Below, in pieces: positions 1 to 64,000 of a stretch of DNA of 64,000 bases. The notes below the pieces were generated by a model. It had not been told where the DNA came from. It ran no database searches and saw only the letters and a program-made list of their open reading frames with translations. Position 1 is the stretch's first letter. The number at the start of each line of letters is the position of its first letter. A program made the position numbers and the translations under genes. This stretch comes from Candidatus Uhrbacteria bacterium. GTDB taxonomy: Bacteria; Patescibacteriota; Patescibacteriia; 2-12-FULL-60-25. Where the stretch lies: contig JADZFU010000004.1 in assembly GCA_020854265.1 (NCBI GenBank), positions 310,001-374,000 on the forward strand, in the 5' to 3' direction.

Positions 1-461
1 GCGGTGAAGCCATTGTATGGCGGCTCGATGACGACCGCATGCAGGCCGCGGACGGCGGCCAGCTTGCCTGAGCGGGTAAACCGCAGGCCTCCTACCCGGA
101 CGCAGATGAGGATGTATCCGATCTCGGATGTTTCAGCCAAGGCGAGCAAGCTTCGGATGGTTTGTCCGGGATCGCGGTTCCAGGTGGTATGCGCCAAGAC
201 GTTCTCTTGGCGCGAGACCAGATAGACAATTTCTTTGCGGAAATTGCCGGTTCGGCTGTACATGCGTGCGGGCTCGGGCAGGCTCCAGAGGAGCTGGTAG
301 AGCGGCATGCAGAGCAAGGATCGGTCTGCTTGCCATGCGTGGATGCGCATGAAGAGCGAGATGTCCGGTTCATGCTTGAAGGTTTTTTCGATCCGTTTCA
401 GCTCGCGGCTGAGAAACGGGTACCTGCTTCGCAGAGGATGATGCGGCAAACGTTGCGGCAT
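1..461 (-). CDS. Unknown protein, C-terminus cut by window edge
   Basis: An open frame on the minus strand begins at an ATG at 461 and stays open to base 1 (about 153 codons). A strong Shine-Dalgarno (AAGGAGG, near 466-472) lies 5-6 nt before the ATG. The N-terminus is basic (MPQRLPHHPLRSRYPFLSRE) and is followed by a mixed region with several Tyr and Trp residues. I see no signal peptide or known motif and do not recognise the family. It is divergent from uppS with a 72-bp spacer. The strong SD and fairly GC-rich codons place it in the accessory class described in the findings. The reading frame is well supported; the function is unknown. Confidence 0.6.
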   Translation of the reverse strand, partial: MPQRLPHHPLRSRYPFLSRELKRIEKTFKHEPDISLFMRIHAWQADRSLLCMPLYQLLWSLPEPARMYSRTGNFRKEIVYLVSRQENVLAHTTWNRDPGQTIRSLLALAETSEIGYILICVRVGGLRFTRSGKLAAVRGLHAVVIEPPYNGFT

Positions 462-496
462 ACTTACCTCCTTGCCAGTATCCACCTTGCCTTGTC

Positions 497-525
497 TTGC
501 GGAAAACGTCTACCTCCGCTAATCT
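497..525 (+). promoter_or_regulatory. Promoter of uppS, leaderless layout
   Basis: TTGCGG (497-502) and TAATCT (520-525) are separated by exactly 17 bp. The -10 ends 8 nt before the uppS ATG, so transcription would start at or next to the start codon. There is no Shine-Dalgarno. Confidence 0.55.
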
Positions 526-533
526 ACGCTATT

Positions 534-1226
534 ATGTCCGATTCCGGAGCCGTCAGGCACCTGGCGATGATTATGGACGGCAATCGCCGCTGGGCCAAGG
601 CTCAGGGCATGCCTGCGGTAGAGGGCCATCGCGCCGGCTACAACAAAATGAAGCAGGTGGGCGATTGGTGTTTGGCGCGAGGGATCGAAATCGTCACGGT
701 GTATGCGTTTTCTACCGAAAACTGGAAACGAAGCGAAACCGAAGTCGGATTCCTCATGAGCCTGCTCGAGCACGCATTAGAAAAAGAATTGAATTATTTT
801 ACCGACCGCCAAATCCGTCTGCGGATACTCGGCCGCCGGGACGGATTTTCATCGACCATTCTTTCGCTTATCGACAAAGCAGAGGAGGCTACCAAGCATT
901 TTGAAAAAATGACATTTGCCATTTGTCTCGGATATGGCGGACGAGCCGAAATCGTGGATGCGGTAAAAGAGATTGTGGCGGAAGGCATGCAGAGCGAGAT
1001 GATCGACGAACAATCGATTGCCAAGCGGCTCTATTGGCCCAATATGCCGGATCCGGATTTGATCGTCCGGACTTCGGGAGAGCAGCGGTTGTCCGGATTT
1101 CTCCTTTGGCAAAGTGCGTATAGCGAGCTGTATTGGATCGATAAAAACTGGCCGGCTTTGGAAGAAGCGGATCTGCAAGCGGCCCTTGACGAGTTTTCCA
1201 CAAGACAAAGACGATACGGAGCCTGA
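534..1226 (+). CDS. uppS: Isoprenyl (undecaprenyl) diphosphate synthase
   Basis: This cis-prenyltransferase extends farnesyl-PP with isopentenyl-PP to make the undecaprenyl carrier for cell-wall glycans. It is 230 residues, slightly short of the usual 240-250. The signature MDGNRRWA is at residues 14-21, with Asp15 as the expected catalytic metal ligand. FSTENWKR follows at about 58-65, and the C-terminal DPDLIVRTSGEQRLSGF and SELYW motifs are present. I chose the ATG at 534 because it directly precedes the conserved N-terminal motif; the frame is open further upstream but that part is antisense to another gene. Its substrate would come from the prenyl synthase at 9057-10091 or a similar enzyme. 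Confidence 0.95.
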   Translation: MSDSGAVRHLAMIMDGNRRWAKAQGMPAVEGHRAGYNKMKQVGDWCLARGIEIVTVYAFSTENWKRSETEVGFLMSLLEHALEKELNYFTDRQIRLRILGRRDGFSSTILSLIDKAEEATKHFEKMTFAICLGYGGRAEIVDAVKEIVAEGMQSEMIDEQSIAKRLYWPNMPDPDLIVRTSGEQRLSGFLLWQSAYSELYWIDKNWPALEEADLQAALDEFSTRQRRYGA

Positions 1227-1244
1227 AGTGTATACTTGGGCTTT

Positions 1245-2864
1245 ATGGGAAAACGCCGCACGTATATTTTCATTACCGGTGGAGTCATGTCGGGGGTCGG
1301 CAAGGGAGTCGCGTCCGCAAGCTTGGGCGCGATTTTGAAATCAAGGGGATTACGTGTAACCGCAGTCAAAATCGATCCGTATATAAATGTGGATGCAGGA
1401 ACGATGAATCCGGTCGAGCATGGCGAGGTATTTGTGACACGCGACGGCGACGAGACGGACCAGGATATTGGAAATTACGAGCGCTTTTTGGATGAAGACA
1501 TTCTCAAGGTGAATTACATGACGACGGGGCGCGTATACTTGTCCGTTATCCAACGGGAACGGACATTGGGGTATGGCGGAAAAACGGTCGAAGTCGTCCC
1601 GCACGTACCGCAGGAGGTCATCAGCCGGATCAAGCTTGCGGCCAAGCACCATGATGCTGACGTGACTATTATTGAAATTGGCGGAACAGTCGGGGAATAT
1701 CAAAATGTTTTGTTTTTGGAAGCGGCCCGCATGATGCGGATCGAGACGCCGGATGACGTATTAGTGGGCCTTGTCAGCTATTTGCCTGTCCCTGGCGCAC
1801 TTGGAGAGATGAAGACCAAACCGACGCAGTATGCGGTCCGGACCTTGAATAGCGCGGGGATTCAGCCCGATTTTGTCATTGGACGCTCGACGCACCGCAT
1901 TGATGATCTGCGTAAAAAGAAAATGGCCGTACATTGCAGCGTGCAAGCCGAGGACATTTTTAGCGCGCCCGATGTTTCGAGCGTGTACGAGGTGCCGCGC
2001 GTCATGGAGGAAGAGGGGTTAGGCGCACGGGTGGTCAAAAAATTGAAACTGCGTGCCGGGAAACCCGATTTACGCGCGTGGAACAAGCTTACAAAGAGCA
2101 TTGCCAATGCAAAAAAACCGGTCCGCATCGGAGTGGTTGGGAAATACGCAGCGAGCGGCGACTTCAATTTAAGCGATGCTTATCTTTCCGTGCTTGAATC
2201 GATCAAGCATGCCGCATGGAGTATTGGCAGAAAGCCGGAGATTGTCTGGATTGATGCTGGCGAGCTCGAGAAAACAAAAAAGATTTCAAAAAAGATAGAC
2301 GGGATTCTTGTCCCTGGCGGTTTTGGTTCCCGCGGGGTTGAGGGCAAGATCTTGGCGGCAAAATTTGCGCGCGAGAAAAAGATTCCGTATTTGGGATTAT
2401 GTTATGGAATGCAGCTCGCATGCATCGAGTTTGCGAGGCATGTCCTGCATATGCGAGGGGCGCACACGACCGAGATCCAGCCCGACGCGGCCCACCCGGT
2501 CATCCATCTTATGAACGAGCAGGAAGAAAAGATGAAAAATAAATCGTATGGAGGAAGTATGCGGCTTGGCTCGTATATCTGCCGTTTGAAAAAAGGTTCG
2601 CGCGCGCGGAAGCTGTATGGCGAAGCGGCGGTTGAGGAGAGGCACCGGCACCGGTACGAGTTTAATCCGGATTACCGCCAAGCGTTTGAACAAAAAGGAC
2701 TCGTGGTAAGCGGCGAATCTCCCGATGGAATGTTGGCGGAGATTATAGAGCTGAAAAACCATCCATTTTTTATGGGTACGCAGGCGCACCCCGAGTTTTT
2801 ATCAAGGCCGTTCAAGCCGCATCCGTTGTTTTTGGGATTTCTGCACGCGTGTACAAAGAAATAG
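1245..2864 (+). CDS. pyrG: CTP synthase
   Basis: This enzyme makes CTP from UTP, ATP and glutamine. It is 539 residues, normal for the family. The N-terminal synthetase domain begins with the P-loop-like ITGGVMSGVGKG and contains DPYINVDAGTMNP and HGEVFVT. The C-terminal class I glutamine amidotransferase domain has GFGSRG, the nucleophile-Cys motif GLCYGMQLA, and the closing His/Glu motif THPEF variant AHPEFLSRP. I prefer the ATG at 1245 over a TTG three codons upstream. A TATACT box at 1231-1236 lies 8 nt before it, suggesting a leaderless transcript. The 3' end overlaps the convergent methyltransferase gene by 53 bp. Confidence 0.97.
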   Translation: MGKRRTYIFITGGVMSGVGKGVASASLGAILKSRGLRVTAVKIDPYINVDAGTMNPVEHGEVFVTRDGDETDQDIGNYERFLDEDILKVNYMTTGRVYLSVIQRERTLGYGGKTVEVVPHVPQEVISRIKLAAKHHDADVTIIEIGGTVGEYQNVLFLEAARMMRIETPDDVLVGLVSYLPVPGALGEMKTKPTQYAVRTLNSAGIQPDFVIGRSTHRIDDLRKKKMAVHCSVQAEDIFSAPDVSSVYEVPRVMEEEGLGARVVKKLKLRAGKPDLRAWNKLTKSIANAKKPVRIGVVGKYAASGDFNLSDAYLSVLESIKHAAWSIGRKPEIVWIDAGELEKTKKISKKIDGILVPGGFGSRGVEGKILAAKFAREKKIPYLGLCYGMQLACIEFARHVLHMRGAHTTEIQPDAAHPVIHLMNEQEEKMKNKSYGGSMRLGSYICRLKKGSRARKLYGEAAVEERHRHRYEFNPDYRQAFEQKGLVVSGESPDGMLAEIIELKNHPFFMGTQAHPEFLSRPFKPHPLFLGFLHACTKK

Positions 2865-3375
2865 TTCCTTGCGAGGCGGTTGGTTTCCAGTTCGGAAATT
2901 TGAAGCCGTTTGATACGACTCGAGCAGTTGGTTTTAATTCGGACATCAGTTTCTTTTCAAGACGAGGCATGGCGTACGGAATTTGGAATAAATAAACGAC
3001 ATCAAATCGCGTAAGATCCGCTTCCCAAAAACTGGTACGGATGATCTTCGCATTTGTGTAGCCGGCTGTCTTTTTGGATGCTTCTCGGGCAAGGAGCGGG
3101 TCAATTTCAAATCCGACGGCTTCGGCAACATCCCTTTTTGCAGCGGCAAGTACCACTTGCCCGTCTCCGCAGCCGAGATCAGCAAAACGGTCGGAGGCGG
3201 ACAAGTTCGCGAGAGCGAGCGCGTTATTTATGGACGAATGGGTCGAGGCAACATACGGAGCGCCGCCATACAATGCCATGGTTCGGATCCGAATACCGAG
3301 AGTCAAGACGAGAAAAACCGCCATGATCAACAAGATGAGAACGAATATCAAGAGCAATACCAATACGGCATCCAT
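2812..3375 (-). CDS. Membrane-anchored class I SAM-dependent methyltransferase
   Basis: The protein is 187 residues. Residues 3-27 form one strongly hydrophobic segment (membrane anchor). A Rossmann methyltransferase core follows with motif I FADLGCGDGQVV at 64-75, an acidic residue (GFEID) at the end of strand 2, and DVVYLFQIPY as the motif IV region. The substrate cannot be predicted; small anchored methyltransferases like this are common in compact genomes. A TAGACT box (3382-3387, minus strand) sits 6 nt before the ATG and there is no SD. It ends inside the 3' end of pyrG on the opposite strand. Confidence 0.8.
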   Translation of the reverse strand: MDAVLVLLLIFVLILLIMAVFLVLTLGIRIRTMALYGGAPYVASTHSSINNALALANLSASDRFADLGCGDGQVVLAAAKRDVAEAVGFEIDPLLAREASKKTAGYTNAKIIRTSFWEADLTRFDVVYLFQIPYAMPRLEKKLMSELKPTARVVSNGFKFPNWKPTASQGTISLYTRAEIPKTTDAA

Positions 3376-3393
3376 GTGGATAGTCTATCAGGC

Positions 3394-3422
3394 TTGCCGA
3401 TTTGTCTGAATTCTGTTAGATT
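3394..3422 (+). promoter_or_regulatory. Promoter of the Nudix gene
   Basis: TTGCCG (3394-3399), a 17-bp spacer and TAGATT (3417-3422) form a sigma-70-like promoter. The Shine-Dalgarno AGGAGG at 3441-3446 follows about 19 nt later, so this transcript has a normal leader. Confidence 0.6.
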
Positions 3423-3451
3423 GCGAGCCCGTTCTTTTTCAGGAGGCAGGC

Positions 3452-3979
3452 GTGAGCGATGCATTGCAGGCAAAAGGCTGTCCCCATGGATCCGCTGTCT
3501 TGATCCAGGACTGGAGATGCTCCGGTTTCATCCTTCTCAAGAAGATCGACCCTACACCGGGTTCGGTTTTTGACGGGAAGTACTCCTTGTTTGGCGGCAG
3601 ATGCCGGCCCGGGGAGAATTCGGAGCAAACGCTCGAACGGGAATTGCGTGAAGAGTGGCAAGACCGGACCCTGATCGCCGACGTGATGCGTCGTGCCTTC
3701 GCGGTCAAGCCGATGGTGCTGCCGGCGCGCGAATGGGGCGGATCGTACGTGTTCCATCCGTACGTCGCCTCTGCGACCAGCGAAGAGCATTTCAAGGACT
3801 GGCTCACCATTCTGCTCGAGGAGGGCGCGGTGAAGGAGGGGAGGGCGGTTTACCTCAGCCGTCACCAGCTTCTCGAGGAGATCAATTCTCCCGAGAAGTT
3901 CTTGGCAGGTTTGGAGATGATGATCCGCCGCCACTTCGATTTGCTCATGCGGAGCGACCAGCGCATCCGTATGATCTGA
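3452..3979 (+). CDS. Nudix hydrolase
   Basis: The protein is 175 residues and should hydrolyse a nucleoside diphosphate linked to another moiety. The Nudix box runs from Gly49 to about residue 72. It has Gly49, Glu55 and the R-E-L-R-E-E core (63-68) that binds the catalytic metals. The usual Gly near the end of the box is replaced by Gln/Asp, a tolerated variation. It starts with GTG at 3452, 5 nt after AGGAGG. The gene is solitary, has its own promoter and a bidirectional terminator, and uses GC-rich codons unlike pyrG next door. The substrate is unknown. Confidence 0.85.
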   Translation: MSDALQAKGCPHGSAVLIQDWRCSGFILLKKIDPTPGSVFDGKYSLFGGRCRPGENSEQTLERELREEWQDRTLIADVMRRAFAVKPMVLPAREWGGSYVFHPYVASATSEEHFKDWLTILLEEGAVKEGRAVYLSRHQLLEEINSPEKFLAGLEMMIRRHFDLLMRSDQRIRMI

Positions 3980-3985
3980 CAACTG

Positions 3986-4016
3986 AAAACCCCTCCGGCT
4001 GCCGGAGGGGTTTGTT
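3986..4016. terminator. Bidirectional terminator between Nudix gene and rpmA
   Basis: A 9-bp GC stem (CCCCTCCGG with CCGGAGGGG, loop CTG) is flanked by AAAA and TTT runs. It can end transcription of the Nudix gene (+) and rpmA (-). Confidence 0.85.
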
Positions 4017-4017
4017 T

Positions 4018-4305
4018 TTATTTCGATTCGAGCGGGATCACGTTGGCAAACTTTGCGAGTTTGAAGTGTCCGGTATAGCGGCGGATGCGCTTGTCGCTGA
4101 ATTTGACCACGCCGTCCTTTACGGCAAACAAGGTGTCGTCCTTGCCCATCATGACATTTTCACCTGCGCGGATTTTGGAGCCGCGCTGACGAACGATGAT
4201 GTTACCGGATTTTACGAATTCTCCGGCATAGCGCTTCACGCCCAGACGCTGACCCTGGGAATCGCGGCCATACTGTGTAGAACCGCCAGCCTTTTTTGTT
4301 GCCAT
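4018..4305 (-). CDS. rpmA: Large ribosomal subunit protein bL27
   Basis: A 95-residue bL27 that contacts the peptidyl-transferase centre through its N-terminal tail. The hallmark N-terminus [20 protein letters not shown] is followed by LGVKRYAGE and GNIIVRQRG. There is no Firmicutes-type cleavable N-terminal extension. Its usual partner rplU is not next to it. The leader is pyrimidine-rich with no Shine-Dalgarno before the ATG, although the promoter lies some 36 nt upstream. Confidence 0.97.
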
Positions 4306-4340
4306 AAGGGTGTGAGAGGAGTTAAGAGGGAATGGGCGCT

Positions 4341-4369
4341 AGGTTACGCGAAAGCCCGCGACTTGTCAA
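4341..4369 (-). promoter_or_regulatory. Promoter of rpmA
   Basis: Read on the minus strand: TTGACA (4364-4369), 17 bp, TAACCT (4341-4346). The predicted leader is about 30 nt and lacks a purine-rich SD, unlike the other led genes here. Confidence 0.6.
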
Positions 4370-4400
4370 GAACCTTCACTTAGGCTAAATTTCGCTTTAT

Positions 4401-4649
4401 ATGGCGAAAAACCCGCAGGAATTTAAGAGTGAAGTGGAAAAGGTTCTGGATATTGTCCGGAGCGGTTTGGCTATGCATGGCGGGAATGTAGAGGTAGTAG
4501 AGGCAGACCCGGCCACAGGCAAGGTGGGGATCCGTTTTCAGGGCGCATGTGTCGGATGCCCGATGTCCGAGATGACATTTCAGGCCGGAATCGAAGAAGT
4601 CCTATTAGAAATGCTTCCAGAAGTAAAAGAGGTCGTGCAGGTTCCTTGA
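4401..4649 (+). CDS. NifU-like C-terminal domain protein (Fe-S scaffold/carrier)
   Basis: An 82-residue stand-alone NifU C-domain (Nfu type), thought to hold or deliver a [4Fe-4S] cluster. The fold is marked by AMHGGNVEVV near 24-33 and the ligand pair Cys50-x2-Cys53 in GACVGCPMSEMT. No IscU-type N-domain or A-type domain is fused to it. It lies upstream of an SD-preceded membrane gene and mraY on the same strand. A TA-rich -10-like stretch lies about 10-15 nt before the ATG. Confidence 0.9.
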   Translation: MAKNPQEFKSEVEKVLDIVRSGLAMHGGNVEVVEADPATGKVGIRFQGACVGCPMSEMTFQAGIEEVLLEMLPEVKEVVQVP

Positions 4650-4661
4650 TCAAGGAGTAGC

Positions 4662-5048
4662 ATGTCGTGGATGACGTTAGACGGATGGTGGCTTTCGGCC
4701 CGTTTGGCCTGGAGCCGACCGTGGATGCGCTGGTCGGCAATTTTTTCGATTGCTGCAAGTGCCGGAGTGTCCATTTGGTTTCTCGCGACAACCTTGCCGT
4801 CGGTCCGACGCCACGATGCCTTTATATATCATTATAATATTTATCTTGGCATTGACGATGTCCGCGTTTGGTCCTGGGTCTTCTTTTTGCCGTCGGTTTG
4901 GTTTGCCGTTACCGTGCTTGATCTTATCGTCGCGTTTGGACTGTTTCGTTCGGATTCTTTGCTTGCGCGAGCCTTGGTCACCTTGGCTTTTGTCTGGGTC
5001 TTTCCCTGGGCGGGAGCTTTGTTCTATCTTTCCATCGTAAACTTATGA
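4662..5048 (+). CDS. Small membrane protein of unknown function upstream of mraY
   Basis: The protein is 128 residues with about three hydrophobic segments (near 25-45, 70-95 and 100-125) and many Trp. AAGGAG lies 6 nt before the ATG. Its TGA overlaps the mraY ATG (ATGA), so the two are translationally coupled and probably co-expressed in the cell-wall cluster. I do not recognise the family. Confidence 0.7.
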   Translation: MSWMTLDGWWLSARLAWSRPWMRWSAIFSIAASAGVSIWFLATTLPSVRRHDAFIYHYNIYLGIDDVRVWSWVFFLPSVWFAVTVLDLIVAFGLFRSDSLLARALVTLAFVWVFPWAGALFYLSIVNL

Positions 5049-6103
5049 CTATCGATCCCATTCTTGTTGCGAAACCGCTCGGTATTGCCGCGCTTGCATT
5101 TGCCGTTTCCGTATTGGTCATGCCCGTGCTTATCAGCGTCCTAAAGAAATACAAGATGGGCAAATCCATCCGCGATGCCGAGTCCGCCCCGATTATGGCG
5201 GCGCTACATCAAGCAAAAGCCGGAACGCCAACCATGGGAGGAATGGTGATTTGGGCAACAGTCTTTGCCATTGTCTTATCACTAGAAGGGTTATGTCAGC
5301 TTGCCGGTGCCCAAAGCGTGTTTTGCCAAGCGAGTTTTTTGTCGCGCGGACAGACCTGGCTGCCGCTCGGTTTGATGGCTGCAGCAGCTATTGTCGGATT
5401 GGTCGATGATTATTTGAACATCAGACGCATCGGAGGAGGTAAAGGCGGAGGATTGCGCGAACGCGAACGATTGTTCTCTTACGGACTTATTGCTGCAATC
5501 GGCGCATGGTGGTTTTTTACCAAGCTCGGCTGGGATCAGTTACATGTACCGTTTGTCGGAACGTACGAGATCGGCTGGCTGTATATCCCGTTTTTCCTGC
5601 TCGTGATTGTTTCAACCTCCCATTCTGTCAACGTTACGGATGGTCTAGATGGATTGGCTGGCGGCACCTTGCTCGCGACATTTGCCGCTTATGCGATCAT
5701 TGCATGGTCACAAGGCAGGTATGATCTTGCAACGTTCTGCGCGGCAATCATCGGTGCATTGCTCGGATTCTTGTGGTTCAACATCAATCCCGCTGATGTC
5801 TTTATGGGTGATACGGGAGCCATGTCGCTCGGAACTGCGCTTGGCGTGGTTGCGCTCATGACCAACCAGCCATTGCTTTTACCGCTTATCGGGCTGCCGT
5901 TTGTCTTAGAGAGCTTGTCAGTCATCATCCAGATTTCGAGCAAAAAATTACGAAATGGAAAAAAAGTTTTCAAAAGCGCACCGATCCATCACCACCTGCA
6001 GGCGATTGGCTGGAGCGAACCGAGGATAGTCATGCGTTTTTGGATGATCTCATTCGTCCTTTCGGGCGTGGGCATCGTTCTCGCTTTGATCGATTCCATT
6101 TAA
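5045..6103 (+). CDS. mraY: Phospho-N-acetylmuramoyl-pentapeptide transferase (lipid I synthase)
   Basis: An integral membrane enzyme that moves phospho-MurNAc-pentapeptide to undecaprenyl-P. It is 352 residues with about ten hydrophobic segments. Family motifs are KAGTPTMGG (58-66), the Asp pair in GLVDDYLNIRR, NVTDGLDGLAGG, FMGDTGAMSLG, and the cytoplasmic HHH loop APIHHHLQAIGW. It is followed after 4 bp by a SEDS glycan polymerase gene and then murG, so lipid I and lipid II steps are side by side. Confidence 0.97.
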   Translation: MTIDPILVAKPLGIAALAFAVSVLVMPVLISVLKKYKMGKSIRDAESAPIMAALHQAKAGTPTMGGMVIWATVFAIVLSLEGLCQLAGAQSVFCQASFLSRGQTWLPLGLMAAAAIVGLVDDYLNIRRIGGGKGGGLRERERLFSYGLIAAIGAWWFFTKLGWDQLHVPFVGTYEIGWLYIPFFLLVIVSTSHSVNVTDGLDGLAGGTLLATFAAYAIIAWSQGRYDLATFCAAIIGALLGFLWFNINPADVFMGDTGAMSLGTALGVVALMTNQPLLLPLIGLPFVLESLSVIIQISSKKLRNGKKVFKSAPIHHHLQAIGWSEPRIVMRFWMISFVLSGVGIVLALIDSI

Positions 6104-6107
6104 TCCC

Positions 6108-7232
6108 ATGAAGCTGTCGCTGCGTGAACGAGTCCTCGCTCTTGATCCGGCGATTATCGGAATCGCCGCCGGACTTCTTGTGCTCGGAGTTGCGGTACTC
6201 ATGTCGGCAACAGGTCCGGTAGCTTTCCAGCGAACAGATGATAGTTTGTATTACGTAAAAAGACAGCTTTTGCAGGGCGTAATTCCTGGAATGCTGCTCT
6301 TCCTATTTTTTTCATTGATCGATTACCGGATTCTCAAAAAATTTGCGTTTCCTATTCTGGTCGGTTGCATCGGTCTTTTGCTGCTGGTGTATGTTCCCGG
6401 CTTAGGCGTGAGGATAAAAGGTGCGCTTGGCTGGCTTGAGCTCGGACCGATCCGTTTTCAACCATCCGAATTAGTTAAGCTCGGGTTATTGATTTATTTG
6501 GCCGCTTGGTTTTCTGAACGGAAACCTGAACAGGTCAGGGATTTAAAAGAAGGCTTGCTTCCATTTATGGGGGTCGTATCAATTTTCTTCTTTCTCCTGA
6601 TTCTTCAGCCGGATACCGGTTCCATGGCCGTGGTGGTCGGAACAGCCGGCATGCTGTATCTGGCAGCAGGAGCCCCGATTTCTTGGTTTTTGCTTTTGGG
6701 GGCGGCGGGTGCTGGTATTCTGGCTTTGGTTATCAAGCTTTCCCCGTATCGAATTGCACGTTTCATGACTTTTTTGCATCCGGAGCTTGATCCGCAAGGA
6801 CAGGGATACCATATCAACCAAGCCGTGCTTGCCGTGGGTTCAGGCGGCATGATGGGTCTTGGGTTTGGAAAGTCCCGTCAAAAATACCTTTACTTGCCTG
6901 AGGTTGAGGCTGATTCGATTTTTGCCGTCATGGCCGAGGAGCTTGGTTTTATCATGATTTTAGCCGTACTCGCCTTGTATGCGGCATTTATTTGGCGGTC
7001 GTTCCAGATCGCGGGCAAGTCTCGTGACCGGTTTGGCGCGCTTTTGGCGGTTGGTATCGGCTCTTGGATTGCGATCCAAAGCGTCCTGAATATCGGCGGC
7101 ATGATCGGAATCATGCCGATGACAGGAGTTACGTTGCCGTTTGTATCCCATGGAGGTACATCCATGGCGATTTTGATCGGTGCTGTTGGACTGCTTGCAG
7201 GAATTCCCCGTTTTGCGAATGATAGATCCTAA
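6108..7232 (+). CDS. ftsW: SEDS-family glycan polymerase, FtsW/RodA
   Basis: A polytopic protein of 374 residues that polymerises lipid II together with a class B PBP. Motifs include FQPSELVKLGLL, the conserved LQPDTGSM and the loop motif GQGYHINQA. Also present are GLGFGKSRQKYLYLPE and DSIFAVMAEELGF, and finally HGGTSM. It lies between mraY and murG, which favours FtsW over RodA, though the sequence alone does not settle this. The likely PBP partner is at 47113-48933. Confidence 0.92.
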   Translation: MKLSLRERVLALDPAIIGIAAGLLVLGVAVLMSATGPVAFQRTDDSLYYVKRQLLQGVIPGMLLFLFFSLIDYRILKKFAFPILVGCIGLLLLVYVPGLGVRIKGALGWLELGPIRFQPSELVKLGLLIYLAAWFSERKPEQVRDLKEGLLPFMGVVSIFFFLLILQPDTGSMAVVVGTAGMLYLAAGAPISWFLLLGAAGAGILALVIKLSPYRIARFMTFLHPELDPQGQGYHINQAVLAVGSGGMMGLGFGKSRQKYLYLPEVEADSIFAVMAEELGFIMILAVLALYAAFIWRSFQIAGKSRDRFGALLAVGIGSWIAIQSVLNIGGMIGIMPMTGVTLPFVSHGGTSMAILIGAVGLLAGIPRFANDRS

Positions 7233-7235
7233 ATT

Positions 7236-8264
7236 ATGAAGATTGCTTTTGCCGGTGGCGGATCGCTCGGACCAGTAACGCCTTTATTGGCCGTGGCGAA
7301 TGCGATACGACGCAATACAGGAAATGGAAACATAGAATTTGTCTGGTTCGGCACGCCGGACGGACCTGAACGACAGCTGGTCGAAACTGAAGGCATACGT
7401 TTTTATCCAATCACGGTGGCTAAGCTGCCCCGCTATCCTTCGGTCCGATGGATTACGTTTTTGTTCGACGTATGGAAGGCGAGGTCAGAGGCAAGGGTTA
7501 TTCTTCAAAAAGAAAAGCCCGATGTTATAGCTTCGGTTGGCGGTTTTACTGCGGTGCCAGTCATGAAAGAGGCAAAGAAGCTCGGAATCCCATGCGCCGT
7601 ACACCAGCTTGATGCGGTTTTGAGCTGGTCCAATAAAGCGGTAGAGCGTTTTTGTGCCGTTCGCACAAGCTCGTTTGCACGCGAGGGATATGAACAGATT
7701 CCGACTCCGGCGAGATTTGGAAATACAGGATTGCTTCGCGCTGCTCGCAATGACAAGAAGAAAACGATTTTGATTGTCGGCGGCGGTACCGGTTCGGCGG
7801 CGATGAATGAAGCAATTTTATCGAGACAAGATGATTGGTCGAGAATCGCGAATATCATCCACATAACAGGAAAAGGAAAAATGGGAAATCTTGCCGAGCA
7901 CGAAGGATACTCCGTACATGAATTGCTAGGTGAAGAGGGGATGCGGCGGGCGCTTATGGAAGCGGATTTAATTATTTCACGCGCAGGGATAGGAGGATTG
8001 TCCGATATCGCTGCGTGCTCGAAAGCGGCGATCATCGTGCCGATTCCGGGAAATCAGCAAGAAGAGAATGCAAAAAGATTTGCCGAGGCTGGCGCCGCAA
8101 TAGTCGTTCCCCAGCGCGACGGATTCGCCGACGCCTTGCTTCAAGCAGCGAAAAAACTTTTGTCTGATCCGGAACAGATGGAGCTCATGGGATCAAAAGC
8201 ACACGATTTCTTCAAAACGGATGATGGAAGCGCCCTTGCACAAAAAATCTTGGATATGAAATAA
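7236..8264 (+). CDS. murG: UDP-GlcNAc:lipid I GlcNAc-transferase (MurG)
   Basis: This GT28 enzyme makes lipid II at the inner membrane face. It is 342 residues with two Rossmann-like halves. The donor-binding half is clear: GGGTGSAAMNEAIL, ISRAGIGGLSDIAACSKAAIIVPIP and QQEENAKRF. The N-terminal loop reads GGGSLGPVTP instead of the canonical GGTGGHxxP, so the usual His is absent (see findings). It is the last gene of the mraY-ftsW-murG cluster and ends inside a GC hairpin. Confidence 0.92.
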   Translation: MKIAFAGGGSLGPVTPLLAVANAIRRNTGNGNIEFVWFGTPDGPERQLVETEGIRFYPITVAKLPRYPSVRWITFLFDVWKARSEARVILQKEKPDVIASVGGFTAVPVMKEAKKLGIPCAVHQLDAVLSWSNKAVERFCAVRTSSFAREGYEQIPTPARFGNTGLLRAARNDKKKTILIVGGGTGSAAMNEAILSRQDDWSRIANIIHITGKGKMGNLAEHEGYSVHELLGEEGMRRALMEADLIISRAGIGGLSDIAACSKAAIIVPIPGNQQEENAKRFAEAGAAIVVPQRDGFADALLQAAKKLLSDPEQMELMGSKAHDFFKTDDGSALAQKILDMK

Positions 8265-8287
8265 CCCCACGCTGAGGGCGTGGGGTT
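8263..8287. terminator. Hairpin between convergent murG and unknown gene
   Basis: CCCCACGC (8265-8272) pairs with GCGTGGGG (8278-8285), flanked by AA/TT. The stop codons of both convergent genes lie in the hairpin arms. The T-run is short, so termination may be weak. Confidence 0.55.
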
Positions 8288-8663
8288 ATAGTTCGTCGAG
8301 CATCTCACCGAACATGTCCAGCAGACGATCGCGTTGAAGGGGCGTTGCGACGGGAATGTTGACGAGAGCGTGTTTTCCATCGATCCGACCGTAGATCATC
8401 CGCGTGACAGGGAAATTGAACAGTCTGCCGAGCGGAGATTTCTTTAGCGGGCGGCGGAGCTCTTCGCGGGTCAGGATAAGCAGACCGAGATCCGCTGAAG
8501 CTTCGACCATGCCCGGACGGCCCAGGTGAGGAAACCGGCGCCATCCGCTCAACTTCAGATCTCTTCTGACCAAGATGGTGCCGCTCTCGGTTGTCGAGCA
8601 AAGGCCGACATGACATGACCAGCCGATACCACTCCATCCATACTCGAAACTCACGCAGGGCAT
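8286..8663 (-). CDS. Unknown protein, second gene of a two-gene unit
   Basis: Start chosen at the ATG at 8663 (MPCVSFEYGWSGIGW...), preceded by TGAGGT about 8 nt upstream. The frame could extend to 8696. The protein is about 125 residues, soluble and mixed alpha/beta in appearance. The C-terminal half is basic-hydrophobic (PLKKSPLGRLFNFP) and the end is acidic. Its start overlaps the 3' end of the gene at 8651-8992 by 13 bp, so both are probably translated from one message. Codons are GC-rich. I do not recognise a family. Confidence 0.6.
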   Translation of the reverse strand: MPCVSFEYGWSGIGWSCHVGLCSTTESGTILVRRDLKLSGWRRFPHLGRPGMVEASADLGLLILTREELRRPLKKSPLGRLFNFPVTRMIYGRIDGKHALVNIPVATPLQRDRLLDMFGEMLDEL

Positions 8664-8992
8664 TCCGAGTACCTCAGGATCATTTCGGCAAACCATGTGC
8701 GGAGGTAGGGGTCGTCCGCATCAACGGTGACGGTCTCGGCTCCTGCGCCAGGCTGGACCGTGCCGTTGATGATGGCGCGATGGGTGACGGGCACCTCGAT
8801 GCTCGTCTTGCGCATGAGCAGGTCGAGGATCTTGCGGAGGCTGGAGCGCGGGATCATGCCCATCTCTCCGTACTCGGTTCCGTGTTCCTTGTAGAGCACG
8901 GTCAAATAGAGGAAAGGGCCGTTCCGGTGGAACCGGATCTTGATGTGCTGGCCGGTGTACAGATGGGTAAAGGTGCGACTCGTCTCATCCAT
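8651..8992 (-). CDS. Unknown protein, first gene of a two-gene unit
   Basis: The protein is 113 residues, beginning MDETSRTFTHLYTGQHIKIR. The first half looks like beta-strands and the rest is helical. No motif is recognised. Its promoter is a perfect TTGACA, 17 bp, TAAATC, and the -10 ends 6 nt before the ATG, so the message should be leaderless even though codon use is of the GC-rich accessory type. It is divergent from the carotenoid cluster across a 64-bp spacer. Confidence 0.65.
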   Translation of the reverse strand: MDETSRTFTHLYTGQHIKIRFHRNGPFLYLTVLYKEHGTEYGEMGMIPRSSLRKILDLLMRKTSIEVPVTHRAIINGTVQPGAGAETVTVDADDPYLRTWFAEMILRYSECPA

Positions 8993-8998
8993 GCGCTA

Positions 8999-9027
8999 GA
9001 TTTAGCCGAAATTCGCCATTTTGTCAA
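8999..9027 (-). promoter_or_regulatory. Promoter of the unknown two-gene unit, leaderless
   Basis: Minus strand: TTGACA (9022-9027), 17 bp, TAAATC (8999-9004), then 6 nt to the ATG at 8992. On the plus strand an extended -10, TGCTATCCT (9033-9041 region), faces the prenyl synthase gene, so this spacer is a divergent promoter region. Confidence 0.65.
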
Positions 9028-9056
9028 TGGATTGCTATCCTACTTTGCAAGCTCCT

Positions 9057-10091
9057 ATGGATATACAGGCGTTTAAAAAACGTTTTGATCCGGTTTTGAT
9101 GAAGTTTTTGGATCGGAAAATCCGTCTTTATGTAAAGCACACTTCGGATCCATTCATTTTGGAGATGATTGGGTATGCCTCAAAACTACTTTTGGCATCT
9201 GGGAAGCGCGTCAGGCCATACATGGCGGCGATGACGTACAAAGCCTCCGGAGGACGGTCCGATGCAAAAGCTTTGCCGGTTTTTGCCGGATTAGAGCTCT
9301 TTCATGCGTTTGCGCTTGTTCATGACGATATTATGGACCGCGGCGAAGAGCGTCACGGTATTCCAACCGCACATCGGTATGTAGAGCGTCGCTTGAAAGA
9401 ACAAGGCAGGACAGGGAGCGCCGCACATCTTGGAGAAGCGCAGGCAATCTTGATCGGCGACCTGCTTTTTTCTTGGGCAAATGAAACGCTGGCAGGGACA
9501 AAAGCATATCCTATTTTTATCCGGATGATCGACGAGGTGCTTACGGGCCAGATGATCGATGTGGATGTCATGACGCGCCGCTCGGTGGATGACGGATTGA
9601 TCATGGACAAGATGCGGCTAAAAACGGCTACATACACCTTTGTGCGTCCGATGCAGATCGGTGCGGTGCTTGCCGGAGCAAATGGCAAGATGGCAAAATT
9701 TTGCGAAGCGTACGGGTTGCCGCTCGGACTTGCGTTCCAGATTCAAGACGACATGCTCGATATGATTACGCCGGCACATGTCCATGGAAAAACCGCGTTC
9801 AGCGATTTACGAGACGGCCAACACACGCTTTTTACCCAGTATATTTTTTCGCACGGAACCGCATCGGAAATCCGCCAATTGCGATCCATGATGGGAGCTT
9901 CGCTTTCTGAACGGGATCGTCCGCGCGTGATCGCATTTTTTGAATCAACCGGATCACTGGAATATGGCCGTACAGTTATGAATGCGTATTTTGATGAAGC
10001 GGAACAAGCGTTAGTCAAAATGAATTTTCCGAAAAGAAAAGCACAGCCGTTTTCTGATTTGATCCAGTATATTCGCAAGCGTGCGTCTTAG
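9057..10091 (+). CDS. crtE: Polyprenyl synthase, likely geranylgeranyl diphosphate synthase
   Basis: A trans-prenyltransferase of 344 residues, first gene of the carotenoid cluster. The first Asp-rich motif is D90-D-I-M-D94 without the two-residue insertion of bacterial FPP synthases. The second is D231-D-M-L-D235. Lys/Arg substrate contacts lie in GKRVRP (49-54). Phe85 sits five residues before the first Asp motif and Ala86 four before, the arrangement that stops chains at C20 in type I (archaeal-like) GGPP synthases. C20 as product is therefore an inference. The ATG at 9057 follows an extended -10. GGPP would feed crtB next door. Confidence 0.88.
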   Translation: MDIQAFKKRFDPVLMKFLDRKIRLYVKHTSDPFILEMIGYASKLLLASGKRVRPYMAAMTYKASGGRSDAKALPVFAGLELFHAFALVHDDIMDRGEERHGIPTAHRYVERRLKEQGRTGSAAHLGEAQAILIGDLLFSWANETLAGTKAYPIFIRMIDEVLTGQMIDVDVMTRRSVDDGLIMDKMRLKTATYTFVRPMQIGAVLAGANGKMAKFCEAYGLPLGLAFQIQDDMLDMITPAHVHGKTAFSDLRDGQHTLFTQYIFSHGTASEIRQLRSMMGASLSERDRPRVIAFFESTGSLEYGRTVMNAYFDEAEQALVKMNFPKRKAQPFSDLIQYIRKRAS

Positions 10092-10094
10092 GGT

Positions 10095-10892
10095 ATGACT
10101 TCTGAGCTGCAGAGGGCGTATCGGGAGTGCCAGCGCATCCATGCCAAGCATGGGAAAAGTTACTATTTTGCCACGCGTTTTTTTCCGAAAGACCTGCGCT
10201 ATGCAACTTACGCGCTATACGCGTTTTTCCGGCTTCCAGATGAAATGGTCGACAATCCTGCGGGACGTGATCCAAAAGCGGAGCTCGAGCGGTTCCGCGA
10301 TGAATGGCGGAGCGGAGTAACTACGAATCCGGTTATCATGGCTGCGCGCGATACGTTCGAACGGTACAAGATCCCATTTCAATATTCTGGAGTTTTTCTT
10401 GATGCAATGATTCAGGATACTTGGAAAACAACGTACAGCACATATGCAGAACTCGAGCAGTATATGTACGGTTCGGCTGCCGTAGTCGGGCTCATGATGT
10501 CGCATGTGATTGGATTCAAGCCAGGAGCACTCGCGTATGCGGAGAAGTTGGGATATGCCATGCAGCTCACAAATTTTTTACGCGATATACGCGAAGACAA
10601 GGAAAAACGCGGACGCGTGTACATGCCGCAGGACGAGCTTGCGCGTTTTGCAGATGACCACGTCGCATTCATGAAATTCCAGATAGCGCGCGCAGATGCG
10701 CTTTATGACGAAGCAAACAGGGGGATTCCGCTTCTCGAAGCGCGCGGCCGGTTTGCGGTGCGCGCCGCAAGCGATTTGTACCGGGCGATCTTACGAAAAA
10801 TCGAGCAGCAAAATTATGATGTGACGCTCCGCGCGAGAACATCGTTTGTAGAAAAAATATTCATCTGTCTCCGTGCAAAATTTACCGTATGA
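10095..10892 (+). CDS. crtB: Phytoene synthase
   Basis: Condenses two GGPP head-to-head to phytoene. It is 265 residues, a squalene/phytoene synthase family member. The first Asp motif is D49-E-M-V-D53, and the second is N160-F-L-R-D164-I-R-E-D168, followed by KRGRVYMPQDEL. A dehydrosqualene synthase (CrtM, C30) is not excluded by sequence alone, but the neighbouring GGPP-type synthase, lycopene elongase-type and CruF-type genes argue for C40. The gene starts 3 bp after the prenyl synthase stop and overlaps crtI by ATGA. Confidence 0.92.
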   Translation: MTSELQRAYRECQRIHAKHGKSYYFATRFFPKDLRYATYALYAFFRLPDEMVDNPAGRDPKAELERFRDEWRSGVTTNPVIMAARDTFERYKIPFQYSGVFLDAMIQDTWKTTYSTYAELEQYMYGSAAVVGLMMSHVIGFKPGALAYAEKLGYAMQLTNFLRDIREDKEKRGRVYMPQDELARFADDHVAFMKFQIARADALYDEANRGIPLLEARGRFAVRAASDLYRAILRKIEQQNYDVTLRARTSFVEKIFICLRAKFTV

Positions 10893-12397
10893 AAAAACAC
10901 GCTGTCATTATCGGGTCGGGATTTGGCGGACTCGGCTCGGCGTGTCTGCTTGCAAAGGCAGGATACCGCGTAACCGTTTTGGAAAAAAACGAACAACCAG
11001 GAGGGAGAGCGTCCGTGTTTTCCGAACGCGGGTATACCTTTGACATGGGACCATCGTGGTATTTGATGCCCGACATCTTCGAACACTTTTTCCAGCTCAT
11101 GGGAGAAAAGGTAGAGGATCATCTCGTGTTAAAAAAACTCGAACCCTCGTACCGGATTTTTTATAAAGACGAGGACCGCACCATCGATATTTTTTCGGAT
11201 CTGGAAAAGGATATCCCGACATTCGAAATGCTCGAACCCGGTTCAGGTGCACGGCTTCGCGAGTATTTAAAACGCGCAGCATACCAATACGATGTCGCAA
11301 AAAAACGGTTCTTGTTTAAAAACTATGATTCGATTTTGGATTTTTTGAACTGGGAAACGGCGATCGAGGGCAGCCGCTTATCGGTTTTTTCGAACATGGA
11401 TTCATATGTGAGGAAGTTTTTCAAGACACCGGCCGTGCAAAAAATCATGCAATATACCCTCGTGTTTTTGGGGAGCTCGCCCTACAACACGCCAGCGCTG
11501 TACAACATTATGAGCCACATCGATTTTTCGATGGGCGTATTTTATCCGCAAGGCGGGATTTACGAATTGGTGAAGGCTTTGGTCCGGATTGCCGAGAAGC
11601 ATGGAGCGGTTGTCCGTACGCATGCCGATGTTGCGCGGATACTTGTTGAAAAGGGGACGGCAATAGGCGTTGAGCTGGTCGGGGGAGAGCGTATCGAGGC
11701 GGATATCGTGATTTCAAATGCGGATATGGCTTTTACCGATCTCCAGCTTTTGCCGGAAGAGTCGCGAGTAAAGGACGAGCGGTATTGGAAGTCGCGGACG
11801 CTTTCTCCGTCAGCATTCATCATGTACCTAGGTATTGATGGACGGGTTCCGGAGCTCACCCACCATAACCTTATTTTTTCGAAAGATTGGAAAAAGAATT
11901 TTTCCGAAATTTTTGACAACCCCCAGTGGCCGGATGATCCGTCATTATATATTTGCGCACCCAGCATTACCGATCCGAACGTCGCTCCGGACGGCAAAGA
12001 AAATCTGTTCGTGCTTGTGCCCATTGCTCCGAATCTTTCGGATGCGGATGAACAATTGGAACTGTACGGAGAAAAAATTTTACAAATGCTGGAGACAACT
12101 TTGCGTATTCCGAACCTGCGAGAGCGGATTGAATACAAGAAATTCTTTAGCGTGAAAGATTTCAAGCAGAGATACAACAGCTTTGGCGGTTCGGCGCTTG
12201 GTTTTGCACATACGCTTACGCAGACCGCAATTTTCCGGCCAAATAACGTGAACCCGAATGTACGGAATCTCTATTACGCCGGTGCAGGCACGAATCCGGG
12301 AATCGGCATGCCGATTTGTCTCATCTCGGCCGAACTTGCGTACAAGCGTATCGTGGGCGACAAAAGCAGCGGACCGCTTACCTCGTTGCAACGATAA
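10889..12397 (+). CDS. crtI: Phytoene desaturase, CrtI type
   Basis: An FAD-dependent desaturase of 502 residues that converts phytoene to lycopene. The dinucleotide motif GSGFGG (9-14) sits in an N-terminal Rossmann fold with Glu32 ending strand 2 (VLEKNEQPGGRA). DMGPSWYLMP near 52-61 is typical of CrtI. The C-terminal FAD motif is NLYYAGAGTNPGIGMP. No second crtI/crtD-like gene is visible in the window, so this enzyme may also do 3,4-desaturation, or crtD lies elsewhere. It overlaps the convergent prenyltransferase gene by 20 bp. Confidence 0.94.
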   Translation: MKKHAVIIGSGFGGLGSACLLAKAGYRVTVLEKNEQPGGRASVFSERGYTFDMGPSWYLMPDIFEHFFQLMGEKVEDHLVLKKLEPSYRIFYKDEDRTIDIFSDLEKDIPTFEMLEPGSGARLREYLKRAAYQYDVAKKRFLFKNYDSILDFLNWETAIEGSRLSVFSNMDSYVRKFFKTPAVQKIMQYTLVFLGSSPYNTPALYNIMSHIDFSMGVFYPQGGIYELVKALVRIAEKHGAVVRTHADVARILVEKGTAIGVELVGGERIEADIVISNADMAFTDLQLLPEESRVKDERYWKSRTLSPSAFIMYLGIDGRVPELTHHNLIFSKDWKKNFSEIFDNPQWPDDPSLYICAPSITDPNVAPDGKENLFVLVPIAPNLSDADEQLELYGEKILQMLETTLRIPNLRERIEYKKFFSVKDFKQRYNSFGGSALGFAHTLTQTAIFRPNNVNPNVRNLYYAGAGTNPGIGMPICLISAELAYKRIVGDKSSGPLTSLQR

Positions 12398-13280
12398 ACA
12401 AGAACAGCGCAGTGCCGGCAGCCGTGTTGATCCATGGGAATAGCTTGTAATATCCAAACAACTCCTTGTCTGTTTTGGTTTTTAGCGAAAGTGCGATGAG
12501 CAAGAGGTAAACGGCACCGAGCGCGTACCCGAGCCATCCGAGGGCATGCGAAGAGAGGAGGACAGAACCGGCATACATGAATGCGCACAGCCACAATGTG
12601 CGGGATTTTCCGAGAACGGTTGCGATGGTTTTTAATCCCGCAACGGTGTCTGCTTTTATGTCCGGAACTGCACTGTACGCGTGCATGGCTATGCACCAAA
12701 GCGATGCGGCGAGTATAAGCTTCCAATCTGGCTGAGTGAAAGGCGAGAGCAGAGAGAATATAAAAAGCCCAGGGAGGATGTAGAGGATATTTGATGCGCT
12801 ATCGAGAAATGGACGTGCTTTGGCGCGGATCGGGGGAGCGGAGTAGGAGAATGATAATAGGTAGAACAAGATGAATATGCTCATCGCGGATGCGAATTGC
12901 AGAGGAGCGGTTGGATGACTGGCGCGTGAATAGAGAAATACGAGATAGACGAATATGGGAATTTGCCAAAGCAGAATCCAAATCCATGCGCGGGGATGGT
13001 CAATCGATTCAAGACGCGCTTCGTAGGAAGACTTTTTTTCGTTCAGGCGATCCGTTTCTTCGTCGAAAATATCATTTACCCCATACAAGAATAGATTGGC
13101 GGGGAAGGAAAAATGAAATAAAAATGGCAGGACAACCAAAAGGATTGGATAATAGTAAAGCGGGAAGGCTTCGACGATGCCTTCCACGGAAACAAGGCCG
13201 ATGAGAAATGGTCCCGTCAGATATATCCAAAATCTTGGACGGCTCATGCGGAAGATCCTTTTAAGGCCAAGTCCATGCAT
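12378..13280 (-). CDS. UbiA-family prenyltransferase, probable lycopene elongase
   Basis: A polytopic membrane protein of 300 residues. The two Asp-rich motifs of UbiA enzymes are N69-D-I-F-D-E-E-T-D77 and D207-I-K-A-D211, with SYSAPPIRAKAR before the second. It lies between crtI and a CruF homologue, the neighbourhood seen for LyeJ/CrtEb-type enzymes that add C5 units to lycopene to make C50 carotenoids. That role is inferred from context; other UbiA substrates (quinones, chlorophyll-like, archaeal lipids) have no supporting genes here. A -10 (TATATC, 13285-13290) lies 4 nt before the ATG. Confidence 0.85.
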   Translation of the reverse strand: MHGLGLKRIFRMSRPRFWIYLTGPFLIGLVSVEGIVEAFPLYYYPILLVVLPFLFHFSFPANLFLYGVNDIFDEETDRLNEKKSSYEARLESIDHPRAWIWILLWQIPIFVYLVFLYSRASHPTAPLQFASAMSIFILFYLLSFSYSAPPIRAKARPFLDSASNILYILPGLFIFSLLSPFTQPDWKLILAASLWCIAMHAYSAVPDIKADTVAGLKTIATVLGKSRTLWLCAFMYAGSVLLSSHALGWLGYALGAVYLLLIALSLKTKTDKELFGYYKLFPWINTAAGTALFLFIVATR

Positions 13281-13284
13281 ATCC

Positions 13285-13292
13285 GATATACT
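13285..13292. promoter_or_regulatory. Shared divergent -10 region for prenyltransferase and cruF-like genes
   Basis: GATATACT reads as TATACT on the plus strand (13287-13292, 11 nt before the ATG at 13304) and as TATATC on the minus strand (13285-13290, 4 nt before the ATG at 13280). The two -10 boxes overlap by four bases, so the divergent carotenoid genes probably compete for polymerase. No -35 is evident on either side. Confidence 0.5.
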
Positions 13293-13303
13293 AGCCGAGT
13301 CGT

Positions 13304-13963
13304 ATGAAGTACGAAACTGGCTGGATAGTAGCGGGAGCTATCACAATGGCAGTGATCGGTTTTATGGCTGATCAGCAAGGTTTTAAGCAGCAGCCTGGCT
13401 GGATTTCGGTTTTAGCTATTTTATTACTGGCTACACCGTCATGCTGGGCATTCATGAAATATACGGGATACAAAAAAGGGTTACTTGTCTTGGCGTGTTT
13501 GTCCGTTTTTGCGATTTTGATCGAAACTATTGGCGTGGCCACGGGATTTCCGTATGGATCGTTTACCTATTCGGCGGATTTAGGCTGGAGAGTATTTGGG
13601 CTTGTTCCTTGGACGGTGCCGTTTGCTTGGGTTCCGCTCTTGATAGCGTCTGCAGCTCTTGCGTCATATTTTGCAAAACAAAAATTATCAAGAATTTTTT
13701 TGGCTGCGATGTTTTTAGTATTGATGGATCTTGTATTGGATCCCGCGGCAGTGCATGCCGGACTTTGGAGCTATCCTGCTGGCGGCTGGTATTTTGGCGT
13801 GCCATGGACGAATTTTGCCGGCTGGATGTTTTCCGGTATTTTAGGCGCTTCGATTCTGGCGTTGTTTGATGCAGACGATTTACCCATGCAGGGGATGATC
13901 GTAAGTGCGGCGCTGATGCTCGCGTTCTGGTCCGGCGTTCTTGTGCATGCCGGATTGACGTGA
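13304..13963 (+). CDS. cruF: Carotenoid hydratase, CruF/DUF422 family
   Basis: The protein is 219 residues with about seven hydrophobic segments. Two blocks typical of the family are visible: LIETIGVATGFPYGSF and LVLDPAAVHAGLWSY followed by GGWYFGVPWTNFAGWM. Family members hydrate the psi-ends of linear carotenoids (1',2' positions) or, in haloarchaea, the C50 chain ends to give bacterioruberin. Beside a lycopene elongase-type gene the C50 role is more likely; this is inference. The stop codon lies inside the promoter of the downstream glutaredoxin gene. Confidence 0.88.
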   Translation: MKYETGWIVAGAITMAVIGFMADQQGFKQQPGWISVLAILLLATPSCWAFMKYTGYKKGLLVLACLSVFAILIETIGVATGFPYGSFTYSADLGWRVFGLVPWTVPFAWVPLLIASAALASYFAKQKLSRIFLAAMFLVLMDLVLDPAAVHAGLWSYPAGGWYFGVPWTNFAGWMFSGILGASILALFDADDLPMQGMIVSAALMLAFWSGVLVHAGLT

Positions 13964-13983
13964 AATGAATAATCTGTTAATTT
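13955..13983 (+). promoter_or_regulatory. Promoter of glutaredoxin gene
   Basis: TTGACG (13955-13960), 17 bp, TAATTT (13978-13983). The -35 is within the last codons of the cruF-like gene. The Shine-Dalgarno GGAGGA (14003-14008) follows. Confidence 0.65.
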
Positions 13984-14015
13984 CGATCGCGCTCGTTTTT
14001 TTGGAGGAACAAGAT

Positions 14016-14273
14016 ATGGCCGAGATCCGCATGTACATGAAGGCGCGCTGCCCTTACTGCAACTTGGCGGAGCAGATGCTCCGCGACAACGGAGCCGTGG
14101 AGATCGTCAAGGTTCACGTGGACCACGACGAAGAGTCCGAGAAGCACATGAAGCAGAAGCTCGGTACGAGCCAGGTGCCGCAGTTCGTCATCGGTGAGCG
14201 CCACGTCGGCGGATTCGACGAACTGGCGGCGATGAAGCACAGCGGCGAGCTCAAGCAGCTCCTTGCCGGCTGA
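14016..14273 (+). CDS. grxC: Glutaredoxin
   Basis: A thioltransferase of 85 residues with the redox active site C12-P-Y-C15, TSQVPQFVIGERHVGG (cis-Pro and glutathione-binding loop) and a short C-terminal helix. It would use glutathione or a similar thiol in the cytoplasm. The start is the ATG at 14016, 7 nt after GGAGGA. It is a single-gene unit with its own promoter and terminator and with strongly GC-biased codons compared with cruF upstream. Confidence 0.95.
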   Translation: MAEIRMYMKARCPYCNLAEQMLRDNGAVEIVKVHVDHDEESEKHMKQKLGTSQVPQFVIGERHVGGFDELAAMKHSGELKQLLAG

Positions 14274-14294
14274 AGAGTCCGGGGACTGCCCCTT

Positions 14295-14325
14295 ACCCCT
14301 CCTGCACTCAGGAGGGGTTTTCGTT
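14295..14325 (+). terminator. Terminator after glutaredoxin
   Basis: CCCCTCCTG (14296-14304) pairs with CAGGAGGGG (14309-14317), loop CACT, followed by TTTTCGTTT. Confidence 0.85.
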
Positions 14326-14339
14326 TGTCCCCAGGCGTC

Positions 14340-14369
14340 TTGACGTCCATAATAATCCTATGTTATTAA
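14340..14369 (+). promoter_or_regulatory. Promoter of the VWA gene
   Basis: TTGACG (14340-14345) and TATTAA (14364-14369) with an 18-bp spacer. The predicted leader to the GTG at 14475 is about 100 nt, the longest in the window. Confidence 0.45.
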
Positions 14370-14370
14370 T

Positions 14371-14417
14371 GACCCCCTCAATCGCGTAACGCGGAAGCGC
14401 CAAGCGAACTGGGGGTT
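14371..14417 (+). promoter_or_regulatory. Structured leader of the VWA gene
   Basis: ACCCCC (14372-14377) can pair with GGGGGT (14411-14416), enclosing a small CGCG-TAA-CGCG hairpin (14383-14393). It lies in the predicted 5' leader. It does not match a riboswitch class I know and has no long T-run after it. Confidence 0.35.
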
Positions 14418-14474
14418 CTTGTCCATTTCGGGCGGGGATAGTCGTTCCATACAACCAGAGACAGTGAGGGACTC

Positions 14475-16541
14475 GTGAACGTCACGCATGCGCGCCAGGG
14501 TCGGATCGATCAGATCAACAAGTACGGCATCATCCTCGCCTTGGGGATCACCCCGCAGAAGGCCAAGGAGGACCGTCACATGACGCTTCTCCTGGACTGT
14601 TCCGGATCGATGGGGAGCATCATCAGCGAGCTGCGCCGCGACGCGGAGAAGTTCGTCGCCGAGCTCGACACGAAGACCTTCGTGTCGGTCATCGTCTTCA
14701 GCGGCCACGGCCGTGCCAGGACGATCGCCGGACCGACGCGCTGCGACGAGAGCGGCCGCAAGATGGTCATCCAGGCCATCCAGGACAACGTGCACATCAT
14801 GGACGTCACCGTCTTCTCGGAGCCGCTCGAGCTCGCGCTCAAGACGGTGCAGAAGATCGCGAACGACGCCGACAACCAGGTGACGCTCTTTACGGACGGC
14901 TGTGCCGTCCCCACCAAGTGGGATGTGAAGAAAGAGCAGAGCAAGGCCGAGGCGGCCGCGCGCGCCATCGCCAACACCGGTGCCGGGTTCTCGGTCATCG
15001 GCTACGGCACGTGGTACGACGCCGATTTCCTCGGTCGCCTGATGGCGGAGACCGGCCACAACGGCCTGTACCGCCACATCAGCGAGGTCGAGGACTTCAG
15101 CGCCGCGATCAACGAGATCCGCATGACCTTCGAGAAGACGGTCCGCGGATCGGTCGACGTCGCCATCAAGCCGAACGAAGGCAAGATCAGCCGCTTCGTG
15201 CGCGTCACCCCCGAGGTGGCGATGACCGAGGGCAGCCACTTCACGTCGAGTGCCTTCTTCAACGGCGAGGCCACGCTCTTCATCGAGACGAGCAAGGAGG
15301 TCAAGACCGTGAAGATCGATGGCCGAGTCAACGGGAAGGACTTCAGCGAGACCGTCTCGCTGAAGGCCATGACCGACGATGACAAGGTCTCGTTCATCCG
15401 CGCGTACGCTGCCCAGGCGACGATCGCCGGCGAGAACAGTACGGCTGCGGAGTACCTCGAGTTCACCGGTGACAGCGGGCTCGCCGAGAAGGTGGGCAAT
15501 GCCTACACCGACCGCGAGAGCCGCGAGGCGAAGGACGTGATGCGCCGCGTCTTCACGGACGGCAAGCGCTTCATCGGGACCGGCCTCAAGCCGGTCGGTC
15601 CGAACCACTCGGTCTTGAACGTCCTCCGCGTCCTCATCGAGGACAAGGGCTCGGTCCTGTACATCCCCAAGGGCGCCTACAAGCGCGGCGGGGAGCTCAC
15701 GGTCGATCCGGCCGTGCTGCAGGGCAGCGGCGAGCGCACGCTCGAGGTGCTCGACATGATCAGCACGGAAGATCGGTTCAACTTCTCGCTCCGCACCACC
15801 AAGGACGTGAAGGTCCTGCCGCGCGACGAGAAGGGCGAGGTCATCGCCAACGCGACGCCGGAGAACAAGAAGGTCTACAGAACGTACAACGTGATCAGAG
15901 ACGGCAACCTCGTGTTGCCGGAGCTCGACGCGCGCCTCTCGCAGGAGTCGTTCGACCTGCTCGTCGAAGCGGGCGTCATCAAGGCCGGTACCAAGTACGA
16001 GGCCGCGAAGACCTACACGCTCAACCTGCGCGACCTGAAGTTGATCTCCCCGGCGTGGGCCAAGCCCGCGACGCTGGGTCTGGTCAGCCTGATGCGTCAG
16101 GAGAAGGACCTCGAGGCCGCCCAGAAGGCGCTCAACGCGCGCAAGAAGGAGCTCGTGGCCGGCGGCTACAAGCCCAAGGCCGACGAGGAGTCGGAGTTCT
16201 ACCGCGAGCAGTCCAAGAAGGACGAGGCGCGGGAGACCGACACCTACACCGCGACGACGGTCGAGCTCCGTCTGATGAAGTACGAGCCGAAGGCCTTCGA
16301 CGCGTCGGCGCTCTCGTGGGAGGAGGCGAATGAGCTCGTGAAGGAGACTCGCCGCGATCTCTCGATCGTCCGGTTCAAGATCCGAGCCACGACCTTCGCC
16401 ATGGAGCGCTGCAAGAAGCAGGCGTCGATCAAGTGGAGCAACCCTAAGACGACGGCCAAGGGCACGATCGAGCAGATGGCCGACTTCGACGGTGCCAAGC
16501 TCAAGCGTGCCGAGAAGACGCAGACCTTCATCTGCTCGTGA
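14475..16541 (+). CDS. Large von Willebrand factor A domain protein
   Basis: The protein is 688 residues with no signal peptide or membrane segment, so probably cytoplasmic. A VWA domain occupies about residues 35-220. It has a complete MIDAS first motif D41-C-S43-G-S45 and LFTDGCAVP as the later Asp loop. Next comes a beta-rich region of about 100 residues (TVRGSVDVAIKPNEG...), then a mostly helical, charged C-terminal half rich in Lys and Glu. It starts at GTG with GAGGGA 6 nt before. No MoxR ATPase or kinase lies beside it. Lys is almost always AAG and Glu GAG, in sharp contrast to the next genes. The role is unknown; VWA domains usually bind protein partners through a metal. Confidence 0.8.
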   Translation: MNVTHARQGRIDQINKYGIILALGITPQKAKEDRHMTLLLDCSGSMGSIISELRRDAEKFVAELDTKTFVSVIVFSGHGRARTIAGPTRCDESGRKMVIQAIQDNVHIMDVTVFSEPLELALKTVQKIANDADNQVTLFTDGCAVPTKWDVKKEQSKAEAAARAIANTGAGFSVIGYGTWYDADFLGRLMAETGHNGLYRHISEVEDFSAAINEIRMTFEKTVRGSVDVAIKPNEGKISRFVRVTPEVAMTEGSHFTSSAFFNGEATLFIETSKEVKTVKIDGRVNGKDFSETVSLKAMTDDDKVSFIRAYAAQATIAGENSTAAEYLEFTGDSGLAEKVGNAYTDRESREAKDVMRRVFTDGKRFIGTGLKPVGPNHSVLNVLRVLIEDKGSVLYIPKGAYKRGGELTVDPAVLQGSGERTLEVLDMISTEDRFNFSLRTTKDVKVLPRDEKGEVIANATPENKKVYRTYNVIRDGNLVLPELDARLSQESFDLLVEAGVIKAGTKYEAAKTYTLNLRDLKLISPAWAKPATLGLVSLMRQEKDLEAAQKALNARKKELVAGGYKPKADEESEFYREQSKKDEARETDTYTATTVELRLMKYEPKAFDASALSWEEANELVKETRRDLSIVRFKIRATTFAMERCKKQASIKWSNPKTTAKGTIEQMADFDGAKLKRAEKTQTFICS

Positions 16542-16562
16542 ACCTCACGCTCGACTGACAGC

Positions 16563-16601
16563 AAACACCCCCGATCCGGACTGGATCGGGGGTGTTTCTT
16601 T
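16563..16601 (+). terminator. Terminator after VWA gene
   Basis: A 15-bp stem, AAACACCCCCGATCC pairing with GGATCGGGGGTGTTT, loop of 5, followed by CTTT. It may also lie beyond the 3' end of the tRNA-Lys transcript from the other strand. Confidence 0.85.
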
Positions 16602-16607
16602 ATTGCA

Positions 16608-16683
16608 TGGTGGGACCGATGGGGATCGAACCCATGACCGTTGGCTTAAAAGGCCACTGCTCTACCAACTGAGCTACAGTCCC
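16608..16683 (-). tRNA. tRNA-Lys (UUU)
   Basis: 76 nt, minus strand. The acceptor GGGACTG pairs with CGGTCCC, the discriminator is A and CCA is encoded. The anticodon loop is CTTTTAA. The D arm (GCTC/GAGC) and T arm with TTCGATC are normal. Confidence 0.95.
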
Positions 16684-16731
16684 GGACGTTTTTGCGGTAA
16701 GATAGTAGCGGATTCCAGCCAAGAAATCAAG

Positions 16732-17850
16732 ATGCGCATCCATATCATCGGGAGTAAGGGTATTCCGTCGTCCTCCGTACCTGGGGCCGGCGGTATTGAG
16801 CGTCATGTCGAGCAGCTTGCGAAAGGTCTATCCGAAAAGGGAAACCGGGTTTTTGTGTATACGCGTTCCCACTCGGAATATGACAAATTAACGTGGAATG
16901 GAGTCCGCTTGATCCGTTTGCCGTCAATCCGGACAAAAAATTTGGAAGCGATTTCGCATACGTTCCTTTCGACATTACATGTCCTGTTCCAAGACACAGA
17001 CATTATTCACTATCATGGAGTCGGACCATCAACGCTGGCGTGGATACCGCGTTTGTTTAAAAGAAAAGCAAAAACCGTTTGTACATTCCATAACCGCGAT
17101 TGGTTTGATTCAAAATGGTCCAAACCGGCAAAACTGTACCTGCGTTTTGGCGAATGGTGCGCCGTCCGTTTTCCGCATGCCACTATCGCCGTATCACATA
17201 CGATCCAAGTTTTTTGTCGGACGAAATTTAAAAAAGAAGTACATTACATTCCAAACGGAGCCGACATGCCCGGCCCGCAAGGCACGTCCGAGCTAGCCGC
17301 ATTCGGTCTTGAGCCGAATAACTATCTCCTGGGTGTTGGCAGGCTTTTGCCGCGGAAAGCTTACGATATCGCGATTGAGGCATATCGCCGCGTACCCGGA
17401 GACATGCCGCTGGTCATTGTAGGAGAAGCAACGCATGAAGGCGATTACGCGGAAAAATTACATGCGCTTGCTGCGAAAGACCCGCGCGTACGGTTACTCG
17501 GTTATCAAAGCGGGCAGGCACTCAAGCAGCTGTTCGCGCATTGCTATGCGTTTGTCCATCCGTCTCAAGCCGAAGGACTCTCGGTTTCTATCATCGAGGC
17601 GATGGCATCGGCCAAAGTCGTGATTATGTCGAATATCGAAGAAAATCTAGAACTGGTTGATCATAGCGGTCTCGCATTTGAAACCGACAATATTGACGCC
17701 CTTCGGAAAGCATACGAACTTGTTTTGTCAGATCCGGAAATGGTTGAGCAGCGCGGCAAGCGTGCTCGCGAGGTTGCGCGGCGGGAGTACTCATGGTCGC
17801 GGGTTATAGACAAGACGGACGCATTGTTTAAAGATCTGATCCAGACATGA
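16732..17850 (+). CDS. Glycosyltransferase, GT4 family
   Basis: The protein is 372 residues with a GT-B fold. The N-terminal acceptor domain starts MRIHIIGSKG with the GAGGIERHVEQLAKGL loop. The donor domain has GVGRLLPRKAYDIAIEAY and the GT4 signature FVHPSQAEGLSVSIIEAMAS with the E-x7-E motif. The acceptor sugar or lipid is not predictable. I start at the ATG at 16732 because the frame upstream runs through the terminator and tRNA. It overlaps murD by ATGA, with a WecG-type gene after that, so it may help to build a cell-surface glycan. Confidence 0.88.
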   Translation: MRIHIIGSKGIPSSSVPGAGGIERHVEQLAKGLSEKGNRVFVYTRSHSEYDKLTWNGVRLIRLPSIRTKNLEAISHTFLSTLHVLFQDTDIIHYHGVGPSTLAWIPRLFKRKAKTVCTFHNRDWFDSKWSKPAKLYLRFGEWCAVRFPHATIAVSHTIQVFCRTKFKKEVHYIPNGADMPGPQGTSELAAFGLEPNNYLLGVGRLLPRKAYDIAIEAYRRVPGDMPLVIVGEATHEGDYAEKLHALAAKDPRVRLLGYQSGQALKQLFAHCYAFVHPSQAEGLSVSIIEAMASAKVVIMSNIEENLELVDHSGLAFETDNIDALRKAYELVLSDPEMVEQRGKRAREVARREYSWSRVIDKTDALFKDLIQT

Positions 17851-19124
17851 ATGTTTTGATTTTAGGGCTGGGCCAGTATCCAAAAGGCAGCGGAGTCGCT
17901 GCGGCTTTGCATTTTGCAAAGGCAGGGGATCAAGTCATCGTGACCGACTTGAAATCGCGGAAAGAGCTTGCCGGCAATGTCAAACAGCTTTCCAAATATA
18001 AAAACGTACAGTTCCACCTTGGCGGACACGATCCCGAAGATATCGCATGGGCACATTTGATCGTGCGCGGTCCGAGTGTCCGCAGCAGCTCCAAAGAGAT
18101 GAAGCTGGCTCGCAAACTCGGAAAATCTGTCACAAGCGATCTTGCGCTCTTCTTGGAGGCTTGCCCATGCCCGGTGATCGGAATTACAGGTACGCGCGGA
18201 AAAAGCACTACGACGAAAATGATTCATGAGGTGCTGTGGGGTTCCAAGAAATGGCGCGAAGTCTGGCTTGGAGGAAATATTTTGGTTTCTCCACTCACGT
18301 TTTTACCGCAAGTGAAGGCGAGTGACTTGGTCGTTTTGGAGATGAGCAGCTTCCAATTGGAGGCAACGGGCGAAGCGGGTATATCGCCGCATATTGCCGT
18401 TTGGACCAATCTTATGCGCGACCACCTGAACATGTATCCGAGTATGGTCGAGTATGCCGAGGCCAAGGCGCAGATTTTTCGACACCAGAGACCGGATGAT
18501 TTTGTGCTATTACCGGCCAATAAGTCGTTCAATATGTATGCCAAGGAAGCCCCGGGAAATGTCATACGCGTCAAACAGGAAAAATTTGCATTGTCGATTC
18601 CAGGCGAGCACAACCAGATGAATGCGAGCTTTGCAGCGGCCACGGCAGCATTGCTAGGCGTCCCTTTATCCAAAACAAAATCCATACTCAAAACGTTTAA
18701 AGGGCTGCCGAACCGTTTTGAGACGATTGCCGCAAAAAAAGGCGTCACGTTTATTAATGATACGACGGCGACAACTCCAGACGGAACGCTCGCAGCGCTC
18801 CGTTCAATACAGCCATCAAAAGCAGCGATACACCTTTTATTCGGGGGCGCGGATAAAGAATTGGATTTCAAGGAAGTCGCTTCGTATCTCAAGAAACGCA
18901 AAGACGTGAAGACCTATCTTTTATCCGGGACGGCCGAGGCAAAAATAAAGAGGGCGGGGATTAAAGGTCATTGGTATAAAACGTTTCCGGAAGCGTTTAA
19001 TGCCATTCATCCAAACAAAGGCGACATCGTATTGCTTTCGCCAGGGTGTGCCAGCTTTGGCATGTTCAAGAACGAGTTTGACCGCGGCGAACAATTTCGT
19101 GCTTTGGTAAAAACGTGGAAATAG
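17847..19124 (+). CDS. murD: UDP-N-acetylmuramoylalanine-D-glutamate ligase
   Basis: Adds D-Glu to UDP-MurNAc-L-Ala. It is 425 residues with the three Mur-ligase domains. The first is an N-terminal Rossmann domain (NVLILGLGQYPKGSGVA). The ATPase P-loop is GITGTRGKSTTTKMI, with LEMSSFQLE and NLMRDHLNMYPS later in that domain. The C-terminal domain contains NDTTATTPDGTLAAL and LLFGGADKELDF. LSPGCASFGMFKNEFDRGEQF closes it and is diagnostic of MurD. It is coupled to the GT4 gene upstream and closely followed by the WecG/TagA-type gene. Confidence 0.95.
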   Translation: MNVLILGLGQYPKGSGVAAALHFAKAGDQVIVTDLKSRKELAGNVKQLSKYKNVQFHLGGHDPEDIAWAHLIVRGPSVRSSSKEMKLARKLGKSVTSDLALFLEACPCPVIGITGTRGKSTTTKMIHEVLWGSKKWREVWLGGNILVSPLTFLPQVKASDLVVLEMSSFQLEATGEAGISPHIAVWTNLMRDHLNMYPSMVEYAEAKAQIFRHQRPDDFVLLPANKSFNMYAKEAPGNVIRVKQEKFALSIPGEHNQMNASFAAATAALLGVPLSKTKSILKTFKGLPNRFETIAAKKGVTFINDTTATTPDGTLAALRSIQPSKAAIHLLFGGADKELDFKEVASYLKKRKDVKTYLLSGTAEAKIKRAGIKGHWYKTFPEAFNAIHPNKGDIVLLSPGCASFGMFKNEFDRGEQFRALVKTWK

Positions 19125-19125
19125 T

Positions 19126-19830
19126 ATGCAAGTCTTGGGCGTACCGATCGAAGCGCGGTCAATGGAAGACGCGGCCGAAAAGGGGGGCTGGATTGTTACG
19201 GCAAATCCGGAGATTTTGCTTTACGCTCACCGTCATCCGGAATATCGCGAGGGAATCGTTCAGGCGGATCAGCGCACGGCGGACGGATTCGGTCTTTGGG
19301 CTTGGATGAAGCTCCATGGTCAAAACGCAAAACGCGTTACCGGCGTCGATTTGTCTGAATACCTGATTCAAACTGCGTGGAAAAAAGGATGGAAGGTGGG
19401 TTTATTTGGAGGAGAGTCTGATGAAGCGGATATTGCCGCACGCGGACTGCAGAGCGCGTATCCTGATTTGAACGTGCATGCCGAGCAAGGCGGACGCGTG
19501 AATATCGATGGAACGGCCGATAACAAAACCGATGAAGCGCTTCAACGCATGATCCAATACGGACCGCAGCTCCTGCTTGTAGCCATGGGTCATCCGCGGC
19601 AAGAAATGTGGATCGCTATCCATAAAAAAGATTTTCCGGAATTGAAGGCGGTCGTCGGCGTGGGCGGAACTTTCAATTTTTGGGCGGGAAAATCTAAGCG
19701 TGCGCCGGTATTTTTGCAGAAGATCGGTTTGGAATGGATGTGGCGCTTGATGATGGAGCCGAAACGCTGGAAGCGGATCCTTGATGCGGTGATTGTTTTT
19801 CCTTGGACGGTCCTCATCTCAAAAAAATAA
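19126..19830 (+). CDS. WecG/TagA/CpsF-family glycosyltransferase
   Basis: The protein is 234 residues. GT26 enzymes transfer an amino-sugar to a lipid-linked acceptor at the membrane. Visible motifs are TANPEILLYA, the active-site region QADQRTADGFGLWAWM (Asp), KVGLFGGESDEAD, LLLVAMGHPRQEMWI and VGGTFNFWAGKSKRAP with an amphipathic C-terminus. It begins 1 nt after murD. Likely role: a secondary wall polymer or capsule linkage unit. The exact sugar is unknown. Confidence 0.9.
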   Translation: MQVLGVPIEARSMEDAAEKGGWIVTANPEILLYAHRHPEYREGIVQADQRTADGFGLWAWMKLHGQNAKRVTGVDLSEYLIQTAWKKGWKVGLFGGESDEADIAARGLQSAYPDLNVHAEQGGRVNIDGTADNKTDEALQRMIQYGPQLLLVAMGHPRQEMWIAIHKKDFPELKAVVGVGGTFNFWAGKSKRAPVFLQKIGLEWMWRLMMEPKRWKRILDAVIVFPWTVLISKK

Positions 19831-19862
19831 CCCCGAACCGAAAGGTATCGGATCGGGGTTTA
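19827..19862 (-). terminator. Terminator of thpR (minus strand)
   Basis: CCCCGAACCG (19831-19840) and CGGATCGGGG (19849-19858) form a stem with one A-A mismatch. On the minus strand it is followed by TTATTTTTTT; on the plus strand the T-run is poor. It therefore mainly serves the minus-strand gene. Confidence 0.75.
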
Positions 19863-20387
19863 GTCGAACGACCATGCGGGGAGAATCAGGTCGGTTACTT
19901 TCGTTTTGATGACGAGTTCTGCGCCTTTTGGTTCCCACACGAATGTCCCGGCAAGAGAGGCGGGAAGCGGGACGTTTTTGGAAAGCTCGCCTAGCGTCAC
20001 GTGAGGATTCCATTCAGGAAATCCGGTTTCGTTTGGATCAACCCCCATGTAGCGGAGGATTTCGCCTCGGCAGGCGTTCCATTCAACGAACGGAACGACT
20101 TGTGCGTGCGCAACCAGCAGACGACGATCTTGTACGTCGAACGCTTTGTAGTGTTCTAGTGTGATGATCGGGCGGATTTTTCCGTAACGGATGTAGGCAT
20201 GCGCAATCGCGTCATTCAAGACGGGAGTGGCTGCCGGATGGATGTCGCCGAAATACGCAAGAGTTACGTGGTATGTGTCCGGACTCTTGGCCTCGACGAG
20301 GCGAGGGAATGGAAAAGTCCGGTCAACTGTTTTACTGAGCGATGCGGCTACGGTCGGCGGTACCCGAAAGCGCAGGTAGGCTTTCAC
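19860..20387 (-). CDS. thpR: 2H phosphoesterase, RNA 2',3'-cyclic phosphodiesterase (2'-5' ligase) type
   Basis: The protein is 175 residues of the 2H superfamily. The two catalytic HxTx motifs are both present: YHVTLAYFG near 39-47 and PHVTLGEL near 128-135. The biological substrate of bacterial members is uncertain. It starts at GTG (20387) with TGGAGG about 6 nt upstream, one of the few housekeeping-like genes here with a clear SD. It is divergent from gltX. Confidence 0.88.
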   Translation of the reverse strand: MKAYLRFRVPPTVAASLSKTVDRTFPFPRLVEAKSPDTYHVTLAYFGDIHPAATPVLNDAIAHAYIRYGKIRPIITLEHYKAFDVQDRRLLVAHAQVVPFVEWNACRGEILRYMGVDPNETGFPEWNPHVTLGELSKNVPLPASLAGTFVWEPKGAELVIKTKVTDLILPAWSFD

Positions 20388-20443
20388 GTTTCCTCCAGGA
20401 CGGGAGGTTGTCAGATTGGGCTAAAATTGGCAAGATATGCGGC

Positions 20444-21856
20444 ATGTCAGTCCGCGTGCGTTTTGCCCCGAGCCCTACCGGTTTTCTGCATATCGGCGGT
20501 CTCCGGTCAGCATTGTATAATTGGCTTTTTGCCCGCCGGCACGGCGGAGTGTTTGCATTACGCATCGAGGATACCGACCGCTCGCGTTTTGTCGAAGGCG
20601 CGATCGAGAATCTCCAGCGCTCGCTCGAGGCTTGCGGACTCAAGCCGGATGAAGGACCGTTCATCCAAAGCGAACGGCGAGAAAAACATCTCCAATATGC
20701 CTATGATTTGATTGAAAAGGACAAGGCATATTACTGCTTCTGCACAAAGGAGCGTCTTGACGAGGTTGCAAAACAGCAGCAGGCGCTCAAACATCCAATC
20801 ATGTATGACCGCCATTGCCGCAATTTGTCTAAAACAGACGCGGAGAACCGTGCGGCTGTCGGAGACGAGCACGTTATCCGCTTAAAAGTACCGACCGAGG
20901 GCTCGATCAAGATGCGCGACATGATCCGCGGCGATGTCGAAATTCCTTGGGCACAAGTTGATGACCAAGTCATAATCAAGTCGGATGGATATCCGACTTA
21001 CCATCTGGCGGCGACATGCGACGACCACGATATGGCCATCTCCCATGTCATCCGCGGAGAAGAGTGGCTTTCAAGCTTGCCCAAACATTTATTTATTTTC
21101 GAGTCATTCGGATGGCAGGCGCCTCAATACGCGCATTTACCGCTTTTGTTGAACCCCGATCGTTCCAAGCTTTCCAAGCGTCAGGGCGATGTGGCGGTAG
21201 AAGATTATTTGGCGAAAGGCTATTTGCCGGAAGCTTTGGTCAATTTTGTTGCGCTTCTTGGATGGAATCCAACTTCGGACCGCGAAATATTTACAAAAGA
21301 AGAGCTTGCAGAATTATTCGATATTACAAAAGTGAACAAAGCGGGTGCGGTATTCAATACCGAGAAGCTGAATTGGCTGAATGCCCATTATTTAAAATCG
21401 CTCGATGAATCCGTGTACCTGCTAAAAGCACGAGAGCTCGGATTCTTGGATGAGGATGTCGTGCGCATGCGTGCGGCGATCATTGCCCGCGAGCGCATAA
21501 CGGTTTTGTCCGAGCTGCCAGCCTTGATTGAAGAGGCGACAACGGTTTCCGATTATTCGGCGGACATGCTCGTTTGGAAAAAATCTGATGCATCTACTGC
21601 CAAGACGAGACTGAAATCCGTCCGAGATTATATCGCAGAAAAAGACGAGGATTGGTTCGGCAAGCCTCTCGCGATGGAGGAGGAGACGCGTACATGGATC
21701 GCCGGTCAAGGATTCAGCAATGGGGATACCCTCTGGCCTCTGCGAGTCGCGTTATCCGGACGCGAGAAGTCGCCAAGTCCGTTTGAACTGATGTTCGTTG
21801 CGGGAAAAGACGAGTCTTTGTCGCGTATCGACGCAGCTTTGGAAAAAATGGCATAA
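20444..21856 (+). CDS. gltX: Glutamyl-tRNA synthetase
   Basis: A class I synthetase of 470 residues. The HIGH-type motif is APSPTGFLHIGGLRSALYN near the start and the KMSKS-type motif is SKLSKRQGDV. DTDRSRFVEGA and the anticodon-binding helical domain follow. The ATG at 20444 is used because the conserved core begins two residues later and upstream sequence is antisense to thpR. No gatCAB genes are visible in this window, so whether the enzyme also charges tRNA-Gln cannot be told here. Confidence 0.96.
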   Translation: MSVRVRFAPSPTGFLHIGGLRSALYNWLFARRHGGVFALRIEDTDRSRFVEGAIENLQRSLEACGLKPDEGPFIQSERREKHLQYAYDLIEKDKAYYCFCTKERLDEVAKQQQALKHPIMYDRHCRNLSKTDAENRAAVGDEHVIRLKVPTEGSIKMRDMIRGDVEIPWAQVDDQVIIKSDGYPTYHLAATCDDHDMAISHVIRGEEWLSSLPKHLFIFESFGWQAPQYAHLPLLLNPDRSKLSKRQGDVAVEDYLAKGYLPEALVNFVALLGWNPTSDREIFTKEELAELFDITKVNKAGAVFNTEKLNWLNAHYLKSLDESVYLLKARELGFLDEDVVRMRAAIIARERITVLSELPALIEEATTVSDYSADMLVWKKSDASTAKTRLKSVRDYIAEKDEDWFGKPLAMEEETRTWIAGQGFSNGDTLWPLRVALSGREKSPSPFELMFVAGKDESLSRIDAALEKMA

Positions 21857-21864
21857 TAGTCTGG

Positions 21865-23082
21865 ATGTTCCGCCGCCTGCTTTCCTTTCTCCTGATTTTG
21901 TCGCTATTTGCGCCGCATTTGGCATTGGCTCAGGAGACGGGCTCGATCAAAAACGAAATTGATGCGCTTAACAATCAAGTCGAACAAAAAGAAAAGCGCA
22001 TCAAAGAAATTGAGAGCATCATCTCCCGTTATAAAACAAGAATTGACGAACAAGCTGCGGCGACAGCCTCGCTCTCGAATCAGGTTATTCTTCTTGAAAA
22101 TCGTATTTTGGAAAAAGAGCTGGCTGTCGAACGGACCGCAAGCCAGATCGAGCTTGCGAATCTGGAGTTGCAACGGGTTACCGTACAAATTACAGCCGAG
22201 GAACAGCGCTTGGTAAAACGCGAAGCCGCTCTTTCGGAAGTGATCGGTGAAATTCAAGATGCGCAATCGGTTGGCGCACTGGAAGCGTTTATCGCGCGGC
22301 AATCCTTGTCGGAGTTTTTCACGCGGCTCGATGAGCTGGGCAGGCTTGAGAATGATCTTACCGACGCAACGCAGGCAGTGAAGGATTTGAAAGCCGGACT
22401 CGTGGCAAAGCGGGCGGAGCTGGAGTCCTTTCGAGCGCGGCTTCAAGACCAGCAGCGCGAGCTTCTTAAAGAACAATTGGCATTAGAGCTCGACCGCGCC
22501 GCAAAAACATCATTGTTGGCTGAAACGCAAGATCAAGAGCAGGAGTTCCAACGAATTTTGTTTGAATTGCGCCAACAGAGACAAGATGAAGCAAACGACG
22601 CGGCCGCGCTTGAAGAGCGGATCAAGGACAAGCTCGATTCCATCGATCAGGCATTGGCGCGCGGCGATGTTTTGTTAAGCTGGCCATTTAAGCCGCCGCG
22701 CGGCATCTCGGCGAGTTTCCATGACCCGACATATCCATTTAGAAAGTTGTTCGAGCACCCTGGTATCGATTTGCCGACTTCCGTCGGAACGCCGGTACGA
22801 TCAGCGGCTGGCGGGTACGTGGCATTCAATCGAACGGGTAAACAATATGGAAACTATGTCATGGTGATCCATCCTGGAGGAATCGCTACTATTTACGCCC
22901 ATTTGTCCAAATTTGGTGCCAAGCCGGATACCTATGTCGAACGCGGGGACATTATCGGGTATTCAGGAGGCAAAGCAGGCGCGCCGGGATCCGGACTTTC
23001 CACAGGACCGCATTTACACTTCGAAGTACGACAAGATGGTATTCCAGTAGATCCGATGCAATTTTTGCCGGATATAGACTAA
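21865..23082 (+). CDS. Secreted M23 peptidase with coiled coil (EnvC-like)
   Basis: The protein is 405 residues. Signal peptide at 1-22 (hydrophobic core LLSFLLILSLF, cleavage after ALA or LAQ). A long heptad-rich coiled coil covers about 25-265. The C-terminal LytM/M23 domain has the zinc ligands H-x3-D in EHPGIDLP and the HLHFE motif in GPHLHFEV, so it should be an active metal endopeptidase on peptidoglycan. A CATAAT box overlapping the gltX stop lies 7 nt before the ATG. The coiled coil suggests contact with a division partner; none is identified. Confidence 0.9.
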   Translation: MFRRLLSFLLILSLFAPHLALAQETGSIKNEIDALNNQVEQKEKRIKEIESIISRYKTRIDEQAAATASLSNQVILLENRILEKELAVERTASQIELANLELQRVTVQITAEEQRLVKREAALSEVIGEIQDAQSVGALEAFIARQSLSEFFTRLDELGRLENDLTDATQAVKDLKAGLVAKRAELESFRARLQDQQRELLKEQLALELDRAAKTSLLAETQDQEQEFQRILFELRQQRQDEANDAAALEERIKDKLDSIDQALARGDVLLSWPFKPPRGISASFHDPTYPFRKLFEHPGIDLPTSVGTPVRSAAGGYVAFNRTGKQYGNYVMVIHPGGIATIYAHLSKFGAKPDTYVERGDIIGYSGGKAGAPGSGLSTGPHLHFEVRQDGIPVDPMQFLPDID

Positions 23083-23085
23083 GTA

Positions 23086-23111
23086 AAAACCCTCCTGAGA
23101 AGGAGGGTTTT
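23086..23111. terminator. Bidirectional terminator
   Basis: AAAACCCTCCT (23086-23096), loop GAGA, AGGAGGGTTTT (23101-23111). Symmetric A and T runs serve the M23 gene (+) and the HEAT-like gene (-). Confidence 0.85.
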
Positions 23112-23113
23112 GG

Positions 23114-23560
23114 TCAGGCGAAGGAGAGTTCGCGAATGTAGTGCTTCACGTCATCGTGCTTGGTGTCGACGGCTTCGTGTGCGCGTCTCCGGTCGATCAA
23201 GGTCTGCAGCGCGGAGATCGCCACGGCTGGATCGTGATCCGTGCGCGCAATCATGATGCGTACACTGTCAGCCGCACTGCCCAGATGGTTGAGCGAGGCG
23301 ATTCGAACATAGGGAGGCTGGTCGGGATCGATGGCGAGCGTCACGAGACAGTCTTGGCTCCGGATCATGCGGATCGCGCGGAAGACGCCGTCACCCTCTT
23401 CGGAAGCATGCGCCCTGACGTACTCGACGAGTTCATCGTCGCTCTTCAGGCGCTCTCCCGAGATCGAGTCTTCGCGGGGAATGGGCTTCGATACCGGACG
23501 TTCCGGGCGGAAATGACGGACCAGTTCCAGGATTCGATCGAGAACCGACTGGGAACTCAT
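23114..23560 (-). CDS. Small HEAT-repeat-like helical protein
   Basis: The protein is 148 residues. The pattern of paired helices with PPYVRIASLNHLGSAADSV and DHDPAVAISALQTLIDR resembles two or three HEAT/Armadillo units, a protein-binding scaffold. No enzymatic motif is seen. AGGAGGTG lies 3-4 nt before the ATG, and the promoter TGGACA-17-TAATAC lies inside the 3' end of dus. GC-rich codons. Function unknown. Confidence 0.7.
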   Translation of the reverse strand: MSSQSVLDRILELVRHFRPERPVSKPIPREDSISGERLKSDDELVEYVRAHASEEGDGVFRAIRMIRSQDCLVTLAIDPDQPPYVRIASLNHLGSAADSVRIMIARTDHDPAVAISALQTLIDRRRAHEAVDTKHDDVKHYIRELSFA

Positions 23561-23588
23561 GACACCTCCTGCGAAAGAACTGACTGAC

Positions 23589-23617
23589 GTATTACACGTT
23601 CTTAATTACATTGTCCA
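23589..23617 (-). promoter_or_regulatory. Promoter of the HEAT-like gene inside dus
   Basis: Minus strand: TGGACA (23612-23617), 17 bp, TAATAC (23589-23594). The -35 and spacer are within the last codons of dus, so the cassette carries its promoter in its neighbour. Confidence 0.6.
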
Positions 23618-24542
23618 GATCAGACAACGTAGATATTTTTACGAGATGCTCTTTGAGATGTTTGAGGGCGGGCTGGTGCTTTACGTACCACGGCAAATGT
23701 TTGCGGAGTTTTACGAGTCCGCGTTCGCCATAATGGTCGGCATGAAGCACGGCATGTTTACGCATAACGGCAAGCCGTTCTGTGTTTTCCGGTTCGGGAA
23801 GTTTTTCTCCGGTTTTAAGATAGTGTTCAACTTGTTTGAAAAACCACGGATTTCCAAGACCGCCGCGTCCAATCAAGACGCCGTCGGCTCCGGAGATGTC
23901 CATAGCTTCTTTTGCGAGCTCCGGAGAAGTGATGTCGCCATTCACTAAAAAGGGGATATGCGGCACTTGGCGGCGCGCCTCTCCGACGCGCTCCCAATTT
24001 GCTTTGCCCGAATAGCCCTGTTCTTTGGTACGGCCATGCATCGAAATCAAATCCGCACCTGCATCGGCAATGACTTTCACGAATTCAAGACAGTCCGTGT
24101 CATGCTTCCAGCCGAGACGCGTTTTTACCGATACGGGAACCGGTACCGCCGCTTTCATTTTGCGGACAATTTCGGCAGCGCGTTCCGGCTCTTTGATCAA
24201 TGCGGCTCCATTGAAGTTCGATACGAGATTGTACACTGGGCAACCCATGTTGATATCGATGGCGTCGGGCTTGAAACGTTCGTAAATGATGCGCGCTGCT
24301 TCGGCCATGACATCGGGATTTGATCCAAAGATTTGCTGGACGATGGGGCGTTCGCGTTCGTCAAACTCTGCCATCTTGAGAGTCTTGGGATTCAGCCGTA
24401 CGATGGCTTCCGAGCTCACCATTTCGCGGAACATCAAAGGCGTGCCTTCGTTTTTGCATACGAGGCAGAACGGCAGGTCGCTCATGTCGGCCATGGGTGC
24501 CAGGGCGACGATGGGACGCGGGAGGGACTTCCAATCCAACAT
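23592..24542 (-). CDS. dus: tRNA-dihydrouridine synthase
   Basis: A flavoenzyme of 316 residues that reduces uridines in tRNA D loops. TIM-barrel motifs: ALAPMADMSDLPF (FMN phosphate region), the catalytic Cys in DINMGCPVYN, VKTRLGW, HGRTKEQGYSG, NGDITS and GADGVLIGRGGLGNPWFF. I take the ATG at 24542 rather than the longer frame because TTGATT-17-TATACT ends 7 nt before it and homology starts there. The subgroup (DusB-like) is uncertain. Confidence 0.94.
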   Translation of the reverse strand: MLDWKSLPRPIVALAPMADMSDLPFCLVCKNEGTPLMFREMVSSEAIVRLNPKTLKMAEFDERERPIVQQIFGSNPDVMAEAARIIYERFKPDAIDINMGCPVYNLVSNFNGAALIKEPERAAEIVRKMKAAVPVPVSVKTRLGWKHDTDCLEFVKVIADAGADLISMHGRTKEQGYSGKANWERVGEARRQVPHIPFLVNGDITSPELAKEAMDISGADGVLIGRGGLGNPWFFKQVEHYLKTGEKLPEPENTERLAVMRKHAVLHADHYGERGLVKLRKHLPWYVKHQPALKHLKEHLVKISTLSDLDNVIKNV

Positions 24543-24549
24543 GGCGGCG

Positions 24550-24578
24550 AGTATACTTAAATACAGCCTAAAAATCAA
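24550..24578 (-). promoter_or_regulatory. Promoter of dus, leaderless
   Basis: Minus strand: TTGATT (24573-24578), 17 bp, TATACT (24550-24555), then 7 nt to the ATG. The GTATAC core is palindromic and also reads TATACT on the plus strand, facing the gene at 24582. Confidence 0.65.
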
Positions 24579-24581
24579 GAT

Positions 24582-24902
24582 ATGACCCCCAAACAACAGA
24601 TCGTAAAAAACCCGCTACTCTCGGCTTTTGTAGTCGCGGGAGTACATGCAGCCGTTTCTTATCTCGTGAATGCTTTGGCAGCGGCTATGTATGCCAATAA
24701 TCCGAATGCGCTCGTTTTGATTTGGCCGATTCTGCAGATTCCCGGAGTGGCCATTGTTTCTGCTTTGTTTTTCGTGCTCGGACAAGACGTGTTTTCTGCG
24801 CTTGGATCGGACGGTATTGTCGCCATAACGTATCTCTTCTCATTTGCCGTCGTATTTGGGATTTCGTACGCGGTGATCAATTGGATGAAAGGTAAAAAGT
24901 AA
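24582..24902 (+). CDS. Small membrane protein, unknown
   Basis: The protein is 106 residues with three hydrophobic segments (about 13-35, 43-65 and 75-98) and a Lys-rich C-terminus, which suggests the tail is cytoplasmic. It lies 5 bp upstream of uvrB on the same strand and is likely co-transcribed. No family recognised. Confidence 0.65.
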   Translation: MTPKQQIVKNPLLSAFVVAGVHAAVSYLVNALAAAMYANNPNALVLIWPILQIPGVAIVSALFFVLGQDVFSALGSDGIVAITYLFSFAVVFGISYAVINWMKGKK

Positions 24903-24907
24903 GAAGC

Positions 24908-26992
24908 ATGTCCGACAAATTCATCCTCAAATCAAAATACCAACCCTCCGGTGACCAGCCGGAGGCGATTCGTCAATTAACGGATGGATTGAAAAAAGGA
25001 TATCGAGTCCAGACCCTCTTGGGTGCGACGGGTACAGGAAAGACATTCACGATTGCGAATGTCGTCCAGAATATCCAAAAGCCGACCTTGGTTATCGCGC
25101 ATAACAAAACACTGGCTGCACAGCTGTGCAACGAGTTCCGCCATTTTTTTCCGGATAATGCCGTGGAATATTTCGTCTCTTATTACGATTACTATCAGCC
25201 GGAGGCCTATATCGCGAAAAGCGATACCTATATCGAGAAAGAGGCGATGATTAATGAAGAGATCGATCGTCTCCGCCATAACGCAACGCAAGCACTTATC
25301 ACGCGCAAAGATGTGCTTATTGTCGCGACCGTGTCATGTATTTACGGCCTTGGTGCGCCGGAGGCATACGAAAAAATTATTTTGCATCTTAAAAAAGGGG
25401 ATGATGTTTCGCGCACGGAAGCGTTGAACCGATTGATCGAGATGCAATTTACGCGCACGAGCGCCGATCTGCTCCGCGGCTCATTCCGTGCACGCGGAGA
25501 AGTGCTCGAGATCATGCCCGCGAATGAAGAATTCGTGTACCGCATCGAGGCACCGCGCGGTCTTGTTTCACGCATCGAAAAAATTGATCCCGTGACAAAA
25601 AAAGTATTGCGCGAGCAGGACGATGTTTGGGTGTTTCCTGCCAAGCACTTTGTGACCATGGGGCCGGAGCGCGAGCGGGCTATCAAAGAGATCCGGGCCG
25701 AATTGAAAGAACGGCTTGCCTGGTTCGAGAAACATGGAAAACTTTTGGAAGCAGAACGTTTGGAGCGCCGGACAAATTATGATTTGGAATTGATGGAAAC
25801 GCTCGGCTACTGCAATGGTATCGAAAATTACTCGCGTCCTTTGTCCGGTCGCGCACCTGGCGAGCCGCCGGATACGCTTATTTCGTATTTTCCGGATGAT
25901 TTTTTGATGGTTGTCGACGAATCCCATGTAACGATTCCGCAATTCGGCGGCATGTCGGAAGGCGATAAGTCGCGTAAAGAGAGCCTGATTGAACACGGAT
26001 TCCGTTTGCCAAGCGCGGCGGATAATCGTCCGCTTCGCTTCAATGAATTGGAAGCAAAAATGAAAGAGGTGATCATGGTTTCTGCTACGCCAGGCAAATA
26101 CGAATACGATCATTCTGCACAGATTGTCGAGCAGATTATTCGTCCTACAGGTTTGGTTGATCCGGAAATTATCGTCATGCCGATTACTCCTGATAAAAAA
26201 GGATATCCTGGCCAAGTGGAGGATTTGCTATCAGAGCGCATTCCGGCTGTTTTGGAGCGTAAAGAACGCGTACTTGTAACAACGCTTACAAAAAAGATGG
26301 CCGAAGATTTGACCGAGTTCATGAAAGAACGCGGCTTCAAGGTGCGGTATCTCCATAGCGATATTGATACGGTCGAGCGTTTGGAAATTTTGAGCGAATT
26401 CCGCAAAGGGTCGTATGACGTGATTATCGGCGTGAATTTGCTACGCGAGGGACTGGATCTGCCGGAAGTGTCTTTGGTTGCCATCATGGATGCGGACAAG
26501 GAAGGGTTCTTGCGTTCGGAGACGTCGCTGATCCAAACAATTGGCCGCGCGGCTCGTAATGTGAAAGGGCAAGTGCTGCTGTATGCCGACGAGATGACCG
26601 GCTCAATGGAGCGTGCAATCAAAGAGACGGAGCGCCGCCGCGCAAAACAATTGGCATATAATAAAGAGCATGGAATTACGCCAAAGACGATCATCAAAGC
26701 GCAAGAAGATTTGCGGGCAATGCTCGGTCTTGCGATAACGGAAAAGGATGTCAAAGAGATTTTGAAACTCGAACTTTCGGCCGAGACGCATGATTTGGGC
26801 GTAGTGCTCAAACGCAAAGAAGCGGAAATGAAAGAAGCGGCAAAAAATCTAGAATTCGAGCTGGCTGCAATTTTGCGAGATGAAGTGATGCAATTGGAAA
26901 AAGAAATCCGTAAACGTTCCAAGACATCGCCGATTCCCGATAAAGAGAAAAAAACTTTAGAAAAACGGTTGCGTCACGGACGCACTCGGTGA
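24908..26992 (+). CDS. uvrB: Excinuclease ABC subunit B
   Basis: The DNA-damage-verifying helicase-like subunit, 694 residues. Walker A GATGTGKTFT, the beta-hairpin region YYDYYQPEAYI, the DEAD-like motif in MVVDESHVTIPQ, and helicase motifs V/VI (GVNLLREGLDLPEVSLVAI, QTIGRAARN). The C-terminal UVR motif (LKRKEAEMKEAAKNLEFELA) that binds UvrC is present. uvrA and uvrC are not in this window. Confidence 0.98.
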   Translation: MSDKFILKSKYQPSGDQPEAIRQLTDGLKKGYRVQTLLGATGTGKTFTIANVVQNIQKPTLVIAHNKTLAAQLCNEFRHFFPDNAVEYFVSYYDYYQPEAYIAKSDTYIEKEAMINEEIDRLRHNATQALITRKDVLIVATVSCIYGLGAPEAYEKIILHLKKGDDVSRTEALNRLIEMQFTRTSADLLRGSFRARGEVLEIMPANEEFVYRIEAPRGLVSRIEKIDPVTKKVLREQDDVWVFPAKHFVTMGPERERAIKEIRAELKERLAWFEKHGKLLEAERLERRTNYDLELMETLGYCNGIENYSRPLSGRAPGEPPDTLISYFPDDFLMVVDESHVTIPQFGGMSEGDKSRKESLIEHGFRLPSAADNRPLRFNELEAKMKEVIMVSATPGKYEYDHSAQIVEQIIRPTGLVDPEIIVMPITPDKKGYPGQVEDLLSERIPAVLERKERVLVTTLTKKMAEDLTEFMKERGFKVRYLHSDIDTVERLEILSEFRKGSYDVIIGVNLLREGLDLPEVSLVAIMDADKEGFLRSETSLIQTIGRAARNVKGQVLLYADEMTGSMERAIKETERRRAKQLAYNKEHGITPKTIIKAQEDLRAMLGLAITEKDVKEILKLELSAETHDLGVVLKRKEAEMKEAAKNLEFELAAILRDEVMQLEKEIRKRSKTSPIPDKEKKTLEKRLRHGRTR

Positions 26993-27006
26993 ATAATCTA
27001 GCAACT

Positions 27007-27405
27007 ATGTCAAACCGCGTATCACATTTTGAGATTCATGCTGACGATATCGAGCGATGCAAAGAGTTTTATTCCAAGGTTTTTGACTGGAAGATGATTC
27101 CGTATCCGATGCCGGACGGTACGACGTATTGGGGAGTCGAGACCGGGCCAAAAGAAGAGACCGGGATTAACGGCGGATTGGTCCAACGCCGAGGTCCGCG
27201 TCCGGCCGAGAATGCTCCGGTTTTTGGATATGTCTGTACTCTGACGGTCGATTCGTACGACGGGATTCACGACAAGGTCATGGCAAATGGCGGAATGCTT
27301 GCTCTGGCAAAATTTGCGATTCCTGGCATGGCTTGGCAGGGGTATTACAAAGATACCGAAGGAAATATTTTCGGGATCCATCAGCCGGATACAAATGCAA
27401 AATAA
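27007..27405 (+). CDS. VOC (glyoxalase/bleomycin-resistance) superfamily protein
   Basis: The protein is 132 residues with paired beta-alpha-beta-beta-beta units. SHFEIHADDIERCKEFYSKVF opens the first module and GYYKDTEGNIFGIHQPD closes the second; these resemble metal-binding VOC proteins. The enzyme or binding role is unknown. I use the ATG at 27007 (7 nt after TAATCT) over a GTG at 26989 that overlaps uvrB. A partial, internally deleted copy of its 3' half lies at 28375-28542. Confidence 0.82.
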   Translation: MSNRVSHFEIHADDIERCKEFYSKVFDWKMIPYPMPDGTTYWGVETGPKEETGINGGLVQRRGPRPAENAPVFGYVCTLTVDSYDGIHDKVMANGGMLALAKFAIPGMAWQGYYKDTEGNIFGIHQPDTNAK

Positions 27406-27407
27406 CG

Positions 27408-27437
27408 AAAAAGACCTCCGAGTAGCGGAGGTCTTTT
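27408..27437. terminator. Bidirectional terminator
   Basis: AAAAAGACCTCCG and CGGAGGTCTTTT with loop AGTAG. It lies between convergent VOC (+) and unknown (-) genes. Confidence 0.85.
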
Positions 27438-27440
27438 AAG

Positions 27441-28298
27441 TTAGGGTTGGAAGAGGTGGTAGATGAGCATGCCGCCAACTGCACCGATGAGGGCAAAGGC
27501 GACAAGAATGATGCCTACGATGCCGGCCGACGGCATCTTCTCTGACTCCTTGATGGGTGCTGTGTGGGCGGGCGTCGGAGAGGGCATGGAAACGGCCGGG
27601 ATGCGCAACGTGGGTTCGGCGGTTTCTTCGAAGGCCACGTCTTCGATGTGGAAGTACTTGCGGACCAGATCGATCCCTACTTCGTTGAGTAGTTCTACGC
27701 GAGTTTGTTTGAGGCCATCGATCAACTTGTTTTTGTAAGCTTCCGTTCTTTTTGAGCTGAGACCTTCGATGTTGCGCGGGAAATCCTTTTGCCAAAGATA
27801 GATTCCTGCCAAGGTCAAGAATCTGATCGAATGGTTCAGTTTGACGTCCTTGAAGACAGATCCGTCGATCAGTTCGACCCGAGCGGTACCGCTCGGGTCG
27901 AAGAGGCTGTTTTCTCGTTCGATGGAGACCACGTGATCGATGGACGCGGTATACTCAGTGCCACGCCTTCCGAATGTGATGCTCTTCTCGAGACAGATGC
28001 CATAGACCACAGCATCGCCTGACTGATTCACCGAGCAGACTCCCAGCATGGAACGCGGAGGATTTTCGGCTCTATTGCGTGCTTTGGATTCTGCTGCTTC
28101 TTGTGCGGATGCCGCAAGCTTCAGGAGCACTGCGGCTCCGATGCCGAGTCCAGCCAGCTTGGCTCCAGTGCTAGCCACCTCGCGCACGAGCCCTGTGGTT
28201 GCGTTGATGACTTGAGCCATGTCTGCATTCTCGAGAGAGATGTGTCCGCCTGCAACAGGCAAGCCACCGATACGACCAGCTACCAACTTTGCCGTCAT
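27441..28298 (-). CDS. Unknown tail-anchored protein
   Basis: About 285 residues from the ATG at 28298, which lies 6 nt after AAGGAG; an ATG six bases upstream is too close to the SD. A Gly/Ala-rich hydrophobic stretch lies near 45-65 (AKLAGLGIGAAVLLKLAASA), followed by a soluble beta-rich domain. A Pro/Thr linker leads to a C-terminal membrane segment AGIVGIILVAFALIGAVGGM with only a few residues after it. It could be a tail-anchored or two-pass protein. No family recognised. Strong promoter TTGACA-17-TATATT. Confidence 0.65.
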   Translation of the reverse strand: MTAKLVAGRIGGLPVAGGHISLENADMAQVINATTGLVREVASTGAKLAGLGIGAAVLLKLAASAQEAAESKARNRAENPPRSMLGVCSVNQSGDAVVYGICLEKSITFGRRGTEYTASIDHVVSIERENSLFDPSGTARVELIDGSVFKDVKLNHSIRFLTLAGIYLWQKDFPRNIEGLSSKRTEAYKNKLIDGLKQTRVELLNEVGIDLVRKYFHIEDVAFEETAEPTLRIPAVSMPSPTPAHTAPIKESEKMPSAGIVGIILVAFALIGAVGGMLIYHLFQP

Positions 28299-28343
28299 GG
28301 TCATCTCCTTGTTAAGGGGCGCGTCCTTAGTTCAGGACAAAAA

Positions 28344-28372
28344 AATATATCGAAATATATTAAAACTGTCAA
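28344..28372 (-). promoter_or_regulatory. Consensus promoter of the tail-anchored gene
   Basis: Minus strand: TTGACA (28367-28372), 17 bp, TATATT (28344-28349). This is the closest match to consensus in the window. Its -35 ends 2 nt from the ATG of the VOC remnant on the other strand. Confidence 0.75.
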
Positions 28373-28374
28373 AT

Positions 28375-28542
28375 ATGGCTATAACAAACTCCGAGAATGC
28401 TCTGGTTTTTGGATATGTCTGTACTCTGACGCTCGATTCGTACGACGGGATTCACGACAAGATCATGGCTTGGCAGGGGTATTACAAAGATACGGAAGGA
28501 AATATTTTCGGGATCCATCAGCCGGATACAAATGCAAAATAA
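28375..28542 (+). pseudogene. Truncated, internally deleted copy of the VOC gene
   Basis: From CCGAGAATGCT to the stop codon this segment is nearly identical to the 3' part of the VOC gene (about 27209-27405), with a handful of substitutions. It lacks 48 bp (16 codons). In the intact gene those 48 bp lie between two CATGGC repeats; here a single CATGGC remains. The frame stays open (55 codons from an ATG at 28375) but the first VOC module and half of the second are gone, so it cannot fold as the parent does. Confidence 0.85.
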
Positions 28543-28547
28543 ATAGA

Positions 28548-28571
28548 AACCCCGCCGGAGTGGGCGGGGTT
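28548..28571 (-). terminator. Terminator of the small membrane gene (minus strand)
   Basis: AACCCCGCC and GGCGGGGTT with a 6-nt loop. On the minus strand it is followed by TCTATTTATTTT. It also lies 3' of the VOC remnant on the plus strand. Confidence 0.7.
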
Positions 28572-28575
28572 GCGG

Positions 28576-28878
28576 TCATGTGCGATGCAAGACCTCCAGA
28601 GAGGAGAGCTTGAAGATGAAGAACAGCGCGAAGAAGACGACGACGATGGGCCAGTCTTGGCTTATTGCCGTATAGGAAAGAACGAAGTCGATGAGGAGAA
28701 GAAAGAACGCGATCTTGGTCCAAAAGTCCCGCAGGTCGGAACGCGTGCGGAACGTCGTGTCCAAGGTGTCGGCAAGAGTCCAGTGCTGGAACCTCTTTGT
28801 ATTCACATACAGGCTCCAGTGAGCTACGAGGTAGCTGGATCCAATGAGCAAGGTCGCCACGATTTTCAGGGCGGTCAT
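28576..28878 (-). CDS. Small membrane protein, unknown
   Basis: The protein is 100 residues with hydrophobic segments at about 4-20 and two near 56-92, joined by a polar helix with several Arg. GGAGGT lies 4-5 nt before the ATG. It is a single-gene unit with its own terminator and a possible promoter TTGACG-17-GATCGT (28896-28924). It is divergent from dnaG. No family recognised. Confidence 0.65.
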   Translation of the reverse strand: MTALKIVATLLIGSSYLVAHWSLYVNTKRFQHWTLADTLDTTFRTRSDLRDFWTKIAFFLLLIDFVLSYTAISQDWPIVVVFFALFFIFKLSSLEVLHRT

Positions 28879-28895
28879 TCAACCTCCGGGCTGAC

Positions 28896-28924
28896 ACGAT
28901 CCCACCGTTTACGATTCCCGTCAA
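28896..28924 (-). promoter_or_regulatory. Possible promoter of the small membrane gene
   Basis: Minus strand: TTGACG (28919-28924), 17 bp, GATCGT (28896-28901). The -35 is good and the -10 poor. Confidence 0.35.
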
Positions 28925-28942
28925 CTAGGGTTAGATACGTCC

Positions 28943-30724
28943 ATGGATTCCGCCCAGGAGATCAAAACACGGCTGGATGTCGTAGATATCGTCAGCGAGT
29001 ATATTCCACTAAAACCGGCCGGAACCGGGGCTTTCAAGGCTCCGTGCCCATTTCATCAGGAGCGGACCCCGTCTTTTTACGTGAATCGGCCGCGCCAAAG
29101 CTGGCATTGCTTTGGCTGTGATCAAGGAGGGGATTTGATCTCATTCGTGATGCGGATGGAAGGGATGGAATTTGTTGAGGCGATAGAGTTGCTCGCCCAG
29201 AAAGCGGGCATTGTGCTCCCGAAATACGACGGAGAAAAAGCCAGCCAAAGAAAACGTGTGCATGAAGTAAATGATTTGGCTGTAAAGTTTTTTCGGGCAT
29301 CTTTACAAAACCTTCCGGAAGCGGAGGTTGCGCGTGCATATCTTGCAAAACGCGGCTTGGATGATTTGACCATTGATTTGTTTCAAATCGGTTACGCGCC
29401 TGATTCTTGGTCCGTATTGTCCGAAGCTCTTGCAAAGAAAGGCGTCACGGAGTCGGAACTGCTGGCTGCAGGATTGTGCGCGAAACGCGAGAACGGATCC
29501 GGCGTGTATGACAGATTCCGAGGCCGCGTCATGTTTCCGATCACGGATGTCCACGGGAATATTGCCGGATTTACCGGCCGCATTCTGACGGACAATAAGG
29601 AAATAGCGAAGTACGTAAATACGCCGGAAACAGCAGTTTATAAAAAATCATCCGTACTTTACGGATTGGAAAAAGCAAAAGGCGAAATACGGCGGCTCGA
29701 TCTCGCGGTGATTGTCGAAGGCAATATGGATGTGGTGGGCTCGCATCAATTTGGCGTGACGAATGTCGTCGCATCAAGCGGAACAGCGCTCACATCCGAA
29801 CAGCTTTCTTTGATTAAACGCTTCACAAAGAATTTGGCGATTGCTTTTGACCAGGATGCGGCAGGAAATGCCGCAACATTGCGTGGTTTGGATTTGGCGC
29901 GTCAACAGGATTTTACAATCAAGATCATCACGCTCCCGCCAGAAGCCGGAAAAGATCCGGATGATGCCGTCCGCAAGAATCCGGAATTGTGGAAGCAGGC
30001 TATCAAGGATGCCGTTGGCGTCATGGAGTGGATTTACCGGAACAGCTTCAAAGGCAGAACGGCTTCGAATCCTGAAGACAAAAAATTGATCGCGAAAGAT
30101 ATTTTGACGGAAATTGCCAGAATAGCCGATCCGATCGAACGCGATCATTGGCTGAAAAAGTTGGCCAAGGATTTGGATGTCAGCGAGGAAGCTCTCAAAG
30201 AGGCGTTGAAGAAAAAAGATGGCAATGCACCTCGTGCCACCAATCACATCGCTAGCGAAAAGAAGCCTGCGGTTCAGGAGAAAGACACGTTAGAAGAGCG
30301 GGTTTTTGCCTATACCATCAGCCGGCCGGATATGTTCAGGCTGGCGGTTGAAACCGTGCATCCGGACGATTTTAAGAACCCGAGCCTTTCATCCCTTTAC
30401 AATAGGCTGAAGCTTGGCTATGCTCAGGATGAAATAAACCTCAATGACCCCGTTATTTCGGGGCAAACTATCCGTCCTCCGGCAACCCTGTCACCGGACG
30501 AGGCGAAGACATTCGACGCATTAGCCTTCATGGCCGAGCGCGAAACGCAGGGGCAACCGCTTGATGAACTCAAGCGCGAACTGAACACCGCTGTCGGGCA
30601 GCTCCGCGTCCAACGACGCAAATATGAGCGGCTCCAGCTGGAACAAGAGATGAGAGAGGCAGAACGGATGGGCGATCAAGCCCGAATCCTCGAGCTTCTG
30701 AAGCGCTTTCAGGCATTAAATTAA
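28943..30724 (+). CDS. dnaG: DNA primase
   Basis: Makes replication primers. It is 593 residues. The N-terminal CHC2 zinc ligands are Cys35, His38, Cys56 and Cys59. The TOPRIM core has [10 protein letters not shown] (Glu) and [11 protein letters not shown] (DxD type). The C-terminal helical region probably contacts DnaB. A TTAGAT box ends 6 nt before the ATG. It is followed after 2 bp by rpoD, the classical dnaG-rpoD order. Confidence 0.97.
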
Positions 30725-30726
30725 GT

Positions 30727-31992
30727 ATGCCATCCAAATCATCACGTTCAGGAAAAAAGATGAAAAAGAAGTTCCATCCGTCGAAACCGGCGAAGAAGAC
30801 GCTTAGCGCGAAGCGCAAAGTGCAACCGAAAGGAAAAAAGCCGACGGGAAAACAGCCGCATGCAGCCAAGAAGCCTGCGGGTTATGTCAAAACACCTCCG
30901 CCAACGCAGGAGGCTATTGACCGTTTGTTTGATAAATCCCGATCGCGCGGTTTTTTGACCGAAAACGAAGTGCTGTATGCATTTCCCGAAATAGAAGATT
31001 ATGTCGATGTGTATGAAACATTCATCGACCGTCTAGATGCTGCAGGAATCGGAATCGTCGAACAAAAAGAAGGGATTCTTGGGCGCGCCAAAGAACGCCA
31101 TGATATTTTGACCGGCTTGCACAGCATGGGAGACGAGCGCCGCGGGAAAGTCGATCCGCTCGACATGCTGACGGCTGATTCGATCCAGATGTATCTGCGC
31201 GAAATCGGAAAAATTCCGCTTTTGACCGCCGAGCAGGAAGTGGCGCTTGCAAAACGAAAAGAAAAAAATGAAAAGGCCGCCGAACAGGCGCTGATCGAAG
31301 CAAACTTGCGTCTGGTAGTTTCCATCGCAAAAAAATTCACCGGTAAATCACTTTCGCTTTTGGATCTGATCCAAGAAGGGAATATCGGATTATTCCGTGC
31401 CGTAAAAAAATTCGAATACCGAAAAGGATTCAAGTTTTCGACGTATGCCACTTGGTGGATCCGCCAGGCGATTACCCGCGCGCTTGCCGACCAGAGCCGT
31501 ACCATCCGTATTCCGGTCCACATGGTGGAAACGATCAACAAATTCCAGCAGGTAGAGCGCGAGCTCATCCAAGAACTTGGACGCGAACCATTGCCGGAAG
31601 AAATTGCCGCCGAAATGGGACAAGATTTGGAAAAGGTGCGCCACATTATCAAAATTTCGCAGGATACAGTATCGCTCGAAACATCGGTTGGCGATGATGA
31701 CGAAGACTCGACGCTCGAGGATTTCATCGAAGATGTCAAAAATGTGACGCCGGACCGCGCGGCTGCGCTCCAGCTCTTGAAGGATTACGTGAATGAAATC
31801 GTGAAGGACCTCAATCCTCGCGAACAGAAGATTTTGGAGATGCGTTTCGGGTTAATTGACGGCGTATCGCATACGCTCGAAGAAGTGGGCAAGGAGTTTG
31901 ATGTAACACGCGAACGTATCCGCCAGATCGAGGCGAAAGCGTTGGAAAAGATCCAACAGCATCCGCTCATCAAGCGTTTGGCTGACTACTAA
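30727..31992 (+). CDS. rpoD: Primary sigma factor (sigma-70)
   Basis: The protein is 421 residues. A Lys-rich N-terminal tail of about 50 residues replaces most of region 1.1. Region 1.2 is [17 protein letters not shown]. Region 2 contains [32 protein letters not shown] and the -10-recognition helix [17 protein letters not shown]. Region 3 is [11 protein letters not shown], and region 4 ends with [20 protein letters not shown]. This is presumably the factor that reads the -10 and -35 elements listed here. Confidence 0.97.
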
Positions 31993-31994
31993 GC

Positions 31995-33239
31995 ATGCGT
32001 GTCGGTATTATTGGCGGGGGAGCGGCCGGCCTGATGGCGGCCGCAACCATACTGGAAACAGCTCCGGAAGCGGAGCTGTTTGTGATCGAACGGAATGACG
32101 GATTGGGAAAGAAAGTCATTATTTCCGGAGGCGGCCGCTGTAATGTCACCACAGGAATTCAAGATGTGCGTACGGTGCTCACGAAATATCCTCGCGGCGG
32201 AAAGTTTTTATCAAAAGCGATGTACCATTTTCCGCCGGCGGATGTCTATGCGTGGTTCGAACAGCACGGTGTCCCGCTAAAAGTCGAGGAGGATCTCCGC
32301 GTATTCCCGCAATCGGATAATGGAAAAGACATTGTCGGTGTATTTGAGAAGCTATTTCGATCATCGCGAGCCCGCATATTGCTTCGTCATGCCGTTGAAT
32401 CTGTTCGGAAAGAAGGACGAGGATTTCGTATCGGATTCAAAGGAGGAGAGACGCTCGACGTTGATATTGTCGTCCTGACGACGGGAGGCCAAGCGTACCG
32501 TCAAACCGGCTCCGCGGGTGACGGGTATGCTTTTGCCATGTCGCTCGGACATACGATCACAAAGCTCGCGGCCAGCTTGAATGCTTTTTTTACGCGTGAA
32601 ACCTGGCCGGCTGAAGTTTCCGGCCTGTCATTTGAGCGTGCCACAATCAAAACCAAACGAGACAAGGAATACTCATTTACCGGACCATTCTTGTTTACGC
32701 ACCGCGGAGTAAGTGGACCGGCAGTTTTTGCACTCTCCTCCCTTGTTGCATTCGAACAATATGATACGCATACGCCGCTCAATATCACGATCGATCTTTT
32801 TCCTGATGAGACAATTGACGAAATGATGAAACGGATGGAAATCGCAATTTCGCATGCTCCAAAAAAGAGTTTTCTGAACATGTGTGCGACCGTTGTTTCA
32901 AAATCGCTGGCCGAGGTGATGTTGCATCAGCTTCATTTACCGGGTGATGTACATGCGGGAGAAGTTTCAAGAAAAAATGTTTTACGTTGCGTTCAATGGC
33001 TCAAAGCGATACCGCTTGAAGTTGTCGGACGCGGAGCAGGGGACGAGTTTGTGACGGCTGGCGGAGTCGATTTGTCGGAGGTTGATCCGCAGACGATGGA
33101 ATCAAAAATCTGTCCTGGATTGTATTTTGCCGGCGAGATTTTGGATGTCGACGGGTATACGGGAGGATTCAATCTGCAGGCATCATGGGCCGCAGGACGA
33201 TTGGCCGGTTCAAGCATCTCGGCCAAGATGGAGTCCTAA
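31995..33239 (+). CDS. HI0933/YhiN-family flavoprotein
   Basis: The protein is 414 residues. The N-terminal FAD motif GIIGGGAAGLMAA (4-16), ERNDGLGKKVIISGGGRCNVT typical of this family, and the C-terminal GLYFAGEILDVDGYTGGFN with QASWAAGRLAG. Members are thought to be NAD(P)H-dependent oxidoreductases; the substrate is unsettled. It begins 2 bp after rpoD and overlaps the convergent gene by 4 bp. Confidence 0.9.
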   Translation: MRVGIIGGGAAGLMAAATILETAPEAELFVIERNDGLGKKVIISGGGRCNVTTGIQDVRTVLTKYPRGGKFLSKAMYHFPPADVYAWFEQHGVPLKVEEDLRVFPQSDNGKDIVGVFEKLFRSSRARILLRHAVESVRKEGRGFRIGFKGGETLDVDIVVLTTGGQAYRQTGSAGDGYAFAMSLGHTITKLAASLNAFFTRETWPAEVSGLSFERATIKTKRDKEYSFTGPFLFTHRGVSGPAVFALSSLVAFEQYDTHTPLNITIDLFPDETIDEMMKRMEIAISHAPKKSFLNMCATVVSKSLAEVMLHQLHLPGDVHAGEVSRKNVLRCVQWLKAIPLEVVGRGAGDEFVTAGGVDLSEVDPQTMESKICPGLYFAGEILDVDGYTGGFNLQASWAAGRLAGSSISAKMES

Positions 33240-33748
33240 ATTTTTCTTGAATCGTACGCCCAGTGGAGCAGTGCTTGGCGTTGGCGAGGGCGGCAAGCGA
33301 GATCGCCGCGCGTACAGTTATTGAAAACTGCCATCGCATGACGGCGCATATTGTACCAGCGTTTTATTTGGCGGCGGTCTTCATCCGGCAAACGGCGACC
33401 CATGTAATAGCGGCAATACCACTGGAACCATCCACGCGGATCATGCGCTTCGTTTATCCATCCGTTTTTTCTCCAGACGGAAAGGGGCTGCGATGCCTTC
33501 ACGTTAAAAAAATTGAGCTTTGGATCGTGTTTTTCAGGCGAGAGTTTTGCTTTTGCGAACCAGCTTTTTGGAAATTCGTTTTTGCAATCCGTCATGTATT
33601 TTCCGCCAAATACGCCAAGCTCGAGCATCTCTTTTGGCGTGAGTTGAGGTTTGAATTGCGGATCAAACTGTTTGCCGACAGGTGCATCGAGCGTGTAGCG
33701 ATAGCCTTTCTGCATTTTATCGCGGACGATGACCTGTCTTTTTTTCAT
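33236..33748 (-). CDS. Conserved hypothetical protein, aromatic and basic
   Basis: The protein is 170 residues with unusually many Trp, Tyr, Lys and Arg. Blocks such as LTPKEMLELGVFGGKYM, PRGWFQWYCRYYMGRR, and RPRQRQALLHWAYDSRKI resemble a family I have seen widely in bacteria and some eukaryotes, without known function. The ATG overlaps the ABC-F stop (ATGA), so it is translated together with that gene. Confidence 0.75.
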   Translation of the reverse strand: MKKRQVIVRDKMQKGYRYTLDAPVGKQFDPQFKPQLTPKEMLELGVFGGKYMTDCKNEFPKSWFAKAKLSPEKHDPKLNFFNVKASQPLSVWRKNGWINEAHDPRGWFQWYCRYYMGRRLPDEDRRQIKRWYNMRRHAMAVFNNCTRGDLACRPRQRQALLHWAYDSRKI

Positions 33749-35196
33749 AGAGTTCCAAGATCGAGTGTCTCATTGAATTCTATTTGAGACAAGAAATCTG
33801 GAGCATGACTTACAAGAATCAGCGCACCTTGGTAGTTATTGATCGCTTTGGCGATGACGGGCAAGTGGCGGAAATTGATATGGTTGGTCGGTTCATCCAA
33901 AATGAGCAGTCCGGGGGCTTGCAAAACAAAGCGTGCAAAACACAGAAGTCCTTTTTGACCTTCCGAGAGCGAGCCAACTTTATTTTTGAGCAGATCAGAC
34001 GTAAGTAGAAACTCCGATGCGACGGCACGCAATTTTTCATTGTCCGGCATTTCCATCATTTGTTCCAGCGATTCGTACGCTGTTTGGTCAAAATCAAGCC
34101 CGGAAAAATCTTGTCGGTAATAGCCGACTTTCACGCCTTCTCCCAGCTTGCTTCCAGGGTCTGTCCCTTCTGCAATGGAGCGTAAGAACGTGCTTTTCCC
34201 GATTCCGTTTGGTCCTGAAACCAGCAATCGGCGTTTTCTCCGTAATACAAGATCAACTTCGGCACGCTCGGCCTCTCCATTGCGGATGATTTGGATGGAT
34301 TTGATCACAACGAGCGGATCCGTATATTCCTGCGCAGGTATGATGAAGTCGCGAATGGTACGGTCATCACGGCGGACATCCACCATATTCTCCTCGGCAT
34401 CCTCAACTTGATCGCGGAGCTTGCTTGCGAGTTTGCGCATCTTTCCACCTTTGTTGGCGAAGAAGTTAATTTTATCCTTGCGATCCTGAATTTCTTTCAA
34501 GAGACGGGCATTTTGCATGCGGTCGCGTTCGACGCGGGCGGCAATTTCTTCAACCACATTAAAGTAGTTGCCAACATACTGCTCAACTTTGTGCGTATAG
34601 ACATCGAGATGCAGCACGCCCTCGGTAAAGGCATTCAAAAAATCCGCATCATGAGAAATGACCAAAACCGTTTTTGGATACATCATCAAAAATCCGGTCA
34701 GGTGTTCTATCCCTTCTTTGTCGAGATTGTTGGTCGGTTCATCAAGCAAGAGGATGTCCGGATTTTGGATAAGGGCATAGGCAAGTAGTAGGCGAGCTTG
34801 CTGACCGCCGGAAAAGTCACGAATTTTTTTCTCGAGCGGTGTAACAAGATTCACCGTTTCCAGGACATCCTTTATCTGTTTATCCAGATTATATGGACGC
34901 TCGCTAAATGCATGCGCAAAGAAGTCCGTGACGGAATCGTCCATGCGCTCACGAGGCATTACCTGCAAACCGATCGCGACGCTCGCTCCTTTTTGGATGT
35001 GAACCTCGCCTTCTTGCGGCTTCATGACTCCGGTGAGGATTTTGAAGATGGAGCTTTTACCGGCGCCATTTTGTCCCATGAGGGTTATTTTGGCGTTTTC
35101 CCGTACCGAAAAATTGACCTCGTCCAGAATCGGATGGTCTTCGTCATAGGCAAAGCTGACCCGGTTGAAGCGGATGATGACGTTTCCGTGGTCCAT
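33745..35196 (-). CDS. ABC-F family ATPase
   Basis: A soluble protein of 483 residues with two ABC domains and no membrane part. Domain 1: GQNGAGKSSIF, signature FSGGQQARL, DEPTNNLD. A charged linker with RVERDRMQNARLLKEIQDR follows. Domain 2: GPNGIGKSTFL, signature LSEGQKG and DEPTNHIN. In domain 2 the signature Gly is Glu and the D-loop Asp after NH is replaced (HIN). ABC-F proteins act on ribosomes; which substrate state is resolved here is unknown. Confidence 0.92.
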   Translation of the reverse strand: MDHGNVIIRFNRVSFAYDEDHPILDEVNFSVRENAKITLMGQNGAGKSSIFKILTGVMKPQEGEVHIQKGASVAIGLQVMPRERMDDSVTDFFAHAFSERPYNLDKQIKDVLETVNLVTPLEKKIRDFSGGQQARLLLAYALIQNPDILLLDEPTNNLDKEGIEHLTGFLMMYPKTVLVISHDADFLNAFTEGVLHLDVYTHKVEQYVGNYFNVVEEIAARVERDRMQNARLLKEIQDRKDKINFFANKGGKMRKLASKLRDQVEDAEENMVDVRRDDRTIRDFIIPAQEYTDPLVVIKSIQIIRNGEAERAEVDLVLRRKRRLLVSGPNGIGKSTFLRSIAEGTDPGSKLGEGVKVGYYRQDFSGLDFDQTAYESLEQMMEMPDNEKLRAVASEFLLTSDLLKNKVGSLSEGQKGLLCFARFVLQAPGLLILDEPTNHINFRHLPVIAKAINNYQGALILVSHAPDFLSQIEFNETLDLGTL

Positions 35197-35296
35197 AAGC
35201 TAAAAAGGGCTCTATTAAAACAGATTCCGGCGGTTTTGGCAAGAGAATGGGCGGTCTTGCAAGCTTTAATAACCATTGGTATTATCCGACGCGCGT

Positions 35297-35371
35297 TCCG
35301 GGGTAGCTCAGCGGTAGAGCAGTGGACTGTTAATCCATTGGTCCTGGGTTCGAATCCCAGCCCCGGAGCCA
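35297..35371 (+). tRNA. tRNA-Asn (GUU)
   Basis: 75 nt. The acceptor TCCGGGG pairs with CCCCGGA, the discriminator is G and CCA is encoded. The anticodon loop is CTGTTAA. It is charged by AsnRS (gene at 54218). Confidence 0.96.
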
Positions 35372-35374
35372 CGC

Positions 35375-35402
35375 AGATCCGCCTCGAAAGGGGCGGATTT
35401 TG
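35375..35402 (+). terminator. Terminator after tRNA-Asn
   Basis: ATCCGCC (35377-35383) pairs with GGCGGAT (35392-35398), then TTTT. It runs straight into the extended -10 of the HAD gene. Confidence 0.7.
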
Positions 35403-35403
35403 C

Positions 35404-35409
35404 TATGAT
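35404..35409 (+). promoter_or_regulatory. Extended -10 of the HAD gene, leaderless
   Basis: TGCTATGAT, with TATGAT at 35404-35409, ends 6 nt before the ATG at 35416. The TG dinucleotide can replace a -35. Confidence 0.5.
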
Positions 35410-35415
35410 GATGAG

Positions 35416-36036
35416 ATGAAGCCCAAGGTTCTCCTGTTTGATTTTGATGGCACGATCGCCGATACGGTGTTCGAGGTTTTACAGATCTACAACCGTATTG
35501 CGAAGGATGAGGGATTACGGCCGATTTCACCTGCAGAGTTCGAAAAGATGAGACAGATGAATGCTTCTGAAGTCCCTGCATTTTTGCATGTATCGATTTT
35601 GAAACTTCCTTTTATTGTAAAACGCGTTCGTAATGAATTAAAAAAACAAATTGCGTATGCACGGCCGATTCAGGGAGTGCCGGAAGCAATCCGGAGTCTC
35701 AAGAAAAAAGGGAATGAGCTTTATATCATAAGTACAAACTCCGTTCCGAATATCAACACATTTTTAACAAAAAACACCATTCACGATTTCGACGGTGTTT
35801 TTTCGGTGTCAGATATTTTCGGCAAGCATCGAAAGATTCTGCGTCTTATCAAAACTCATGAATGGGATCCTGCTGATGTCGTGTATATCGGCGACGAGGC
35901 CCGTGATATTGATGCTGCGAAACATGCCAAGATCGCTTCCGCGGCCGTTACTTGGGGATTTAACTCAGAAGCATTGCTCATGGCCCATCATCCGGATAGA
36001 CTTGTTCGAGCTCCATCTGAATTACCATTACTATAA
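35416..36036 (+). CDS. HAD-superfamily hydrolase (phosphoglycolate phosphatase-like)
   Basis: The protein is 206 residues. Motif I FDFDGTIAD (8-16) with nucleophile and acid/base Asp, a small helical cap, motif II IISTNS, a Lys in GKHRKI, and motif IV YIGDEARDIDAAKHA. It is probably a small-molecule phosphatase. The frame is open further upstream through the tRNA, which is not coding. TAT-rich sequence and the next gene follow after 3 bp. Confidence 0.9.
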   Translation: MKPKVLLFDFDGTIADTVFEVLQIYNRIAKDEGLRPISPAEFEKMRQMNASEVPAFLHVSILKLPFIVKRVRNELKKQIAYARPIQGVPEAIRSLKKKGNELYIISTNSVPNINTFLTKNTIHDFDGVFSVSDIFGKHRKILRLIKTHEWDPADVVYIGDEARDIDAAKHAKIASAAVTWGFNSEALLMAHHPDRLVRAPSELPLL

Positions 36037-36037
36037 T
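36032..36037 (+). promoter_or_regulatory. -10 box of the SRPBCC gene, leaderless
   Basis: A consensus TATAAT lies inside the last codons of the HAD gene and only 2 nt before the ATG at 36040. If it is used, the mRNA would start at or just inside the coding region, so co-transcription with the HAD gene is an alternative. Confidence 0.4.
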
Positions 36038-36039
36038 TT

Positions 36040-36447
36040 ATGATTACCGTACAAACGATTGTTCATGTACCTGTCGAAAAGGCTTGGGAATTTTGGACAA
36101 AACCGGAACATATCGTGCATTGGAATTTTGCTTCGGCCGATTGGGAGTCGCCATCAGCTGAAAATGATTTACAAGAAGGAGGCAGATTTAAATATAGAAT
36201 GTCTGCCAAAGACGGGAGCGCTTCATTCGATTTTGAAGGGGCCTACGTATCCATACAAGACAAAACCTTTATCTCGTACACCATGGATGACGGCCGGAAG
36301 GTTTCTGTTTCGTTCGAGCCGCATGAACATGGAACAAAAATCACGGAATCATTTGACCCGGAGAATGAAAACCCTGAGGAAATGCAGCGCAGCGGCTGGC
36401 AGGCAATTCTTGATCAGTTCAAGGCATATTGTGAAGCGAACTCATAG
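36040..36447 (+). CDS. SRPBCC/AHSA1-type ligand-binding protein
   Basis: The protein is 135 residues and fits the START/Bet v1-like fold: N-terminal strand then VPVEKAWEFWTKPEHIVHWNF. A beta-sheet with FEGAYVSIQDKTFISYTMDDGR follows, and a long C-terminal helix with SGWQAILDQFKAYCE. Members resemble the C-domain of Aha1; many bacterial ones have unknown ligands. Confidence 0.85.
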   Translation: MITVQTIVHVPVEKAWEFWTKPEHIVHWNFASADWESPSAENDLQEGGRFKYRMSAKDGSASFDFEGAYVSIQDKTFISYTMDDGRKVSVSFEPHEHGTKITESFDPENENPEEMQRSGWQAILDQFKAYCEANS

Positions 36448-36515
36448 TACTGATTGGAAATAGGCGTACCCCTTGCCAAATATCGAAATATAGGGTATGT
36501 TCCGCGCCTACCAAT

Positions 36516-36866
36516 ATGTATAACAATCATCGTGGGAATGACCGTGGCGGCTACAAGGGCGCCCGGGGAGGCTTTGGCGGGGGACGTGACTCCCGCGGAG
36601 GCGGTTTTGAGAAACGGATGTTCCCAGCGGTGTGCGCCAAATGCGGCGATAACTGCGAGGTTCCGTTTAAGCCAAATGGCCGCAAGCCGGTCCATTGCAG
36701 CAACTGTTTTAACAAAGATGACCATTTTGCCGCCAAGAGCTTTGACCGTCCGGAACGATCCGGTTTTGGTGACCGTGCTCCGCGCGCTTCAGAGTCAGGA
36801 GTTGCCGAACAGCTCAAGGCGATCAACGACAAGTTGGACGCTATCATCGACGCATTAAACGACTAA
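36516..36866 (+). CDS. CxxC zinc-ribbon protein with Gly/Arg-rich tail
   Basis: The protein is 116 residues. The N-terminus is an RG/GG-rich low-complexity tract (about 5-30), a nucleic-acid-binding style sequence. A zinc ribbon follows with CAKCGDNCEVPF and HCSNCF, giving two CxxC pairs about 17 residues apart. The C-terminus is an amphipathic helix (VAEQLKAINDKLDAIIDAL). Small proteins of this design are frequent in CPR genomes. Likely RNA or protein binding; role unknown. Confidence 0.8.
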   Translation: MYNNHRGNDRGGYKGARGGFGGGRDSRGGGFEKRMFPAVCAKCGDNCEVPFKPNGRKPVHCSNCFNKDDHFAAKSFDRPERSGFGDRAPRASESGVAEQLKAINDKLDAIIDALND

Positions 36867-36875
36867 ATACGGATC

Positions 36876-36908
36876 AAAAACACCCCGACCAGAGTCGGGG
36901 TGTTTTGT
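36876..36908 (+). terminator. Terminator, copy 1 of an identical pair
   Basis: CACCCCGAC, loop CAGA, GTCGGGGTG flanked by AAAAA and TTTT. The same 33 bases occur at 39026-39058. Confidence 0.85.
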
Positions 36909-36909
36909 A

Positions 36910-36938
36910 TAGACAGTCTTCAGACTCGCTGTTAGAAT
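36910..36938 (+). promoter_or_regulatory. Promoter of the cytochrome gene
   Basis: TAGACA (36910-36915), 17 bp, TAGAAT (36933-36938). It starts immediately after the terminator T-run. Confidence 0.6.
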
Positions 36939-37001
36939 CGCGCCTACCTGGGAAAGGAATTGGACCACCCGGGGCTCAAAAACCTCTTTCAGGAGGTGGG
37001 C

Positions 37002-38423
37002 ATGCGTACCAATTTGCTGCGCTTGCTCGGTGTCTGTGGGTTGTTCGTGGTTCCGGTTTCGATGTTCGGGTGCATCCAGAGCGGTGAGGAGGTGAGTGCC
37101 GAGGCAGATCCGGGAGTCGTCGGCGTGGCGGAGGAGGAGCTCTTGCTCGGCGATTGCTCGCTCGGCGACGTGCTTCTCGGCCGGCATCTGTTCGACAGTC
37201 CCGAGTTCGGCACCAACGGCGTTTCGTGCGGAAGCTGCCATCGGCATGATACGCCGGATGACAACTTCGACTTGACGCCGGAGGCGGTACAGGCCCTGCA
37301 TGCAACTGATCCGAGCGATCCGCTGTTCAATCCGCTCAATTCACTCGATGCGAGCGGAACGGACTTCAGCGCTCTCCAAGAGCACGCGACCGTTCCCATT
37401 CCGATGGTTCTGCCGGACAATGTCACGGTGGACGAGCTCGACTCTCCGATGGTGAGAGTGGATCCGGTTACCGGACAGGTGACGGTTCTCGTCCATCGGA
37501 GTACACAGAGCGTCGAGGATATCGCGCTCGTGGAGAACGAGCTCATGTGGGACGGCCGCTTCTCGAGTCTCGAGGAGCAGGCGCCCGAAGCCCAGCTTGC
37601 GCATTTTGCACCCAACGTACTCATGAGTACGGAGGAAGCGCATGCGCTTAGCTGTTTCCAGCGCCAGCTCTTCAGCGGCGTCCGACGCAGGCTCTACGCC
37701 CTTGGCGGACCCGAGCCCGTGCTGCCGCAGATTCCGAGTTACGCCAGCGGTCCCGAGTGGGATCTGCTCAGACAGGGCAGGCCGTTCTTCGAGGATATGC
37801 CCGTCGTGCCTGGCGGTCCTCGAGGAGGACACTGCGCCACCTGTCACAGCGGACCGATGCTGAACGAAACCAATGCGTTCAATCCGGTCCAAGGCCCCGG
37901 GGAGAGGTTCACCAACAACTTCGTCGCCGAAGTCAATGATGGACCGCTCGTTCCGGGAGCGCATCAAGGCAATGGATTCGAGGAGCTGACGTACCACGTC
38001 ACTCTGGAGCATGACCTGTTCATGCCGCCGGGGATCCCGTTCCCCATCCCGCCTGGTGCGTCGCTCTTTCCAGCAGGAACGGTATTCACGTTCCGTTCGC
38101 CGGATCCTGGCCGTGTCCTCGTGACCGGTAATCCGTGCGAAGTCGCTCTCGGATGCGTGATCAACTCGCCTCCGGGCAGCGGCATCACGAGCACGGTATC
38201 TATCACGCGCATTTCCTCGCTGTTTGGAACTGCCGATAGCGCACCGTACTTCCGCGACCACTCCGCAGATTCGTACGCGGAAGTCGTGCATCACTACAAC
38301 AGCAACCTGTTCTTCGTGACGGCAGTCGGAACGGGCAATCCTGCCTGGATCATGACACCGGAAGAAGAAGCTGCCGCCGTCGCGTATGCCGAGTGGGCAT
38401 TCCGCAGACGGACGCCGCAGTAA
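37002..38423 (+). CDS. Di-haem cytochrome c lipoprotein (peroxidase/MauG-like)
   Basis: The protein is 473 residues. It starts at the ATG at 37002, a few nt after AGGAGGTG. A lipoprotein-type signal peptide runs to Cys24 (hydrophobic LLGVCGLFVVPVS, lipobox MFGC). Haem-binding motifs are C76-G-S-C79-H80 and C278-A-T-C281-H282, the spacing of the bacterial cytochrome c peroxidase/MauG family. A conserved-looking ALSCFQRQL helix and C-terminal APYFRDHSADSYAEVVHHY also fit. It would act outside the membrane and needs a haem ligation system not visible here. Codons are GC-rich. Exact reaction unknown. Confidence 0.85.
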   Translation: MRTNLLRLLGVCGLFVVPVSMFGCIQSGEEVSAEADPGVVGVAEEELLLGDCSLGDVLLGRHLFDSPEFGTNGVSCGSCHRHDTPDDNFDLTPEAVQALHATDPSDPLFNPLNSLDASGTDFSALQEHATVPIPMVLPDNVTVDELDSPMVRVDPVTGQVTVLVHRSTQSVEDIALVENELMWDGRFSSLEEQAPEAQLAHFAPNVLMSTEEAHALSCFQRQLFSGVRRRLYALGGPEPVLPQIPSYASGPEWDLLRQGRPFFEDMPVVPGGPRGGHCATCHSGPMLNETNAFNPVQGPGERFTNNFVAEVNDGPLVPGAHQGNGFEELTYHVTLEHDLFMPPGIPFPIPPGASLFPAGTVFTFRSPDPGRVLVTGNPCEVALGCVINSPPGSGITSTVSITRISSLFGTADSAPYFRDHSADSYAEVVHHYNSNLFFVTAVGTGNPAWIMTPEEEAAAVAYAEWAFRRRTPQ

Positions 38424-38431
38424 GAAGCTGG

Positions 38432-38459
38432 CGGGCACCCGAGGGTGCCCGCTTTTTCA
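38432..38459 (+). terminator. Terminator after the cytochrome gene
   Basis: GCGGGCACCC and GGGTGCCCGC with a 2-nt GA between them, then TTTTT. Confidence 0.9.
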
Positions 38460-38468
38460 TTTCAACGA

Positions 38469-38497
38469 TTGACAAAATGCGGTTTTTTTGATAAGCA
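38469..38497 (+). promoter_or_regulatory. Promoter of the STAS-like gene
   Basis: TTGACA (38469-38474), 17 bp, TAAGCA (38492-38497); the -10 is imperfect. AGGGGGA lies just before the ATG at 38541. Confidence 0.5.
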
Positions 38498-38540
38498 ACC
38501 CCTGCTCTGTTTGATAGGCGGCTATCTCAAGGGGGAAGTC

Positions 38541-38978
38541 ATGGGCACCAAGTTCGCCATGTTCGACAATGTCGTGATCACTCATTGGTATGACCAGATC
38601 ACGGTCAAGGATGTCGATGAAATATTCGAGGTCCTAAAGAATGCCCACAAGAGAAATGGAGCCATGACGGGCGTTTCCATTCTCGGTCCGAGAATGGAGC
38701 GGCCGCAGATGGATGTTTTGAACCGGATGCATGCTCTCCATCCCCAGATGTGCACCTTTCAAGCGTCCAGCCATTACGTCATGCTGATCGGAGGGTTTCT
38801 TGCTTCCGGAATCATGGCGAACGTGACGCGTCTGCTCACGCAAGGCACGGGAGGAAATCTTTTCTTCCATAAAACCGTTCGTGACGCATTGACGCGAGGC
38901 GGCGAGTACCAGCGCTCCGTCCGCTCACATCACGAGATTCTCATGGAGCTTAAAAGGAAGGACTTTCCTCTCGAGTAA
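38541..38978 (+). CDS. Unknown soluble protein, possibly STAS-like fold
   Basis: The protein is 145 residues, beginning MGTKFAMFDNVVITHWYDQI. Alternating strands and helices (KDVDEIFEVLKNAHKRNG, TGVSILGP, MCTFQASSHYVMLIGGFLASG) suggest a small alpha/beta fold like SpoIIAA/STAS, but no diagnostic motif is seen. It starts 3-4 nt after AGGGGGA; the frame runs upstream without a start that has an SD. Solitary, GC-rich codons, own terminator. Function unknown. Confidence 0.65.
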   Translation: MGTKFAMFDNVVITHWYDQITVKDVDEIFEVLKNAHKRNGAMTGVSILGPRMERPQMDVLNRMHALHPQMCTFQASSHYVMLIGGFLASGIMANVTRLLTQGTGGNLFFHKTVRDALTRGGEYQRSVRSHHEILMELKRKDFPLE

Positions 38979-38992
38979 TTTCTGAAGCATAG

Positions 38993-39018
38993 GCTCTGAC
39001 CGTCTGTCAGAGCTTTTT
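38993..39018 (+). terminator. Terminator after the STAS-like gene
   Basis: GCTCTGAC (38993-39000), loop CGTCT, GTCAGAGC, then TTTTTC. Confidence 0.85.
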
Positions 39019-39025
39019 CAGTTCT

Positions 39026-39058
39026 AAAAACACCCCGACCAGAGTCGGGGTGTTTTGT
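39026..39058 (-). terminator. Terminator, copy 2 of an identical pair
   Basis: Identical over 33 bases to 36876-36908. Here it most likely ends the minus-strand gene at 39059-39772, as the plus-strand gene already has a terminator 8 nt earlier. Confidence 0.85.
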
Positions 39059-39772
39059 TCAGGTTCCGTGGACGATCTTGGCCATGGCGCGGACGCGCTC
39101 AGGATCGAGCTCGGTGAAGCTCTTGCTGATTCCGGTCGCTACCAAGAAGGCGTCTACGTGAGGAAGGAACGGATGCACATTTTCGGGAGTCATGCCGCTT
39201 GCGATGGCGAGCGGATGCTTCCCGATGGCTTGCCGCATGGCGATGATCTTTTCGACCGACGGAGGCTCGCCGGTCTTGGTCCCGCTCGTCGTGATGACAT
39301 CCACGTAGGGGACGCATGACGATGCAGCCTTGCAGGCGGATTCGATATTATCGGTGTCGTGCTGATGCTTGAACGACACTCCGCCGAAGTAGAGGCACTT
39401 CATCGCGTGCTTCGAGTTCTGCCTGATCTCGTGGAGGCTCTTCGTCACGAAGAGAGGATCTTGCGCCTCGCCGTAACCTGCATTGTCGGTCCAGACTCCG
39501 GACGCGTCACCTGGAACGAGCCCGTTGAATAGCCGCACGCGCGGCGCTCCGAGAAAATTCAGACCGATCCACTCATCCGCACGTGCGGAGCGGATCTTGC
39601 AGTAGATGTCCCGCAGACTCCCGGCGCTCATCGAATGGTTGATGAGGAAGACTCCGTCGGCGCCTTGGTTGAAGGCGATGTCCACGTTCTCGCTGGCCTG
39701 TTCTTCGTTGTCGACATGAATCACCGCGAGCAAGACGGGCGACTTGGAAAAGTGCTTGGAAAACGATGCCAT
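39059..39772 (-). CDS. TIM-barrel protein, BtpA-like
   Basis: The protein is 237 residues. The strand pattern VLLAVIHVDN, ADGVFLINHS, WIGLNFLG, KCLYFGGVSFK, DVITTSGTKTGEPPSVEKI, PLAIASGMTPENV and DAFLVATGIS looks like a phosphate-binding TIM barrel. The TSGTKTGEPP block resembles the BtpA family, first tied to photosystem I assembly in cyanobacteria but common in non-phototrophs. The true substrate is unknown. GGAGGA lies 5-6 nt before the ATG. GC-rich codons, single-gene unit. Confidence 0.65.
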   Translation of the reverse strand: MASFSKHFSKSPVLLAVIHVDNEEQASENVDIAFNQGADGVFLINHSMSAGSLRDIYCKIRSARADEWIGLNFLGAPRVRLFNGLVPGDASGVWTDNAGYGEAQDPLFVTKSLHEIRQNSKHAMKCLYFGGVSFKHQHDTDNIESACKAASSCVPYVDVITTSGTKTGEPPSVEKIIAMRQAIGKHPLAIASGMTPENVHPFLPHVDAFLVATGISKSFTELDPERVRAMAKIVHGT

Positions 39773-39788
39773 GTTGTCCTCCGCGGCA

Positions 39789-39817
39789 ACCCTAGCGGGC
39801 TTCTGGTTTCAGATCAA
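39789..39817 (-). promoter_or_regulatory. Promoter of the BtpA-like gene
   Basis: Minus strand: TTGATC (39812-39817), 17 bp, TAGGGT (39789-39794). It lies in the 3' end of the SGNH gene; the -10 includes that gene's stop codon. Confidence 0.55.
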
Positions 39818-40535
39818 GCGGGAGCTGTTTCGAGATGAGTCCGAACCAATCAGCATATCCATCATCGCTCGGATGAAAGGAATCGGCTGCATAATATTTT
39901 AATGGGTTCTGTGCAAACGGATCGTTTGACGGTTCGCGATACAGGTCAACATAGGTCACGCCATGTTCTGACGCTGCTTGTTTGAATATCTCTCGGACTT
40001 GGCGCGTGCGGATGGCAAAGGCCCAGCGCGTTCCAAAGGGGAGCAGTCGTGCGGTACCGACATTTCCCGTCGATACGAGAACGACATTTTTTGAAATGCG
40101 TTTCGCTTGTCCGAGTACCGTCCGGATATCATTGGAGAGCTCGGTGAGATTTGTGAAACGGACCGTATCGTTTCCGCCGATATGGATCATTACTAAATCG
40201 AATTGGCCATTCTTCAGGTCTCCACGCGATAGAAGGTCTTTGGTTTTTGAACCATTAACCCCGCGGTTTTCGATGGATGATTCCGGATAAAATACGCCGA
40301 GCAAACCTGCGAGCGAGGTCGTGCTTGCCGAGGCGCCTGTTCCGACGGCCGTACTATCACCCACGACGAGAATGGACGGGGATTTTGCGGATCGAGAATA
40401 CGGTATGGCTTTGGCTGAAAGGCCGGTGCCGACCGCAATCAAACGGCGTGTTTGATAGATGTCCCAAGCGATAAAACCGATAATGACGAAACAAAGGAAG
40501 AGGAACATATTAAAATATATTCTTGATTTCGACAT
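39792..40535 (-). CDS. Membrane-anchored SGNH/GDSL hydrolase
   Basis: About 247 residues from the ATG at 40535 (MSKSRIYFNMF), which overlaps greA by 26 bp; an ATG at 40508 just after the greA stop is an alternative. An N-terminal membrane anchor is followed by the SGNH blocks: VVGDSTAVGTG (nucleophile Ser), NRGVNGSKT, HIGGNDT (Asn) and DSFHPSDDGYADW (Asp/His). It is likely an extracytoplasmic esterase or deacetylase acting on cell-surface glycans or lipids. Confidence 0.85.
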   Translation of the reverse strand: MSKSRIYFNMFLFLCFVIIGFIAWDIYQTRRLIAVGTGLSAKAIPYSRSAKSPSILVVGDSTAVGTGASASTTSLAGLLGVFYPESSIENRGVNGSKTKDLLSRGDLKNGQFDLVMIHIGGNDTVRFTNLTELSNDIRTVLGQAKRISKNVVLVSTGNVGTARLLPFGTRWAFAIRTRQVREIFKQAASEHGVTYVDLYREPSNDPFAQNPLKYYAADSFHPSDDGYADWFGLISKQLPLDLKPEAR

Positions 40536-41019
40536 AGAGTTTTTCGCCATCGGGATTTACATACTCGACGCGGTCGCCGGATGCATGCCCGAGCAAAGCG
40601 GCCCCGAGCGGTGATTTGTATGAGATTTTCCCGCGCAACGGATTCGCTTCTTGCGGGCCGAGAATTTGGTACTCGCGCTCTTTGCCGTTTATTGAAACAA
40701 CAACGGTTGATCCCATGCGGATAATGCCGTTTTCAGAACCCTCCTCGATAATGATGGCATGCTTGATCCGTTCTTGAAGCCCGAAGATGCGTCCATCAAT
40801 GCGCGAGAGAGCGGCTTTAGCGGCTTGGTACTCAGCGTTTTCGGAAAAATCACCGTATGTCAGCGCAATGCTCAAGTCTTGTACGATTTTTGGACGTTCC
40901 ACTTTTTGCAGGGTATCCAGCGTTCGTTTTAACCGTTCGTATGCTTCTTTGGTGACGTTTAAATCCACTTCCCGATTTGCTTGGCTTAATTGTTGGGAGC
41001 GTCGTTGAGGAAGTCGCAT
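40510..41019 (-). CDS. greA: Transcription elongation factor GreA
   Basis: The protein is 169 residues. An N-terminal coiled coil has the tip motif LTYGDFSENAEYQAAK with acidic residues that stimulate RNA cleavage. The C-terminal FKBP-like domain has GSTVVV, QILGPQEANP and ISYKSPLGAALLGHASGD. About 15 extra basic residues precede the coiled coil. Its start overlaps the end of the upstream 93-residue gene by 34 bp and its end overlaps the SGNH gene, so the three form one tightly packed unit. Confidence 0.95.
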   Translation of the reverse strand: MRLPQRRSQQLSQANREVDLNVTKEAYERLKRTLDTLQKVERPKIVQDLSIALTYGDFSENAEYQAAKAALSRIDGRIFGLQERIKHAIIIEEGSENGIIRMGSTVVVSINGKEREYQILGPQEANPLRGKISYKSPLGAALLGHASGDRVEYVNPDGEKLYVEIKNIF

Positions 41020-41267
41020 AGTTTTTCTCGCAGGCTTTGTTCCAATTCTTCGTGCGGTGAAGAGGGGTCATGCTCCATTGCTTCGTCGATTTGTACAATC
41101 GCTTCTGACAGGGGACGGAGATATTGGAAATCCGGATGCAAAGTGACGAGTTTGAAATATTCGCCCGGACCGGAGATAGGTCCATGTGATTGTTCGTATT
41201 TGGCTTTTGTTTCGCTTAGTAATGCGCTGTGCCGTTCCAGTAGTTCATGCCTGAAGTCAGTAATCAT
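40986..41267 (-). CDS. Small helical acidic protein, unknown
   Basis: The protein is 93 residues, predicted to be almost all helix (FRHELLERHSALLSETKAKY, then a long acidic C-terminal helix). No motif. It is first in the unit with greA; TATACC lies about 7-8 nt before the ATG, fitting the leaderless pattern. Function unknown. Confidence 0.65.
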   Translation of the reverse strand: MITDFRHELLERHSALLSETKAKYEQSHGPISGPGEYFKLVTLHPDFQYLRPLSEAIVQIDEAMEHDPSSPHEELEQSLREKLCDFLNDAPNN

Positions 41268-41297
41268 ATATGGGTATATTGACAGATTCTCCGACTC

Positions 41298-41325
41298 TTG
41301 TAATGCCGCTTGAATCTGTTATTCT
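41298..41325 (+). promoter_or_regulatory. Promoter of the aspartokinase gene
   Basis: TTGTAA (41298-41303), 16 bp, TATTCT (41320-41325), followed by GGGAGGC just before the GTG at 41356. Confidence 0.45.
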
Positions 41326-41355
41326 TGCGCGACGTTCTTTTTATCGGGAGGCAGC

Positions 41356-42669
41356 GTGGATACCATTGTCAGCAAGTTCGGCGGGACGTCTATGGCCGGT
41401 GCGCCGCAGATCCGCAAGGTGATGAAGATCATCAACGAGCAACCGGCGCGCAAGTTCGTGGTCGTGTCGGCTCCCGGCAGGCGTACTCCGGCAGACCGCA
41501 AGATCACCGATCTTCTCCTGCTCTGCCACGAGCTGGCAAAGCACGAGGAGAAGTACGACGACGTCTTCGCACGGGTTACGGAACGGTTCACCCAGATCGT
41601 CGAGCAGCTCGGTATCAACTTCGATATCGGGCGCGAGCTCGCCGAGATCAAGCGTCTCATCCATCGGCAGAAGTCCAATGATTTTGCCGCGAGCCGCGGC
41701 GAGTATCTCATGGCCAAGATCATGGCGGCCGCGCTCGGATGGCCGTTCATCGACGCATCGCTCATCGTCCGATTCGATTCGAGCGGGCGCTACGACGATG
41801 TGACGACGAGAAATCTCGCCGCAGGAGAGCTGAAGCGCTACAAGAATGCGGTGATTCCCGGGTTCTACGGGTCGCTGCCGACGGGGGATATCCGTATCTT
41901 CCCGCGCAACTACTCGGATTTCTCCGGCGCGATCATCGCACGCGCGGCCAAGGCCGACGTCTACGAGAATTGGTCGGACCAGCCGGGTTACCGCTCGGCA
42001 CCTCCGGAGTTCGTATCCGGATCCAAGCCGATCCTCACCATGACGCACGAGGAGATGCGCGAGCTCTCGGCCATGGGATCTTCCGTGATCCACCATGACA
42101 CGGTCCTGCCGCTCATGGAGAGCGGCATCCCGATCCATCTGCTCAATACCCACGATCCGATGGACGAGGGGACGCTGATCGTTCCGAAACACAAGCTCGA
42201 GACTCCGCCTCCGCCGGTCACCGGCGTGACCGGCATGAAGGGCTTCAGTATCGTGACGGTCACCAAGACCGGCATGGACAGCGAGGACGGGTTCGCCCGC
42301 AGACTGCTCGAGGCATTCGAGGATCTCCATGTCGGGATGAAGCACTTTCCGACCGGCATGGACGTCATGAGCGTCGTCTGTCCCACCGAGGACATCGAAC
42401 GGTGCCGCAAGGCGCTGGATGAAGCGATCCGCGTGAAGTGCTCTCCCGAGAGCATCGTCGTCGAAGACGGCCTGGCTATTGTGGCTGCTGTCGGACGCGG
42501 CATGAGCAAGCGTCGCGGTACCGCGGCCAAGTTCATGAAGGCGGTCGCCGATGCCGACGTCAATATCCGCCTCATCAGCCAAGGCGGCAGCGAGATGACC
42601 ATCCTCATCGGAGTCGATGAGACCGATCTCACCAAGACCGCGAATGCCGTTTACCGAGCATTCTTCTGA
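41356..42669 (+). CDS. lysC: Aspartate kinase
   Basis: Phosphorylates aspartate, the first step to Lys/Thr/Met. It is 437 residues. The amino-acid-kinase domain has VSKFGGTSMAG at the start, VVVSAPGRRT, a GEYLMAKIMA helix, and GFYGSLPTGDIRIFPRNYSDFSGAIIA for nucleotide/substrate binding. The C-terminal part holds two ACT-like units (GFSIVTVTKTGM and GLAIVAAVGRGM with DADVNIRLISQGGSEM). It starts at GTG with an SD. No asd, dapA, hom or other pathway gene is nearby, which is odd for this kind of genome. GC-rich codons. Confidence 0.93.
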   Translation: MDTIVSKFGGTSMAGAPQIRKVMKIINEQPARKFVVVSAPGRRTPADRKITDLLLLCHELAKHEEKYDDVFARVTERFTQIVEQLGINFDIGRELAEIKRLIHRQKSNDFAASRGEYLMAKIMAAALGWPFIDASLIVRFDSSGRYDDVTTRNLAAGELKRYKNAVIPGFYGSLPTGDIRIFPRNYSDFSGAIIARAAKADVYENWSDQPGYRSAPPEFVSGSKPILTMTHEEMRELSAMGSSVIHHDTVLPLMESGIPIHLLNTHDPMDEGTLIVPKHKLETPPPPVTGVTGMKGFSIVTVTKTGMDSEDGFARRLLEAFEDLHVGMKHFPTGMDVMSVVCPTEDIERCRKALDEAIRVKCSPESIVVEDGLAIVAAVGRGMSKRRGTAAKFMKAVADADVNIRLISQGGSEMTILIGVDETDLTKTANAVYRAFF

Positions 42670-42676
42670 CCAAGAG

Positions 42677-42709
42677 AAAAGCCCTCCCCGTGCTTGGGGA
42701 GGGCTTTTT
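42677..42709. terminator. Bidirectional terminator
   Basis: AAAAGCCCTCCCC and GGGGAGGGCTTTTT with a short loop, between aspartokinase (+) and a small gene (-). Confidence 0.88.
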
Positions 42710-43002
42710 CAGTTGACGGGACGCCAAGCGAGAGGCGGACATCCGCCATCTCGGAGACGAGCGGAGGCCTGGGCGAGCTCCATGACGCTGTTGAAGGCGA
42801 CGTATTCGAGCGGGCCTTTGGGGATCGGACGGCGGACGACCAGGAAGATGTGAGCCTGTACCAGATGGAGCGAATGCCAGACGAAGGACTGGCCTTCGAC
42901 GTCGAAGCGGCCTTCGTCATGCGGCACCAAAGTCAGCATCTGGCTTACGGGAGAGGAAAGGACGGCGGAGGCGATGCGCTGGGCCTGTTCGTTGGTGATC
43001 AA
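42709..43002 (-). CDS. Small unknown protein
   Basis: The protein is 97 residues from a TTG start at 43002, 6 nt after GGAGGT. N-terminal helix (TNEQAQRIASAVLSSP), then strands with SQMLTLVPHDEGRFDVEGQ and HSLHLVQAHIFLVVRRP. No family recognised. GC-rich codons; shares a terminator with aspartokinase and a promoter region with xth. Confidence 0.6.
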   Translation of the reverse strand: MITNEQAQRIASAVLSSPVSQMLTLVPHDEGRFDVEGQSFVWHSLHLVQAHIFLVVRRPIPKGPLEYVAFNSVMELAQASARLRDGGCPPLAWRPVN

Positions 43003-43018
43003 AGGAACCTCCGCGCAG

Positions 43019-43047
43019 AGGGTAGCAGGGTAAGGGACAAGCGTCTA
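43019..43047 (-). promoter_or_regulatory. Possible promoter of the small unknown gene
   Basis: Minus strand: TAGACG (43042-43047), 17 bp, TACCCT (43019-43024). Its -35 overlaps the -10 of xth on the other strand by two bases. Confidence 0.4.
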
Positions 43048-43051
43048 TAAT
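43046..43051 (+). promoter_or_regulatory. -10 box of xth, leaderless
   Basis: A consensus TATAAT ends 7 nt before the ATG at 43059. No -35 match and no Shine-Dalgarno. Confidence 0.6.
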
Positions 43052-43058
43052 CCTGACT

Positions 43059-43838
43059 ATGCCTAAAAAACAGACTTTCACCCTTGTTTCCTGGAATGTA
43101 AACGGAATCAGGGCGGCCGAAAAAAAAGGGTTTTTGGATTGGTTGAAAAAATCAAAACACGACGTGGTATGTCTGCAGGAAACAAAAGCGCATGTCGGGC
43201 AGCTTTCTCCAAAGCTTGTCCATCCGGACGGATACGAGTCGTATTGGAGCAGTGCCGTAAAAAAAGGGTATAGCGGAACTGCCATTTACACCCGTCCGTC
43301 GCCAATTTTTGCAGAAACGACGTTTAGCGACCCGTTTTTGGACGGAGAAGGCAGGATCGTATTATTGGAATACGAAAAATTTTATCTTTTCAATGTCTAT
43401 TTTCCGAATGGAGGAACTGGCGAAGAGCGGTTAAAATTCAAATTGGAATTTTATAAACGTTTCTTGGATTTGATGGAGTCGTACCGCAAAAAGAAGCCGG
43501 TTGTTTTGTGCGGTGACGTGAACACCGCTCATACGGAGATCGACTTGGCGCGTCCCAAAGAAAATGCAAATACGAGCGGGTTTATGCAGATCGAGCGTGA
43601 TTGGGTAGAGAAATATTTGAAAAAAGGATACCTCGATACTTTCCGTCTGTTTGAAAAAGATGGCGGGCATTACACTTGGTGGGATATGAAGTCCGGAGCG
43701 CGCGCACGCAATGTCGGTTGGAGAATCGATTATTTTTTAGTAAGTGAAGAGCTAAAACCCCATGTAAAAAAAGCCTGGATCGATTCCAAGGTCATGGGTT
43801 CGGACCATTGTCCAGTCGGTATTGAGCTTCTCATCTAG
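43059..43838 (+). CDS. xth: Exodeoxyribonuclease III / AP endonuclease
   Basis: The protein is 259 residues of the exonuclease-endonuclease-phosphatase fold. Motifs: SWNVNGIRAA, VVCLQETKAH (metal-binding Glu), YSGTAIYTR, LCGDVNTAHTEIDLA (Asp/Asn), GGHYTWWDM, RIDYFLVS, and the closing GSDHCPVGIEL with the catalytic His. It would nick DNA at abasic sites in base excision repair. Confidence 0.95.
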   Translation: MPKKQTFTLVSWNVNGIRAAEKKGFLDWLKKSKHDVVCLQETKAHVGQLSPKLVHPDGYESYWSSAVKKGYSGTAIYTRPSPIFAETTFSDPFLDGEGRIVLLEYEKFYLFNVYFPNGGTGEERLKFKLEFYKRFLDLMESYRKKKPVVLCGDVNTAHTEIDLARPKENANTSGFMQIERDWVEKYLKKGYLDTFRLFEKDGGHYTWWDMKSGARARNVGWRIDYFLVSEELKPHVKKAWIDSKVMGSDHCPVGIELLI

Positions 43839-43842
43839 CCAT

Positions 43843-44793
43843 ATGTCCTTATTGATCCCGCTTCTATTGCTCGTGGCCGGTTTTGTTTTGTTGGTTTTTG
43901 GTTCGGATTGGCTGGTGGATGGCGCATCGGCTCTCGCAAAGAGACTTCGTGTTTCCGATTTGGTGATCGGACTTACCATAGTGGCGTTTGGAACAAGCGC
44001 ACCTGAGCTGGTGGTGAGCAGCATATCAGCTTGGCAGGGGTCGGCGGATATCGCAATTGCAAACGTGATCGGTTCGAATACATTCAATATCCTCGTGATA
44101 TTAGGTATCGCGGCGATTATTTATCCGCTAACGGTAACGCGTTCGACGATTTGGAAAGAGATTCCGCTTTCGCTTTTAGCTGTATTTGTCGTTGGCTTGA
44201 TCGCGACTCGACGGGTTCTGATTTGGACCGATGCGCTTATCTTACTGTCTTTCTTTTCAATTTTTTTAGTCTACATGCTTGAAATGGCAAAAAGTGCCCG
44301 AGCAGAAGAAAAAGAAGGCATGGCGGATACCCATCTCATGTCCGGCGGCAAAATGGCACTCATGATCATTTGCGGATTGATTGCCTTGGTGTTCGGCGGA
44401 AAAATGGTGGTTGATTCTGCAGTCCAAATCGCGACATGGCTTGGCATCAGCCAGGCGCTCATCGGTCTCACGATCGTGGCGGCGGGTACATCATTACCTG
44501 AGCTGGCGACTTCGGTGCGAGCTGCTATGAAAAAGAAAGATGATATTGCTGTTGGAAATGTCGTCGGTTCGAATATCTTTAATGCATTTTTCATTCTTGG
44601 CGCGAGCGGTTTGATCAGCCCATTGGCTTTTTCGGCAGGTTCAACGGTCGATATAGCTGTTTGTGCCGTAGCAACCTTGCTGCTTTTTGGCGTTATGTTT
44701 ATCGGACGCAAGCATAAGATTGACCGCTGGCAGGGCGTGCTATTCGTACTTCTTTATGTGGCGTATCTTGGGTACTTGATTCAACGAGGATGA
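43843..44793 (+). CDS. Ca2+/Na+ antiporter, CaCA family (YrbG-like)
   Basis: The protein is 316 residues with about ten hydrophobic segments. The two inverted alpha repeats carry GLTIVAFGTSAPELVVS with NVIGSNTFNILVILG, and GLTIVAAGTSLPELATS with NVVGSNIFNAFFILG. These are the cation-binding helices of the family. I use the ATG at 43843; a start at 43822 would overlap xth. It overlaps the next gene by ATGA. Confidence 0.93.
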   Translation: MSLLIPLLLLVAGFVLLVFGSDWLVDGASALAKRLRVSDLVIGLTIVAFGTSAPELVVSSISAWQGSADIAIANVIGSNTFNILVILGIAAIIYPLTVTRSTIWKEIPLSLLAVFVVGLIATRRVLIWTDALILLSFFSIFLVYMLEMAKSARAEEKEGMADTHLMSGGKMALMIICGLIALVFGGKMVVDSAVQIATWLGISQALIGLTIVAAGTSLPELATSVRAAMKKKDDIAVGNVVGSNIFNAFFILGASGLISPLAFSAGSTVDIAVCAVATLLLFGVMFIGRKHKIDRWQGVLFVLLYVAYLGYLIQRG

Positions 44794-45860
44794 GCGGTGA
44801 TTTACGCAATGCCGTTTCGGCATATGTACGAGACCGCCTGGAAGGCGAGTCCCTTTTACGCGAACCCCCAAATAAAAATCTTCAAGCGGTTTTTGTCGTG
44901 CCTGTGTACCGCGAACCAGTTCGCAGGGTTTTGGAGCTATTGACCTCGCTTACAAATATCAGAGGGGATTTTGAAGTGTTGTGCGTCGTTAACAACGGGC
45001 CGGATGATGGAACGGCAGAATTTCATGAAGCAAGAAATGCGAATGCGCTCGTGATGCATCTCCCTTTGTGGAGAAATTCTGACGCGTTTGGATCGATTGT
45101 TCGGTTTCCGGAGTCTGTTTTGAAACAGGCGAGGGATATTCGATCATCAATTCCTGTTTACTTGATAGACAAAAGTTCGAAAGGGCACGAATTGCAAAAG
45201 GGGAATGTCGGTGCGGCACGCGATCGGGGGCTGGCGGAAGCCGCAGCCCGTTTTTTACAGCTTGAACGGAACGGACTCGTAATATTTTTAGATGCGGACG
45301 TCCTCGTCGAGGATCCGGCGTATCTAGAAAAGGCGCTGGAGATTTTTGAGCGGGATCAAAATTTGACCGTGGTAGCCGGCGGAATTGATTACCGTTTTGA
45401 TCCAGATGTTTCGCAATCTCGCGAACGTTTGCAGGAAACGGAGAAGCTTAAACAATATTTGGAAGTGCGCAAATGGGAATTGCTGAACGATTTTTTGCAA
45501 AGCGGGAAAACGGATATTCTCCCGATAGATGCATGCATCGGATCCCAAGTGCTTGCCAGAGTATTCCAAGCGGCGGCGTTTGGCGGATGGCCGCATTCGG
45601 GTTTGGGCGAGGATACGGAATTCGGTGCCCGAGGAGCATGTAAAAAATACGATACACTGCGCGTGAATGCAGCATTGCGTTATCAGCACTGGATGGGCCG
45701 AGAGTTTGATCCGAGCGTTGATCAAGTTATTTTGCCGTTTACTCCCGACGCAATGAGCGAGCTCATACGAAAAGTATCGGCAAGCGAACATGGGAGAGCT
45801 TTGCTTGCGAGACTTGGGGATATCTCGACCTTACTTTACCGTTCGATTTCTGTTCGGTAG
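44790..45860 (+). CDS. Glycosyltransferase, GT-A (family 2-like)
   Basis: The protein is 356 residues and soluble. VFVVPVYREPVRRVLELLTSL opens a GT-A fold, VIFLDADVLVEDP is the DxD-type motif, and GEDTEFGARG fits the later ED acceptor motif. KGNVGAARDRGLAEA resembles the GT2 N-x-G-x2-x-AR block. The acceptor and sugar are unknown. It is coupled to the antiporter gene (ATGA), perhaps only by packing. Confidence 0.8.
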   Translation: MSGDLRNAVSAYVRDRLEGESLLREPPNKNLQAVFVVPVYREPVRRVLELLTSLTNIRGDFEVLCVVNNGPDDGTAEFHEARNANALVMHLPLWRNSDAFGSIVRFPESVLKQARDIRSSIPVYLIDKSSKGHELQKGNVGAARDRGLAEAAARFLQLERNGLVIFLDADVLVEDPAYLEKALEIFERDQNLTVVAGGIDYRFDPDVSQSRERLQETEKLKQYLEVRKWELLNDFLQSGKTDILPIDACIGSQVLARVFQAAAFGGWPHSGLGEDTEFGARGACKKYDTLRVNAALRYQHWMGREFDPSVDQVILPFTPDAMSELIRKVSASEHGRALLARLGDISTLLYRSISVR

Positions 45861-45869
45861 GCTGGTTCC

Positions 45870-47102
45870 ATGGCACAAACATTGTTCGGATACGATGCAG
45901 AAAAGCGTCGAAATCAACTGAAGCCGCTCGCCGACCGCATGCGGCCGGTTTTGCTTGAGGAAGTGGCAGGCCAGCAGCATTTGGTTGGCCCAGGCAAGCC
46001 ACTACGACTGCTTATCGAGCAAGATCAAGTCCCGTCCATGATTTTTTGGGGACCTCCCGGATCGGGCAAAACAACATTGGCACGTATCATTGCTGCCATG
46101 ACCAAGTCCTCCTTTGTCGAATTGTCGGCGGTGATGAGCGGCGTGACGGATATCCGTCTTGCAGTGAAAAATGCGGAAAATGATTTTCAATATCGAAATC
46201 AAAAAACCATACTGTTCATTGACGAGATTCATCGTTTTAACAAAGCGCAGCAAGATGCGCTTTTGCCCTATGTCGAAAACGGAACAATCACGCTTATAGG
46301 GGCAACAACCGAGAACCCCAGCTTCGAAGTCATCTCGGCACTTTTATCAAGAAGCAAGGTTTTTGTTTTCCAAAAGCTTTCGATGGATGACGTGCTCGGC
46401 GTGCTCAAGCGTGCGGCACAAGGGATGACGCCGGATGAAGGCGTTCTTGAATCGCTTGCGAGTATGGCGGATGGCGATGCGCGCCATGCGCTGAATGCGC
46501 TCGAACTCGCCTCCAAGGTCGCAAAAGACGGGCGTATCAGCATGCAGATCTTGAAAGAAGCGCTTCAACGGACGCATCTTCTGTATGACAAGGGAGGGGA
46601 GGAGCATTATAATATTATTTCCGCATTGCACAAATCGATGCGCGGGTCGGATCCGGATGCTTCTTTGTATTGGTTAGGCCGAATGCTCGAGGCTGGAGAC
46701 GATCCTTTGTATGTTGCGCGGCGCATGGTCAGGTTTGCGTCCGAGGATATCGGTTTGGCCGATCCGCAGGCACTCGTGCAGGCGATGGCCGCATATCAGG
46801 CAGCGCACGCACTCGGCATGCCCGAATGCAATGTGCATTTGGCGCAGGCAGCCGTATATTTGGCCTTGGCTCCAAAATCGAATGCACTCTACGAAGCGTA
46901 TGCCGAAGTCGCGTCCGATATCCGCGAACGGCCCAATGATCCTGTCCCGCTGCATATCCGAAATGCGCCGACATCGCTCATGAAAAACTTAGGTTATGGG
47001 AAAGGGTATAAATACAATCCGGATTTTGAAGGACCGGTAGACCAGGACTATCTCCCCGAGGGCTTGAAAGGCAAAACGTATTGGAAACCGAAATTGAGGT
47101 AG
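45870..47102 (+). CDS. rarA: Replication-associated recombination protein RarA (MgsA)
   Basis: An AAA+ ATPase of 410 residues. MRPVLLEEVAGQQHLVG, Walker A GPPGSGKTTLA, Walker B LFIDEIHRFNKAQQDALL and sensor TTENPSFEV. The family C-terminal tetramer domain has HYNIISALHKSMRGSDPDA, EDIGLADPQAL and YLPEGLKGKTYW. It acts at stalled forks. Confidence 0.96.
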   Translation: MAQTLFGYDAEKRRNQLKPLADRMRPVLLEEVAGQQHLVGPGKPLRLLIEQDQVPSMIFWGPPGSGKTTLARIIAAMTKSSFVELSAVMSGVTDIRLAVKNAENDFQYRNQKTILFIDEIHRFNKAQQDALLPYVENGTITLIGATTENPSFEVISALLSRSKVFVFQKLSMDDVLGVLKRAAQGMTPDEGVLESLASMADGDARHALNALELASKVAKDGRISMQILKEALQRTHLLYDKGGEEHYNIISALHKSMRGSDPDASLYWLGRMLEAGDDPLYVARRMVRFASEDIGLADPQALVQAMAAYQAAHALGMPECNVHLAQAAVYLALAPKSNALYEAYAEVASDIRERPNDPVPLHIRNAPTSLMKNLGYGKGYKYNPDFEGPVDQDYLPEGLKGKTYWKPKLR

Positions 47103-47105
47103 AAT
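47100..47105 (+). promoter_or_regulatory. -10 box of the PBP gene, leaderless
   Basis: TAGAAT overlaps the rarA stop codon and ends 7 nt before the ATG at 47113. No SD. Confidence 0.5.
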
Positions 47106-47112
47106 AGCCCGC

Positions 47113-48933
47113 ATGCGGGACTGGCGATCCAAAGACCGTGGGCGTGAACATCCTTCAATGAATGGAAGGTTGGCTTTTTTAAGCCTTATTTTTTGCATAG
47201 GATTATTGATTATCATCGGAAGACTGTTCCAGCTGCAGGTCATTGAAGCCAAAACGTACAAGCTGCTTGCTTCGGATCAGCACGAGGTCCAGGCCCAGCT
47301 TGTACCGAGACGCGGTACGATTTTTCTTCAAGACCGTTATGACCGCGCGTTACATCCCTTCGCAAAAGATAGGGAGGCGTGGCAAGTGCATGTCTTGAAG
47401 CGGCAATTGGAGGATGCGACAACAACTGCAGCGGAGCTGGGAGAAATTTTAGAACTTCCGGCAGATGGTTTGCTTGCCACCATGCTTTCGCCTTCTTCTT
47501 CATATGCTGTTTTGGTCAAAGATGCGACCCTGGAAGAGGCTGAAAAAATTCGTGAAAGGCGTTTGTCCGGAATTGGAGTGAGCCAAGGGTTGGTCCGCGT
47601 ATATCCTGAGGAGGGTCTTGGCGGCCAGTTATTCGGTTTTGTTTCTACGGATGACAATGGAAAGCGCACGGGCAAGTACGGGATAGAAGGCGCATACAAT
47701 GACATTCTGGATGGGGAATACGGTTCATTGTTAATTGAAAAAGATGCTGCGGGACGGCGCGTATCTATTGGAAATACGGATTTTAAACAGGCAGTGCAGG
47801 GGGCCGATATCGTGCTTACGCTTGACCGAACGCTCCAATACGAGGCGTGCCGAAGGATTTCGCAGGCGGTGGCCGAGTTTCAGGCTGATTCCGGCACGGT
47901 CATAGTCATGGATCCGCATACGGGAGCTATTTGGGCGATGTGCTCGGCACCGGATTTTGAACCGGAGAATTATGGCGCGGTAAAATCGCTGTCGGTTTTA
48001 AATAATTCGGCCGTATACGGAGAGTTCGAGCCGGGTTCTATTTTTAAGCCCATTACAATTGCGGCTGGTATAGAGGACGGCAAAATCAATCCGCGTACAA
48101 CCTATGATGATCCTGGCGAGGAAACGATTGATGATTTTACCGTACGTAACTCCACCAAGCTCGCGTATGGCGTGCAGACCATGACGCAAGTATTGGAAAA
48201 ATCCCTCAACCTTGGAACGATTTTCGTTCAGCGCTTGCTCGGGAAAGAGCGTTTCAAATATTTTGTTGAACAATTCGGTTTTGGACAAAAAACCGGAATC
48301 GCAATCGGACCGGAGTCGGACGGCGATATACGGCCTTTGTCGCGCAAAGGAGATATTTTTGCGGCGACTGCTTCTTATGGACAAGGTATTACAGCTACCC
48401 CCATCCAGATGCTTGCAGCGTATGGGGTGCTCGCAAATGGCGGAAAGTTGATGAAGCCGTATGTTATCAAGGAGATTATCCATGAGGATGGACGCCGAGA
48501 AGAGACAAAACCAGAAGTCGTACGTCAAGTAATTAGCGCGCGTACCGCTCGCTTGGTTTCCGGCATGATGGTTACGGTTGTCGAGTCCGGGCATGGAAAA
48601 CGGGCTGCTGTGCCAGGATATTTTGTGGCCGGAAAAACCGGAACGGCCCAGATCCCGAATCCTAACGGCCGCGGCTATCTCCCCGATGCCACCATCGGTT
48701 CTTTTGTCGGTTATGCCCCGAGCGACAATCCGTCATTCGTTATGCTCGTCAAAATCGACAGGCCTCGGACGGTACAGTATGCCGAAGCATCAGCTGCGCC
48801 GGTATTTGGAGATTTAGCAAAATTCATTTTGTCTTCCATGCACGTGGAGACCGAGCGGCCTATTGTGGAGATAAAGCCCGATCCATTGCCGCTTTTACCT
48901 GTTCAGACAAGCACGGCGACGGGCACCCACTAG
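47113..48933 (+). CDS. Class B penicillin-binding protein (FtsI/PBP2-type transpeptidase)
   Basis: The protein is 606 residues. Short cytoplasmic tail, membrane anchor at about 18-40, a pedestal domain, then the transpeptidase domain. Its motifs are SIFK (in EPGSIFKPITIA), SLN (in KSLNLGTIF) and KTG (in AGKTGTAQIPNP), all intact. It cross-links the glycan strands made by the SEDS partner at 6108-7232. Division versus elongation role is not decided by sequence. Confidence 0.95.
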   Translation: MRDWRSKDRGREHPSMNGRLAFLSLIFCIGLLIIIGRLFQLQVIEAKTYKLLASDQHEVQAQLVPRRGTIFLQDRYDRALHPFAKDREAWQVHVLKRQLEDATTTAAELGEILELPADGLLATMLSPSSSYAVLVKDATLEEAEKIRERRLSGIGVSQGLVRVYPEEGLGGQLFGFVSTDDNGKRTGKYGIEGAYNDILDGEYGSLLIEKDAAGRRVSIGNTDFKQAVQGADIVLTLDRTLQYEACRRISQAVAEFQADSGTVIVMDPHTGAIWAMCSAPDFEPENYGAVKSLSVLNNSAVYGEFEPGSIFKPITIAAGIEDGKINPRTTYDDPGEETIDDFTVRNSTKLAYGVQTMTQVLEKSLNLGTIFVQRLLGKERFKYFVEQFGFGQKTGIAIGPESDGDIRPLSRKGDIFAATASYGQGITATPIQMLAAYGVLANGGKLMKPYVIKEIIHEDGRREETKPEVVRQVISARTARLVSGMMVTVVESGHGKRAAVPGYFVAGKTGTAQIPNPNGRGYLPDATIGSFVGYAPSDNPSFVMLVKIDRPRTVQYAEASAAPVFGDLAKFILSSMHVETERPIVEIKPDPLPLLPVQTSTATGTH

Positions 48934-48987
48934 GGTTCCGTCTTGCGTTTCTTGGGCATGTCTGTTTTATTGGAAGTCCACACGACT

Positions 48988-50337
48988 ATGTCGATAAAAA
49001 CCGGACTCCAACATTATCTCGGTCAATGCGCCAAGTCTGTCATAAGACGCGAGCGTCCGTTTATTGTAGGGATAACGGGTTCGGTAGGAAAAAGCAGCGC
49101 CAAACAAATGATTGGTGCGGCGCTACAGGCGGATATTCCGGAGAACCGCGTTCGAGTGCCGGTAGGGAGTTTTAACAATGAGCTCGGATTGCCGCTGACT
49201 ATCTTTGGAGCGACGTATCCACGACGATCGCCGCTGGCTTGGCTCATGCTCCTTACCAAGGCTACGGCTGGCAGATTCGGATTATGGAAAACAGGAATAA
49301 AAACATTTGTGCTCGAGATGGGCGCTGATAAACCGGGCGACATCGAGTATCTTGCTTCTATTGCCCAGCCAGATGTTGCGGTAATTACGGCCGTGACGCC
49401 TGAAGATCCGGATCTAGCGCCTGTCCATTCCGCATTCTATCCGTCTATCGATGCTCTCGCCGAACAAAAATCATTTTTAGTAAAAGCGGTGCGTGAGGGG
49501 GGAGGCGTTGTACTCAATGCGGATGACAAGCGGGTTTTTGCGATGCGTCATCTCACGCATGAGCACGTCACCATGTTTGGCGAAATGGAACAGGCAGAAG
49601 TCCGGATTGTTGAAACGCAAATTGTCATGGAAGACAGGGGAGAGATCAATGTCCCGACAGGAATCCGAACCGTCATTACCGTTTTTGGCCACCGGTACGA
49701 ATTTTATTTTGACGGTGTTTTTGGAAGACCAATTGCTTACGCGGCCGCCGCAGCAATCGGCGTCGTGGCAGAAATGGATATCGCCCAAGACGAGGTCCGA
49801 AATATGCCAGCCCATTTTTTCCCGATGCCCGGCCGCACGAGAATCATTCCTGGCATTAAACATACGACCCTCCTTGATGATACGTATAATTCTTCTCCGG
49901 CCGCGGCTTTATCAGCGCTTCGCGATTTGGGAAAGATGCCGCTTAAGGCGGGGCAGAGGCGCGCGGCATGCCTTGGAGAAATGCGCGAATTGGGCGATGC
50001 ATCCGCAAAATTGCACCGTTTGGTAGGGGCAGAAGCAGCTCGATTAGGCCTTGATTTATTGGTTTGTTGTGGTACATTTTCGTCCGCCATGGCAGAAGGC
50101 GCACTTGCGAACGGAATGAAACCCGAACAGGTGCAAGTTATAGAAGATACTCCGGAAGCCGGATTATTTCTACAGAACTGGCTCAAGCCGGGGGATATCG
50201 TGCTCGCGAAAGCATCGCAAGGAACGATTCATACCACCGGCGTACGCATGGAGCGAGTCATCAAGGAATTGATGGCTGAACCGCTTCGAGCCAAGGAATT
50301 ACTCGTCAGACAAGACGAGGCATGGCAAAGAGCCTAG
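48988..50337 (+). CDS. murF: MurF-like UDP-MurNAc-pentapeptide ligase lacking domain 1
   Basis: The protein is 449 residues from the ATG at 48988 (earlier starts at 48958 or 48943 are possible). The Mur-ligase ATP site GITGSVGKSSAKQMI is at about residue 30, so the usual N-terminal UDP-binding domain of around 80 residues is missing. MGADKPGDIEYL, AVITAVTPEDP, LDDTYNSSPAAALSAL and LGEMRELGDASAKLHR are MurF hallmarks. It would add D-Ala-D-Ala. Downstream is tRNA-Glu. Confidence 0.88.
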   Translation: MSIKTGLQHYLGQCAKSVIRRERPFIVGITGSVGKSSAKQMIGAALQADIPENRVRVPVGSFNNELGLPLTIFGATYPRRSPLAWLMLLTKATAGRFGLWKTGIKTFVLEMGADKPGDIEYLASIAQPDVAVITAVTPEDPDLAPVHSAFYPSIDALAEQKSFLVKAVREGGGVVLNADDKRVFAMRHLTHEHVTMFGEMEQAEVRIVETQIVMEDRGEINVPTGIRTVITVFGHRYEFYFDGVFGRPIAYAAAAAIGVVAEMDIAQDEVRNMPAHFFPMPGRTRIIPGIKHTTLLDDTYNSSPAAALSALRDLGKMPLKAGQRRAACLGEMRELGDASAKLHRLVGAEAARLGLDLLVCCGTFSSAMAEGALANGMKPEQVQVIEDTPEAGLFLQNWLKPGDIVLAKASQGTIHTTGVRMERVIKELMAEPLRAKELLVRQDEAWQRA

Positions 50338-50342
50338 ATCAG

Positions 50343-50417
50343 GGCCCCATCGTCTATCGGCTAGGACAGCGGCTTCTCAAGCCGTTAAGAGGGGTTCGAT
50401 TCCCCTTGGGGCTACCA
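50343..50417 (+). tRNA. tRNA-Glu (CUC)
   Basis: 75 nt. GGCCCCA pairs with TGGGGCT (G1-U72), the discriminator is A and CCA is encoded. The anticodon loop is TTCTCAA, reading GAG. GAG is the preferred Glu codon of the GC-rich gene class in this window. Confidence 0.92.
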
Positions 50418-50420
50418 CGT

Positions 50421-50451
50421 AAAAACCCTCCGGAGTTCCGGAGGGTTTTTG
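50421..50451. terminator. Bidirectional terminator
   Basis: AAAAACCCTCCGG, loop AGTT, CCGGAGGGTTTTT. It serves tRNA-Glu (+) and the STAS-like pair (-). Confidence 0.88.
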
Positions 50452-50467
50452 CATCCGCTTGATGCGG

Positions 50468-50875
50468 TCAGGTATTCTTCGCAGCCGCGTTCAGTTCGGC
50501 GGCGATTTCGCCCATGCTGTGGAAGAACCGGAGCGTGACGCCGCCGTTCATGGCTGCGATCTGCATGGCTGATCGTACGAAGGTTTCCGTAGATGCGGCC
50601 AGAATCTGCTTGCCTCCCGCCTTTCGGAAGGCGGTAAAGAGCTCGAGGAGTCCTGCGCGCGCTTCGTTGTTGACTTTGTGGACGCTGAGCGCGTCGATGG
50701 TCCAGACCATGTCGCGCTTGAAGCGGTCGGTGCACTCGGCGGTAAGTCGAGCCACGCTTTTCGCGTTCAGCTCGTCACCGTAGAGCTTGCTCGTGAGCAG
50801 GTTGGAATCGATCTTGAGAAAGGTCGATGAAGTGACCGACGTGGGGGGAGTGTCATCCTTGCGCGGCCTCGTCAT
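50468..50875 (-). CDS. STAS-like (anti-anti-sigma-type) domain protein, second of a pair
   Basis: The protein is 135 residues from the ATG at 50875, with AGAGGA upstream. WTIDALSVHKVNNEARAGLLELFTAF is a strand-loop-helix like the STAS phosphorylation loop, and RKAGGKQILAASTETFVRSA matches the next strand-helix. A Ser/Thr-rich N-terminal tail precedes the fold. No cognate kinase or sigma factor is nearby, so a partner-switching role is only a possibility. It starts 13 nt after the gene at 50889-51305. GC-rich codons. Confidence 0.6.
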   Translation of the reverse strand: MTRPRKDDTPPTSVTSSTFLKIDSNLLTSKLYGDELNAKSVARLTAECTDRFKRDMVWTIDALSVHKVNNEARAGLLELFTAFRKAGGKQILAASTETFVRSAMQIAAMNGGVTLRFFHSMGEIAAELNAAAKNT

Positions 50876-50888
50876 GGCGTACTTCCTC

Positions 50889-51305
50889 TCAGAGGAGCGT
50901 CTTGATGTACGAATCCGCTTCGAATGCGGTATCGAAGTAGCGATGGCGGACGCCGGCGCTGAGGCACAGCGTGCTGTAGAGCATGCGCAGCGGACTGCTC
51001 GCGATGACTCCGATGACGGTGAACCCCCGATCCTTGAGATCCTTGAAGAGGATACCCGAAGGCTCGACGATGCCCGTTGCATCGAAGCCGGTCACGTCGG
51101 TTCCGTCCACGTACCAGATCTTCGGGCCGTCTTCACGAAGGAAGACGACGATCTCGCGGTGCATCTGCACGATGGCGGGACCGATCATGTTGCCTTGCAT
51201 CTTGCTTCGGATGGCTCCGTTCGGGAGTCGTTCGGTAACCGAGCTTGCGGTCACGGCGGGCATAGTCGTGCTCGATATCTTTCCACCCGGTTTTCGAGAC
51301 TGCAT
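50889..51305 (-). CDS. STAS-like domain protein, first of a pair
   Basis: The protein is 138 residues from the ATG at 51305, a few nt after CAGGAG. After a basic Ser/Thr-rich N-terminus come HREIVVFLREDGPKIWYVDG, DVTGFDATGIVEPSGILFKDL and GFTVIGVIASS. This order resembles STAS/SEC14-like sheets with the key strand-helix. The size, layout and adjacency to the gene at 50468-50875 suggest divergent paralogues. Function unknown. Confidence 0.6.
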   Translation of the reverse strand: MQSRKPGGKISSTTMPAVTASSVTERLPNGAIRSKMQGNMIGPAIVQMHREIVVFLREDGPKIWYVDGTDVTGFDATGIVEPSGILFKDLKDRGFTVIGVIASSPLRMLYSTLCLSAGVRHRYFDTAFEADSYIKTLL

Positions 51306-51344
51306 CTGGGCTCCTGTTTTAAAAGGTGCTGGATACAGCCTACC

Positions 51345-51350
51345 ATTATA
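51345..51350 (-). promoter_or_regulatory. -10 box of the STAS-like pair
   Basis: Minus-strand TATAAT, overlapping the rnhB stop codon, about 40 nt before the ATG at 51305. No clear -35. Confidence 0.5.
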
Positions 51351-51972
51351 TCGGGTTACGGGAGGCATGGAGCGGTTTGTAGCTCATGCGATGGATAGCA
51401 CAAGGACCAAGTTTTTTCAAGGATTCACGGTGTTCGCGTGTTCCGTACCCTTTGTGGTTGGCGAAACCGTATCCCGGATACTCTTGATCGAGTTTTTCCA
51501 TTTCCAAATCTCGTTCAACCTTGGCAATGACGGATGCAGCGGCAATAGATTTTACATACCGGTCCCCGCCGATTATTTTTTTGTTCGGTATGTCGATATT
51601 CGGGATTTTGAAACCGTCTGAAAGGATGAATGTGGGTTTAACGGACAGACTCTCAATCGCACGCCGCATGGCAAGAAAAGCCGCTTGTCTGATATTGAGC
51701 CGGTCTACCTCTTGATGAGAAGCGGTTCCAATAGCCCATGCAGTCGCGCGTGTCTTGATTTGATCGACAATACTCAAACGCTGGCGTTCGGTAAGGCGTT
51801 TGGAGTCGCGAATGAGACCGATACGCGAATCGAGCGGGAGAATCACGGCAGCGGCGTATACCGGACCTGCCCAACATCCGCAGCCCGCCTCATCAATACC
51901 GGCGATAATCGTAAACCCTTCTGCGATCAAGCCGCGTTCGTGTTTGAAGGTCGGAATCGGTGCTGCGGGCAT
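51346..51972 (-). CDS. rnhB: Ribonuclease HII
   Basis: Cleaves RNA in RNA-DNA hybrids and at embedded ribonucleotides. It is 208 residues. AGIDEAG (Asp27, Glu28) begins the active site. RDSKRL, SIAAASVIAKVERD (Asp) and YPGYGFANHKGYGTREHRESL are all present. In the usual GRG motif the Arg is replaced by Cys31 (DEAGCGCWAGPV); see findings. It is divergent from a small accessory gene. Confidence 0.93.
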   Translation of the reverse strand: MPAAPIPTFKHERGLIAEGFTIIAGIDEAGCGCWAGPVYAAAVILPLDSRIGLIRDSKRLTERQRLSIVDQIKTRATAWAIGTASHQEVDRLNIRQAAFLAMRRAIESLSVKPTFILSDGFKIPNIDIPNKKIIGGDRYVKSIAAASVIAKVERDLEMEKLDQEYPGYGFANHKGYGTREHRESLKKLGPCAIHRMSYKPLHASRNPI

Positions 51973-51975
51973 TTA

Positions 51976-52004
51976 TTGACAGAATGACTTAGTGTTTGGA
52001 TAGT
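51976..52004 (+). promoter_or_regulatory. Promoter of the 58-residue gene
   Basis: TTGACA (51976-51981), 17 bp, GATAGT (51999-52004). AAGGAGGA follows just before the ATG at 52028. Confidence 0.65.
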
Positions 52005-52027
52005 GGGAAGGTTCGCAAGGAGGAACC

Positions 52028-52204
52028 ATGCCAAGAATGTGGGACGATTACGAACCGCCGGCCAAGTCCGATGAGCGGGAAGACCCGCCGACCGTCCGGA
52101 TCCGGACACCGCTCCCAGAGCGTCCAAAGTCCAAGTCGGTGCCTCCTCGGCAGCCGGGGACTCTCATCGATCTCGATCGTGTCGAGCAATGGCTCGACCT
52201 CTGA
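52028..52204 (+). CDS. Small proline-rich charged protein, 58 residues
   Basis: ATG at 52028, right after AAGGAGGA; stop TGA at 52202-52204. The product begins MPRMWDDYEPPAKSDERED. It is rich in Pro, Arg, Asp and Lys and probably disordered, with a short C-terminal amphipathic end (LIDLDRVEQWLDL). A full set of signals (TTGACA-17-GATAGT, SD, terminator) and the same GC-rich codons as other accessory genes support it despite its length. Function unknown. Confidence 0.7.
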   Translation: MPRMWDDYEPPAKSDEREDPPTVRIRTPLPERPKSKSVPPRQPGTLIDLDRVEQWLDL

Positions 52205-52210
52205 ATACTT

Positions 52211-52240
52211 GCCCCGACAGCTCGTCGGGGCATTTCTTTT
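52211..52240 (+). terminator. Terminator after the 58-residue gene
   Basis: GCCCCGAC (52211-52218), loop of 5, GTCGGGGC (52224-52231), then ATTTCTTTT. Confidence 0.85.
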
Positions 52241-52258
52241 GTGCTTAAATCTGGTGGT

Positions 52259-52654
52259 ATGCGTTTAATCGGACTGGACTATGGCTCCGCAAGGATAGGG
52301 GTTGCTCTCGGTGATACGGAGACCCGGGTTGCTTCGCCATGGAACGTAATTATTAACGATTCGATCGAAGATACGGTCGAGCGGCTGCAGGATCTTGTAA
52401 AACGAGAAAAAGTTGAGGCTATTGTTGTCGGTATCCCGCGCCCATTGGCTGACCAATCACGAGAAACAAATCAGGCAAAAGAGATTCGCGTTTTTATCGA
52501 GGATTTAAAAAAAGCAGGCTTCATGGTTTTTGAAGAAAATGAAACGTTGACCAGCAAAATAGCCGCTGATCAGGTAAAAGAAATGGGACAAAAAGGCAAA
52601 AGAGATGATTTGGCAGCGGCGGCGATTTTGCAGGGTTATTTGGATCGGGCATGA
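52259..52654 (+). CDS. ruvX: RuvX/YqgF-family Holliday-junction-type nuclease
   Basis: The protein is 131 residues with an RNase H-like fold. GLDYGSARIGVALGD (first acidic residue) opens it, AIVVGIPRPL and FEENETLTSK (Glu) follow, and KRDDLAAAAILQGYL (Asp) closes the site. In bacteria this family is tied to 16S rRNA 5'-end maturation and junction resolution. A TTAAAT box (52245-52250) lies 8 nt before the ATG. It overlaps recO by ATGA. Confidence 0.92.
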   Translation: MRLIGLDYGSARIGVALGDTETRVASPWNVIINDSIEDTVERLQDLVKREKVEAIVVGIPRPLADQSRETNQAKEIRVFIEDLKKAGFMVFEENETLTSKIAADQVKEMGQKGKRDDLAAAAILQGYLDRA

Positions 52655-53289
52655 GCTATATCCGCGACACCGTGTACATTCTCCGGAACGAGCCGTTTCG
52701 AGAGCATGATGCATGGATTACCATGTATGGCCGCGAGAACGGCAAGCTTGTTGGCGTTGCTCGTGGAATACGACGATTGGGAGCCAAACAGCTCGGACAT
52801 CTCGAGCCGCTGGCTTTGGCGGATGTCATGATCGCAAAAGGGGCGAGTTTTGATAAAGTCGCGGTCGCGAGAACTCATCCGAGCAGCATCCGATCAGGTA
52901 TTGGAAAGATGGCCGTTGCCGGTTCATTTACCAAACTGGTGGATGATTTTACCCGCGAAGGTGAGGCTGATGACCAGATTTTTGATCTTATCGGCGAAGT
53001 CATTTCTGCGGCGAATGAATTCCAAAACGAACCGTCAAGCGGAAGAGCGAGGTTTTTATATGCCGGAGCGACGCTCAAACTGCTGGACTTGTCCGGATAC
53101 GGACCGCCATTGGATGACAAGGTATTAAAATTCATGCGCATGGCTGCCATATCCGAATTGGCCAGGCTCACGGCACCAGGAGAGACGCTTGCGGCCGCAT
53201 GCGAAGCGGTTGAAGAAGCGCTTAAACAAACCCCGCTGCATCGTGCGCCGCATGGTCCGGCTACGCTGCATTCCTTGCTTTCTCTTTGA
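52651..53289 (+). CDS. recO: DNA repair protein RecO
   Basis: The protein is 212 residues. The N-terminal OB-fold (DTVYILRNEPFREHDAWITMYGRENGKLVGVARGIRR) is typical; a helical domain follows. The zinc-finger Cys residues seen in some RecO are absent and the C-terminus is somewhat short. It mediates RecA loading with RecR. It is coupled to ruvX. Confidence 0.88.
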   Translation: MSYIRDTVYILRNEPFREHDAWITMYGRENGKLVGVARGIRRLGAKQLGHLEPLALADVMIAKGASFDKVAVARTHPSSIRSGIGKMAVAGSFTKLVDDFTREGEADDQIFDLIGEVISAANEFQNEPSSGRARFLYAGATLKLLDLSGYGPPLDDKVLKFMRMAAISELARLTAPGETLAAACEAVEEALKQTPLHRAPHGPATLHSLLSL

Positions 53290-53365
53290 CGCGCCTGCAC
53301 GCGGCTGATTCAATCATGCCAGCACTTTTTATTATCTTGCACGAACCATTTCACCCGAGGTGAGA

Positions 53366-54163
53366 ATGCAACGAGCGAGCTATCGTTCACGTACTGCCCC
53401 TTCCAGCCGTTTCAACGAAGGCAGCTGGAAGCCTTCCCTGATCCTCATCAAGGGAGGGAAGTCGAGAACGATCGAAGACGAGGGGTTGGAGCTCATCACG
53501 CTCCTGCTCCGGATCTGGTTTCCGTGGGATTTCCGTCATAGCAAGGTGCCGCCGATGAAGTCGTCGCCGGCACTCGAGCTCGTGAAGACGGACGTCTATC
53601 CGATCTTGACCGATGAGATGATCGACGAGATCATCGAGCAGAATCCGATCCAGTCCAAGAGCCTTGACGAGCGCTACGAGGAGATGACGCGCAAGGCGCT
53701 CGAACCTCGGTCCAAGAAGCCGAGGCGCAAGCCGAAGCCGAGGACGATCAATGGGCTGAAGCTGCCTTTGCTGATCCATCCGCGTGCGCTCGGACAGTTC
53801 GTCCGTTTCTTCTTCAATACGAAGGAGAGCACCCGGGCCTACATCGACCGCAAGCTCAAGCAGCAGCACGGCGCCGAGGTGGTCGCTTGCATGGACTATG
53901 CCGAGCTGGCGCACAAGCGCAGTCTCGAACGCAAGGGCTTGATCATGCGGCTGAGTACGCTGATCGCCAAGCATGGGAAGCGGTCGCGCGAGGACTACGA
54001 GTGGCGGATTTTCTTTGAGAGGGAGAATCGCTCGCCCCGGGCTTTTTGGGCCGAGTTCAACCCCAAGACCGGGGAGATCATCAAGTTTCTCCTGGAGAAG
54101 GACCGCGGGCGGCGCAAGGCGTTCAAAACGGCCCGCAAGCGCTGTTACCGGCGCAATCACTGA
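53366..54163 (+). CDS. Unknown basic protein
   Basis: The protein is 265 residues, very rich in Lys and Arg (a PRSKKPRRKPKPR stretch near 120). A Trp-containing N-terminal part (LLLRIWFPWDFRH) precedes it, and a helical second half has RAYIDRKLKQQHG and ERENRSPRAFWAEF. It may bind nucleic acid. TATTAT at 53330-53335 may be its -10; GAGGTGAG lies very close to the ATG, with a GTG two codons earlier as alternative start. GC-rich codons, own terminator. No family recognised. Confidence 0.65.
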   Translation: MQRASYRSRTAPSSRFNEGSWKPSLILIKGGKSRTIEDEGLELITLLLRIWFPWDFRHSKVPPMKSSPALELVKTDVYPILTDEMIDEIIEQNPIQSKSLDERYEEMTRKALEPRSKKPRRKPKPRTINGLKLPLLIHPRALGQFVRFFFNTKESTRAYIDRKLKQQHGAEVVACMDYAELAHKRSLERKGLIMRLSTLIAKHGKRSREDYEWRIFFERENRSPRAFWAEFNPKTGEIIKFLLEKDRGRRKAFKTARKRCYRRNH

Positions 54164-54167
54164 CTTC

Positions 54168-54204
54168 AAAGCCCCTGTTATCGACAGATAGCGGGGGCTT
54201 TTGT
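54168..54204 (+). terminator. Terminator after the basic protein gene
   Basis: A long stem, AAAGCCCCTGTTATC with GATAGCGGGGGCTTT (two G-U pairs), loop GACA, then TTGTATTG. Confidence 0.85.
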
Positions 54205-54217
54205 ATTGTGCGTATCT

Positions 54218-55510
54218 ATGAATGCGTTTATCGAGAAATTTTCCGACTTGGTCGGCCAAACCGTCACGGTACAGGGATGGGCCTACAATGTCCGATCAAG
54301 CGGTTCCATCGCTTTTTTACAGCTGCGGGACGGCAGCGGTTTTGTCCAAGCGGTCATTGTAAAAAATGCCGTGGATGAGGCCAGCTGGAATGCGGCGGTA
54401 GAAACGACTATTGAATCCGCCGTTCGCGTTACGGGAACGGTTTCCAAGCATCCGAAACAAGAAGGCGTGTATGAATTGCAAGCGGTTTCCGTCGAGCTGG
54501 TCCATAAATCCGAAGAGTTTCCGATCGGAAAAAAAGAACATGGTCCGGATTTTCTTTTGGATGTCCGGCATCTGTGGCTGCGCGCACCTGCCCAGTGGGC
54601 GATCCAAAAAGTGCGCAACGAGATTATCCATGCCACATATGATTGGATGCGGGATCATGGATTCTGCAAAATTGATTCACCAATTTTTACGCCGAGCGCC
54701 TGCGAAGGTACGACCGAATTATTTGAAATTGATTATTTCGGAGAACGGAAAGCATACCTTTCGCAGTCGGGACAACTGTATCTCGAGGCTGCTATCGGAT
54801 CGGTGGGTCGCTGTTTTGACTTTGGACCGGTGTTTCGCGCGGAAAAATCAAAAACCCGCCGCCATTTGATCGAGTTCTGGATGATGGATGCGGAGGCGGC
54901 GTTTGTTGATCACGAACAAAATCTAAAAATTCAAGAAGAACTTGTTTGTTTTATTGTCGAGCGAGTGCTCAAAAACTGCCAACCGGAACTGAAAATCCTT
55001 GAACGCGATCAGGAGCCGCTTAAAAAAGTCCAAGCCCCTTTCATTCGTATGACGCATGCGGATGCGATCAAGTGGCTGCGCGAGCATGGCTCGGATATCG
55101 GCGATATGGATGATTTGGGCGCGGATGACGAAACCTTGCTTACCAAGGCACATGACAAGCCAATTTTTGTCGAGAAATATCCGGCGGCCGTAAAAGCGTT
55201 TTACATGAAGCGCGATCCGTCGGATCCCACACGCGTGTTGAACGCGGATCTGCTTGCGCCGGAAGGATATGGAGAGGTGATAGGCGGCTCCCAACGCGAA
55301 GACAGTTATGACATGCTTTTGGAACGCATCCGCGAGCACAAACTTCCGGAAAAAGATTTTCAGTGGTACCTCGATCTGCGGAAATATGGATCCGTACCGC
55401 ATTCCGGTTTTGGATATGGTCTCGAGCGGCTGACGACTTGGATTTGCGGAATTCACCATGTCCGGGAAACAATTCCGTTCCCGCGTCTTTTGAACCGTTT
55501 GGAACCGTAA
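54218..55510 (+). CDS. asnS: Asparaginyl-tRNA synthetase
   Basis: A class IIb synthetase of 430 residues. The N-terminal OB anticodon domain is TVTVQGWAYNVRSSGSIAFLQLRDGSG. Motif 2 is FDFGPVFRAEKSKTRRHLIEFWMMDAE and motif 3 is GFGYGLERLTTWICGI. GYGEVIGGSQRE is typical of AsnRS. With this enzyme tRNA-Asn (35297) need not be made by transamidation. ATG at 54218. Confidence 0.96.
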   Translation: MNAFIEKFSDLVGQTVTVQGWAYNVRSSGSIAFLQLRDGSGFVQAVIVKNAVDEASWNAAVETTIESAVRVTGTVSKHPKQEGVYELQAVSVELVHKSEEFPIGKKEHGPDFLLDVRHLWLRAPAQWAIQKVRNEIIHATYDWMRDHGFCKIDSPIFTPSACEGTTELFEIDYFGERKAYLSQSGQLYLEAAIGSVGRCFDFGPVFRAEKSKTRRHLIEFWMMDAEAAFVDHEQNLKIQEELVCFIVERVLKNCQPELKILERDQEPLKKVQAPFIRMTHADAIKWLREHGSDIGDMDDLGADDETLLTKAHDKPIFVEKYPAAVKAFYMKRDPSDPTRVLNADLLAPEGYGEVIGGSQREDSYDMLLERIREHKLPEKDFQWYLDLRKYGSVPHSGFGYGLERLTTWICGIHHVRETIPFPRLLNRLEP

Positions 55511-55534
55511 GAACCAACCTGATAGAATGCCCGC

Positions 55535-56224
55535 ATGGCAAGACGCAGGTATGATGATGACGCGCCCTCTGGAGCGGCATGGGTTGCTGCCGGCATTTTG
55601 GCTTGTATAGCTGCAGCGGTTGTTTGGACTGCACAACCCAGCGTGTTTGGAGACGGGCCGGTCCCGATTGTTTTTGACCGCTACGCAACCATCACGAACT
55701 CTCCTTCATCAACATCATCAACCGAAAAAAACGATGCCCAGGAGCCGGTCAAAAAGAATGACTTGGCAATTGTTGCCGGAGCAGACGAGCGTTTTTTCAA
55801 ACTTAGCGATGGAAAAGAGTGGAATGTTGTATTACGGCAAACAAATGGCGAGCCGTATTCCGAAATTCATATTTTAGGCTTGGTCGGGGAGCGGACAGCC
55901 GTTGTCTCTGCGAGATCGGATAAACCGGTTATTTTGCGTGTTGAACGGAATGGTTCCATCCGCGAGCTTTACCGCATGCCTGACCAGACGGCCGTGGTCG
56001 GTTTTGGAGCAGACGTGGTTTGGGTAGCCTCATTTCAACCAGGCGAGGGTCTTGAATCCGATCCTGTCGGACCATCGAGACTCATCCGCATTGACATGAA
56101 TGGAACCGTGAAAGAAATGCTTCAGGAGGCGCGCGTTATCGTGTCAGTCCAAGCGGTTTCAAAGGACGTCTATTCTTATCAAACAGCAGATGGGGGAGTC
56201 GTCGGGATAGGCGTGGTATACTGA
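55535..56224 (+). CDS. Anchored extracytoplasmic protein, unknown
   Basis: The protein is 229 residues. Basic/acidic N-terminus MARRRYDDDAP, one membrane segment (AAWVAAGILACIAAAVVW), a Ser/Thr-rich linker, then a beta-rich domain that looks like propeller-type strands. A TAGAAT box ends 6 nt before the ATG. Followed after 6 bp by another anchored unknown, so the two may form one unit. Confidence 0.7.
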   Translation: MARRRYDDDAPSGAAWVAAGILACIAAAVVWTAQPSVFGDGPVPIVFDRYATITNSPSSTSSTEKNDAQEPVKKNDLAIVAGADERFFKLSDGKEWNVVLRQTNGEPYSEIHILGLVGERTAVVSARSDKPVILRVERNGSIRELYRMPDQTAVVGFGADVVWVASFQPGEGLESDPVGPSRLIRIDMNGTVKEMLQEARVIVSVQAVSKDVYSYQTADGGVVGIGVVY

Positions 56225-56230
56225 TGCGGT

Positions 56231-56887
56231 ATGGATTCTTCCACAAACAAAAAACCTTCGACCCATTGGATCAAAATTTGGGTTGCCTTAGGCGTGCTTG
56301 TCTTGCTCGGTTCGGTTCTTGTTCCAATCGGAGCATCGATTTATGCCGCAAAGGATATCCAGCGCTATAACGAGTGTGTTGCCGGCACGCGCACGGACTG
56401 CGAGGACTCGCTCGTATGGGCATTGTATGAACAAGCGCTTCTTTATGAAGGAGCCGAGGGTTTGAGCGGCCGATATACGGAGGAGGAGTATCGTGCATTA
56501 CTTGGCGAGAGCAATGGCGAAGGTTCAAAATTGGAGGATCGCGTACGCACGCTGATCCGTACCTCGGATGCAGCTGCGCTCATCACAAAAGCAGAGTTGA
56601 AGGATATGAGTCTGGCCGGAGGATGGTATCGAGCAAAAGCCGGTACCGAAATCATGGTCACCGCAACAATCGAGGGCGAGCCTGATTCGGTTGAAATCTA
56701 CATAGCTGACAAGAATCCAGCGAAGGACGGCATTTCACGCATGGTTTCAAAAATGGAGAAAGGTGAGGAGGGGGTATATACCGGTTCATTCACGATAGAT
56801 AGCGGTTTACTTGGCGAATTAGAGATTCGAGCCTCCGGACCCAAGAAAGAATCGGCCTCGCTTTTCCTCAACGTTGCGGCAGAATAA
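56231..56887 (+). CDS. Anchored extracytoplasmic protein, unknown
   Basis: The protein is 218 residues. Membrane segment at about 15-38 (IWVALGVLVLLGSVLVPIGA), a helical region with two Cys (ECVAGTRTDCEDS) that could form a disulphide, then an Ig-like beta domain at the C-terminus (TEIMVTATIEGEPDSVEIYI, YTGSFTIDSGLLGELEIRA). No family recognised. Confidence 0.7.
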   Translation: MDSSTNKKPSTHWIKIWVALGVLVLLGSVLVPIGASIYAAKDIQRYNECVAGTRTDCEDSLVWALYEQALLYEGAEGLSGRYTEEEYRALLGESNGEGSKLEDRVRTLIRTSDAAALITKAELKDMSLAGGWYRAKAGTEIMVTATIEGEPDSVEIYIADKNPAKDGISRMVSKMEKGEEGVYTGSFTIDSGLLGELEIRASGPKKESASLFLNVAAE

Positions 56888-56910
56888 GCGATCAGTTAGG
56901 ATCAAACCCT

Positions 56911-58296
56911 ATGCAAAGAACGATGATTCGGGAGACGACCGGTATGGTCGGACAAGAGGTATTGGTGAAGGGCTGGGTGCATGTCCGCAGGGATATGAGC
57001 AAATTGGCTTTTATCGATATGCGCGATGGTTCCGGAATTGCGCAGGTCGTTTTTGTACCCGCCGAACTGGATGATAACTCGAAGGAACGGATGAAGGAGC
57101 TTCGTCCAGAGTTCTGTATATCCGTACGCGGTGTCGTGAATGCGCGCGGAGCAAAACAGGTCAATCCGGATATGGAAACCGGTACGATCGAAATTTTAGC
57201 GAAAGAGCTCGTTATCCTGAATCCGTCAAAGACGCCGCCATTCGAATTGGAGGATACAGCCAAGATCAATGAAGAGCTCCGTTTGAAATACCGTTATCTA
57301 GACCTGCGGAGCAAACGCATGCGTAATAATTTGATATTACGCGACAAAGTCACAACGTTCTTCCGTGATTTCTTGCATAAAGAAGGATTCCATGAAATCG
57401 AAACCCCGATTTTAACCAAAGGAACGCCAGAGGGCTCGCGAGAGTACCTTGTGCCATCACGTCTGCATGCCGGCATGTTTTATGTTTTGCCGCAGTCACC
57501 GCAACAATTCAAACAGCTCTCGATGGTAGGCGGGTTGGAGCGCTATTTCCAAATTGCGCGCTGTTTCCGCGATGAGGACCAGCGCGGCGACCGTCAGCCG
57601 GAGTTTACCCAACTCGATTTGGAGATGTCTTTTGTGACACAGGAAGACGTCCTCGAGCTGAACGAACGGATGTTTATTGAACTCGTCAAAACGGTTTCGC
57701 CAGAAAAACACATTACACAGACGCCATTCCCGCGTATTTCATATGCGGATGCAATGACGAAATACGGAAACGACAAACCGGATCTCCGCAAAGATAAGAA
57801 CGATCCAAATGAGCTCGCGTTTTGCTGGATCGTCGATTTTCCGATGTTCGAAGACGATGGCGAAGGAGGCGTACAAGCCGCGCATCATCCGTTCTGCATG
57901 CCAAATCCCGATGACATCGCTTTGCTCGACACCGACCCGATGAAGGTGCGTGCGTCATCGTATGACCTTGTCTTAAACGGATACGAACTTTCTTCCGGAT
58001 CGATCCGTATCCATCAGCGGGAATTGCAGAACAAGATTTTCCAGCTTTTGGGATTGCCGGATGACCTGATTCAGGCGCGTTTTGGACATATGCTTGAAGC
58101 CTTTGAGTACGGGGCTCCACCCCATGGCGGAATGGCGCCTGGCATCGACCGTGTCGTTATGATTCTTGCTAATGAGCCGAATATCCGAGAAGTAATTCCG
58201 TTCCCGAAGACAGGCGATGCGCGCGACTTGCTCATGGGCGCTCCGAGCGAGATCGAGCAAAAACGGCTGGATGAAGCGCACATCAAAATCAAATGA
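56911..58296 (+). CDS. aspS: Aspartyl-tRNA synthetase, compact form without GAD domain
   Basis: The protein is 461 residues, whereas typical bacterial AspRS has about 590. An OB domain (VLVKGWVHVRRDMSKLAFIDMRDGSG), motif 1, QSPQQFKQLSMVGG, motif 2 (QIARCFRDEDQRGDRQPEFTQLD) and motif 3 (HGGMAPGIDRVVMIL) are intact. YGNDKPDLR is followed almost directly by DPNELAFCWIVDFPMFE, where the GAD insertion normally sits. A TAGGAT box lies 8 nt before the ATG. Overlaps scpA by ATGA. Confidence 0.95.
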   Translation: MQRTMIRETTGMVGQEVLVKGWVHVRRDMSKLAFIDMRDGSGIAQVVFVPAELDDNSKERMKELRPEFCISVRGVVNARGAKQVNPDMETGTIEILAKELVILNPSKTPPFELEDTAKINEELRLKYRYLDLRSKRMRNNLILRDKVTTFFRDFLHKEGFHEIETPILTKGTPEGSREYLVPSRLHAGMFYVLPQSPQQFKQLSMVGGLERYFQIARCFRDEDQRGDRQPEFTQLDLEMSFVTQEDVLELNERMFIELVKTVSPEKHITQTPFPRISYADAMTKYGNDKPDLRKDKNDPNELAFCWIVDFPMFEDDGEGGVQAAHHPFCMPNPDDIALLDTDPMKVRASSYDLVLNGYELSSGSIRIHQRELQNKIFQLLGLPDDLIQARFGHMLEAFEYGAPPHGGMAPGIDRVVMILANEPNIREVIPFPKTGDARDLLMGAPSEIEQKRLDEAHIKIK

Positions 58297-59000
58297 GCTA
58301 TGCGATCAAAATCGACCACTTTGAAGGTCCGCTGGACCTGCTTTTACAGCTCGTAGAATCGGCAGAGCTCGATATCACTAAGGTGTCTTTGTTGGAGGTT
58401 ACGGAGCCGTTTGTAAAACATGTTGAGGCAAATCGCGGGAAAATCCCGCCCGAAGAGCTGGCGGATTTTTTAGTGGTTGCTGCAAAACTGGTCTATCTCA
58501 AATCGAAGGCATTGTTACCTGATTTACATGATCCTTCTTTAGAAGAAGGGCCGGATCTGGAATCTCAACTTCGGATGTACAAGGTTTTCGTTGAAGCGGC
58601 GAAACAACTGGGTACACGCTGGCTCGAAGGAAAATCAATGTACGGGCGCCTTTCGAGACCGGTAAAGCAGACCGAGCCGGTGTTTGCGCCGCCAACAGGT
58701 GTGGATGGCCAAACATTGAAAGATTTGTTCCAAAAAGCGATCCGACGCATCGAGCCTATTCTCTCATTGCCCAAAGCGGCAATTGAGCGTGTCGTAACAA
58801 TAGAAGAAAAAATTTCGACTCTGCATGCGCGGGTAAGGCAGATGATGCGTGTTTCTTTTCATCGATTCTTGGCCGAGTCACAGGACCGAGCTGAAATGGT
58901 GGTAGGATTCTTGGCATTGCTGGAGCTTATCAAACAAAAATCTGTTACCGTCGAACAGAACGAACTCTTCAGCGATATACAGCTGCAACATGCCGAATAA
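58293..59000 (+). CDS. scpA: Segregation and condensation protein A
   Basis: The kleisin subunit of SMC-ScpAB, 235 residues. The N-terminal block FEGPLDLLLQLVESAELDI and EELADFLVVAAKLVYLKSKALLP are diagnostic. The C-terminal winged helix has SFHRFLAESQDRAEMVVGFLALLEL. It overlaps aspS at the 5' end and scpB at the 3' end. Confidence 0.95.
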   Translation: MSYAIKIDHFEGPLDLLLQLVESAELDITKVSLLEVTEPFVKHVEANRGKIPPEELADFLVVAAKLVYLKSKALLPDLHDPSLEEGPDLESQLRMYKVFVEAAKQLGTRWLEGKSMYGRLSRPVKQTEPVFAPPTGVDGQTLKDLFQKAIRRIEPILSLPKAAIERVVTIEEKISTLHARVRQMMRVSFHRFLAESQDRAEMVVGFLALLELIKQKSVTVEQNELFSDIQLQHAE

Positions 59001-59583
59001 TATGAATCTCTCCTCGCGATTAGAAGCAATCTTGTTTGCCGCCGCCCAGCCGCTATCAAAAAAGCGGCTTATGGATGTTACCGGCGCCGATGCAAAGGAG
59101 CTCGAATCCGCTTTTAAAGAACTTGCAGAGCGGCATGGAAAGGAAAGCGGTATTGTTTTGGTTGTTCATGGAAACGAGTACGAGCTGGTAACTAATCCGG
59201 ATGCCGCCGAAGAGGTACGTGCCGTGCTAAAAGCCGAGCAGCAGGGCGAGCTTTCCAGACCGTCGCTCGAAGCGCTGGCCATTTTGGCATATCGCGGGCC
59301 TATGACGAGGCCGGAACTTGAACAGATCCGCGGCGTCCAGTCGTCCATGATTTTGAGAAATTTGATGCTTCGCGGCTTGGTTGAGATGCGAGAGGAACAG
59401 AAACTCGGTCAGCCGGTCTACGAAGTAACGGCAGAATTTTACAAACATATTGGTTATACCAGCCCAAGCGAACTACCTGATTACGAAGCGCTCCGCGGAC
59501 ACTCAGCCGTTGTCCAAGCTTTGCAGGAGCTTGAGCCCGCCGAGAACCCTGCGGAGGGAGATAAGCCATCACACGCCGTATGA
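58990..59583 (+). CDS. scpB: Segregation and condensation protein B
   Basis: The protein is 197 residues with two winged-helix domains. LEAILFAAAQPLSKKRLMDV, PSLEALAILAYRGPMTRPELEQIRGV and GLVEMREEQKLGQPVYEVT are typical. The start may be 58990 (overlapping scpA by 11 bp) or the ATG at 59002. It partners with ScpA. It overlaps dacA by ATGA. Confidence 0.95.
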   Translation: MPNNMNLSSRLEAILFAAAQPLSKKRLMDVTGADAKELESAFKELAERHGKESGIVLVVHGNEYELVTNPDAAEEVRAVLKAEQQGELSRPSLEALAILAYRGPMTRPELEQIRGVQSSMILRNLMLRGLVEMREEQKLGQPVYEVTAEFYKHIGYTSPSELPDYEALRGHSAVVQALQELEPAENPAEGDKPSHAV

Positions 59584-60488
59584 CTCCCGAACTAGTAGTT
59601 TTTATGGCCGGTACCCTTGTTTTACGCGCTCTTGCCGAGCCGGACACGCTTGCGGTACATCGTCTGCCAACGGCGAAATACGTTTCAAGCAATAGCCCTG
59701 CCCCGATTAAAAAAGACGAAACAACGCTCGGTGTCGTTGTTTCAGCAGCCTCGGCTGTGGTTATGGATGCCGGGAGCGGCGAATTGCTTTATGAAAAGGA
59801 TGCCGACGAGCCTCTTCCGCTGGCGAGCTTGACCAAACTGGTCGCCGCCATGACTTATCTCGACTCGAAACCGGATTTAAGCAAACCGATTGCACTAAAT
59901 GCAGCCGATAACGGGATCGGAAGGGAAATCGTGCCACTCGATGAAACATTTACCGGCAATGATGTATTGCAGGCCTTGCTTGTGGGATCTGCAAATGAAG
60001 CGGCGAATGCGCTTGCCCGTACGCAAGGAGGAAAGCAGGCGTTTGTCGATGCAATGAACAAAAAAGCAAAATCCATCGGCATGGAACGGACGGTATTTGT
60101 CGATGCGTCAGGGGAAGACCCGAGAAATCGCGGTACGGCGCGTGATGTCGCGACGGCGCTCAAAGCCGCGATGGCGTACCCGGAAATTGCCGCAGCCGCA
60201 TCCAAACCTCAGGTATCGGTCAAAGGAAATAAAAAAGCGTACCTCGTAAAGTCGACGAATCTTCTTATTGCATCCGATTTGAACCGCGGAGATTATAAAG
60301 TCGTTGCAGCAAAAACCGGAACCCTACCGGAGGCGGGATTCTGTTTTGCTCAGGCGACACGCGACAATCAGGGCCATACCATTATCTCCGTTGTATTGGG
60401 AGGGGAGACGCATTTCTCGCGTTTTCAAGACGTAAAAGCAATGACCTATTGGGCATTCCGGAGTTATGCATGGCCGGCTCGGAATTGA
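59580..60488 (+). CDS. dacA: D-alanyl-D-alanine carboxypeptidase-type serine hydrolase (S11)
   Basis: The protein is 302 residues. A weak hydrophobic N-terminus may be an export signal. Motifs SLTK (PLASLTKLVAAM), SAN (VGSANEAANAL) and KTG (AAKTGTLPEAGF) are all there. It would trim stem peptides outside the membrane. The usual C-terminal membrane-binding domain of PBP5 is absent, so it may be soluble or anchored only by the N-terminus. Confidence 0.9.
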   Translation: MTPELVVFMAGTLVLRALAEPDTLAVHRLPTAKYVSSNSPAPIKKDETTLGVVVSAASAVVMDAGSGELLYEKDADEPLPLASLTKLVAAMTYLDSKPDLSKPIALNAADNGIGREIVPLDETFTGNDVLQALLVGSANEAANALARTQGGKQAFVDAMNKKAKSIGMERTVFVDASGEDPRNRGTARDVATALKAAMAYPEIAAAASKPQVSVKGNKKAYLVKSTNLLIASDLNRGDYKVVAAKTGTLPEAGFCFAQATRDNQGHTIISVVLGGETHFSRFQDVKAMTYWAFRSYAWPARN

Positions 60489-61395
60489 TTTGCGGCATGT
60501 TCCTGTCCATGGAGCTGGCGCCGGCGTAAGCCATGCATCCGTCGAGCTTGCCGAGGCGTTAATACAGTTAGCCGTTTCAAGAAGGCAAATAGAATTACTT
60601 AATAAAAAAGGCGGTTTTTTGACGGTCAGGAAGTTCATCCGAGATAAAAAGATCGATTGTCTGCTTGTTCCGAGCGGTGCAGTACCGCCGTTCATGAATA
60701 TCCCGTGCTTCCCTTGGGTTCATGATGTCGAGATTTTCGAACATCCGGAGTGGTTTGACCAATCGTTTTTAAAGCGTGCGATCACAACCCGATTATTTTT
60801 ACGCGGTATCCACCGAGCGCCGCATATTTTTACTGTCAGCGAAGACACGAAGGAAAAATTGGTGCGGATGAGCGGAGTAGCCGAACAGCGAATAACCGTT
60901 ACTTATCAGGGTATAAAACCCATCGCGCCTGGATCGAAAAAAAGATATGCGTTGATACTCGGGAGCGTCAATCCGAGAAAAAATATTCCATTCATCCAAC
61001 AAATTTGGCCGGAGGTTCAAAAGCGTATTTCGGATGCCGAGCTGATTATTGCCGGTCAGCCTTACATGACATTTGATGACCAGGAACGCGATGAGTTGAT
61101 CAGGCATGCCACGGTTTTATTGCTTCCTTCCTTTCATGAAGGATTTGGCCGAACCGCTCTTGAGGCTATGTCGGCTGGCGTGCCGGTCATCGCTTCTAAC
61201 CGAGGAGCAATACCCGAGGTTGTGGGTGATGCGGGACGGTTATACGACCCGACGGACCGACATGCCTGGATCGAAGGAATCGTATCGGCTTTTAACGATT
61301 CGCTGGATGGAAGCAGGGGAATGGAGCGTTCAAGGTTATTTTCTTGGGATAAAACAGCCAGGATCATGCTTGCCAAGCTGGAAGAATACTGTTAA
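60466..61395 (+). CDS. Glycosyltransferase, GT4 family
   Basis: The protein is 309 residues. GIDLRHVPVHGAGAGVSHASVELA is the acceptor-domain start, ILGSVNPRKNIPF and ATVLLLPSFHEGFGRTALEAMSAGVPVIASNRGAIPEV form the GT4 donor site. The N-terminal domain is short for the family. It overlaps dacA by 23 bp, so it is probably co-translated. Substrate unknown. Confidence 0.85.
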   Translation: MHGRLGIDLRHVPVHGAGAGVSHASVELAEALIQLAVSRRQIELLNKKGGFLTVRKFIRDKKIDCLLVPSGAVPPFMNIPCFPWVHDVEIFEHPEWFDQSFLKRAITTRLFLRGIHRAPHIFTVSEDTKEKLVRMSGVAEQRITVTYQGIKPIAPGSKKRYALILGSVNPRKNIPFIQQIWPEVQKRISDAELIIAGQPYMTFDDQERDELIRHATVLLLPSFHEGFGRTALEAMSAGVPVIASNRGAIPEVVGDAGRLYDPTDRHAWIEGIVSAFNDSLDGSRGMERSRLFSWDKTARIMLAKLEEYC

Positions 61396-61416
61396 TCTAG
61401 CGCCTGCTTAGATTAT

Positions 61417-61493
61417 GGCGGGGTAGCTCAGCTGGTTAGAGCGTGGGACTCATAAGCCCGAGGTCGGCGGTTCGATTCCGCCCCCCGCTACCA
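61417..61493 (+). tRNA. tRNA with CAU anticodon (elongator Met, or Ile2)
   Basis: 77 nt. GGCGGGG pairs with CCCCGCT, the discriminator is A and CCA is encoded. Loop CTCATAA. D-stem pair C11-G24 marks an elongator. The anticodon stem TGGGA/GCCCG has an apparent A31-G39 mismatch. A tRNA-Ile2 to be modified by TilS cannot be excluded. Confidence 0.9.
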
Positions 61494-61494
61494 T

Positions 61495-61523
61495 GAAAAA
61501 ACAGCGTTTTTGCGCTGTTTTTT
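61495..61523 (+). terminator. Terminator after the CAU tRNA
   Basis: AAAAAACAGCG and CGCTGTTTTTT around a T-rich loop, followed by CTTAT. Confidence 0.8.
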
Positions 61524-61571
61524 CTTATATATTCTCGAAATAGCTGTTTTGTGATAGAGTTCCGGCAACGT

Positions 61572-62036
61572 ATGTTCATCACGACGCATGCGGCTCTTGG
61601 AGCCTTGATTGCGCAGCAAATTCCTGACCAACCATTCGCTGCTTTTGTTTTGGGCATGGCATCTCATTTTTTGAGCGATATCATCCCTCATGGCGATACC
61701 AACCTCTATAAAAGCTACATTTCAGGCAAGCATGTAAAACGCTCGATTGCGTATATTGTGATCGATTCAATTATTGCGTTGTTATTCGTTCTATTCCTTT
61801 TCAATGTTGGACTTGGTGATGCAAAATTTGCCGTAACCATGGGCATTATTGGAGGCGTTTTGCCTGATTTTATCGTCGCGATTTACGAGGTGCTGCGGCT
61901 ACGCGGGCTCGGATGGTTCCACCGCCTGCATTTCTTTTTCCATAATATGGTGAGCGAGAAAAAAGACATGACGTTTGCATCAGGTTTTGCCATGCAGATG
62001 GTATTTTTAGCAGCAGTGATTTCTCTGGTTGTGTAA
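61572..62036 (+). CDS. Membrane protein of the YdjM/DUF457-type hydrolase family
   Basis: The protein is 154 residues with about four hydrophobic segments. MFITTHAALGALIAQ, GMASHFLSDIIPHGD and GVLPDFIVAIYE carry the conserved His/Asp residues of membrane-bound putative metal hydrolases. Start at the ATG at 61572; TAGAGT lies 11 nt upstream. Activity is unproven for the family. Confidence 0.75.
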   Translation: MFITTHAALGALIAQQIPDQPFAAFVLGMASHFLSDIIPHGDTNLYKSYISGKHVKRSIAYIVIDSIIALLFVLFLFNVGLGDAKFAVTMGIIGGVLPDFIVAIYEVLRLRGLGWFHRLHFFFHNMVSEKKDMTFASGFAMQMVFLAAVISLVV

Positions 62037-62056
62037 GAGGCTTTGCAAAGAAATAC

Positions 62057-62085
62057 AAAAAATCCTCCGATATGGAGGATTTTTT
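62057..62085. terminator. Bidirectional terminator
   Basis: AAAAAATCCTCC, loop GATAT, GGAGGATTTTTT, between the membrane gene (+) and tRNA-fMet (-). Confidence 0.88.
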
Positions 62086-62087
62086 GT

Positions 62088-62164
62088 TGGTTGCGGGGGT
62101 TGGATTTGAACCAACGACCTCCTGGTTATGAGCCAGGCGAGCTGCCAAACTGCTCTACCCCGCT
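62088..62164 (-). tRNA. Initiator tRNA-fMet (CAU)
   Basis: 77 nt, minus strand, CCA encoded. The first base A1 faces A72 (unpaired acceptor end) and the D-stem has A11-U24, both initiator features. Anticodon stem CCTGG/CCAGG, loop CTCATAA. The usual three G-C pairs at 29-31/39-41 are here U29-A41, G30-C40, G31-C39. Confidence 0.93.
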
Positions 62165-62243
62165 ACGCTTGTGGTCGAGACTATACGTGCATCTTGCCAG
62201 CACGTCAAGCCTTGGCTAAGCTATTCCCGCTCTACAACAGCAG

Positions 62244-62330
62244 GCCGCGATGGCGGAATTGGTAGACGCACGGGACTCAAAATCCCGCGATCGCAAGGTC
62301 ATGAGAGTTCGATTCTCTCTCGCGGCACCA
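62244..62330 (+). tRNA. tRNA-Leu (CAA)
   Basis: 87 nt with a long variable arm (class II). GCCGCGA pairs with TCGCGGC, the discriminator is A and CCA is encoded. Anticodon loop CTCAAAA, reading UUG. Confidence 0.95.
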
Positions 62331-62332
62331 AA

Positions 62333-62358
62333 ACATACGGACATGGTCCGTATTTTTT
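62333..62358 (+). terminator. Terminator after tRNA-Leu
   Basis: ATACGGAC (62335-62342), loop ATG, GTCCGTAT (62346-62353), then TTTTT. Confidence 0.85.
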
Positions 62359-62360
62359 GT

Positions 62361-62366
62361 TATAAT
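62361..62366 (+). promoter_or_regulatory. Extended -10 of the Kef-type gene
   Basis: TGTTATAAT, with TATAAT at 62361-62366, ends 9 nt before the GTG at 62376. It directly follows the tRNA-Leu terminator. Confidence 0.6.
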
Positions 62367-62375
62367 AGCTTCATT

Positions 62376-64000
62376 GTGAACGTTTTTTTTGAAATTGCTT
62401 CGATTCTGGTGATCACGGTCGGTATCTCATGGCTGATGCAGAAATTGAAGCAGCCGCTCGTTTTGGCGTATGTCGTTACGGGCTTTGTTGTCGGACCGGC
62501 TGTTTTAGGTCTCCTGCACTCCTACGAGATTTTTGAATTGCTGTCCAAGTTAGGCGTCACCGCGCTTTTGTTTATTGTCGGATTGAGTTTGAGTCCAAAA
62601 GTCGTAAAGGATGTAGGCCCAGTCTCCATGGCTGCCGGTCTTGGACAAATAGGATTTACGGCACTCTTTGGATTTTTGATTGCAATGGCATTGGGGTATA
62701 GCTGGGTTGCATCCGTGTACATCGCTTTGGCGCTTACGTTCAGCAGTACCATCATCATGCTGAAGCATTTGCAGGACCGGCATGAGCTAGGGACTCTCTA
62801 CGGACGAATTTCTACAGGAATATTACTTGTTCAGGATTTGGCGGCGGTGTTTGTATTAGTGGTGCTGACGGTGCTTAGCTCAGGCGCAGGCAATATCCAA
62901 GTCGCGGGCATTGTTCTTGTGAAAGCGTTGCTTCTGGCGATTTTTGTCGCGTTTGCGGCGCGTGTTGTTTTGCCTGCCATGACCAAGTCATTTGCGGCAT
63001 CGCAAGAGTTCTTGCTTATTTTTTCTATTGCTTGGGGCGCCGGAGTAGCAGCTTTATTCCAGTGGGCAGGGTTTTCAATTGAAATGGGCGCGTTGGCGGC
63101 CGGAGTCGCACTTTCCACATCGCCATACCATTTTGAAATAAGTTCAAAGATGAAGGTCTTGCGGGATTTTTTTGTCGCAATATTTTTTATCATTCTCGGT
63201 GCCGGACTCTCTTTTGAAGGTTCAAGCAACCTGCTTTGGCCGACGCTGCTCCTTTCGGTTTTCGTGTTAATCGGCAATCCGTTCATCATGATGGTTATCA
63301 TGGGGGTCATGGGCTACAGCCGCAACGTGTCATTCAGGACGGGAATAGGCATGGCCCAAATCAGCGAGTTTTCCTTGGTACTTGCGGTCCTCGCACTCCA
63401 GCTCGGACACATTAATCGAGAGGTTGTATCGCTAATAACCTTGGTAGGGGTGTGTACGATTGCCGTATCGAGTTACATGCTCGCCAACTCCGATCGTTTA
63501 TACGATTTGTTAAAGAACCGCTTATCCATCTTCGAACGCAAACAAACCAAGCCCGAGTATATTCCGATACAATCTTACGAGGCGATCTTGTTCGGCTGTC
63601 ACAGGCTCGGAAAAGATTTTGTTCCTTTTTTAAGAAAGCACATCAATGAATTTGTCATTGTCGATTATGATCCTGCAGCCATTGATGATTTAAAACGACA
63701 GGGAATCCCGGCACAGTACGGCGATGCAGGCGACCATGAATTCATCGAAGAGCTCGATTTCCACAAAATGAAATTATTGGTAACAACCATTCCGGATCTC
63801 GAGACCAATCGGCACCTCACACGGAAGCTCCGAAAAGAATCACCCAAAGGAATCGCGATCGTCATGGCTCATGCGGCCGAAGAGGCCATCCTTCTTTACG
63901 ATGATGTGGCGGATTACGTAATCCTTCCGCCTTTTTTGGGAGGCAATTACGCTTCGCTCCTGCTTGAGCGGTATGGGTTTGACCGGAACGAATTTACACA
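62376..64000 (+). CDS. Kef-type cation/proton antiporter with RCK (TrkA-N) domain, partial
   Basis: At least 541 residues from the GTG at 62376, open to the window end. About twelve hydrophobic segments of the CPA2 fold occupy 1-370, with LLFIVGLSLSPK, TFSSTIIMLKHLQD and GILLVQDLAAV (the ion-binding Asp pair region). A cytoplasmic Rossmann domain starts near 400: AILFGCHRLGKDFVPFL is the nucleotide loop, with Cys and His in place of the usual Gly-x-Gly start. Probably K+/H+ or Na+/H+ exchange. No SD; likely leaderless. Confidence 0.9.
   Translation, partial: MNVFFEIASILVITVGISWLMQKLKQPLVLAYVVTGFVVGPAVLGLLHSYEIFELLSKLGVTALLFIVGLSLSPKVVKDVGPVSMAAGLGQIGFTALFGFLIAMALGYSWVASVYIALALTFSSTIIMLKHLQDRHELGTLYGRISTGILLVQDLAAVFVLVVLTVLSSGAGNIQVAGIVLVKALLLAIFVAFAARVVLPAMTKSFAASQEFLLIFSIAWGAGVAALFQWAGFSIEMGALAAGVALSTSPYHFEISSKMKVLRDFFVAIFFIILGAGLSFEGSSNLLWPTLLLSVFVLIGNPFIMMVIMGVMGYSRNVSFRTGIGMAQISEFSLVLAVLALQLGHINREVVSLITLVGVCTIAVSSYMLANSDRLYDLLKNRLSIFERKQTKPEYIPIQSYEAILFGCHRLGKDFVPFLRKHINEFVIVDYDPAAIDDLKRQGIPAQYGDAGDHEFIEELDFHKMKLLVTTIPDLETNRHLTRKLRKESPKGIAIVMAHAAEEAILLYDDVADYVILPPFLGGNYASLLLERYGFDRNEFT

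Follow-up and report, generated by a model that had tools for sequence, protein, structure and literature searches.

Known bacterioruberin gene clusters and the Uhrbacteria locus

The haloarchaeal operon crtI/crtD (C0507)-lyeJ-cruF, found in Haloarcula japonica and on Halocatena and Halarchaeum plasmids, has its genes co-directional and crtE outside. In the Blastocatellia/Pyrinomonadaceae (Acidobacteriota), the order is crtB-crtI-(ubiA)-cruF, with crtI and ubiA tail-to-tail. In the actinobacterial clusters for bacterioruberin (Arthrobacter agilis) and decaprenoxanthin (CrtEb), a UbiA-type elongase gene adjoins the carotenoid genes; A. agilis has a separate crtD, and the decaprenoxanthin clusters encode heterodimeric cyclases. 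Bacterioruberin genes have been known in Patescibacteria since 2023, when Haro-Moreno et al. described lyeJ, crtD and cruF in Lake Baikal members of the phylum, scattered over different reads or distant from one another (PMC9948471).

The locus analyzed here lies in a stretch of 64,000 nucleotides (the window) within a 428 kb contig of a 1.0 Mb genome estimated to be 100% complete. The source is a Ca. Uhrbacteria-type member of the Patescibacteria (CPR); an earlier reading of the DNA, the sequence-only reading, had taken the genome for CPR-like. As in the haloarchaeal operon, the desaturase, elongase and hydratase types adjoin. The window CrtI is 47% identical to that of Halocatena, its closest relative in the plasmid collection (the other records listed reach at most 35%), and the window UbiA protein falls in the same clade as the haloarchaeal proteins and carries their SRPRFW signature. 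The window differs in that ubiA is convergent with crtI, crtE and crtB are joined to the cluster, and CruF has 219 residues versus about 280 in haloarchaea. Gene order and the tail-to-tail crtI/ubiA arrangement are shared with the Acidobacteriota, whose UbiA proteins are 41–45% identical to that of the window, although their genomes are much larger and crtE is usually not adjacent. An elongase gene beside carotenoid genes is shared with the actinobacteria, but no homologue of the decaprenoxanthin cyclases was found in the window genome. Phylum and predicted pathway are those of the Lake Baikal Patescibacteria; here, however, all five genes lie together as a compact cluster, and the genome is near-complete. 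The new elements are the intact contiguous cluster, the conserved convergent layout, and their combination with C5 auxotrophy.

Gene content and integrity

The five genes occupy positions 9057–13963. The first, crtE (9057–10091, plus strand), encodes a type I trans-prenyl synthase of the geranylgeranyl-diphosphate (GGPP) type (polyprenyl_synt Pfam, E 2e-46), the only PF00348 protein of the genome. Its FARM, DDIMD, spans residues 90–94 with F85 at −5, a position held by F or Y in 26 of 33 scored crtE relatives. The only phytoene synthase family gene of the genome, crtB (10095–10892, plus strand), follows; its product has both Asp-rich motifs (SQS_PSY Pfam, E 5e-61). The start of crtI (10889–12397, plus strand) overlaps crtB by 4 bp, and its product is a phytoene desaturase of the CrtID clade (Amino_oxidase Pfam, E 6e-35). 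The lyeJ-like ubiA gene (12378–13280) is encoded on the minus strand and meets crtI tail-to-tail, the 3′ ends overlapping by 20 bp; it encodes a UbiA-family protein (PF01040, E 8e-13). Divergent from ubiA, with 23 bp between the two starts, is cruF (13304–13963, plus strand), of the bisanhydrobacterioruberin-hydratase type (Caroten_synth, PF04240, E 1e-43, 149.8 bits).

The sequence-only reading had described five adjacent carotenoid genes here, a CrtE with F85 five residues before DDIMD, and a UbiA protein with both Asp motifs. Each description holds: Pfam and NCBIfam back the assignments, DDIMD begins at D90, and the motifs NDIFDEETD and DIKAD are both present and conserved. It was silent on the strand of ubiA, the feature that sets the layout apart from that of haloarchaea.

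All five genes are real, intact and without decay. The comparison was with relatives from loci carrying ubiA as well as crtI, and columns at least 90% conserved among these were scored. None is lost in the window proteins: 51/51 are kept in UbiA, 23/23 in CruF, 104/104 in CrtI, and 29/29 in both CrtB and CrtE. Values of pN/pS lie between 0.27 and 0.61; that is, amino-acid changes fall below synonymous changes, the latter being saturated.

Predicted pathway and product

We consider it probable that the locus is a cluster for a red, acyclic C50 carotenoid of the bacterioruberin type, run on imported C5 units. Bacterioruberin, or else a C50 compound close to it, is our best prediction for the product, and we infer the individual reactions as follows. 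CrtE would convert C5, C10 and C15 diphosphates to GGPP, and CrtB would join two GGPP molecules into phytoene. CrtI would desaturate phytoene to lycopene and introduce the 3,4 double bonds later. By the logic of LyeJ, the UbiA enzyme would place a dimethylallyl (C5) unit on each end of lycopene and probably also hydrate the 1,2 bond. CruF would then hydrate both new C5 tails, yielding bacterioruberin, or a mono- or bisanhydro form if CruF is slow.

The proposal gives CrtI two roles, as had been suggested when the window was seen to have no crtD-like second desaturase. In the approximately 1.0 Mb searched, no second CrtI/CrtD-like desaturase was found, the other PF01593 members being PPOX-like or far weaker. 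Two divergent FAD genes elsewhere on the contig (G000:C4:67023-69735) were considered as crtD candidates and rejected: one is of the protoporphyrinogen-oxidase type, the other weakly CrtISO/CrtI-like (48.9 bits). The window CrtI scores 637.2 bits against the model for bifunctional phytoene/3,4-desaturase CrtID (NF058655), for which the cut-off is 640; a same-genus relative scores 649.0. In the CrtI tree, a branch with SH-aLRT 100 separates the LyeJ-linked CrtIs and haloarchaeal CrtID from the CrtI of Pantoea, Thermus and Thiodictyon, from CrtN/CrtP, and from the Staphylococcus and alphaproteobacterial desaturases. Phytoene and 3,4-desaturase activities have both been shown for Haloarcula japonica C0507, an enzyme of the same type, and some bacteria are known to produce bacterioruberin with only one crtI (PMC11946383). 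Thus, the absence of crtD is no obstacle to the pathway, and a bifunctional CrtI is consistent with the clade in which the protein sits.

CruF has the DUF422/Caroten_synth domain with the residues conserved throughout the family. The best of three CruF models is TIGR03460, with 144.0 bits against a cut-off of 154.7 (Halocatena CruF scores 167). CruF and UbiA are each 42–48% identical to their counterparts in the nearest relatives. The two proteins do not always travel together. Eight genomes of the class carry a LyeJ above the PRK12875 cut-off; CruF is present in the window genome, G391, G072 and G478 and missing from G394, G629, G504 and G648. CruF accompanies LyeJ in half of these genomes and is no fixed partner. 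Relatives with LyeJ but without CruF would end at bisanhydrobacterioruberin.

That split is one reason to weigh a different end product, either an asymmetric C45 carotenoid or a less hydrated C50 one (flavuxanthin-, nonaflavuxanthin- or bisanhydrobacterioruberin-like). The UbiA enzyme may elongate only one end, or elongate with no accompanying hydration, and CruF may target a C40 end in the manner of the gamma-carotene 1′-hydroxylases. The flavobacteria that have a related tail-to-tail crtI-ubiA pair are relatives of Jejuia, producer of the C45 carotenoid 2′-isopentenylsaproxanthin, in which a lycopene elongase gene adjoins the phytoene dehydrogenase gene (PMC4256183). The CrtI of the Arthrobacter CrtEb type is likewise a member, though a long-branched one, of the larger CrtI clade. 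We nevertheless hold such a product to be unlikely. The window CruF scores 144 and 115 bits with bisanhydrobacterioruberin hydratase models versus 70 with GCarotHydoxCruF (gamma-carotene 1′-hydroxylase). The N-terminal SRPRFW signature of the window UbiA is common to the crtI-linked haloarchaeal LyeJ proteins and absent from both the Arthrobacter CrtEb-type protein and the haloarchaeal paralogues encoded away from crtI. In addition, no homologue of the lycopene cyclase queries (Pantoea CrtY, Arthrobacter CrtYe/Yf and Thermus cyclase-domain sequences) was found in approximately 1.0 Mb, in line with the sequence-only prediction of a linear rather than cyclic product. Bacterioruberin or a close relative is therefore kept as the predicted product.

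Identity of the UbiA protein

The window ubiA is predicted to encode a LyeJ-type lycopene elongase, a C5-transferase. Its product scores 225.8 bits with the PRK12875 prenyltransferase model (cut-off 205) and at most 41 with the ChlG, UbiA and DGGGP synthase models. Haloarchaeal paralogues that are not adjacent to crtI score 222–229 bits, as high as the window protein, so the PRK12875 score alone is no proof of a lycopene substrate. In a tree of 91 sequences, the window protein belongs to a LyeJ clade of crtI-linked UbiA proteins, which come from CPR, Acidobacteriota, Armatimonadota, actinobacteria and haloarchaea and include members of the haloarchaeal crtI-lyeJ-cruF operon. Two UbiA-family paralogues from haloarchaea lie outside it, as do the E. 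coli proteins UbiA, MenA and CyoE, all on branches 6.6–10 changes per site in length. The deep branching order within the LyeJ clade is poorly supported. The placement agrees with the LyeJ/CruF logic that the sequence-only reading saw beside crtI.

A quinone or membrane-lipid prenyltransferase, next to carotenoid genes by chance, would be conceivable given that the superfamily is broad, that this protein is its sole member in the genome, and that ubiA lies on the strand opposite to the crt genes. That reading is very improbable. Besides grouping with lycopene elongases, the window UbiA has no phmmer match to E. coli UbiA or MenA, the genome lacks men and ubi genes save weak UbiE-like methyltransferases, and the tail-to-tail linkage to crtI is kept across phyla. 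With regard to detection, the single window UbiA sequence gave no matches in genome contigs when used as the query, whereas aligned UbiA proteins from CPR and haloarchaea did work as a query. No relatives were found in viral contigs.

Genomic context and distribution

To the left of the cluster lie mraY-ftsW-murG (5045–8264, plus strand), a block conserved in G072 and G384; to the right lies murD (17847–19124, plus strand), directly preceded, as in G384, by a GT4-type glycosyltransferase gene. In G072, of another genus in the same family, crtE directly follows the same mraY-ftsW-murG block, and in G384, crtE and a cruF-like gene are located between murG and murD. A cluster that is foreign to the assembly or non-functional might be suspected from the missing C5 pathway (see below), from the absence of carotenoid genes in the same-genus genome G390 and from a decayed ubiA in G705, but either is highly unlikely, since the cluster sits within a 428 kb contig between flanks that recur in G072 and G384, matches its neighbourhood in composition, and retains all conserved residues with the pN/pS values given above.

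The cluster layout is repeated in the same-genus G391 (CAIXDN010000006.1, Candidatus Uhrbacteria bacterium isolate Kiruna3_bin-2585), on a 9110-bp contig, in the other-genus G072, and in G375 of a distant family. The analysis turned up at least 29 further loci in CPR that combine UbiA with crtI. Crediting these and the Lake Baikal report (PMC9948471), we do not share the earlier view that the pathway is unexpected in a reduced genome. The tail-to-tail crtI/ubiA arrangement is shared by most of the other CPR loci (24 of 29) and by all acidobacterial loci (20, each with cruF) and flavobacterial loci (12) examined; the archaeal crtI/ubiA loci are all co-directional. The distribution is sporadic, as the PRK12875 cut-off is passed in 8 of 381 genomes of the class and PF04240 is matched in 18 of 380 genomes of the phylum. 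Monophyly of the CPR CrtI proteins, as vertical descent would predict, was rejected with a p-AU of 1.3e-6 in a test on a quick tree. It follows that the cluster moved between phyla.

C5 precursors and electron acceptors

The pathway had been described as complete. This is so only downstream of the C5 units; upstream, neither the MEP nor the mevalonate pathway was found in the genome. IspH, HMG-CoA reductase and GHMP kinase (PF02401, PF00368 and PF00288) are missing from the genome and from the related genomes tested with each model; control genomes expected to carry these proteins were positive. Queries with E. coli Dxr, IspG, IspD and IspF and with Thermus Fni gave no significant phmmer match in 999,741 bases (all but about 3 kb of the genome), in which the positive controls UppS, HisS, LysS and Frr were found. 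GHMP kinases were absent from all 10 LyeJ-bearing CPR genomes tested, which represent several families. One dxs-like match (L248) was set aside, its best fit being a transketolase C-terminal-half model. A Nudix protein (L241) is a possible IPP isomerase; it scores 48.9 bits as YfcD and 41.7 as IDI.

The genome nonetheless uses IPP, since it encodes both CrtE and UppS, the undecaprenyl diphosphate synthase. The latter, a further IPP consumer in the window, is a domain at 555–1223 within an ORF at 72–1223 (plus strand). As IPP and DMAPP are not made by either known pathway, isoprenyl diphosphates or alcohols probably come from a host or neighbours, the simplest reading being an import of IPP/DMAPP, prenyl diphosphates or prenols. 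No transporter or kinase for isoprenoid uptake or salvage was identified.

A survey of freshwater CPR found most classes seemingly capable of C10–C20 but not C5 isoprenoid synthesis (PMC9166423); the missing C5 pathway of the window genome agrees with that survey.

The genome search also revealed no menaquinone or ubiquinone synthesis; no men gene was found, and the only ubi-type matches were the weak UbiE-like methyltransferases. Electrons from CrtI-type enzymes go to O2 or quinones. In a genome without quinone synthesis, the CrtI pathway thus implies oxygen or borrowed quinones.

Membrane function and implications for Patescibacteria

In Arthrobacter, bacterioruberin is reported to aid growth at low temperature (PMC9122864), and a membrane role has been proposed for it in cold deep-water Patescibacteria (PMC9948471). 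In the window organism, the predicted carotenoid would likely order and protect a membrane of largely scavenged lipids. The sequence favours neither of the two plausible roles, ordering the membrane and protecting against oxidation. We tentatively suggest a more specific picture, in which a symbiont without C5 synthesis may build a membrane-spanning C50 carotenoid wholly from isoprenyl diphosphates or alcohols of its host, as the stiffener of an otherwise scavenged-lipid membrane.

The notable part of the finding is the intact cluster together with C5 auxotrophy. A 1 Mb genome has shed its C5 pathway yet retains a five-gene set for an expensive C50 pigment, which raises the puzzle of why it does so and of where its C5 units come from. 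This puzzle opens the salvage of isoprenoids and the make-up of membranes in CPR bacteria to direct testing. What had been reported from Patescibacteria as scattered genes is here an intact, conserved set of five adjoining genes, open to cloning and testing in one piece, and its crtI/ubiA layout is common to Patescibacteria, Acidobacteriota and flavobacteria. If a host-fed C50 carotenoid proves true, an unrecognised isoprenoid salvage route would exist in Patescibacteria.

Genes Next to the Cluster

Directly behind cruF lies a glutaredoxin gene (window 13965-14273), possibly co-transcribed with cruF. A glutaredoxin gene was looked for beside the cluster in relatives and was not found. Just to the right of the cluster is the gene for a VWA-domain protein (window 14475-16541), and the stretch that holds it has a markedly higher GC content than its surroundings, i.e., 0.63 versus about 0.52. 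On the left, murG and crtE are separated by a gap of about 790 bp, in which overlapping minus-strand ORFs are found (window 8286-8992). One of these, the minus-strand ORF at 8654-8992, was searched against Pfam and gave no match. Unlike the window, G072, from another genus of the family, and G384 lack the gap.

Related Loci and Desaturases

In Acidobacteria, crtI, a tail-to-tail ubiA, and cruF occur together in 20 of 20 loci (L104-L124 and others), counted in Pyrinomonadaceae, Blastocatellia, and Chloracidobacterium; crtB is also present at nearly all of them. Their gene content predicts that the organisms carrying these loci are bacterioruberin-type producers. Among the papers searched, none connects this group with bacterioruberin.

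The distant CPR genome G373 has a co-directional operon (L037, 7073-12538) of ubiA, cruF, crtB, and two desaturase genes. One desaturase falls in the Pantoea/Thermus CrtI clade and the other in the CrtID/CrtD clade; that is, CrtI and CrtD are separate enzymes there.

Elsewhere in the window's own genome, two divergent FAD protein genes (L020, G000:C4:67023-69735) encode a protoporphyrinogen-oxidase-type protein and a 493-residue protein that is distantly CrtISO/CrtI-like.

Long DUF422 Proteins of the Family

A longer form of the CruF-like DUF422 protein, 270-300 residues, occurs in many genomes of the window's family (L054-L064: G380, G381, G382, G384, and G403-G411). Its gene adjoins crtE in G381 and G382. 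In G381 and G408, the genes flanking the DUF422 locus are one of ClpB/C-like type and one for an RsmI-type methylase. In G384, a shorter DUF422 relative sits beside murG-crtE. Phytoene synthase was not found in most of the tested same-family genomes with the long protein. A carotenoid is an unlikely substrate for these proteins, and the long DUF422 branch may therefore serve a different function.
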